IMG/VR virus record: IMGVR_UViG_3300028844_001000
Coordinates: 1-31,737 of that record
Length of the DNA stretch: 31,737 nucleotides
Reading direction: 5' to 3' (one strand)
From: a virus
Of this stretch, positions 1-31,737 are shown one piece after another (position 1 is the first letter of the stretch; each line of letters begins with the position of its first letter). Made by a program: the position numbers and the translations under genes. The notes beneath the pieces were generated by a model. It was not told the origin of the DNA. It did not search any database and saw only the letters and a list, made by a program, of their open reading frames with translations.

Positions 1-449
1 AGCTTCGTGATGCTCCAGAAGATTCTAGGATTGACGAAGCTGATACGCCAGAGTTGTTAAAGTCAGTAGATCCTGTATCTGAGATTATGTATATAACAGA
101 ACTAGATCAGGCTAAGTTAGATAAGCTTACAGAGATAGATGAGGATTGGAAAGTAATACTTAATACTGGCTTTGAAACTCCAGAAGGATGGAGTCTTGGT
201 ATTACTACAGACGATGTAGCATTATTAAATGGAGCATACTCTCTTGCAAAAGAAGCTGCCGCCCTTGGTTCTACAGACCCTGTAACTATCTTAGATACTA
301 ATGGTGAACCTCATTCATTAAGCGTAGCTGAAATGACACCAATCATGTTGGCGTATGGTGCTGCAAGAGCTTCTCTAAGTGGAGCAGATGCAGCTAGAAG
401 AAAACTAGCTAATGACGCAACAACAATAGAAGAATTAGCGGAGATATAA
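1..449 (+). CDS. DUF4376-like protein, 5' partial
   Basis: The reading frame is open from the left edge (first full codon at position 3) to a TAA at 447-449, so the gene begins outside the window; the TTG at 54 is an internal codon, not a convincing start. The last 80 or so residues look like the DUF4376 domain found in phage proteins beside tail fibres: a helical stretch (DDVALLNGAYSLAKEAAALG), a short strand pair reading TILDTNGEPHSLSVAEM, a further helix, and the typical ending DATTIEELAEI. The preceding part is acidic and unassigned. DUF4376 proteins are usually encoded next to fibre genes and are often thought to help fibre assembly or attachment, but their exact role is not settled. The fibre and collar genes immediately downstream fit that setting. 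Family call is by eye; the function is inference. Confidence 0.65.
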   Translation, partial: LRDAPEDSRIDEADTPELLKSVDPVSEIMYITELDQAKLDKLTEIDEDWKVILNTGFETPEGWSLGITTDDVALLNGAYSLAKEAAALGSTDPVTILDTNGEPHSLSVAEMTPIMLAYGAARASLSGADAARRKLANDATTIEELAEI

Positions 450-450
450 A

Positions 451-1101
451 ATGAGTGTAGCCAGAGACATAAGCAGACAAACATCGAGACAAACTGTAAC
501 TCTAACAGCAAGTCAAACTGCTGTCACTGTTACTGGTGGATTTAGTAGCTCTACCGTAGAGGTATATCTAAATGGAGCCAAACTTATTCAGGGTTCAGAC
601 TATACCCTAAACGGAACTAGTAGCATAACATTAACGCAGGGTGCTAGTGCTGGAGATATTATTGAGTTTGCAATTCGTAATAGTTCTAACTCTGGACTTA
701 GTGCTGTTAACACTTCAGAAATTGTAGATGGGGCTATAACAGAAGACAAACTTTCTGACAGTTCTACAGAAACTGAAAATGTGCAAAGAAGAATTGCTGC
801 TGCTTGGGTGAATTTTCAAGGTAATGTTAACCCCGCAGTTATAAGAGATTCTTATAACGTAAGTAGTGTTACTGATAATGGCGCTACTGGTCTATGGTTT
901 GTTAATTTTACTCGCAATATGGCAAATGGTAACTATTGCACACAAGTCACACAGCATCATGCCACCGGCATTACTTGGAATGTGGGACCAAGCGTTAGCA
1001 CTTCAGACGTTTCTTACGTTCAAGTATCTGCTTCCAGAGATGGTGGAAGCCTTTATAACTCAGAGATAATGTGCGTAACTGTATTTGGAGAATTATCATG
1101 A
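451..1101 (+). CDS. tail-fibre-like virion protein
   Basis: Encodes 216 residues. The ATG lies two bases after the previous stop with a GGAGA ribosome site about six bases upstream inside the previous gene. Residues 15-65 form a beta-rich module with the repeated style seen in phage fibre N-terminal regions (VEVYLNGAKLIQGSDYTL, then SITLTQGASAGDIIEF). A short linker (EIVDGAITEDKLSDSS) resembles fibre shaft connectors. Residues 112-216 form a C-terminal domain beginning AAAWVNFQG and containing SYNVSSVTDNG and LWFVNFTRNM, a pattern common at the ends of phage fibre proteins. A related C-terminal domain occurs in the protein at 3031-4026. No signal peptide or membrane segment is seen. The stop overlaps the next gene's start (ATGA), so the two are probably translated together. 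Likely an adsorption or appendage protein; the exact place on the particle is unknown. Confidence 0.7.
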   Translation: MSVARDISRQTSRQTVTLTASQTAVTVTGGFSSSTVEVYLNGAKLIQGSDYTLNGTSSITLTQGASAGDIIEFAIRNSSNSGLSAVNTSEIVDGAITEDKLSDSSTETENVQRRIAAAWVNFQGNVNPAVIRDSYNVSSVTDNGATGLWFVNFTRNMANGNYCTQVTQHHATGITWNVGPSVSTSDVSYVQVSASRDGGSLYNSEIMCVTVFGELS

Positions 1102-1595
1102 CAAAAACACACAACAACGCAACACTATCATCTTCGCTTACTGGGTCTGTAGCATTCTTCCCGCTATCCAGTGCGCCTGTTGGCTGGATCAAAGCTGATG
1201 GTTCTGCTATATCTAGAGCAACTTACTCAGATCTTTTTGATGTAATTGGTATAGAGCATGGCACTGGAGATGGAAGCACAACATTCAATGTGCCAGATTT
1301 ACGTGGAGAATTTCTAAGGTGTTGGGACGATGGAAGGGTAGTAGATTCTGGAAGAGCAATCAATTCGTCTCAGTCAGAAGATTGGAAGGGTTTTTATCAA
1401 AGCAACACTGGAATGAATTCTAGCGCTGGATATGCCCATACTAATGTATATATGGGTAAAACTTTATACCCAAATTATACTGGTCGAATGTTTACGGGTA
1501 ATTGGGCCAATCCATCAGCTCACATTGGAACGTCTTGGGACGATTCAGAAATTAGACCAAGAAACGTAGCTTTACTAGCTTGTATTAAAACTTAA
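1098..1595 (+). CDS. phage tail collar domain protein
   Basis: I place the start at the ATG at 1098, which overlaps the preceding stop as ATGA and has GGAG about eight bases upstream; the ATG at 1071 would add nine residues wholly inside the previous gene. The 165-residue product has a clear phage tail-collar domain: GSVAFFPLSSAPVGWIKADG near residues 13-32, ATYSDLFDVIG, then GDGSTTFNVPDLRGEFLRCW, and the typical ending EIRPRNVALLACIKT. Tail-collar domains occur in short tail fibres and related receptor-facing tips. The region after the domain is rich in Ser, Asn and Tyr and may be the variable, surface-exposed part. Together with the fibre-like gene just upstream and the DUF4376-like gene before it, it forms a small fibre cassette. 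Collar domain is confident; particle position is inference. Confidence 0.88.
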   Translation: MTKTHNNATLSSSLTGSVAFFPLSSAPVGWIKADGSAISRATYSDLFDVIGIEHGTGDGSTTFNVPDLRGEFLRCWDDGRVVDSGRAINSSQSEDWKGFYQSNTGMNSSAGYAHTNVYMGKTLYPNYTGRMFTGNWANPSAHIGTSWDDSEIRPRNVALLACIKT

Positions 1596-1605
1596 GGAGA
1601 ACAAT

Positions 1606-1920
1606 ATGTCAGATTTTTTACCAATTTTAAATGCAAAAGAACCCACAGTAATACCTGAAAAAACATACGACAGGGTGTGGATAGAAGAAATATGCATTAA
1701 GGCTCCAGACCCAAATGGAGAGGTCGTGGGAGAGGTTAAGATGCATAAATATGGCATGTTTGATGATGTAGCTGAATTAGACCCAAAGGGTGGTCAGTGG
1801 ATCAGAATCGACAACATGTTAGAAGTAGCTTCTGAAGACTCTGATTTGCAAACTGCATTTGGCGCTATTATGGGCTATGTAGCCAAATTAGGCGCAGAAA
1901 ACGATGTGATTAGCCCGTGA
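1606..1920 (+). CDS. conserved-looking unknown protein, 104 aa
   Basis: A strong ribosome site (AGGAGA, seven bases before the ATG) supports this start. The 104-residue product is acidic. It begins MSDFLPILNAKEPTV, has mixed strands in the middle (TYDRVWIEEICIKAP, EVVGEVKMHKYGMFDD), and ends with a probable helix (DSDLQTAFGAIMGYVAKLG). I see no membrane segment, signal peptide or catalytic motif and do not recognise the family. The place between the collar-domain gene and the neck genes suggests a small virion or assembly factor. The gene ends directly against the promoter-like motif at 1921-1937. Confidence 0.75.
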   Translation: MSDFLPILNAKEPTVIPEKTYDRVWIEEICIKAPDPNGEVVGEVKMHKYGMFDDVAELDPKGGQWIRIDNMLEVASEDSDLQTAFGAIMGYVAKLGAENDVISP

Positions 1921-1937
1921 TATTTGGTGTATAATTA
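1921..1937 (+). promoter_or_regulatory. promoter-like motif, copy 1
   Basis: The 17 bases TATTTGGTGTATAATTA begin right after the TGA of the preceding gene and contain a perfect -10 hexamer TATAAT at 1930-1935. A second copy with 16 of 17 bases identical lies at 7499-7515, also immediately after a stop codon. No good -35 TTGACA-like element is visible at 16-18 bases upstream in either copy, so if these are promoters they may depend on an upstream-extended -10 or a phage factor. The shared intergenic position and length of identity are the evidence; promoter activity is inference. Confidence 0.5.
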
Positions 1938-1949
1938 GTAGAGGTATCA

Positions 1950-2123
1950 ATGTTTGGTTTCTGGAGTTTACTGCCATTTTCAACATCTGGAACCGTTATA
2001 CACAACGGTCAGGATGAAGATATAATATTATTTATACAGCAGGGAGAATCTGTAGATAATAGCATTCAGGGCATTATTACTCTAGACCTGACCTTACAGA
2101 AAGACTCATCAATAATAATATGA
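1950..2123 (+). CDS. small ORF, 57 aa, unknown
   Basis: This ATG has a good ribosome site (GAGG, five bases of spacing) just after the promoter-like motif, so a real small gene is plausible. The 57-residue product begins MFGFWSLLPFSTSG and continues in alternating hydrophobic strands (DEDIILFIQQGES, GIITLDLTLQKDSS) until a TGA at 2121-2123. Its ending seems abrupt: a -1 frameshift at the ATAATAATA run would join it to the tiny ORF at 2120-2182, which continues the same strand-like pattern. It may therefore be a complete small protein, the first half of a frameshifted 76-77-residue protein, or a decaying gene. I do not recognise a family. Confidence 0.5.
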   Translation: MFGFWSLLPFSTSGTVIHNGQDEDIILFIQQGESVDNSIQGIITLDLTLQKDSSIII

Positions 2124-2182
2124 AAACATTAAATATAACATTATCAATCCAACAAGTCTCAGACATTACACTGAAGAGATAA
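2120..2182 (+). other. tiny ORF, 20 codons, possible frameshift continuation
   Basis: The ATG overlaps the TGA of the 57-residue ORF (ATGA), and the stop TAA ends one base before the ATG of the gene at 2184. It has no good ribosome site of its own. The peptide MKTLNITLSIQQVSDITLKR has the same alternating hydrophobic pattern, including the IQQ tripeptide, as the upstream ORF, so it reads as its continuation in the -1 frame. It may be made by coupled re-initiation, by frameshifting, or not at all. Confidence 0.35.
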
Positions 2183-2183
2183 T

Positions 2184-2489
2184 ATGGCAAGTGAAATACA
2201 TGTAAATGATGTTGGCACTAAGTTTTTGGTCACTGTCAAAGATGATGGTGTTGCGGTAGATATATCCACTGCTTCTAGCATTACTATGAAATTCAAGAAA
2301 CCTGATGATGAAGTAATTAGTAGAACTGGAACATTAGACTCTTCTGGCACAGATGGTAAAGTATATTATACTACTATTGCTGGAGATTTAGATGAAGCTG
2401 GTCTTTACAAATTACAAGCAGTAGTAAGTTTGCCAAGTGGAACTTATTACACTGATATTTATAGCTTCAAAGTACACTGTAACCTATAG
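2184..2489 (+). CDS. small beta-sandwich virion protein (BppU N-terminal-like)
   Basis: Encodes 101 residues starting MASEIHVNDVGTKFLVTV. The sequence is a run of beta strands in an Ig-like order: TKFLVTVKDDGVAVDIS, SSITMKFKKPDDEVISRTG, a GKVYYTTIAGDLDEAGLY segment and a final YYTDIYSFKVHCNL strand. The style (a requirement term, a linear-polynomial-like middle, then an AGLYKLQAVV strand) recalls the N-terminal domain of the baseplate upper protein family (BppU_N), which mediates anchoring of host-binding modules. The match is by fold-like pattern only. It lies eight bases before the probable head-tail adaptor gene. It may anchor one of the nearby fibre-like proteins or decorate the virion; I cannot choose between these. 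Confidence 0.5.
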   Translation: MASEIHVNDVGTKFLVTVKDDGVAVDISTASSITMKFKKPDDEVISRTGTLDSSGTDGKVYYTTIAGDLDEAGLYKLQAVVSLPSGTYYTDIYSFKVHCNL

Positions 2490-2497
2490 GTGAATAT

Positions 2498-3019
2498 ATG
2501 TCGTGGCAAGGTCAAATTTCAACAATGGTGCGTTATTTAATTAATGATACTGATCCTACATCTTATACATATAGCGCCAAAAGATTAGAAACAACTATTC
2601 TTGTTGCTGCTCAACTCTTGAGTACTGAAACTGATTTAAATTACACATACACTATCAATGTGGAACAGTGTCAGCTTACACCAGATCCAACCGATGTTGG
2701 AACTAAGGATGATGATTTTGTAGCCTTAACTAGTCTCAAGTCTGCTTGTATTATTTTAGGTGGAGAGATAAAGAAAGAGTCTGCCAATGCAATTTCTATT
2801 AAAGATGGACCATCTGCTATAGATTTAAGAGGCGTAGCTGGAACTCTAACTGGTTTATATACAGACTTGTGTGCCAAATATGACAAATTATTGTTAGATT
2901 ATAAGGCGGGTAACAGTATAGCTGGACATGCTATACTTGGTCCATACAGTCCGGGCAGTGATTTTGTGAAACGATCATACTCAGATCCAGACCTTCGTGG
3001 TGGATATTTTAGAAACTAA
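2498..3019 (+). CDS. probable head-tail adaptor (connector) protein
   Basis: Encodes 173 residues with an AGGTG ribosome site before the ATG. The N-terminal helix-rich segment (MSWQGQISTMVRYLINDTDP, then YTYSAKRLETTILVAAQLLS) and the middle segment (DDDFVALTSLKSACIILGGE, followed by GPSAIDLRGVAGTLTGLYTDLCAKYDK) follow the usual shape of phage adaptor proteins, which sit beneath the portal and bridge to the head-closure ring. The C-terminal tail (GHAILGPYSPGSDFVKRSYS) is extended and Pro/Ser-rich, as often seen in connector proteins that reach into a neighbour. Its position ahead of the probable head-closure, neck and tail-completion genes fits. Two fibre-like genes separate it from those partners, which is unusual. 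The assignment rests on pattern and gene order. Confidence 0.55.
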   Translation: MSWQGQISTMVRYLINDTDPTSYTYSAKRLETTILVAAQLLSTETDLNYTYTINVEQCQLTPDPTDVGTKDDDFVALTSLKSACIILGGEIKKESANAISIKDGPSAIDLRGVAGTLTGLYTDLCAKYDKLLLDYKAGNSIAGHAILGPYSPGSDFVKRSYSDPDLRGGYFRN

Positions 3020-3030
3020 AGGAGACCAAA

Positions 3031-4026
3031 ATGGCAGCTTCAAGTAAAACGGTTACAGAGCTAGTAAATAATATTAACAATAGAATACCAGATAACAATG
3101 CTGGTCAAATTAGCGCTAAAGACGTTAGAGAAACCATGCGTGATGTTGCTTTCTCAATTCCATACATAGTAGCTAGTGGCGAGTGGGACGTTGGCGGTAA
3201 AGAATTTATTAATGATGTAAGACTCAGAAGAACAAGTGATAACACTGATGGTGGTACTCTGATTGTTCAATCTGGCATTGTATTTGAAAATAATGGCAAT
3301 CCAGACGGTACAGCCTTGCAGACCAGACCTTACCTTGGCCCCGGTGGAATTAGCCATGCCGAACTTAGCAATCTTACAGGTCTTTCAAATGACCATCATA
3401 CTCAGTATTTGAGGGTAGATGGAATCAGAACTTTAACTGGAGATTTTGGAACGGATAGTCACTTTATATCTTCTTCAGGAGAAGGTAATACTACTGCTGG
3501 GCATGGCATTCAATTTGAATACGTTGATACTAACACGGAGCTATTACATGTAGGCAATGAAACACAAATCAAGTTTGATTTAGATAATAGTATTATGTCT
3601 ACTGCAAAATCTAATGCTGCTGCTTGGGTCACATTCAATGGTGTTTCTGGCGTTGGTGAAGCTAACACTTTGACTGTACTTAGCTCTTACAATGTCAGTG
3701 CTGTGAAACGTGTCACAGAAGGTGGCGTTCCACAGGCTGGTAAATTTAGAATTTATTTTAAACCAAATACTTTTGGTGATACTCTTGGTCATTCTGGCAT
3801 CTGCGCCATAGGCAAAAGTAATGGTAGATCTAGTAACTCCAATGCTGAAGCTTTTGATGAAAATACTGTAGCATGTGTTGTTAGAAATACTGATTATGTT
3901 TCCTTTAACATTCTTGATGAAAGTAATCAATATGTTGATGGAAAAGTTAATGATCTAGTAGTCTTTGGTATACCTTCTGGTGTAACTTATTCAGATAGCG
4001 TAACTGTTGGCTATCAAGCCTCTTAA
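3031..4026 (+). CDS. fibre-like virion protein with AAAWV C-terminal domain
   Basis: Encodes 331 residues after a strong AAAGGAGA ribosome site. The N-terminal 50 residues (TELVNNINNRIPDNNAGQIS, AKDVRETMRDVAFSI) form a helical segment of a type seen at the anchoring end of phage fibre proteins. The middle contains the shaft-type motif DHHTQYLRVDGIRTLTGDF near residues 127-145. From about residue 193 a C-terminal domain begins AAAWVTFNG and includes SSYNVSAV and a closing VNDLVVFGI strand. This domain is related to the end of the protein at 451-1101. There is no enzymatic motif. The gene lies inside the neck-gene cluster, so it could form neck or head fibres (whiskers) instead of tail-tip fibres; that is inference. 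Confidence 0.7.
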   Translation: MAASSKTVTELVNNINNRIPDNNAGQISAKDVRETMRDVAFSIPYIVASGEWDVGGKEFINDVRLRRTSDNTDGGTLIVQSGIVFENNGNPDGTALQTRPYLGPGGISHAELSNLTGLSNDHHTQYLRVDGIRTLTGDFGTDSHFISSSGEGNTTAGHGIQFEYVDTNTELLHVGNETQIKFDLDNSIMSTAKSNAAAWVTFNGVSGVGEANTLTVLSSYNVSAVKRVTEGGVPQAGKFRIYFKPNTFGDTLGHSGICAIGKSNGRSSNSNAEAFDENTVACVVRNTDYVSFNILDESNQYVDGKVNDLVVFGIPSGVTYSDSVTVGYQAS

Positions 4027-4044
4027 TATTAAAGGAGTTATACT

Positions 4045-5421
4045 GTGGCTCAAAATGCAACTACCCTAAATGATCGTGTCAAACAGTTGTCGTATATTAC
4101 TGGCAATGGAGACTATATAGAGCTAGCAGATGGTGCAGCTAACGGTTTTAGTGCTTTTAGAAGGCATTACTCTCATGATGATATTGTTTTCTACGCCATT
4201 ACTGATGGTACACAATACGAGGTTGGCTCAGGCTTATTCAAAGACAAGGATCATAGCAGTGTAGACGCATTTGTTGTAGACTCTATATTCAGAAGCCCTT
4301 TTGCAAGTAGTAATCCTGACAATAGTAAAATTAATTTTGGAGCAGGCACAAAAGAAGTTTATAATACGTATCCAGCTACCCATGCCGTAATTATGGGATC
4401 TGGTCTAAATTCTAGCTTAAACACCCCACAGCGTCATGGAATTGCTGTTTGGGACTCAGAAAATATCTTAAACTATTTTTCTAATTTAGTATTCAAAGAA
4501 GCTGGTGGCATTGGTATCAATCAGTCTAATCCTTCTTACGGTATTGACTTGGGAGGTCCAGCTTCTGATGTCTCTTCTAGAGTCAGAGCTTCTGGATATT
4601 ACGTTGGTCCTACCGGAGCTTACTTTGAAGCTAATACGGCTGGAGCAAATAGTACTGATGTCGGCCTGTGGTACAGAAGTTCTTCTAACTATGCTGGAGG
4701 TCGTCAGTTTGTACACTTTATGCCAAACCAGACAAATGCTATTACTGGTTCCGATTTGGTTCTAGAAAACAGTGGCGAAGTAAATGAAATACTAAGATTT
4801 AAAAAACAAAGTGCAGCAACAGTATTTGCTGGACCAGCGCAAAATTGCGGTAGTCCTCCTTGTGCCGCAGATTATCCAACATTTAGAGTTCTACATAGCG
4901 GAGATATTCCTGATCTTGCTGCTATATATGGAACTAGAGTTTACATAGATACTACATCTGGAAATTTAACAGCAGAAATTGATGCAGATGTTTTAGCAGC
5001 ATCTGGCACTTTAGGTAACTCAATTAGCGGTGTTCAAACTAATCTAGACAATCACATCTCTACGTTTGAAACAGATTTTAATACCTTTGAAGTAGCTAGT
5101 TCTGGAAGAATAGATACCTATCTAGATAATGCTTCTGGAATATTATTTCCAATAACTAGCACAGAAGCAGCTACTATTAACATGACAGCTGGTGATTTAA
5201 CAGAGTATACCTTTACTGTAAATGGCGTTTCTGCTACTGATAATTATACTGTCAATGCTTCTCCTTCTGGTTTAGCTGGAGGAGCTGGATCATTCAGCAG
5301 TAAAGTTCTCATAGGTCATGGTTATGTTTCTGCTGCTAACACTGTAAAGCTAAACATGTATGCTAAAGATAACTTTGGCCCGACAGCTGTAACATTCAAC
5401 ATATCAGTATATAAGATGTAA
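4045..5421 (+). CDS. fibre-like virion protein, GTG start
   Basis: Encodes 458 residues from a GTG codon with a good AAGGAG site seven bases upstream. Residues 1-130 form a module common in marine phage fibre proteins: NDRVKQLSYITGNGDYIEL, a GFSAFRRHYSHDDIVFYAIT stretch, TQYEVGSGLF, and NFGAGTKEVYNTYPATHAV. The middle is Gly/Ser/Asn-rich with repeated short strands, suited to a trimeric shaft. Residues about 310-370 (SGTLGNSISGVQTNLDNHIS, then FETDFNTFEVASSGRIDTYL) are probably coiled coil. The C-terminal 90 residues (EAATINMTAGDLTEYTFTVN to VTFNISVYKM) form a beta-rich tip. Its stop is two bases from the next start. Virion fibre is well supported in style; place on the particle is not known. 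Confidence 0.72.
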   Translation: MAQNATTLNDRVKQLSYITGNGDYIELADGAANGFSAFRRHYSHDDIVFYAITDGTQYEVGSGLFKDKDHSSVDAFVVDSIFRSPFASSNPDNSKINFGAGTKEVYNTYPATHAVIMGSGLNSSLNTPQRHGIAVWDSENILNYFSNLVFKEAGGIGINQSNPSYGIDLGGPASDVSSRVRASGYYVGPTGAYFEANTAGANSTDVGLWYRSSSNYAGGRQFVHFMPNQTNAITGSDLVLENSGEVNEILRFKKQSAATVFAGPAQNCGSPPCAADYPTFRVLHSGDIPDLAAIYGTRVYIDTTSGNLTAEIDADVLAASGTLGNSISGVQTNLDNHISTFETDFNTFEVASSGRIDTYLDNASGILFPITSTEAATINMTAGDLTEYTFTVNGVSATDNYTVNASPSGLAGGAGSFSSKVLIGHGYVSAANTVKLNMYAKDNFGPTAVTFNISVYKM

Positions 5422-5423
5422 TA

Positions 5424-5909
5424 ATGCCTATAAATATACCCCAAAGCGTTTTCGATAAATACTATGAAGTGATAGACTCCACATTTACTATATTTGGAGT
5501 TACCTGTCAATTAGTGTCTATAGAGAAACAGGAAATAATTACACCATATGACCCTGATGACAACTTACCTGATATAAATACTATAAATGATCATAGAAGA
5601 AATAATAGAGATAGAAACAGAGGTACTAAAACAATAAAAGAAGTAGAAGTACTTACTGATATAAAACTCAAAGTGTATTGGGATTTCAAACAGTTCATAA
5701 AAACAGGATCTGACATAGCTATTCCAGACGGTTCAATACAGACTATATCTATGTTTTCTGATATACCAAAGCTCATGAAAGCTAAACAACTTATTGTACA
5801 CAAGGATATAAAAGGTTACAGAGAGTATAGATTTGTCAGACAGGGAGATCCCATTCCGATGGGTCTCAAGCAAGACAGATATGCCGCATGTTTTTGGAAA
5901 AGAGCATGA
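5424..5909 (+). CDS. probable head-closure (stopper) protein
   Basis: Encodes 161 residues; the ATG follows the previous stop by two bases and lacks a clear ribosome site, suggesting translational coupling. After a helical N-terminus (PQSVFDKYYEVIDSTFTIFG) comes a basic, disordered loop (INDHRRNNRDRNRGTKTIKE), then a beta-barrel-like half: DIKLKVYWDFKQFI, SIQTISMFSDIPKLMKAKQL, YREYRFVRQGDPIPMGLKQD and the ending YAACFWKRA. That last part resembles head-closure proteins, which seal DNA in the head below the adaptor. Gene order (adaptor upstream; neck, completion and tube downstream) supports the call. The Arg/Asn-rich loop could contact DNA or a neighbour. The stop overlaps the next start as ATGA. 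Confidence 0.5.
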   Translation: MPINIPQSVFDKYYEVIDSTFTIFGVTCQLVSIEKQEIITPYDPDDNLPDINTINDHRRNNRDRNRGTKTIKEVEVLTDIKLKVYWDFKQFIKTGSDIAIPDGSIQTISMFSDIPKLMKAKQLIVHKDIKGYREYRFVRQGDPIPMGLKQDRYAACFWKRA

Positions 5910-6529
5910 CTAGTATAAAAATATTAGATAGCATAAAGTCTATAGAGAAAAAAGTAAATACAGCCATAGCTCAAGAAGCTAATAAAAAAATTAAAAAAAA
6001 CTCAGGAGCAATCCAAGATAGAGCAAGAGCTTTCGCAGTCAGCAGTCTAATGGCACAGCCAGAAATAGCATCATTAGCCGGTGGTGAACTAGCTGGAGCT
6101 TTTGGTATACAAGTGCAGACTTCAGTTTCAGCCATATCTGCAATTACAAGTTCTTTTGCTCAATCTATACACTCAGAAGTAAAGCAGTTTTCCAATAATT
6201 TACAAGGCGGTATATTTATATACTTTCAACCAGATAATTTCACAAATTTACTAAGTTTACCACAAGGGCATACAATATACGCCAAAGGAGATTTACATTG
6301 GCTGCAATGGTTACTAGAGCGAGGAGATGAGATTATTGTAGCGGGCTATGATTACGAAGCTAGTACTGGTAGGGGTAGATCTGGATTGGGCTTTATGGAT
6401 AAAGGAGGGGCGTTTAGAGTGCCACCACAGTTCTCTGGAACAAAAGACGATAATTTTATATCTAGGGCTTTAATTGGTAAAGCTCAAGAACAAGCTATTT
6501 CAAAAATACTCATGGATGTTTTAAAATAA
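5906..6529 (+). CDS. probable neck protein
   Basis: I choose the ATG at 5906, which overlaps the preceding stop (ATGA) and has a GGAAAAGAG site upstream; the ATG at 5888 would add six residues inside the previous gene. The 207-residue product begins with a Lys/Ala-rich helix, has a small-residue helical middle (EIASLAGGELAGAFGIQVQT), and a characteristic C-terminal half: GDLHWLQWLLERGDEIIVAG, then GRSGLGFMDKGGAFRVPPQF and SGTKDDNFISRAL. This 'Trp-Leu-rich helix, RSG-x-G-x-M, RVPP, GT-x-DNF-x-RA' pattern recalls phage neck/tail-completion proteins of the HK97 gp10 type. Such proteins form a ring between the head closure and tail terminator. The adjoining genes fit. The stop overlaps the next start by one base (TAATG). 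Confidence 0.5.
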   Translation: MTSIKILDSIKSIEKKVNTAIAQEANKKIKKNSGAIQDRARAFAVSSLMAQPEIASLAGGELAGAFGIQVQTSVSAISAITSSFAQSIHSEVKQFSNNLQGGIFIYFQPDNFTNLLSLPQGHTIYAKGDLHWLQWLLERGDEIIVAGYDYEASTGRGRSGLGFMDKGGAFRVPPQFSGTKDDNFISRALIGKAQEQAISKILMDVLK

Positions 6530-7494
6530 TGGGCCTCATTGGTTTTAACAACGTGTTCTCTGCAAACGTCAACAATAATTTGTTGGATAGTTTGATAGAA
6601 TTTTTTGATTATGAATTGCTTAAAAAGGGTAATTATTTCAATTCTTCGCTTGGCGAAACCTCTCCAAGAGGATATGATTATTCTAAACTCAAATTATCTT
6701 CTAGTGAGCATTACGATTCAGGTGCAGCTTGGGAGGGATTTAGATCCAACTGGGTTTGGCAAAGCGGTCTTACTCCTGATGGTATGACACCCCCCTTAGT
6801 AGGTACTAATGATACTATACCGGGAATATCTGGAGTGTATGTTGATTCTACATTTTATCCATCTACTACCACTGGCGCTTATAAGCACAAAGTAGATTAT
6901 TTTAATGGTAGAGTTATATTTGACAATGCTATATCTACTGATAGTACCGTTCAAGTTGAACATAGTTATAAATATATTAATATATTATATGCGTCCAATC
7001 TTCCGTATATTAGAGAAATACAATACAGAACAATGGATAAGTCTTCTTTCTTTAATGATAATGATAAAGGAGATTATGAAATACCAGCTGAGATGAGAAT
7101 ACAGCTACCCGCTATTGCTATAGAAATAGTTCCAAGCAGAACTTTGAGACCTATGGAATTAGGCAATGTAGCGCAAAAATTTATACAGACAGATGTGCTT
7201 TTTCACTGTCTAGCGGAAGATGCTATGACCAGAAACAAGCTTGTTGATATAGTATCATTACAGGCAGATAATACCGCAACAATGCTCGACTCAGACGAAA
7301 TAGCCGCTAGTGGCGCATTTCCTTTGGATTATCAGGGCATACCAGTGTCTGGGGCTTTGAGGTATCCAGACCTGTGCAGTCAATACGGTCAGGGAGGTAT
7401 TCGTCTCTTGAACCCCAGAGTTCAGGGTATGGATATGCTCAATTCTAACTTATATGGAGGTATAGTTCGTATAACTACAGAGGTTATAAAATAA
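6529..7494 (+). CDS. probable tail completion/terminator or neck-associated protein
   Basis: Encodes 321 residues, starting at the overlapping TAATG. The N-terminal segment (NNLLDSLIEFFDYELLKKGN) is helical. A beta-rich middle follows with a Gly/Thr-rich loop and a strand series around YKHKVDYFNGRVIFDNAI and STVQVEHSYKYINILYA. The C-terminal half contains IQLPAIAIEIVPSRTLRPME, then QTDVLFHCLAEDAMTRNKLV and DIVSLQADN, a strand-helix-strand arrangement like that of tail terminator proteins, which cap the finished tail tube and join it to the head. Its size is large for a terminator (often about 130-200 residues), so the first half may be an added domain. It lies directly before the tube gene with no sheath gene between. 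The assignment is mainly from position. Confidence 0.45.
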   Translation: MGLIGFNNVFSANVNNNLLDSLIEFFDYELLKKGNYFNSSLGETSPRGYDYSKLKLSSSEHYDSGAAWEGFRSNWVWQSGLTPDGMTPPLVGTNDTIPGISGVYVDSTFYPSTTTGAYKHKVDYFNGRVIFDNAISTDSTVQVEHSYKYINILYASNLPYIREIQYRTMDKSSFFNDNDKGDYEIPAEMRIQLPAIAIEIVPSRTLRPMELGNVAQKFIQTDVLFHCLAEDAMTRNKLVDIVSLQADNTATMLDSDEIAASGAFPLDYQGIPVSGALRYPDLCSQYGQGGIRLLNPRVQGMDMLNSNLYGGIVRITTEVIK

Positions 7495-7498
7495 TCTC

Positions 7499-7515
7499 TA
7501 TTTTGTGTATAATTA
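7499..7515 (+). promoter_or_regulatory. promoter-like motif, copy 2
   Basis: TATTTTGTGTATAATTA matches the motif at 1921-1937 in 16 of 17 bases and holds TATAAT at 7508-7513. It lies 55 bases before the ATG of the probable tail tube gene, the most strongly needed product in a tail operon, so a local promoter here makes sense. No convincing -35 hexamer is visible. The motif overlaps the first of three palindromes in this intergenic region. Confidence 0.55.
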
Positions 7516-7530
7516 TACAGATCTAGATCT
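7507..7530. repeat. two abutting 12-bp palindromes
   Basis: GTATAATTATAC (7507-7518) and AGATCTAGATCT (7519-7530) are each perfect 12-base palindromes and touch with no gap. The first includes the -10-like TATAAT. The second is also a direct repeat of AGATCT. Sites for dimeric DNA-binding proteins often look like this, but no regulator is known here. Confidence 0.55.
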
Positions 7531-7549
7531 TTATCCACCTAAAATTAAA

Positions 7550-7561
7550 CCTATTAATAGG
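7550..7561. repeat. 12-bp palindrome touching the tube-gene ribosome site
   Basis: CCTATTAATAGG is a perfect palindrome whose last bases run into the AGGAGAGG ribosome site of the gene at 7570. In RNA the arms would form a short stem with little or no loop, so an operator role on DNA, or a weak stem limiting ribosome access, are both possible. It is too short and lacks a T-run for a terminator. Confidence 0.45.
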
Positions 7562-7569
7562 AGAGGCAA

Positions 7570-8598
7570 ATGGCAAGTAACAGAGTATATTATGCGGTCC
7601 AAAGGGCCACTCTAACTAGATGCAATGCAAATGGGGACACATCAATTACTGGGGGTGACGCAGAAAGCACTCTAGTTTATCCCGCTATGGCATCTAGTAT
7701 GATTCAATCTGTAGGAATTTCGTCTAGTTTAGATTATGAACAGATATTTGAACTTGGTCGTCTTCAGATTTTTCAAAACGTCGAAGGAATTCCTTCCGTA
7801 GAAATTACAGTAGAAAGAGCTTTGGCTGTTAATGACGCTAAAGCTACAATCGACGCAACTTACCCTCAAGGCACTATGTGGCACTTGGCTGGAAACAGTA
7901 CGACAGCTGCTGCTGCTCAACGTTTTAACTTGAACATGCAGACAGCCGCTGACGAAGGAACACTAGTATCAGAGGGATTTGTACAGTGTACTGGATTGTA
8001 CATGTCAAACTACTCACTTAATTTTAACCTAGAAGGCGCATCAACTGAAAGTGCAACTTTTGTTGGTAATGACATTAAATGGAGTAGTGGAGCTATTTCA
8101 CCAGTTGCTGGTCTTTCTTCTTCTGCTGCTATTCAAAGTTACACAGATAGTCCAGTTACAAACAGTGGTGTTCTTGATAGAAGAACTTTTACTGGCGGTA
8201 CTCTTGGTATTAACAGGCTACAAAGTGCTACATTCTCTGTTTCTATGGATAGAGAAGATCTCTTGCAGCTTGGCTCTAAAACACCATTCTTTAGAGCAGC
8301 TACATTCCCAGTAGAAACAACATTAGAGCTTGAATATCTTGCTACTAAAGATTCTAATGGTGTCACTATTGATGAGAACGCTCTCGACTCTGGGTGCGAT
8401 GTAGGTGCAGGTATTAGTTCTGGAGATCACATCAAAGCTGGAAATAGAACATTTAAGTTCGGTAGTATGAACTGGACGGGTTCAAGTTATAGTGGCGGTG
8501 ACGCTGGTGGAGGCAACGCTACTATTAGTTTCAATTATCAAGGGTTTAATTACTTGAACATTGGTACAAACACTGACTTCGATCCAGATTGCGGTTAA
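7570..8598 (+). CDS. probable major tail tube protein
   Basis: Encodes 342 residues behind a strong AGGAGAGG ribosome site and its own promoter-like region. Tube proteins polymerise into the hollow tail around the tape measure. The sequence is strand-rich with the features of this group: an early IFELGRLQIFQNVEGIPSVE followed by ITVERALAVND, then a middle strand set GLYMSNYSLNFNLEGASTES leading to ATFVGNDIKW, and a later set (LQSATFSVSMDREDLLQLG, FPVETTLELEYLA). The end (ATISFNYQGFNYLNIGTNTD) again reads as paired strands. The length is greater than a minimal tube domain (about 150-250 residues), so there may be a decorating domain, perhaps the Ser/Ala-rich part around residues 175-205. Position between the completion gene and tape measure region agrees. 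No sheath gene is adjacent. Confidence 0.68.
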   Translation: MASNRVYYAVQRATLTRCNANGDTSITGGDAESTLVYPAMASSMIQSVGISSSLDYEQIFELGRLQIFQNVEGIPSVEITVERALAVNDAKATIDATYPQGTMWHLAGNSTTAAAAQRFNLNMQTAADEGTLVSEGFVQCTGLYMSNYSLNFNLEGASTESATFVGNDIKWSSGAISPVAGLSSSAAIQSYTDSPVTNSGVLDRRTFTGGTLGINRLQSATFSVSMDREDLLQLGSKTPFFRAATFPVETTLELEYLATKDSNGVTIDENALDSGCDVGAGISSGDHIKAGNRTFKFGSMNWTGSSYSGGDAGGGNATISFNYQGFNYLNIGTNTDFDPDCG

Positions 8599-8656
8599 GT
8601 CAAATATGACTAGGAATTACAAGGACACAACACGACTCCCGTAGGCGAGGTTTATT

Positions 8657-9667
8657 ATGGATCATCGTTTGCGGGAGTTTTTTGTTACAAAAATTAGGTT
8701 GGGTACTGTCTATATAAAAGAGTTTGACATTTTAATTAAACCAGCTGAACTGACAGATGTAATAGCAGCTTACGAAGTATACAGCGATGCTTTAGAGGAA
8801 GCCATATCAGACGGACTAATGACGATACAGGAAAATGAAAATTATATGTTAAATACAGGACAGTGGACTAATTTAGATGATGATAATCTCAAAGATGTTA
8901 ATACTTTAGTAGAAGATGTTAAAGTCGCAATGTATGAGAATTACAATGAACCTAAGCAATTAAAATCTTTAAGAAAATCTTTATCCAGAAAAGAAAAATT
9001 GTATAAGTCTTTGTTGTTTAAAAAAAATGCAAACTATTCAAATACAGCAGAATCTTTTGCTGAGACAGCTAGACTTCTATTTTTAGTGGAAAGATGCTCT
9101 GATACTAAAGGTATTGATATAGAAGAAAATATTAATACTATTATTAGCTCTTATAATGCTTCTATATTTGATGACACCATTATTAGAGACTTGTGTAGAA
9201 ACGAGCCTTGGAGGTCAACTTGGAGCGTTCGCAATGAATGCAAGCACGGTTTATTTCCTAATGAAGAATTAACTACAAATCAAAAAAACTTGGTATTATG
9301 GTCCAAGAGTTATGATGGTATTCATGAGTCTCCAGATTGTCCACCGCAAGAGGTTATTGATGATGACGACTGCTTAGATGGTTGGTTTATAGCACAGTCT
9401 AGGAAAAGAAAGGCTGAAGCAAATAAGCAGCAGGCAGAAGACTCGATTAAAAATGAAAAAGTCAAAAGTTCAGACAATGTTTTCTTAATGTCTGGATCGA
9501 AAGAAAAAACAAAATCAATACATGACATAAATACTAGAGAGTCAAAGGATATTAAAATTATGAGGAATAGAAGTATTAAAGAAAAAGGAAGTATAGATCA
9601 TGAGCATTTGCCAGACAGACAAGCCGAACACAAAGCTAATATACAAAAAGGACTAACGAAAGGATAA
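8657..9667 (+). CDS. unknown tail-region protein, 336 aa
   Basis: Encodes 336 residues with AGGCGAGG seven bases upstream of the ATG. It begins MDHRLREFFVTKIRLGTVYI and continues with mostly helical, charged sequence to about residue 180. A more distinctive centre follows: EPWRSTWSVRNECKHGLF, then LVLWSKSYDGIHESPDCPP and VIDDDDCLDGWFIAQSRKRK (W215 to about residue 252). After that the chain is highly charged, Lys/Glu-rich and probably disordered to the end. The Trp/Asp-rich centre looks conserved-family-like, but I cannot name the family. The place between tube and tape measure genes is where tail assembly chaperones normally lie, so a chaperone or tape measure partner is a reasonable guess. 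The preceding 58-base gap holds only a weak GTCA/TGAC stem at 8599-8610. Confidence 0.7.
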   Translation: MDHRLREFFVTKIRLGTVYIKEFDILIKPAELTDVIAAYEVYSDALEEAISDGLMTIQENENYMLNTGQWTNLDDDNLKDVNTLVEDVKVAMYENYNEPKQLKSLRKSLSRKEKLYKSLLFKKNANYSNTAESFAETARLLFLVERCSDTKGIDIEENINTIISSYNASIFDDTIIRDLCRNEPWRSTWSVRNECKHGLFPNEELTTNQKNLVLWSKSYDGIHESPDCPPQEVIDDDDCLDGWFIAQSRKRKAEANKQQAEDSIKNEKVKSSDNVFLMSGSKEKTKSIHDINTRESKDIKIMRNRSIKEKGSIDHEHLPDRQAEHKANIQKGLTKG

Positions 9668-9672
9668 CTATT

Positions 9673-9984
9673 ATGGCATTACAAGATAGTAAGATTTATA
9701 AACAAAAATCTGCTGATAGACTACGCAGAACAATGAAGAAAAAAGTACAAACTACAATGATAGGTGCTATATCTTCAGTTGAAAATTTGTTTGGTTTTCT
9801 ATGGGAAGAAGAATCCGAGCATAGTGAAAAAATGAGAGAGCTTTTTAATACTCTTAGGTCAGAAGTACTAGACAAAGGAAATCATCAAATTAGAAATGTT
9901 GATGCTGAAATGGATATGTACGACGTAGTATTGAAAACTCATCACACGAAATTACCAGTAAGACAAATTGGAGGAAACAAATGA
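9673..9984 (+). CDS. small helical tail-region protein, 103 aa
   Basis: Encodes 103 residues; an AAAGGA site lies just before the ATG. The product is almost wholly helical and charged: a basic N-terminus (DSKIYKQKSADRLRRTMKKK), a hydrophobic helix (MIGAISSVENLFGFLWEEES), then EKMRELFNTLRSEVLDKGNH and a tail (MDMYDVVLKTHHTKLPVRQI). It has no membrane segment. The stop TGA overlaps the ATG of the next gene. Size and position resemble the first of the two tail assembly chaperones of other phages, but there is no canonical slippery heptamer at the overlap (GGAAACAAATGA), so simple coupled translation is more likely. No family recognised. Confidence 0.65.
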   Translation: MALQDSKIYKQKSADRLRRTMKKKVQTTMIGAISSVENLFGFLWEEESEHSEKMRELFNTLRSEVLDKGNHQIRNVDAEMDMYDVVLKTHHTKLPVRQIGGNK

Positions 9985-10820
9985 TTAAATCTAAACAAAT
10001 TGATGTGGAAAAAGAAGACGGTACTGTAATGAAGATTGAGGTTAAAAAGCCAAATGCTCACCTCATAAATAAAGCCCAGAAGATTGGTGCTAAGGTCTGG
10101 ACAGAATCTGTCAAGGACGGTCTGTTTACTAAAGTCTCTCTTAATGATTTTATGAAAGAAAATGGTATTTGGGATGATCATAAAGAGGAGGAGCAGAATA
10201 CTATAACAGAAAATATTAAACTCTTAGAAAGACAAATTGCTTTAGGCGTGGATGGTCGCAAGCTAAAGGTTTCTGAGGGCAAGCGTAAAGCTATCGAAAT
10301 TAGGCAATTACGTATCAAGTTGAGACAATTAATCTCTGAAAAAATCGCTCTTGAAGCCAATACAGCAGAAGGTTTGGCAGATAATGCTAAATTTAATTTT
10401 TTAGTAGCAAATTGTACCTACGATGCTGGGGGTCAAAAAGTGTATAAAAGTCTAGATGATTATGACGAAAACTCAGATGATGAAGTAGCTTTCGCTGCGG
10501 CTGCTACTTTGGGACAGATGATGTATAATCTAGATAATAGTTACGAAGAAGAACTTCCTGAAAATCAGTTTCTAAAGAAGTTTAATTTAGTGGATGAAGA
10601 TTTGTCTTTGGTGGATAAATCTGGTAATAGGGTGGATGTGGACGGAACCAAAGTCAACGACAAGGGGTGGTTAGTCAATGATGATGGGGAAAGAATTGAT
10701 CGGGATGGGAATCTTCTGAATGATCAAGGCCAAATTATATTACAAGCAGAATATGAAGATGATGTAAACGACACGCCAAAATCAAAACCAAAAGCAGCAA
10801 CCAAAAAGAAAACCGAGTAG
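9981..10820 (+). CDS. tail-region protein with six tandem heptapeptides
   Basis: Encodes 279 residues; the ATG overlaps the preceding stop (ATGA). Residues 1-60 contain a small domain (DGTVMKIEVKKPNAHLINKA, VWTESVKDGLFTKVSLNDFM) that recalls the start of tail assembly chaperone-type proteins, followed by a long helix with a coiled-coil look (residues about 70-125, rich in Lys, Arg, Leu and Ile). Residues 211-252 are six consecutive seven-residue units of form [VIL]-[DN]-x-x-G-x-x, including VDVDGTK, VNDDGER and IDRDGNL. The C-terminus is Lys-rich (SKPKAATKKKTE). Acidic DxDG units can bind calcium or act as flexible spacers; neither is shown. Its place immediately upstream of the tape measure gene suggests a chaperone or tape measure partner. 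An imperfect AGTTA/TAACT inverted pair lies in the 41-base gap after it. Confidence 0.65.
   Translation: MIKSKQIDVEKEDGTVMKIEVKKPNAHLINKAQKIGAKVWTESVKDGLFTKVSLNDFMKENGIWDDHKEEEQNTITENIKLLERQIALGVDGRKLKVSEGKRKAIEIRQLRIKLRQLISEKIALEANTAEGLADNAKFNFLVANCTYDAGGQKVYKSLDDYDENSDDEVAFAAAATLGQMMYNLDNSYEEELPENQFLKKFNLVDEDLSLVDKSGNRVDVDGTKVNDKGWLVNDDGERIDRDGNLLNDQGQIILQAEYEDDVNDTPKSKPKAATKKKTE
10611..10736 (+). repeat. six tandem heptapeptide-coding units
   Basis: Six back-to-back 21-base units encode VDKSGNR, VDVDGTK, VNDKGWL, VNDDGER, IDRDGNL and LNDQGQI. The Gly at position 5 is invariant and position 2 is always Asp or Asn. The DNA units have diverged, so selection appears to be on the protein pattern. 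Confidence 0.8.
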
Positions 10821-10861
10821 TGGAAAGTTAGTTGGACAGTACGAAATAACTGGAAGATAAT

Positions 10862-13800
10862 ATGTCAAAATTCGTACTTACCGCACAACTACAATTACAA
10901 GCACCTAAAAATGTTCGTAAAGTTGTTAGTCAAATACAATCACAACTTCAGAACGTTAATGTAAATGTTGCTGTAAAAAATGCAGCCCAAAGTAACAAGC
11001 AGCTAAAAAACCTATCTAATTCTGCTAATCAAGCTAGCAATAGCTTTCAGAATATGGGTAAGTCTTTAAACGCTTCTATTAGAAGGTTTACTGGTTTAGC
11101 AATTGCTACAAGGGCTGTAAGTTTGTTTACTAACACTCTTGGTAATGCTATCAGGGAAGCCATTGATTTTGAGAGAGAATTAGTTAAGGTATCTCAGGTC
11201 ACTGGTAAAACTGTAGCTCAACTTCAATCTTTGACAAATACGATTGGCTCTTTGTCTACGAGCTTAGGTGTTTCTTCTACTTCATTATTAAGTGTTTCTA
11301 GGATACTTGCTCAGACGGGTCTATCTGCAAGAGATACGCAAACCGCTTTGGCTACTTTAGCTAGAACTGAACTAGCTCCTACATTTGATAATATTACTCA
11401 GACTGCTGAAGGTGCTGTTGCTATCCTAAATCAGTTTGGTCAAGGGGCTGCTGCGTTAGAAGCGCAACTTGGTTCTTTGAATGCGGTAGCTGGTCAGTTT
11501 GCTGTAGAATCTGGTGACTTGATTGCTGTCATTCGTAGAACGGGCGGTGTGTTTAAAGCAGCTGGTGGTGATCTTAATGAATTAATTGCGTTATTCACCA
11601 GTGTTAGAGCTACGACGCGAGAATCCGCTGAAAGTATTTCTACTGGTTTAAGAACTATTTTTACTCGTATTCAACGTCCTGAGACTATTGAATATCTTAG
11701 ACAGTTTGGGGTTGAGCTTGTTGATTTACAAGGTAAATTTGTTGGCCCTTTTGAAGCTATAAGACAACTTAGTGCGGCCCTTGCTGGACTAGAGCAGGGT
11801 GACATCACGTTTATTGAAATCGCAGAACAGTTGGGTGGTTTTAGACAGATCGGTAAAGTTATTCCATTGCTGCAACAATTTGCTGTTGCTCAAGCTGCTC
11901 TTAACGTAGCGCAAGAAGGCTCTGGAAGTTTAGCTACTGACGCTGCCAAAGCGCAAGCCGCTTTAGCTATTCAAATTACTAAAGTTAAAGAAGAGTTTTT
12001 GTCTTTAATTAGGAGTGTTACATCTAGCACTACTTTCCAAGTTATGGCTGATACTGTTCTTAAACTTACTAGTGCGCTATTACAATTAGCTGATGCGTTG
12101 GCTCCTATCATACCTCTTCTTGGAGCTTTTGCTGGAGCGAAATTGTTAGGCTCTATGGGTAAGGGTGCTGGCAAAATGTTTGGTTTTAATAAGGGTGGTA
12201 AAGTATTACACTTTGCTAGAGGTGGTATGGTCCCCGGCACTGGCAATAGAGATACAGTTCCCGCCATGCTTCAACCCGGAGAGTTTGTAATTAAAAAGAG
12301 TAGTGTTGAGAAACTAGGATCATCTACTCTATCTGCGATGAATGAGAATAGATTTAACAGGGGCATGGATGATCGGCGCGCCCTAACAATGGCAGCTAGA
12401 CCAAAAGAATATTCTTTCTCTGCTGATCCACAATCAGCTGGCAAAGGGCAGGGTAATTTTAAATTACTAGGTGACATTAATGCTATGTCTGAAGAAGCTA
12501 GGATGAAATTAGCAGCTGTAAAAAGCAAATACACTGGAGCTTTCTTAAGACCAGAAGCTAGAGACCAAGTAGTTCAGGGAACTCTTGAAGGAAAACCTGT
12601 TAGAGCTGCGCTCGAAAAAGATCCAAATTTTCAAGCAGCGAAAAAACTTGCCGCAAGTAATCCACAAGTTTTAGAAGCTTTGCAGAGAGAACTTTCACAG
12701 ATTGACGCAGTAGCTAAGGGCGTTGACTCTGGTTTTACTTTATACGCTGGATCTTTAGAAAAAAATGCTGCTGAAGCAATGGAAGGTGATATCGTATCAG
12801 GAGTTAGAGATGTAGTTCAAAGAAACACCGCAACTATAGGAGGTAATCTTGGACTGAGAAGCATTCCAGATCAAGGTAAGATTTTAAAACAAGCTAATAT
12901 CAGTCAGGTTGCTGGTAATGTATTTGAAGCTATACTCTTGTCTGCTGGAGCTAAACGGCCTTACGATGAAGCAGATAGAGATGCTAGTGCAGACTTTGAC
13001 TTTCCTACAGGTCTTGGTCCAAATATAGCCGCAAACTTTGGATTAAGTCCTTATGCTGGAAGACCCGGAGATGCCAAGTCTACATTTAATCCTAAAAATG
13101 TTGGTTCTTTTAATAAGAAAGTTAAAAACTTTGAAACACAAAAAGCACAAGAAGATGTCGCCGCAGTATTAAAAGATAATTTAACTCTTATTTTAGGACA
13201 ACTACAAGCTCAGGGAACAGACATTGGATTGCCCGGAACTGAGGGTAGAAGAAAAGCTTTGAACTTGCCCGCCGGTTCAAAGGGGCGAACTGCCAATGAA
13301 ATATTGAAAGCTTTTGCTTCTGGTGGCCCTGCTGGTCCAGACACAGTTCCTGCCTTGTTAACTCCCGGTGAGTTTGTTGTAAACAGAAAATCAGCACAAA
13401 AGATTGGTTATGATAGATTAGGAAAAATGAATAAAGTTGCGAAGTTCAACAAGGGTGGCTCTGTTGGTGATATCGTACAAAGGTTTGAAAATGGTGGTAC
13501 AGCACAAAGCATTGACTTCTCAGGTATAAACTCTGGCCTAAATAATACTATTAAAAGTTTTAATAATTCTAGTAAATCTATGTTGGCATTTGCAAGGATC
13601 ACTAACACAGCCACACAAGCTGTAGCAAATCAGTTGACTGTTTCAGGACAAATGAGTGCCGCTACCAACCAGCGCATACAAGCTTCACTAAGAGCTAGTA
13701 ATGCTAGCATAAAGAGCGCAGCTGGCGCTGTAAAACAGCAAGGAGCAGCTCAGGCTGTTACGGCTGCTAGTAACAAACAGGCAGCAGCTCAAAATGCTGC

Positions 13801-16800
13801 AATAGCGTCTATACAAGGTCAAGGCAAAGCAGCAGCTGCTGCTAGCACTGGGTTGTCGGGAATGATGGGCGGTCTGTTTGCTGTGCAAATGCTTCTTTCG
13901 CAAATGCAGTACGACATTGATGAAACATCGGGTGTTTTTCAGTACATGTTTAATGGCGCTTCACAATTAGCTATGCAACTAACTGTTGTTGCCACGCTGC
14001 TTGAAAGCGAGATGGCTCAAGCTATATTGTCTAGTGCGGCTGCTCATCTTAATTTAAATATTAGTATGGCTAGTCTTTCAACGAGTATGGCTGTGGCGAC
14101 AGGAGTTGTAGGACTTTTAGTAGCTGGATTATATCTATTCCTCAACGCAACAATAGAATCTGCTGAAGCTGCTAAGAAAAGAGCTATTGAAGATGGAAAT
14201 GTTGATGAGGCTGGTAAGCAGGCTGTTATAGCAGCTAATGCTAAAGTTGCCAAGACTACATTAGCGATGGGCATAGCTGTAGCGGCGGTGACAGTGCTTC
14301 TTTATAAAATGGCAGCTGCTCAGAGCGTTAACATTAGAGCTGCGGGATTGTTTGGTATAGGCATTGGAGTTGCTGTGGCAGGCGCTGCTCTTTTCGCTGC
14401 TGGTCTTACGGCTGGAGTTGATAGCGTTGGTTTACTTGCTAGAGCTGCTGAAACTGCTGCTAAAGCAGAGGCTTCTTTAGAAAAGTCTAGCAAGGTTTTG
14501 GCAGATAGTCAAAAAGACGCAACTGACGCTATGAAAGAATTTAAGAAAGGAACTATAGACGCTTCTGAAGCATTAGCTAGAAGTAGAGACGCAGCAAAAG
14601 CTGTTGCAGAAACTCAGGCTGCTGTAGCGGCTGCTAATCGTGCAGCTTCAGCATCAGTTGTTAATTTTGGAAGTGTGTTTGGCTCGATACTCAAGGCTAT
14701 GACTTTTGGTATGACTAATTTTGGTTTTGAGGATGTAGAAAGCGCTCAAACAAGAACAGATTCAGAAAATAAAGCTAGAAGTAAGGAAGCTGAAAAACAA
14801 GCAGCAGATTTAGTAGCTCAGAATCAACCTGCAATTAATGCCTTAGCTAAACAAACTACATCAGCGGGTGGCAGTTTTGCAGACTTTATGAGACAGTTGC
14901 AAGCTACTAATCCAGAACTAGCTAGATTGGCTGACCAAGGCGCGCTTCATAAAGCATTTTTAAATATACAAAAAGAAGCGGCTAGAACAGCGAAAGCTTT
15001 TGAAGCAATGAATCTTGGCTTCCAAGGAGTCAATGCTGCTGCCACTGCAATGTCCGTTGGCGTTAATAATCTTGTAGGTAGATTTGATGGTTCTATTAGT
15101 GAGATAGATGCTACCATCGCTACGCTGCAAGCTGGTGTAAGTAATGCAGCTCAAGGTATGGGCGCTGGCGTATTTGAACAGGCTCTTGATACAGCAGCTA
15201 GTAAAATTGAAAGATTGGGAGGAGATGCTACTAAGTTCAGACAAAACATGTTGGCTATTAATCAAGCTCAAAAATTCTTTGTATCAGCTACAGCAGAAGC
15301 TAAAGATAATCTTATGGCTGAATTTAAGAGAGGTGCTGCTGGAGCCGGAACAGCTGGAGACAGACGAGAAGCATTTGCAGATGCAGTAATTGGTCAAATG
15401 GATGGAGTTGGGGATGAAGTCAAGTCACGTATCCGAGACGCATTAGCTGGAGCAGAAATTAGTAATGAAGATTTAAATGCAATTATGGAAGGTAGGATGG
15501 ATGTTCTTGATAAGGTTATGAAAGATTTAGGAGATACAACCTTAAACCAAGTTCTTCCAGCTTTGCAAGAATTAGCTAAAACAGAAAAGGCACTTGCTGA
15601 AATACAAACTAGACGATTAGCTCTTGAAGATAAATTTATCTCTTCTATACAAAAACAAATAGATGTAACATTAGAAGCTGCTGAAATAATGGCTGAGTTT
15701 GGTGGAGCAGCTGTTTCTCCAGCAGACAGACGAGGAGCTATTGTAGGTCAATTAAATGCTAGTGGTGCTGCTCTTGGTTTAAGTCAAATGCGCACTGGCA
15801 GCGCTGACGAGATTAGACAAAGAAATAGAGAAATATCTTCTGAACAATCAGCTATGCAAGAAACTAGAATGCGGGCTGCTCAGGGTGATGCTAAAGCTCA
15901 GAATCAAGTAAGCGATCCTGCATTTAAGGCTAGAGAAGAAAGACTCAAGAAAGCTGCTGAAGAAAACTACCGCAAGACAAAAGAATTAATAGATGTAAAA
16001 AGACAAGAAATTAAAGTCATTGAAGCTAAGAATGCCGCTGAAAAGAAAGCTGCTGACGCATTGCTGGGTGGGAATATTGAAGAGTTCATGGACCAAATGG
16101 CTGGTAAGGGAGCGGCTACAGCAGCAGCATTAGGTAGTCCTCAGTTGGCTGCTCAGTTCGGGGTTCGTGCTTTTGGTACAGCCAATGAGCAACTTCAAGG
16201 AATGCAAGATGCTGGAGCTACTAGTTTCATGGGAATGAACATATCTGCTGCTAGACAAAATGCTGTAGGCTTTGGAGCAATGAACGCTGGCATGGGATTC
16301 TCAGGAGCTTCTAGTTTGGCCCAAGCAGCTACTGGTACTAGTCCTGAAGCTCAGGCTGTTAATGCAGCAGCTAGAGACTTAGCTAGTACATTACCGCAGT
16401 CTACAGCCAATCTATCACAAGCTACTGCTCATATGTATAATGCTACTCTTATGATGGAAAGAACGGCGATGGAAGAAAGAGATTCTGCCGTAGCCAATGT
16501 TGATGCTAGGTCTAGTGGTACTGGAGTTGCTGGCACTGGTGGTACTAGTGGTGCTGGTGCTACTGGTGGTACTGGTGGTACTGGTGGTGGTCGTACTGGT
16601 GGTGGTACTGGTGGTGGTGGCGGTGGCTCTAGAGGTTCTGGTGGTGGAGGAGGTCAAGCTGATTCTGGAAGTCTTGTAACTGCTACTAGTGAAGCTGCTA
16701 GTAAGTTCCAAGCTGCTGCTTCTGCTTTAGGTAGCAAGTTGGATTCTTTAAGCTCCGCTTTGTCTACAAATGTACCAAGTTTTGCTGGACTAGAAAATGC

Positions 16801-17032
16801 GGCTGGAGCATTAGCTACATTCCAAGAAAACTTTTCTGCGACAGTAGATAGATTAGCAGCTACTACTATTAGTGTTCAGGTAGCACCCACTACAGTTAAT
16901 GTAAATCTAAATGGTGGAGAAATGCTGGCTAACTTGTCACAAGCGGTTAGACAAGAAATTATGGGCGAAGTAACTGCTAAATTAGGAAACTTAGAAATTA
17001 AACCAGACGGAACAATAGGTCAAAAAGCTTAG
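10862..17032 (+). CDS. tail tape measure protein with embedded nuclease-like segment
   Basis: Encodes 2056 residues. Tape measure proteins set tail length and enter the cell with the DNA. Residues 1-90 form the usual helical start; 95-330 match the classic tape measure domain (AIDFERELVKVSQVTGKTVA, ISTGLRTIFTRIQRPETIEY, EIAEQLGGFRQIGKVIPLLQ). Two Gly-Gly/DTVPA/PGEF motifs follow, near residues 443-485 and 815-860. Between them lies a PD-(D/E)XK-like segment: E689 in GNVFEA, D711/D713 in ADFDFP and D737-A-K739. Small-residue hydrophobic stretches near 1076-1099, 1135-1152 and 1162-1185 may insert into membrane. A helical second half leads to a Gly-rich stretch (1884-1931) and a beta-like end (APTTVNVNLNGGEMLANL). 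The length predicts a tail near 300 nm by the usual 1.5 angstrom per residue rule. No lysozyme or peptidase motif was seen. Confidence 0.92.
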   Translation: MSKFVLTAQLQLQAPKNVRKVVSQIQSQLQNVNVNVAVKNAAQSNKQLKNLSNSANQASNSFQNMGKSLNASIRRFTGLAIATRAVSLFTNTLGNAIREAIDFERELVKVSQVTGKTVAQLQSLTNTIGSLSTSLGVSSTSLLSVSRILAQTGLSARDTQTALATLARTELAPTFDNITQTAEGAVAILNQFGQGAAALEAQLGSLNAVAGQFAVESGDLIAVIRRTGGVFKAAGGDLNELIALFTSVRATTRESAESISTGLRTIFTRIQRPETIEYLRQFGVELVDLQGKFVGPFEAIRQLSAALAGLEQGDITFIEIAEQLGGFRQIGKVIPLLQQFAVAQAALNVAQEGSGSLATDAAKAQAALAIQITKVKEEFLSLIRSVTSSTTFQVMADTVLKLTSALLQLADALAPIIPLLGAFAGAKLLGSMGKGAGKMFGFNKGGKVLHFARGGMVPGTGNRDTVPAMLQPGEFVIKKSSVEKLGSSTLSAMNENRFNRGMDDRRALTMAARPKEYSFSADPQSAGKGQGNFKLLGDINAMSEEARMKLAAVKSKYTGAFLRPEARDQVVQGTLEGKPVRAALEKDPNFQAAKKLAASNPQVLEALQRELSQIDAVAKGVDSGFTLYAGSLEKNAAEAMEGDIVSGVRDVVQRNTATIGGNLGLRSIPDQGKILKQANISQVAGNVFEAILLSAGAKRPYDEADRDASADFDFPTGLGPNIAANFGLSPYAGRPGDAKSTFNPKNVGSFNKKVKNFETQKAQEDVAAVLKDNLTLILGQLQAQGTDIGLPGTEGRRKALNLPAGSKGRTANEILKAFASGGPAGPDTVPALLTPGEFVVNRKSAQKIGYDRLGKMNKVAKFNKGGSVGDIVQRFENGGTAQSIDFSGINSGLNNTIKSFNNSSKSMLAFARITNTATQAVANQLTVSGQMSAATNQRIQASLRASNASIKSAAGAVKQQGAAQAVTAASNKQAAAQNAAIASIQGQGKAAAAASTGLSGMMGGLFAVQMLLSQMQYDIDETSGVFQYMFNGASQLAMQLTVVATLLESEMAQAILSSAAAHLNLNISMASLSTSMAVATGVVGLLVAGLYLFLNATIESAEAAKKRAIEDGNVDEAGKQAVIAANAKVAKTTLAMGIAVAAVTVLLYKMAAAQSVNIRAAGLFGIGIGVAVAGAALFAAGLTAGVDSVGLLARAAETAAKAEASLEKSSKVLADSQKDATDAMKEFKKGTIDASEALARSRDAAKAVAETQAAVAAANRAASASVVNFGSVFGSILKAMTFGMTNFGFEDVESAQTRTDSENKARSKEAEKQAADLVAQNQPAINALAKQTTSAGGSFADFMRQLQATNPELARLADQGALHKAFLNIQKEAARTAKAFEAMNLGFQGVNAAATAMSVGVNNLVGRFDGSISEIDATIATLQAGVSNAAQGMGAGVFEQALDTAASKIERLGGDATKFRQNMLAINQAQKFFVSATAEAKDNLMAEFKRGAAGAGTAGDRREAFADAVIGQMDGVGDEVKSRIRDALAGAEISNEDLNAIMEGRMDVLDKVMKDLGDTTLNQVLPALQELAKTEKALAEIQTRRLALEDKFISSIQKQIDVTLEAAEIMAEFGGAAVSPADRRGAIVGQLNASGAALGLSQMRTGSADEIRQRNREISSEQSAMQETRMRAAQGDAKAQNQVSDPAFKAREERLKKAAEENYRKTKELIDVKRQEIKVIEAKNAAEKKAADALLGGNIEEFMDQMAGKGAATAAALGSPQLAAQFGVRAFGTANEQLQGMQDAGATSFMGMNISAARQNAVGFGAMNAGMGFSGASSLAQAATGTSPEAQAVNAAARDLASTLPQSTANLSQATAHMYNATLMMERTAMEERDSAVANVDARSSGTGVAGTGGTSGAGATGGTGGTGGGRTGGGTGGGGGGSRGSGGGGGQADSGSLVTATSEAASKFQAAASALGSKLDSLSSALSTNVPSFAGLENAAGALATFQENFSATVDRLAATTISVQVAPTTVNVNLNGGEMLANLSQAVRQEIMGEVTAKLGNLEIKPDGTIGQKA
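12902..13100 (+). other. PD-(D/E)XK nuclease-like core within the tape measure
   Basis: This part encodes SQVAGNVFEAILLSAGAKRP, then SADFDFPTGLGP and GRPGDAKST. It fits a helix with a conserved Glu (E689), a strand with Asp (D711 or D713), and a strand with D-x-K (D737, K739), the order seen in PD-(D/E)XK nuclease-like folds. Spacing between the Asp and the D-x-K pair is about 24 residues. The call is from motif order only, so it might be an inactive relative or a coincidence. Confidence 0.45.
16511..16654 (+). repeat. Gly/Thr-rich simple-sequence repeat
   Basis: Repeated GGTGGTACT-type units encode a flexible Gly/Thr/Ser linker (residues 1884-1931) near the end of the tape measure protein. 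The repeated DNA could change length by slippage without changing frame. Apparent long hydrophobic ORFs here in other frames are by-products of the repeat. Confidence 0.8.
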
Positions 17033-17041
17033 GACTCTTAT

Positions 17042-20000
17042 ATGTCTATTCGATGCAATAACGAAACATTTAAAGTTAAACTTGGCGCTAAGTCTAAACT
17101 GTCTGCTAGCATGACTAAGTATGTGCTAGCAAAGGCTAAACCAAGAATGCATGGCAAAGTTAAAAGCTTTGCATCTTTGCAGATTATAGGCTTCGTTAGA
17201 GGTGGTGGAGAGCAAGAGTCTTTTAGTCAAAATTACTTTGGATCTACACAGAACTTTGGATCTACTCCTGATAACTCAGGACCAATGCTTCCAAATATTA
17301 TGCATGGCTCTTTTGGCATAGACTTTAATTCTACTAGAGCGCTGGTTCCAAAACCACCAAGACTGTTGCCTACAGAGTTGGCAGATCTTGATCACCTTGG
17401 AGTTCTCGCTTCAGGATGGCTTGCTGAAAATGATGGGATTATTCAACATTTTCCCAATGCATACTCACCAGAAACTAGTAATAACCATTCGTACACTTAC
17501 GTAGGATCACCTCAATTTAAATATGAAGCCAGAGCTAGGCTTTTATCTGACAGTAAATTTAGGGTATCAGCTAATGTACCAATACAAAATCTTAAAGCTA
17601 AATTCCACGCAGTAGGTAGTCTGAGTTGTAATAAATTTGAAAAGATCAAAGGACATAATACTGTCCTAAATAGATTAGACTTTAGTAATCCATATATACA
17701 AAAATTATATCCTATTAAAGATTTAGATATAGAGAATAATGGTGTTTCTCTGGTTGATAGAGAATTAGGTACTAGTGGTATATATAGAAGTATTGATGAT
17801 GGTATATTTACTGGTAGTGTTATGCAGAATCAGGGCAAGGGATACTTAATCTCTGATAATAATTCTACATATATCACGCCAAGCTCTATTCATACTGATG
17901 GTATATTTGAATATAAATTTGAAGTTACAAAACCTGCAATAACACCTATGGATAGTCTTATATTCTTCAGGGCTACTACCCCGCTGTCTAATTACGATGG
18001 TGATAATCCTCCTGAATACAAAGTTTATGATATTCAATTTTCAGATCCGTCTGGTGAACCTATTGCGAAGTACAAAGATCTTTTACTTACTGGAGAACAA
18101 GACTACAGCAAGATTATTCAAGAGCATTGGTTTACTGCTGTAACAGAGCCTGAAGTTTTCTATGCTGGTACTGGCGTTAACAGAATTGATTATCCTATTC
18201 TTAATGAGCCAAGTGGCTACTCCCTGTCTTTTAAAGTTGATGCTACATGTTTTCATGAACCTTTTAGTAAAGGGTTTACACAAGGGTTTGAAGAAGGTTG
18301 TGATTTAAACAGAAAACATATTGATACAGATCCCGATGATTATCTTGGTTTTGATGGATCTCCACTATCAACTAGAACTCAGGGGTATTCTCTCAATCCT
18401 ACTAATTCTTTAAAAATTTCTGCTATAGAAATTGTAAATGCGGGACTCAACTCAGGTATTATTGAAGACGCTGTTTTGAACGTTAATCTGATGCCACAAC
18501 CTACTGGTCAAAGATTAGAAAGAATCTTATCTCCTACTAAGATATTAACAACCAGCTTTACAAATGATATATATCCAACAGGTATTCAAAGTACTTGGAT
18601 GTCTTCTCCAGACGCTGATGGCAATGTTGTGTACAGCAATTCTGGAGAAAGCGGAGGAATTTTAACAGATAGGCTAGCAAACAAATTTGTGGATGGATGG
18701 GTTACATTAGATAGTATTAACCCTATATCTGCTTCTGGAAAACTTCAATTACAATTTAACAATCGCGCACCTCAAGCTATTAAACAGCCTACGGGTGGAG
18801 GTTTTGGTTTTGGCCCTAAGTATGGAGGATCTGATTTTGGAAGTGCTAAAGTTGAATTAGTTCCAGTTGATGATTCGTTTTTTGTAATAGAAGATATTAC
18901 GTTAAGAGTATCAGCTAAAAAAGCATCTGGATCTGATGACTTTCCAATTGACGTTGTGGGGTATAGCGACGACGGTGTGTTAGCAATTACACCTCAAGTT
19001 GGAGGATTCTTACAAAATGAAGAGTCTGGCGTTGGAACCGTGCCAACAGAATCTGGATTAAGCCTAATAGATGATCTTGGTATATCTACACTGCCCATGT
19101 CTGAGAAGGATTCTTATTTTGAAAGGAGCATTATTCAACACGCCGCAGGAGATCACTATTTAATACCTAGCCCTGTAGTTACTGGAACTTCTTTTGAAAC
19201 ATACGACATACCTCTAAAAATATATCAAGATGTTGTTGAGCTAGGCAGAGGTCCAGATTACAGGATGAGTTCTTATTTTGAGAATTTATTCCTAGATATA
19301 TACCCAATACCTAGTGGCGCTTCTATACAAAGAGCAGACTTAATTATCAAGTATAAACCTGCTGGTGCAATACCACTTGCCACCGCTGGTCGCCTTTCAG
19401 AAAAAGACTATACACGGCGAAATACTAGACTGTATCCAGATGCGAAATCCGCTACTGATGTTATATCCAATAAAATTAATACTTCACTGTCTTTGATTGA
19501 AAATATTCCTCATGGCTATACATATTTAGAAGATACACTTAAGACTAATTATTCTAGAAGATGGAGAGGATGTACTGGTAATGTTGATAGCTCCGCTTTT
19601 GATGCAGAAGCTTTTGATTTTTCTGTTGCTAGAAGCACAAGAAATCATCCATTCCTTCTTGGGTTTTATGATTTTAATATTCTTGCAGTCAATGGAGCAG
19701 GTCAGGATATAGTCAAAGACACTAATGGTGAAACTGTATCTGGTGTATTTAATTCTAATATGTCTGAAAGCTTGACTAGAAACATTGGCCTCAGATTTAA
19801 TAGCTCTGGTCTGTTTCCTAGTAACGTCCGTTCCTACAAGAGTATTGATTGGTGTCAATCTGGTCATGAGTTAGAAGGGCAAATACTTGATTCATATGAT
19901 AATGCGCTTCGTTGCTCTGGTGTTGATGGACACTTAAACTTTGGAAACACGCCTACTTCTAGCGGGTTTGCTGTATATACAAGGTTCTCCCCAGATGTTA

Positions 20001-23000
20001 CAGTCAGTGGAACTAGTCCTAATTACAACCTGTGGAACTCAGGTGTTATATTTAGTAAATGGGACAATGGCAGTAACTTAGAATATGCTTTAGGATATAA
20101 AGATGGATACTTGACAGCATATGCAAGAAATAATGTTGGTACTGTATATTCTATATCAGATACATCTCTGTATAGCACATATCAATATCCATTATCTACT
20201 CTTGTAACTTACAATGCATCTGGAGATAATAAATTAAGATTATACGCATACAATGAATTATCATATGAGTCCACTGCTCTTTGTGCTACTTCTGACGCTT
20301 TTGTTATGCATAGCGGAAATAGTGATTTAACATTTGCGCATTCTGCTGGTTCTGGTGTTGGATTTAATTGCTTCATTCATGAGATTGGAATTTCTGATGT
20401 TAATTCTAGTGGTAACTCTAATCTAATTGAAACCGGAACTCCAGAGGCTTCTGAGCAAGAAGAATCTGTTGTAGATTTCTTTAAATCTCAAGTTATTAAT
20501 TTCTCCCTTGGTAATGATAACTTGTGGGAGTTTGTAGACGAAAAGACAGATGATTGGAAATTAGGTTCTTACAAATACTGCCACTTCTCGCCAGACTTTG
20601 ATGTGATGTCAAAACGTATTGGCAAAGATTATATTCAACACACTTTCTATAATCATGGTCAGTCATATCCACAGTTGACTAATATGACTCTTCCTGAATC
20701 TGTACCTACCTCTGGAATTGCTTATCATACTCAAATAGAAAATGATATGCTAAGAATTAATCTGTCAGGTAGAGAAGACAGATTCTTTGCTATTCCTCCT
20801 AGAATTCAAAAGAACCTTCCTAGAAACTATATGTTTGCGGAAGATGCTCTAAGAGTTAATACTATAGTACAGCACTATTCAGATGTTGATATTGAGTGGC
20901 CCGATGGCAAACAGGGAGTAAAGGTTATAGCGAGTTTATATACTCCAAGAAAAGAAAGCCTTGTAGCCCCAACAACAAACTATGGTCTAGTCAGTAGAGA
21001 TGTGCATTATGTCACACCTGAAGATTGCTGGCTTAAACTAAAGAGTAAATTTACTCTAGGTCAATACAACGATACAGAATCCGAGCCTTGGTCTGCGTTT
21101 AATAAACTGATCTCTAAGAGAGAGTTTGAAGAAAACTATTTCTCTAGGGATATAGACGACATGTTTGTACAGTATGACTTAGTTTACCCATCTGGTTCAT
21201 ATGAAGTTTCTGAACTAAAAATTCATTCATTAGATATATCTATGAATGCGTTGCATTATGAAGAAAATGTAAACACGCAGCTTAACATTTATAACAGTGG
21301 TGAGGCGTATCGTGAAGATTCTATGAATCTAGTTTGGGCATCTGGCTCTGTAAAGGGTGTTTTGTCTGTTGGTAATTTTGCTCAAATGCCTGACGAAAAG
21401 ATGTTTGGCAGTTCTCTTACATTGCAAGATCTTTCGTGCAACTTGTATACCAGCGGGAATAATTATACTTCATACAATGATGATATGCATCTGTTTGCCT
21501 CTGGCTGGGCTGGTCAAGATGAGTCTTTAAATTTACAGATTGTGGGTCAAACTACACACAGTGGAATGCTCAATCATTACACATTTGGTGGATATGGCAA
21601 TGAAAACACATCTATAGCCCTCGTCTCTGAAGGTTATTTTGCAAACGCTAAGAGGAAAAGAGAAAGAATTGGTATGTTCACTCGCGGCGTTAACGCTGAA
21701 GGTAGTGATGTGACTATTTCTACTGATTATGTAAATATGTTTATTCTTGGTAGTCCTCCTGCTACCTCATATCCAATTACTGCTTCAGAATTATTTAATC
21801 TATATACTATTGCTCCTCCTCCAGCTCCAACAACTATAAGCGATAATATTGGATTGTTTATTGAGCCACGCAAGACAGAAGAAACTATTGAAACCTCTTT
21901 GAATATGTATGCCTTCCATGAGCAACCTATAGCTAGTGAAGAAGGACAGCTAGAATCATTCACTTGGAACGGTCAAAGTTATGGATTTGAAATATACGTA
22001 GATGATAATAAATATGCTTCTATTCCAGCTAATGATGAGATTAGAGGTGTAAACACAATGTGCTATGGAGACTGCAACACATTGGCAGGAATTCCGTGTA
22101 CAGAAACAGCTATTGTTACACACGACACTACGTGGTATACACCTGAGTGCGTAGAGGGTGGAATCATTAGACCTGTTAGAGTCTATACCAATCCAGAAGC
22201 TGGCTATGACAAACAGTATTATGGTATTAGAAAATATACTAACCTTATACCGTATGCTCCATACTCTATTAAGATTACTGGTCAAAGTGCTGGTGATACA
22301 GTATTAGACGTACCCCGCGAAGTATCTGAATGGAATTATGGTAAATCAGAAATAGACAATGGAGTTATTAGTCCAGAAGTCAATTACTCTGGAATACAAA
22401 TTCTAGAATCTGTAGCCAATAGAGCTGCTGATCATAAGTTTGGCAAATCAGTTTCTGCCCTTGGAGATCTTTTAGCTATTGGAACTCCATTTGCTGATAC
22501 TACAGTTGGACTTGATGACATAGTTAACTCAGACACAGCATCATATCCAATAGTTGATCATGGTAAAATATATGTATATAGAAGAAATACAGCTCCTACT
22601 GGGTACAATTGGACTTCACAAGATGATCAAGCTAACTGGTCTGTAGAACAAGAATTAACACTTCCAGTTGGCTGGAGAAGAGATTATTTTACTACTGAAA
22701 CAGCTACCTTCTTAGATGACGAAAACAAACTATTACCATTCACTGGTGAAGTTAGAAATTGGAGAAACTCGGGTGAAGGAAAACAATTAGGATATTCTGT
22801 AGATACTGCAAAGGTTGGAGAAAAAGAAATAATTGTTGCTGGCGCTCCCGGTTCAAAATGGACCAGAACCTTTCCTCCTATTGCTTCTACGCCGGTATCT
22901 ATTGGTTTAATGGTATTTAACAATGAGTTACAACCAAATATCAGATCTTGGCAAGACGTACTCACAGAACTAAAGGGCAGAGATTTATTATATAGATACT

Positions 23001-26000
23001 TTTCCAATCCACCTATTGAGTTCGATATAAAAATTATGCTTTTGGAACCACACTTGGGTTCTCCTGTTCCATTTGAAGTTTCTGAAGAATTTAATGATCC
23101 ACAACCTACTTTTGTTACAAAACACTTAACTACTAGACATTGGAATCTGAGTCCCACAAGTCAGGAATGGATAGATGCTGATGCAGTAATGCTTCAGGAA
23201 ATGAAAAATATTTTCCATGCAACTTTCCCGATAGATGCCAACGCTGCACATAGTGGCATTCCTCCTTTGATGGGATTCTTTATAGATGACTCAATATCAC
23301 TGGGTACTAATAAGGTAGGATATTACGATAATGGATTTAAGGGAGCGCTGAATAAGTTTATTGATTATTATAAATCATATTCTTATAATAATGGTGTTAG
23401 GGAATTTGGAACTGGCTCCAATGGAGTTGCTGAAGCTGGACAAGCAGCAGAGGGTTATACAAATGTAACAATTTCATCCCGAGAAGCTAACTGGGTTAGT
23501 CAATCTGTTGCATGTTTGAAAGATCTTACTACAATTTCCAAGATAAAAGCTGCTGGTAAATCTAAACTTATAGCTAATGATATAGGCACGTTTAATCCTA
23601 ATGCTTCTGAATTTAACAATCCACCACCTAGTGGCGGTTCTGTTTTCATATTTGAAAAAGACAGTGCCAATTCCTCTTTTGAGTTGAAACAATCAATCGA
23701 ATCACCAGTAACTTATACAGATGATGTATCTGACAGATTTGGTCATGATGTTTCTATCAGCAAAGATGGCAGTATTATAGTTGTAGGATCTCCTTACACA
23801 GAAAGTGCTGTTCAAATTTTTGAGAGAAATTCTTTCTACGACACTATCTTACAGAATGCAGTGTGGTACAGCTTACCTCGTTTCTTAGCAGCTGAACATG
23901 TTAGAGAAAGAACCAATGCAACGTTTGGCGAAGGCTATACATTATATAATGAGTATAATGAAAAGCGTGGCACGATGAATGATCTTGCACTTGCTGAATA
24001 TATTTACGATCAAATGTCAGAAAGTTTGAAATACAGTTTTTACAGAACTTATGACGTAAAGCCCTACTGGAAGATCAAAGAATTGAGTTACAGTAATACA
24101 TATCCAGACAAGGGCGGTTCTTGGAGTCAGCTATACGGAAGATACATTCCAACTCCACGACTTGGATACAGTGTGGACACAAACGATGATGGAAGTTTAG
24201 TTGCTATAGGTTGTCCAACTGATAGTCTTGGCGAACGCGATAAAACTATTACTTGGTTTAGATATGATCAAGGTCAGACTCAAGATTGGCAGTGGCAAAA
24301 CTACACGAACGCTGGAGCTGTGAGACTTTTAGAAAGTAGAGATTACTATCCTCATAAGAGAAAGGCTGTTGAGTTCTATAAGTTTGGAAATTTGCATGAA
24401 GACTTAGCTCCAGATGAAGATAAATATCTATATTTTGATAATATAAAACAAACACTAGAATCTACGAACATTGATTACTCTAGAACTAGTTTCGCAGAGG
24501 ATAAAAAGATACCAGATGACGCAGGAATGGCTTTAATTATAACTCCAGCCTTAAATGCTGCTAGTGACGAAATTATAGATAATATTAAAGAATGGTTATC
24601 TAAAGGGGATAGAAATTTAGTTCTTGTTGGAGATGATCCATCTTACGAGGGTAATGGCGTATTTAACAACTCTGTTAATGTTATTAATTATATATTAGAC
24701 AAATTAGATATTAATATGAGAATTGAGCCTGCTAGAAATCAACAAGAAGCATTGCTTAATTCTGCAAACCAATTTCTTAATGTGAGAAATTCATATGTAC
24801 CTCAAAAGTCTACGCCAAACTTGGGGGAAATTAATGGTTATGACGGAGGTTTTTTGAAGGGGTACGGAGTAGGTGATATTAAACATCATAGAGAAGATAT
24901 TGTAGATCTTTATAGTTGTTCATTGCCTTACGGGATGCGCCGTTCTAGTGATCCATTTGCTATACTAGAACAAATTGATGGAGTTAGTGCCAATGAAGCT
25001 GGAAGAAAATTACTTTACAGAGACTTGCACGACAAGTGTAATTTACCGATCAAACACGAAGGTGACTTGAGAGCAGAATATGCAGATCAGTGTGTTTATG
25101 TCACACCAAAGGGCGAACGAACTTTCATCACTTATTACAGAAATCTTAGTTACGCATATGGTAATTTCAACACTGCCAACTGGAAATGTAATGATCCTGA
25201 CATTCCACCAATAACTACTGATCCAAGTTTAAGAGACAAAAACGCACCAGTGCCTATGATGGCAGCTTACGAGACGGTGACTAAGACGGTCAATGTTCCT
25301 GAAGTCCCTGCCCGCGAAGAAGTCGAACGATACATTTCTGGTTATCGTGACAATTTTAATACTAAGTACGATTTTGGTAGTACGCCTTACTCTGGCATTT
25401 CGTTTATGTGGACTGCCGATCCAGAGAATGAAGGCTCTTATAGCGGAAATTACGTAGATATTATTCACAATGTGGGTAATGTAACTAGTCAAAGTTTATT
25501 CTTCGACCCAGCAGTCACAGCTTCTTCTGCTGGCATAGTTGATGCTGTACTGGGCGCACGGGCTACCGTTGACTTTCAAGATGTTGAATCAACGAATCCA
25601 GTAGGATTCTTTGACACGATGGGAGAAGAAAATTATCGAGCTGGCACAGTAGAAAATTCTCAAGTACTTCTTATAGCAACTACTTACACAGAACGTAAAG
25701 ATGTTTTACTTTCTTCAGAGAACGACATGAACTTGCTAGCATATTTTAATATTTTAGCATATGGTAAAGAAATTAGTCCTAATGGATATTATGCCAAGAT
25801 AGCCCAGCTGGGAGGATTTACAAATAGGGCTTCTTACACAGATGGTTACATTTATAGTGATATAGCTTTCCAAATGTATGGCTTGGGTATAGATACTAGG
25901 GATTTAAATGTTGATCTCGACAACTTAAATGATTCCTCCAGAGGTTATGATACTGCTTGGATCGCCAACACTGACCAAATGCCTTCTGATCAAGATATAG

Positions 26001-29000
26001 CAGAGCTTAAAGAATTTTTAGATAGTGGAAACAAAAAGCTTATAATTACTTATGGTCAAGCTCCTAATAAGGAAGAAAAAGATACTGATCTTAGTCCTCA
26101 CATGCTGAAGTCGGCAGAAGTAGCGCAGTATATTTGCGAGCAACTTGGAGTTACGATGAAGCCACGTTTCTTAAGTGGCAAAAATAAATATGCTGATCTT
26201 AGCGATATGTCAGGTAGGCCAGAACTGAGGAAAATGGTCTTACTTCCACCTGCTTCCATAGGTGTGGATGACGGAGATTTTGTTATAAATACACCTCCTT
26301 ATCGTGGTAAGCGGCGCATAGGAACATATTTTAATCATAACTTAATTCCTATAGAACTAAATAGTGGCAAGCGACTCGCTTACTTTAAACATGCTGTTCA
26401 TGACAAAACTACTGTACAAAAAGGCAAGCCGAACTTAAATACTGGTATTACTAAAGTAACATTTAATGTTCCAGATCATTCTGCTGTAGCCACTGATACT
26501 AGAGAAGCAGAAGATGATATGTATTTGTTTAGAATGTTTTTCTCTATGGCTAGTTTAACACCACTAGAAAAATACGACATTACGGTATACATAGAAAATA
26601 GTCAAGAATACATTAGAACTAATCGTGAAACTAATCAACCTATTAGGTTAGACAAAGATACTATTTATGGTAGTCGAGTAGGTATTCCAGATGGAGATGA
26701 TTTTGGTGAGGTACATTCTTACTTAGTAGATGCTGGAGTAGAACAAGAATTAAAAACAAGACAACAGTATTCAATAGATTTTCAAGCTCCTAGTGGTAGC
26801 CAGATTAACTTATATTTTACGGGTTATGAGCATTTTCGAGAATTGATAGAGAATCCACAAGAGGTAAGAACTGTCAGGCTTGTTGGAGTTTCTGGCGTGA
26901 GGATTCCATTGTCTTCTGAAACCACGAATAAACCTATACCTATTTATGATAACAGAATTATCACACATCCATCTGTTCCTGCATACTCTTATGAACAAGA
27001 TGTCATGCGTCAAATCAGTACCGATAGCTCTAAATACTGTGCTGAAAATAATTCTATTGTTTGTGCAGAGGCAGACCCAGCTGGGTATGGAGTTGCTGGT
27101 GATGCTCCTGTTATTGCAGATGGACCAGTTGTTGTTGCTCAACAGGTTTATGATCAGGGTGGATTCTTTGCTGGTCATCGCAAGTCTAGAGTCACTGTGA
27201 TTAGTGATGCTAGTATGATTCAAGGAAGGAATGTGCTTGATCAAGATGGAAACGGCATTGAAGGTCTTGCTCCTTTCCTAGCAAGCCTATATCCTTATAC
27301 TTATGAATTCGACGATGATGAGTTCTTTAGCTTCTTCGAGGAAGACGAAGACTTTGTTCAAACTAGATTCTATTCCTCATCTTATAAATTAATTTCTCCA
27401 GAAAGAGCAAGTCCAAGTAGATTAGTTAATGCTTTGCCATCTAACTCTGGTCTTAATGCTAGATTTGGTGGATACACTAGCGCAGGTCTTGGTGTAGATC
27501 AATACTCTGATACTGAGGGTAAGAAATTTATAATAACTCCTCCGGGTCGAGAGATACCTTATCAGCCATTTGATGGTATGCTGCAATTGATGGAGGCTAT
27601 AGATCCGGGTAAATTTAGAAAACTACCTGAAGAACTTCAGCTGCCTCCATCTCACTTCTTCAGTATACCTCCATACACTTACGGTGGGCTGACTAAAGCA
27701 CAATACGAACAGAAGTGGTATGTAGATGAGTTCTTGCCATATCAAACTTATTGGTCTTCAACTTCTAAGATACAAGATACATATAATGGTCAAACTTATG
27801 TAGATGCTGGATTGTCGGAAAGAATACCTCCACTACTTAGAGCAGCTGGATATGATCATTTAGATTTAGATGTATTTAATTCTGGATACCCCGGAGATCT
27901 ATTTGGATATTCTGTAAAGATACATAAAGATAAATTATATGTTGGTTCACCATTCACACCATATAGTGGCGAGTCTATAGTTCCTTGGTCTGGTATTGTT
28001 AGCAACAACGCTCTTAGTGGCGTGGAAATAGGATACAACGGTGGAGCTGGCGCTGTCTATCAAATAGAAAAAGTTGGACCTACTGGAGATGGAGTTGGTT
28101 CAATTCAAGGTTCCCCAGAAGTGACTGCTGGATTACCTTGGAAGACTGTGAAGAAGTTTAGACCAGAAGAACTTAATGTTGGATTCCATAATATCAACGC
28201 TGTCGATCTATCTGGAATTGTTGGCAATCATTCTTATACAGATGAAATGATAAATGCCAGTGGATTTGTTTCTGATATGTTTGGTTATGATATAGATCTA
28301 GCTGGCGATTTAATGGCTATATCAGCACCGGGGCATGACTTTGAAGTGTTCTTTGAAGAGAACTCTGGAGAGTTCGTCAATAAGGCGTTCAACAATCAAT
28401 TCCATATTACATCTAGAACTCGTCATGACCTAGCTCTTTCTAGTAACAGAACAGCTTATCCAAATAGCGGGGTGACTATTCTGAATAATGGAGCAATATT
28501 TACATATGAAAATAAGATTAATAATTGGGGAAGTAAGACTCAGGAATGGTCTCAGTTGCAAAAACTCAACGCTCAAGGAGGAGCTTCTAAAGTCCAAGGT
28601 TCTGGAGAAAACTTATTCTTTGGTCAGTCTATCAGCCTAACCAGATCCAGCAGATCAGATGCTGATTATATATTGGCAGCAGGAGGTCCAAACTATGATG
28701 AAAGTTCTGCAAATAAAATAGGCGCAGTGTATACGAATGATGCAATGCTCAGGAAATTAAGACCCGCATTTTCACATCCAGATACATCTCTAGCTGGTAG
28801 AGTGTTTGGTAATTATAAAGATCAAACAGAATACGTAGAATTTAGCTTTACAAACGGTAATACTCCAAATGCTTTGCATACCTTTGAGGGTACAGTATTT
28901 GCGAATGAGCAAGGCGAGATATTCATTGAGGCTTCTGGTCAGGACAAAGTAGAACGTGGCTACGTGGTTCACAGGCCGTTTATCAAACAAATTAGAGGTG

Positions 29001-29287
29001 TTTATCAGTTTGGCGAGGGTGTTAGAGACAATATTGCATTATATGTTGACGGTAAGCCTTTTGACGCTTCTGGTGTTATTAACCTGTTCAGTAAGGCTCC
29101 TGATGTTGGAAATGTGTATAATAACATAGGATTATACGGCATATCAAGTTTAGACAGTTCTGGAACATTGCATTTATATGCTAGTGGAATTAATACAGAT
29201 ACTTCTTCTGGCGTTTTGAATGTGACAACCAGCGGCTCGCTTAGTGGCGGTACTGGCATCTTAGACTTTTACGGATACGGTGGGTAA
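17042..29287 (+). CDS. giant multi-domain adhesin-like tail protein
   Basis: Encodes 4081 residues, very large for a phage protein, ten bases after the tape measure stop; probably a tail-tip host-recognition or scaffold protein. No signal peptide is seen. Residues 1-950 are beta-rich and unassigned. Residues about 956-1121 resemble a LamG/concanavalin A-like domain (GVDGHLNFGNTPTSSGFAVY, NKLRLYAYNELSY). Residues 1405-1640 hold short repeats ending in Leu-x-Leu-x-x-x-Gly. A Cys-containing strip (CYGDCNTLAGIPC) lies near 1680. Seven FG-GAP-like units start near 1800, 1916, 2233, 2374, 3621, 3747 and 3860 (examples FGHDVSISKDGSIIVVGSP, FGYDIDLAGDLMAISAP). Two glutamine-amidotransferase-like repeats lie at about 2490-2570 and 2967-3047. 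The last 85 residues again carry Leu/Tyr/Gly short repeats. Domain calls are by eye; function is inference from context. Confidence 0.72.
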   Translation: MSIRCNNETFKVKLGAKSKLSASMTKYVLAKAKPRMHGKVKSFASLQIIGFVRGGGEQESFSQNYFGSTQNFGSTPDNSGPMLPNIMHGSFGIDFNSTRALVPKPPRLLPTELADLDHLGVLASGWLAENDGIIQHFPNAYSPETSNNHSYTYVGSPQFKYEARARLLSDSKFRVSANVPIQNLKAKFHAVGSLSCNKFEKIKGHNTVLNRLDFSNPYIQKLYPIKDLDIENNGVSLVDRELGTSGIYRSIDDGIFTGSVMQNQGKGYLISDNNSTYITPSSIHTDGIFEYKFEVTKPAITPMDSLIFFRATTPLSNYDGDNPPEYKVYDIQFSDPSGEPIAKYKDLLLTGEQDYSKIIQEHWFTAVTEPEVFYAGTGVNRIDYPILNEPSGYSLSFKVDATCFHEPFSKGFTQGFEEGCDLNRKHIDTDPDDYLGFDGSPLSTRTQGYSLNPTNSLKISAIEIVNAGLNSGIIEDAVLNVNLMPQPTGQRLERILSPTKILTTSFTNDIYPTGIQSTWMSSPDADGNVVYSNSGESGGILTDRLANKFVDGWVTLDSINPISASGKLQLQFNNRAPQAIKQPTGGGFGFGPKYGGSDFGSAKVELVPVDDSFFVIEDITLRVSAKKASGSDDFPIDVVGYSDDGVLAITPQVGGFLQNEESGVGTVPTESGLSLIDDLGISTLPMSEKDSYFERSIIQHAAGDHYLIPSPVVTGTSFETYDIPLKIYQDVVELGRGPDYRMSSYFENLFLDIYPIPSGASIQRADLIIKYKPAGAIPLATAGRLSEKDYTRRNTRLYPDAKSATDVISNKINTSLSLIENIPHGYTYLEDTLKTNYSRRWRGCTGNVDSSAFDAEAFDFSVARSTRNHPFLLGFYDFNILAVNGAGQDIVKDTNGETVSGVFNSNMSESLTRNIGLRFNSSGLFPSNVRSYKSIDWCQSGHELEGQILDSYDNALRCSGVDGHLNFGNTPTSSGFAVYTRFSPDVTVSGTSPNYNLWNSGVIFSKWDNGSNLEYALGYKDGYLTAYARNNVGTVYSISDTSLYSTYQYPLSTLVTYNASGDNKLRLYAYNELSYESTALCATSDAFVMHSGNSDLTFAHSAGSGVGFNCFIHEIGISDVNSSGNSNLIETGTPEASEQEESVVDFFKSQVINFSLGNDNLWEFVDEKTDDWKLGSYKYCHFSPDFDVMSKRIGKDYIQHTFYNHGQSYPQLTNMTLPESVPTSGIAYHTQIENDMLRINLSGREDRFFAIPPRIQKNLPRNYMFAEDALRVNTIVQHYSDVDIEWPDGKQGVKVIASLYTPRKESLVAPTTNYGLVSRDVHYVTPEDCWLKLKSKFTLGQYNDTESEPWSAFNKLISKREFEENYFSRDIDDMFVQYDLVYPSGSYEVSELKIHSLDISMNALHYEENVNTQLNIYNSGEAYREDSMNLVWASGSVKGVLSVGNFAQMPDEKMFGSSLTLQDLSCNLYTSGNNYTSYNDDMHLFASGWAGQDESLNLQIVGQTTHSGMLNHYTFGGYGNENTSIALVSEGYFANAKRKRERIGMFTRGVNAEGSDVTISTDYVNMFILGSPPATSYPITASELFNLYTIAPPPAPTTISDNIGLFIEPRKTEETIETSLNMYAFHEQPIASEEGQLESFTWNGQSYGFEIYVDDNKYASIPANDEIRGVNTMCYGDCNTLAGIPCTETAIVTHDTTWYTPECVEGGIIRPVRVYTNPEAGYDKQYYGIRKYTNLIPYAPYSIKITGQSAGDTVLDVPREVSEWNYGKSEIDNGVISPEVNYSGIQILESVANRAADHKFGKSVSALGDLLAIGTPFADTTVGLDDIVNSDTASYPIVDHGKIYVYRRNTAPTGYNWTSQDDQANWSVEQELTLPVGWRRDYFTTETATFLDDENKLLPFTGEVRNWRNSGEGKQLGYSVDTAKVGEKEIIVAGAPGSKWTRTFPPIASTPVSIGLMVFNNELQPNIRSWQDVLTELKGRDLLYRYFSNPPIEFDIKIMLLEPHLGSPVPFEVSEEFNDPQPTFVTKHLTTRHWNLSPTSQEWIDADAVMLQEMKNIFHATFPIDANAAHSGIPPLMGFFIDDSISLGTNKVGYYDNGFKGALNKFIDYYKSYSYNNGVREFGTGSNGVAEAGQAAEGYTNVTISSREANWVSQSVACLKDLTTISKIKAAGKSKLIANDIGTFNPNASEFNNPPPSGGSVFIFEKDSANSSFELKQSIESPVTYTDDVSDRFGHDVSISKDGSIIVVGSPYTESAVQIFERNSFYDTILQNAVWYSLPRFLAAEHVRERTNATFGEGYTLYNEYNEKRGTMNDLALAEYIYDQMSESLKYSFYRTYDVKPYWKIKELSYSNTYPDKGGSWSQLYGRYIPTPRLGYSVDTNDDGSLVAIGCPTDSLGERDKTITWFRYDQGQTQDWQWQNYTNAGAVRLLESRDYYPHKRKAVEFYKFGNLHEDLAPDEDKYLYFDNIKQTLESTNIDYSRTSFAEDKKIPDDAGMALIITPALNAASDEIIDNIKEWLSKGDRNLVLVGDDPSYEGNGVFNNSVNVINYILDKLDINMRIEPARNQQEALLNSANQFLNVRNSYVPQKSTPNLGEINGYDGGFLKGYGVGDIKHHREDIVDLYSCSLPYGMRRSSDPFAILEQIDGVSANEAGRKLLYRDLHDKCNLPIKHEGDLRAEYADQCVYVTPKGERTFITYYRNLSYAYGNFNTANWKCNDPDIPPITTDPSLRDKNAPVPMMAAYETVTKTVNVPEVPAREEVERYISGYRDNFNTKYDFGSTPYSGISFMWTADPENEGSYSGNYVDIIHNVGNVTSQSLFFDPAVTASSAGIVDAVLGARATVDFQDVESTNPVGFFDTMGEENYRAGTVENSQVLLIATTYTERKDVLLSSENDMNLLAYFNILAYGKEISPNGYYAKIAQLGGFTNRASYTDGYIYSDIAFQMYGLGIDTRDLNVDLDNLNDSSRGYDTAWIANTDQMPSDQDIAELKEFLDSGNKKLIITYGQAPNKEEKDTDLSPHMLKSAEVAQYICEQLGVTMKPRFLSGKNKYADLSDMSGRPELRKMVLLPPASIGVDDGDFVINTPPYRGKRRIGTYFNHNLIPIELNSGKRLAYFKHAVHDKTTVQKGKPNLNTGITKVTFNVPDHSAVATDTREAEDDMYLFRMFFSMASLTPLEKYDITVYIENSQEYIRTNRETNQPIRLDKDTIYGSRVGIPDGDDFGEVHSYLVDAGVEQELKTRQQYSIDFQAPSGSQINLYFTGYEHFRELIENPQEVRTVRLVGVSGVRIPLSSETTNKPIPIYDNRIITHPSVPAYSYEQDVMRQISTDSSKYCAENNSIVCAEADPAGYGVAGDAPVIADGPVVVAQQVYDQGGFFAGHRKSRVTVISDASMIQGRNVLDQDGNGIEGLAPFLASLYPYTYEFDDDEFFSFFEEDEDFVQTRFYSSSYKLISPERASPSRLVNALPSNSGLNARFGGYTSAGLGVDQYSDTEGKKFIITPPGREIPYQPFDGMLQLMEAIDPGKFRKLPEELQLPPSHFFSIPPYTYGGLTKAQYEQKWYVDEFLPYQTYWSSTSKIQDTYNGQTYVDAGLSERIPPLLRAAGYDHLDLDVFNSGYPGDLFGYSVKIHKDKLYVGSPFTPYSGESIVPWSGIVSNNALSGVEIGYNGGAGAVYQIEKVGPTGDGVGSIQGSPEVTAGLPWKTVKKFRPEELNVGFHNINAVDLSGIVGNHSYTDEMINASGFVSDMFGYDIDLAGDLMAISAPGHDFEVFFEENSGEFVNKAFNNQFHITSRTRHDLALSSNRTAYPNSGVTILNNGAIFTYENKINNWGSKTQEWSQLQKLNAQGGASKVQGSGENLFFGQSISLTRSSRSDADYILAAGGPNYDESSANKIGAVYTNDAMLRKLRPAFSHPDTSLAGRVFGNYKDQTEYVEFSFTNGNTPNALHTFEGTVFANEQGEIFIEASGQDKVERGYVVHRPFIKQIRGVYQFGEGVRDNIALYVDGKPFDASGVINLFSKAPDVGNVYNNIGLYGISSLDSSGTLHLYASGINTDTSSGVLNVTTSGSLSGGTGILDFYGYGG

Positions 29288-29291
29288 TTAA

Positions 29292-31022
29292 ATGAGCGTG
29301 GGAGAATCTCAGAATAAATCTATACAAATATATAATGGGAAGTACTACAAAGCGCTAGTGCCTACACCGCTAGCTGGTATAACTCATACAAATAATCGTA
29401 ATGAAATGGGGTTTTTATATACAGAAACCTCTATTACTCTAAATGGCTATTCTCTGGCTTCCTCATCTGAGATTGATCGTTGTGAAGATCTACCTATGGA
29501 CAGCTGTATTGAACCTTCTAGTTCAGGTGCAACTCCTGTTGGTGCTATGTTTGAAGCACAACGCAAGATAGAAGAATTGTTTAATGGGAATGATTTAGTA
29601 GTTCAGTTCTGTGATACTAAGGGTAGAATTAAAAATAGTTATGCCTGCCAATTAGAAAGCATTAGTTTTGGTGAAGGAACTTGGAATCAGTATATGCCTT
29701 ATACTGTCACCCTGAAGTCTTATCAAAGCAACTTCACAAGTCAAGAGGGTACATATAGTGCAAGGCCAAGGATTGGCACATCTGGAGTGTTGACAGATTT
29801 CAATGACAGCATCAGCGTCGAACCAATTGTTGGAGAGTATGGATTACACAGAGCTAATCCTGCTAATCAAGATCAAGAACCAATTGGTCAAATTTATTAT
29901 AGGGTTTCTAGATCTATTACAGCATCTGCCAAAACTTGGACTAATAGAAGAAGAGTTCAAATTCATGATGATAAACAACATAATAAATTTAAAGACACTG
30001 ATGGTATAGCTCCGGGCTGGATAGTTGCTCATGACTACCTTGAAGACTATTTAGCAGACCCAACAGAACCTCATCACAGTACGGAATTCCTTCTGCACAG
30101 TGGGCATTGGCTTGCTAATAGCACTAGTACAAATAGAATGTATCCATATAATTTTACAAGACAAACTGAGATAGACAAAGCATCCGGTAGATATGGTTTT
30201 ACAGATAGTTTTGTATTAGCGCCAAAAAATATTAATGCTATGGAGACATTTGATATTTCTTACAGTTCTTCTGCTGGAGAACACACACCAGTTGTGACCG
30301 TTAATGGTACAATCCAAGGACTAACACGGTTGGGTATGCATGACGCTGGAAGAAAATATACTGATTTAAGCAATAGCACAATAGGAACTGCTCCTAATAA
30401 TGTGGAGATTGACGGATCTGGTCAAATAGATAATGCTTTCATTGCATATAGTCAACTAACTAAAAATGGAAGATATGGATTCTGTAGAATGTTTAGTAGG
30501 GCGCAACAAGCAACTTCTCAACATTTGAATACGAGTCCCAGATCCATTACTATGGGTAGTAATGATGTGGCAGGTCAAGTCACTTATTCTCTTGAGTACG
30601 ATGCTAGACCTACTAACTATTTTGAAGGCGTTGCTTCTGAAAATATTACTGTGGATGACACATATCCGGGTGATATGTACACGACGATTCCTATTCTTGG
30701 AAGACCCACTGGACCAATTTTACAGTATCTATATGGTAGAACAGAATACAAAAGAACACTGTCGGTTGAACTAATAATAGATTCTTCATCTACCTCTAAT
30801 GCTGCAACTTTTTCGTATGCTAAAAGGGAGACAGCGTTAGGTAGTAAACCCAGCTTGCGTCCGGGTTTCAGAGAACAAATACAAGGACTGATTAATTTAT
30901 ATAGTCCAGCCAATGAGCCGGGGATTAAAAATTGGTTTCAAGATCCTCCTCAAGAAAGTTGGACACCAAAAGAATGCAGATATACTTTTACTGTTACTTG
31001 GACATATGAAATTAGTGAGTAA
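29292..31022 (+). CDS. probable distal tail or tail-hub virion protein, 576 aa
   Basis: Encodes 576 residues; the ATG lies four bases after the previous stop. The N-terminal 150 residues look like a distal tail module: NKSIQIYNGKYYKALVPTPL, ITLNGYSLASSSEIDRCEDL, a helix (MFEAQRKIEELFNGNDLVVQ) and QLESISFGEGTWNQYMPYTV, i.e. a barrel with one packed helix. After a long middle with VSRSITASAKTW and FTDSFVLAPKNINAMETFDI, the end has strand-rich sequence (GQVTYSLEYDARPTNYF, ECRYTFTVTWTYEIS). Distal tail proteins form the ring joining tube and tip and anchor adhesins. The place after the tape measure and giant adhesin genes agrees. The family was not recognised with certainty. Confidence 0.55.
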   Translation: MSVGESQNKSIQIYNGKYYKALVPTPLAGITHTNNRNEMGFLYTETSITLNGYSLASSSEIDRCEDLPMDSCIEPSSSGATPVGAMFEAQRKIEELFNGNDLVVQFCDTKGRIKNSYACQLESISFGEGTWNQYMPYTVTLKSYQSNFTSQEGTYSARPRIGTSGVLTDFNDSISVEPIVGEYGLHRANPANQDQEPIGQIYYRVSRSITASAKTWTNRRRVQIHDDKQHNKFKDTDGIAPGWIVAHDYLEDYLADPTEPHHSTEFLLHSGHWLANSTSTNRMYPYNFTRQTEIDKASGRYGFTDSFVLAPKNINAMETFDISYSSSAGEHTPVVTVNGTIQGLTRLGMHDAGRKYTDLSNSTIGTAPNNVEIDGSGQIDNAFIAYSQLTKNGRYGFCRMFSRAQQATSQHLNTSPRSITMGSNDVAGQVTYSLEYDARPTNYFEGVASENITVDDTYPGDMYTTIPILGRPTGPILQYLYGRTEYKRTLSVELIIDSSSTSNAATFSYAKRETALGSKPSLRPGFREQIQGLINLYSPANEPGIKNWFQDPPQESWTPKECRYTFTVTWTYEISE

Positions 31023-31025
31023 TAC

Positions 31026-31737
31026 ATGGCTGTTAAAACTTACAATGTATCGTTTGGTAGTACTGGCTTCTATAATATTGATGGCAATGTAAATCCATCA
31101 TTAAGTTTTATCGACGTACAAGATGGTAACTCAGTACATTTTGATATTGATGCTATTGGACACCCTTTTTATATCAAATCGGCTTTGGGTGAGGGATCTT
31201 TTGGTTCTTATGATGATGATGTTGATGTAAATGGAGTACAATATGGTCGTATTGTTTTTACAAAAACTGGAGACACGCCCGATTATTTATATTATCAATG
31301 TGGTAATCATGGCGGTATGTGGGGCCAAATATATGTAAGAGATTACGCTCCATCACCGCTTCCAGCGACAACATTTCCACCAACAACTACTACCGCTAGT
31401 CCTACTACAACGACACCAGAACCTACAACTACATTACCTCCACCTTACGAGCCTACTACTTTACCTCCAACTCAAAGTATAGATCCTTATCGTCCCTCTT
31501 GGGTACACACGCCAAATAATACTCCATCCTCTTTATATAGTCCGGGCTTTGTTTTCTCGTTGGCTTCAGTCTCCAGCTCTAACAGTTTCCCAGCTACTAC
31601 TGTTTACACCAATACATCTAACAAATACAGATGGGGTAGCAAATACATAAATGCTGGTGCTACTTGGGACATGACTAGTGCCTCAGTTGCTAAAAATATA
31701 GATGCTCAAACTCCGGGTGAATATCATAGGATGGGCG
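31026..31737 (+). CDS. cupredoxin-domain virion-region protein, 3' partial
   Basis: An ATG three bases after the previous stop opens a frame that stays open to the right edge, giving at least 237 residues. Residues 1-105 read as a cupredoxin (plastocyanin-like) domain: a strand start (YNVSFGSTGFYNID), VQDGNSVHFDIDAIGHPFYI with H46, and YLYYQCGNHGGMWGQIYV with C92, H95 and M98. This is the His, Cys-x2-His-x2-Met ligand set of type 1 copper sites. No signal peptide precedes it, so it is not built like a secreted electron carrier. Residues about 112-147 are a Thr/Pro-rich linker (PTTTTASPTTTTPEPTTT). A further Ser/Asn/Tyr-rich domain follows and is cut off. The likely setting is a virion or adhesin tip module; copper binding is inferred from ligands only. 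Confidence 0.72.
   Translation, partial: MAVKTYNVSFGSTGFYNIDGNVNPSLSFIDVQDGNSVHFDIDAIGHPFYIKSALGEGSFGSYDDDVDVNGVQYGRIVFTKTGDTPDYLYYQCGNHGGMWGQIYVRDYAPSPLPATTFPPTTTTASPTTTTPEPTTTLPPPYEPTTLPPTQSIDPYRPSWVHTPNNTPSSLYSPGFVFSLASVSSSNSFPATTVYTNTSNKYRWGSKYINAGATWDMTSASVAKNIDAQTPGEYHRMG

Follow-up and report, generated by a model that had tools for sequence, protein, structure and literature searches.

Textbooks describe cupredoxins as electron carriers and as domains of oxidases. In fungal laccases, the first His of the HPFH motif is a type-1 copper ligand. Amicyanin, which carries PHN at its first His, is the soluble periplasmic partner of methylamine dehydrogenase. Rusticyanin and AcoP, the best structural matches of the phage domain described here (E 4.4e-6 and 9.1e-6, TM up to 0.61 by query length), are free exported electron carriers and not virion parts. 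Meanwhile, iron-binding HxH motifs have been reported for the fiber protein gp37 of T4 and proposed for marine phages (PMC11705849). The cupredoxin fold and its copper site are already known. In the open-licence literature to which our search was limited, we found no paper that describes cupredoxins in phage particles or as a recurrent module of virions.

The window (the whole stretch of DNA analyzed, an IMG/VR virus record of 31,737 nucleotides) contains a plus-strand run of tail genes, in which a tape measure, a 4081-aa protein and a 576-aa protein are followed by a last ORF, made of a cupredoxin domain, a Thr/Pro linker and a C-terminal region cut by the contig end (Table 1). The earlier note had described a type-1 ligand set in this domain, H46 in GHPFYI together with C92, H95 and M98 in CGNHGGM, and we found these residues exactly there, with correct coordinates and numbering. 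It was also right that a signal peptide is absent and that a Thr/Pro linker follows the domain; both are evident from the sequence read directly, which begins with MAVKTYNVSFG. In a model of the full-length ORF, residues 1-108 were confident and residues 155-237 mostly had a pLDDT below 50. Residues 109-237 had no relatives in phage records or IMG/VR, the first 1000 aa of the 4081-aa protein had none in phage records, and no close relative of the window phage was found. No homologues of the rest of the protein or of its 576-aa neighbor were found, so the virion position of the protein is deduced from the order of the genes and from the relatives of the domain.

Table 1 Features of the tail gene run and of the cupredoxin ORF, in window coordinates (A2, the 71-member family alignment; secondary structure by DSSP)
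Feature	Positions	Strand	Basis or remarks
Tail fiber-like ORF	451-1101	+	In the tail gene run, which also has a Collar domain ORF
Tail tape measure protein, 2056 aa	10862..17032	+	PF10145 1.4e-21; PHROG 4211 1.3e-19 and others
4081-aa protein, probably tail tip or fiber	17042..29287	+	Role suggested by position after tape measure; weak FG-GAP-like match
576-aa protein	29292..31022	+	Directly upstream of cupredoxin ORF; no relative in Pfam, PHROG, phage records or IMG/VR
Cupredoxin ORF, at least 237 aa	31026..>31736	+	ORF call and translation; open to contig end
Cupredoxin-fold domain, residues 1-105	31026..31340	+	AlphaFold2, Foldseek, PHROG 677/9158, A2 profile
H46, predicted first copper ligand (GHPFYI)	31161..31163	+	Loop just before strand 48-51; invariant in A2
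C92, predicted copper ligand	31299..31301	+	Last residue of strand 87-92; invariant in A2
H95, predicted copper ligand	31308..31310	+	Loop 93-98, before strand 99-105; invariant in A2
M98, predicted axial copper ligand	31317..31319	+	Same loop; C-x2-H-x2-M spacing; invariant in A2
Thr/Pro/Ser-rich linker, about residues 109-150	31350..31475	+	Sequence; without secondary structure, pLDDT about 60

Structure prediction and sequence comparison show a predicted cupredoxin fold, conserved ligands and a fiber or virion setting throughout the family. The prediction that the earlier note had proposed for residues 1-105 was run with AlphaFold2 on the 71-member alignment and returned a confident cupredoxin-like model (pLDDT 93.7, pTM 0.87), an eight-stranded Greek-key beta-sandwich that resembles solved cupredoxins. 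When this model was compared to the PDB with Foldseek, all 50 matches listed were copper proteins of the cupredoxin fold (TMq 0.44-0.61), among them rusticyanin, AcoP, nitrite reductase, laccase, azurin and plastocyanin. In the window domain, the first His precedes strand 4, and the Cys-His-Met set begins where strand 7 ends and extends into the next loop (sequence and DSSP). This placement along the predicted strands fits the topology of a type-1 site. Searched against a viral structure library, the model matched fiber and connector proteins of cyanophages as well as beta-sandwich proteins of giant viruses. The giant-virus matches in BFVD (A0A481YVH3, A0A481Z7Q7 and A0A7D3QVK4) comprise "beta-sandwich proteins" of a deep-sea metagenome Marseillevirus and Pithovirus and a blue copper protein of Fadolivirus.

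Taken alone, the window domain had no useful match to Pfam or to PDB sequences. The profile search against cupredoxin families, also proposed in that note, succeeded at the level of the family: the family profiles A1 and A2 matched type-1 copper proteins of the PDB (plastocyanin 2plt, 2.6e-4; nitrite reductase 9cck, 2.1e-5; also amicyanin and rusticyanin). Single family members did so as well (amicyanin, 1.7e-4 with phage member L006; plastocyanin, 1.4e-3), and three of them (L007, L185 and L187) exceeded the Pfam cut-off of Copper-bind (PF00127, plastocyanin/azurin). The window copy, which itself belongs to A2, matched the A2 profile at 4.7e-29. Together with the structural matches, the family profile and these Copper-bind members uphold the claim of a cupredoxin domain. 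In addition, 37 of the 71 members, the window copy not among them, matched PF25489 (At5g54830-like domain, best 5.4e-7), whose name derives from a plant protein. The window domain also matched the C-terminal ends of PHROG 677 (baseplate wedge tail fiber connector) and PHROG 9158, at 9.6e-10 and 1.3e-8. These matches are limited to the last ~80 positions, and the window protein is otherwise unrelated to these families. Judged by this likeness, the same module is already present inside PHROG 677 and 9158, where it is not named a cupredoxin.

Among the described copper proteins, rusticyanin resembles the window domain around its ligand H85, where GHSFDI corresponds to GHPFYI, and in a YYYxC motif that precedes the last ligands; it differs in its N-terminal extension and its C-x4-H-x4-M spacing. 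Amicyanin (PDB 1aac and others) has a C-x2-H-x2-M spacing identical to that of the phage domain. The register of the first ligand depended on the alignment. The A2 profile pairs the two GHxFxI motifs and sets H46 on H85, whereas single-sequence alignments to amicyanin and plastocyanin pair the ligand His with F48 instead of H46; with hhalign, alignments to rusticyanin and amicyanin fragments were confined to the C-terminal ligand part. Since H46 is conserved, sequence comparison favors H46 over F48 as the first ligand, in the register of rusticyanin and of the laccase type, in which the first His of HPFH corresponds to H46.

The ligands are among the best conserved residues of the domain. Only seven columns are invariant among the 71 divergent members of A2 (H46, P47, F48, Y90, C92, H95 and M98). 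All four ligands were kept in 147 of 151 distinct copies, two of the four exceptions being truncated by contig ends; among 64 representatives that share less than 75% identity, 62 kept the set. Because short peptide patterns had been used to find the loci, and some of these patterns hold ligands, we checked the copies that lacked any ligand-containing pattern and had a ligand-free one: the full set was present in all 19 distinct copies. C-x2-H-x2-M occurs twice in the six frames of the window, once in the domain and once on the minus strand, and shuffling the domain yielded H...CxxHxxM in 40 of 200,000 tries. The conservation observed in these alignments is more than chance, and H46, C92, H95 and M98 are predicted to be a complete set of type-1 copper ligands.

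In the tail fiber copy of S-B43, S-B05 and RN05-S, H46, C92 and H95 are replaced by F, A and V, and M98 is kept. These ligand-less natural versions are located at L009:3398-5743, L194 and L195. The joint loss of three ligands is as expected if the ligands serve one site. Meanwhile, the S-B43 clade retains the fold without them, which suggests that the metal is dispensable in some fibers, and it provides a natural ligand-less control.

Relatives of the domain are found in many aquatic phages. A tblastn search with the window domain retrieved 39 phage records with identities of 32-46%, every one of them from a cyanophage or a marine single-cell virus. In the cyanophage records, the genes that carry the domain are mostly annotated as tail fiber, baseplate wedge tail fiber connector or long tail fiber proximal subunit. 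The baseplate connectors are of the gp10 type, and the domain also occurs in further proteins of the virion region. The window domain as a query found no relatives in an IMG/VR scan, and a 14-member alignment was too divergent for a pattern scan of this resource, so a closer cyanophage member was taken as the query. The P-SSM2 copy gave 382 loci, 80 of which were kept, and the P-SCSP2 copy gave 76. When bacterial and archaeal genomes were scanned, 24 loci were added, mainly from marine Bacteroidota and Myxococcota. Altogether, 214 copies were present in 195 ORFs, with up to three per ORF, and the domain recurs across myoviruses, podoviruses, an uncultured long-tailed phage and bacterial surface lipoproteins.

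Viral copies sit within large ORFs (median 625 aa), and 55 of the 138 distinct viral ORFs have collagen-like repeats. Among ORFs with closed 5' ends, a crude rule detected signal peptides in 2 of 129 viral and 11 of 20 cellular ones, and nine of these 20 cellular ORFs had a lipobox-like motif. The contrast in export signals suggests that bacteria export the domain and that phages build it into particles. In marine Bacteroidota and Myxococcota (L170-L193), the domain ends many exported surface proteins or lipoproteins with LRR, Ig-like or InlB-type repeats. The phage-bacteria tree is poorly resolved as to the direction of transfer (seven label changes, at least two of them forced). A contig from a Gammaproteobacteria MAG (L183:301-2250 and 2513-4921) carries two copies in adjacent fiber-like ORFs, and since one of them groups with a viral copy with a support of 99, this contig probably represents a prophage or a phage that was misbinned. 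In four cyanomyovirus structural-region proteins (L004:2156-4333, L005:2282-4333, L006:2705-5164 and L008:2222-4234), the cupredoxin domain is fused to a subtilase (PF00082) and is C-terminal in three of the four; to judge by their domain composition, these fusions are possible virion-borne proteases.

Further information on the virion setting comes from phage S-SCSM1, in which the gene SSCSM1_231 (L011) carries the domain with all four ligands and is annotated "long tail fiber proximal subunit (virion protein)". Mass spectrometry of purified S-SCSM1 particles detected 45 proteins, of which ORF213 and ORF214 are named (PMC9602691). In the genome record, the "virion protein" note is found on ORF213 and ORF214 and is absent from some known structural genes, e.g., those of the head completion protein and one baseplate hub subunit, suggesting that this note marks detection by mass spectrometry. 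Read in this way, the annotation places one family member, S-SCSM1_231, in a phage particle; for the window protein, we infer the same location.

The function of such a module can be explained in several ways. It might be a cupredoxin-derived beta-sandwich used for adhesion or spacing, which binds carbohydrates or proteins of the host and in which the ligands hold no copper, or another metal such as zinc. The natural variants that lost three ligands and kept the rest agree with this. So does the company of the domain, since the collagen-like repeats and the S74 chaperone and subtilase domains found with it are typical components of modular fibers. Moreover, phage assembly takes place in a copper-poor, reducing cytoplasm. 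However, none of the four ligand positions varies among the 71 members, whose identity to the window copy is only 28-44%, and since a domain kept for adhesion only is not expected to retain the exact type-1 set, we consider this unlikely. By analogy with the Trojan horse hypothesis of iron-binding fibers, which concerns the HxH motifs (PMC11705849), the particle could instead use the domain to bring copper to the host or take it away, either delivering it to a copper uptake protein used as a receptor or scavenging it. Most relatives come from cyanophages and other aquatic phages, but some are on contigs without a link to copper-demanding hosts, and a type-1 site grips copper tightly, a poor fit to delivery, which makes this explanation quite improbable.

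A complete type-1 ligand set would also suit a redox-active blue copper protein, i.e., a plastocyanin-like protein taken over from the host as an auxiliary electron carrier, and cyanophages are known to carry photosynthesis genes. The window protein, however, lacks a signal peptide, continues beyond the domain with a linker and a large C-terminal region, and is encoded in a tail gene cluster, while its relatives are internal fiber modules with up to three per protein. A carrier of the plastocyanin or azurin type was rejected, as the protein is not of the exported, small and soluble form, and we regard electron transfer as very improbable. The earlier view of the domain as a particle module rather than an electron carrier is borne out by its relatives, which are parts of tail fiber or virion proteins without signal peptides, one of them tagged as a virion protein (S-SCSM1_231). 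Finally, a generic phage Ig-like domain with a chance likeness to cupredoxins would explain why the window copy alone lacks sequence matches in Pfam and the PDB; this is refuted by the family profile, the fold search and the invariance of the ligands, and we give it almost no credence.

Based on these findings, we postulate that residues 1-105 are probably a type-1 copper cupredoxin that acts as an outward-facing module of a tail tip or fiber protein, where it stiffens or clamps the fiber or a receptor-facing domain. The protein would be made in the cytoplasm without export, leaving the site probably empty inside the cell. As export is lacking and free copper is scarce in the bacterial cytoplasm, the site would probably be loaded after lysis, with copper drawn from the debris of the cell or from the water around it. 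The metal would then link the first His loop to the loop that connects the last two strands, and the result may be a rigid, protease-resistant module outside the particle, on a flexible Thr/Pro tether, which could space or present the receptor-facing part of the fiber or add to fiber stability. For the window domain, we infer copper occupancy, the time of loading, the stiffening and the receptor-facing role.

The presence of relatives in the tail fibers of many marine and freshwater phages suggests, from their sequences, that such particles can carry copper. We tentatively propose, with a confidence slightly short of even, that a class of aquatic phages has genuine type-1 copper sites on its tail fibers, many per particle and loaded with copper after lysis, so that the particles are copper-binding ligands in the water and the metal serves fiber stability or host recognition. 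Should copper indeed be bound, aquatic phages would extend the range of known fiber domains by a metal-clamped building block, and phage particles would count among the organic copper ligands of sea water, which would parallel the idea of iron-binding fibers. The HxH fibers of T4 gp37 and of Alteromonas phage R22Y are alike in having metal-binding residues in a virion fiber (PMC11705849); they differ in that they hold octahedral iron on the axis of a trimeric fiber, whereas the phage cupredoxin has a predicted type-1 copper site within a single domain.
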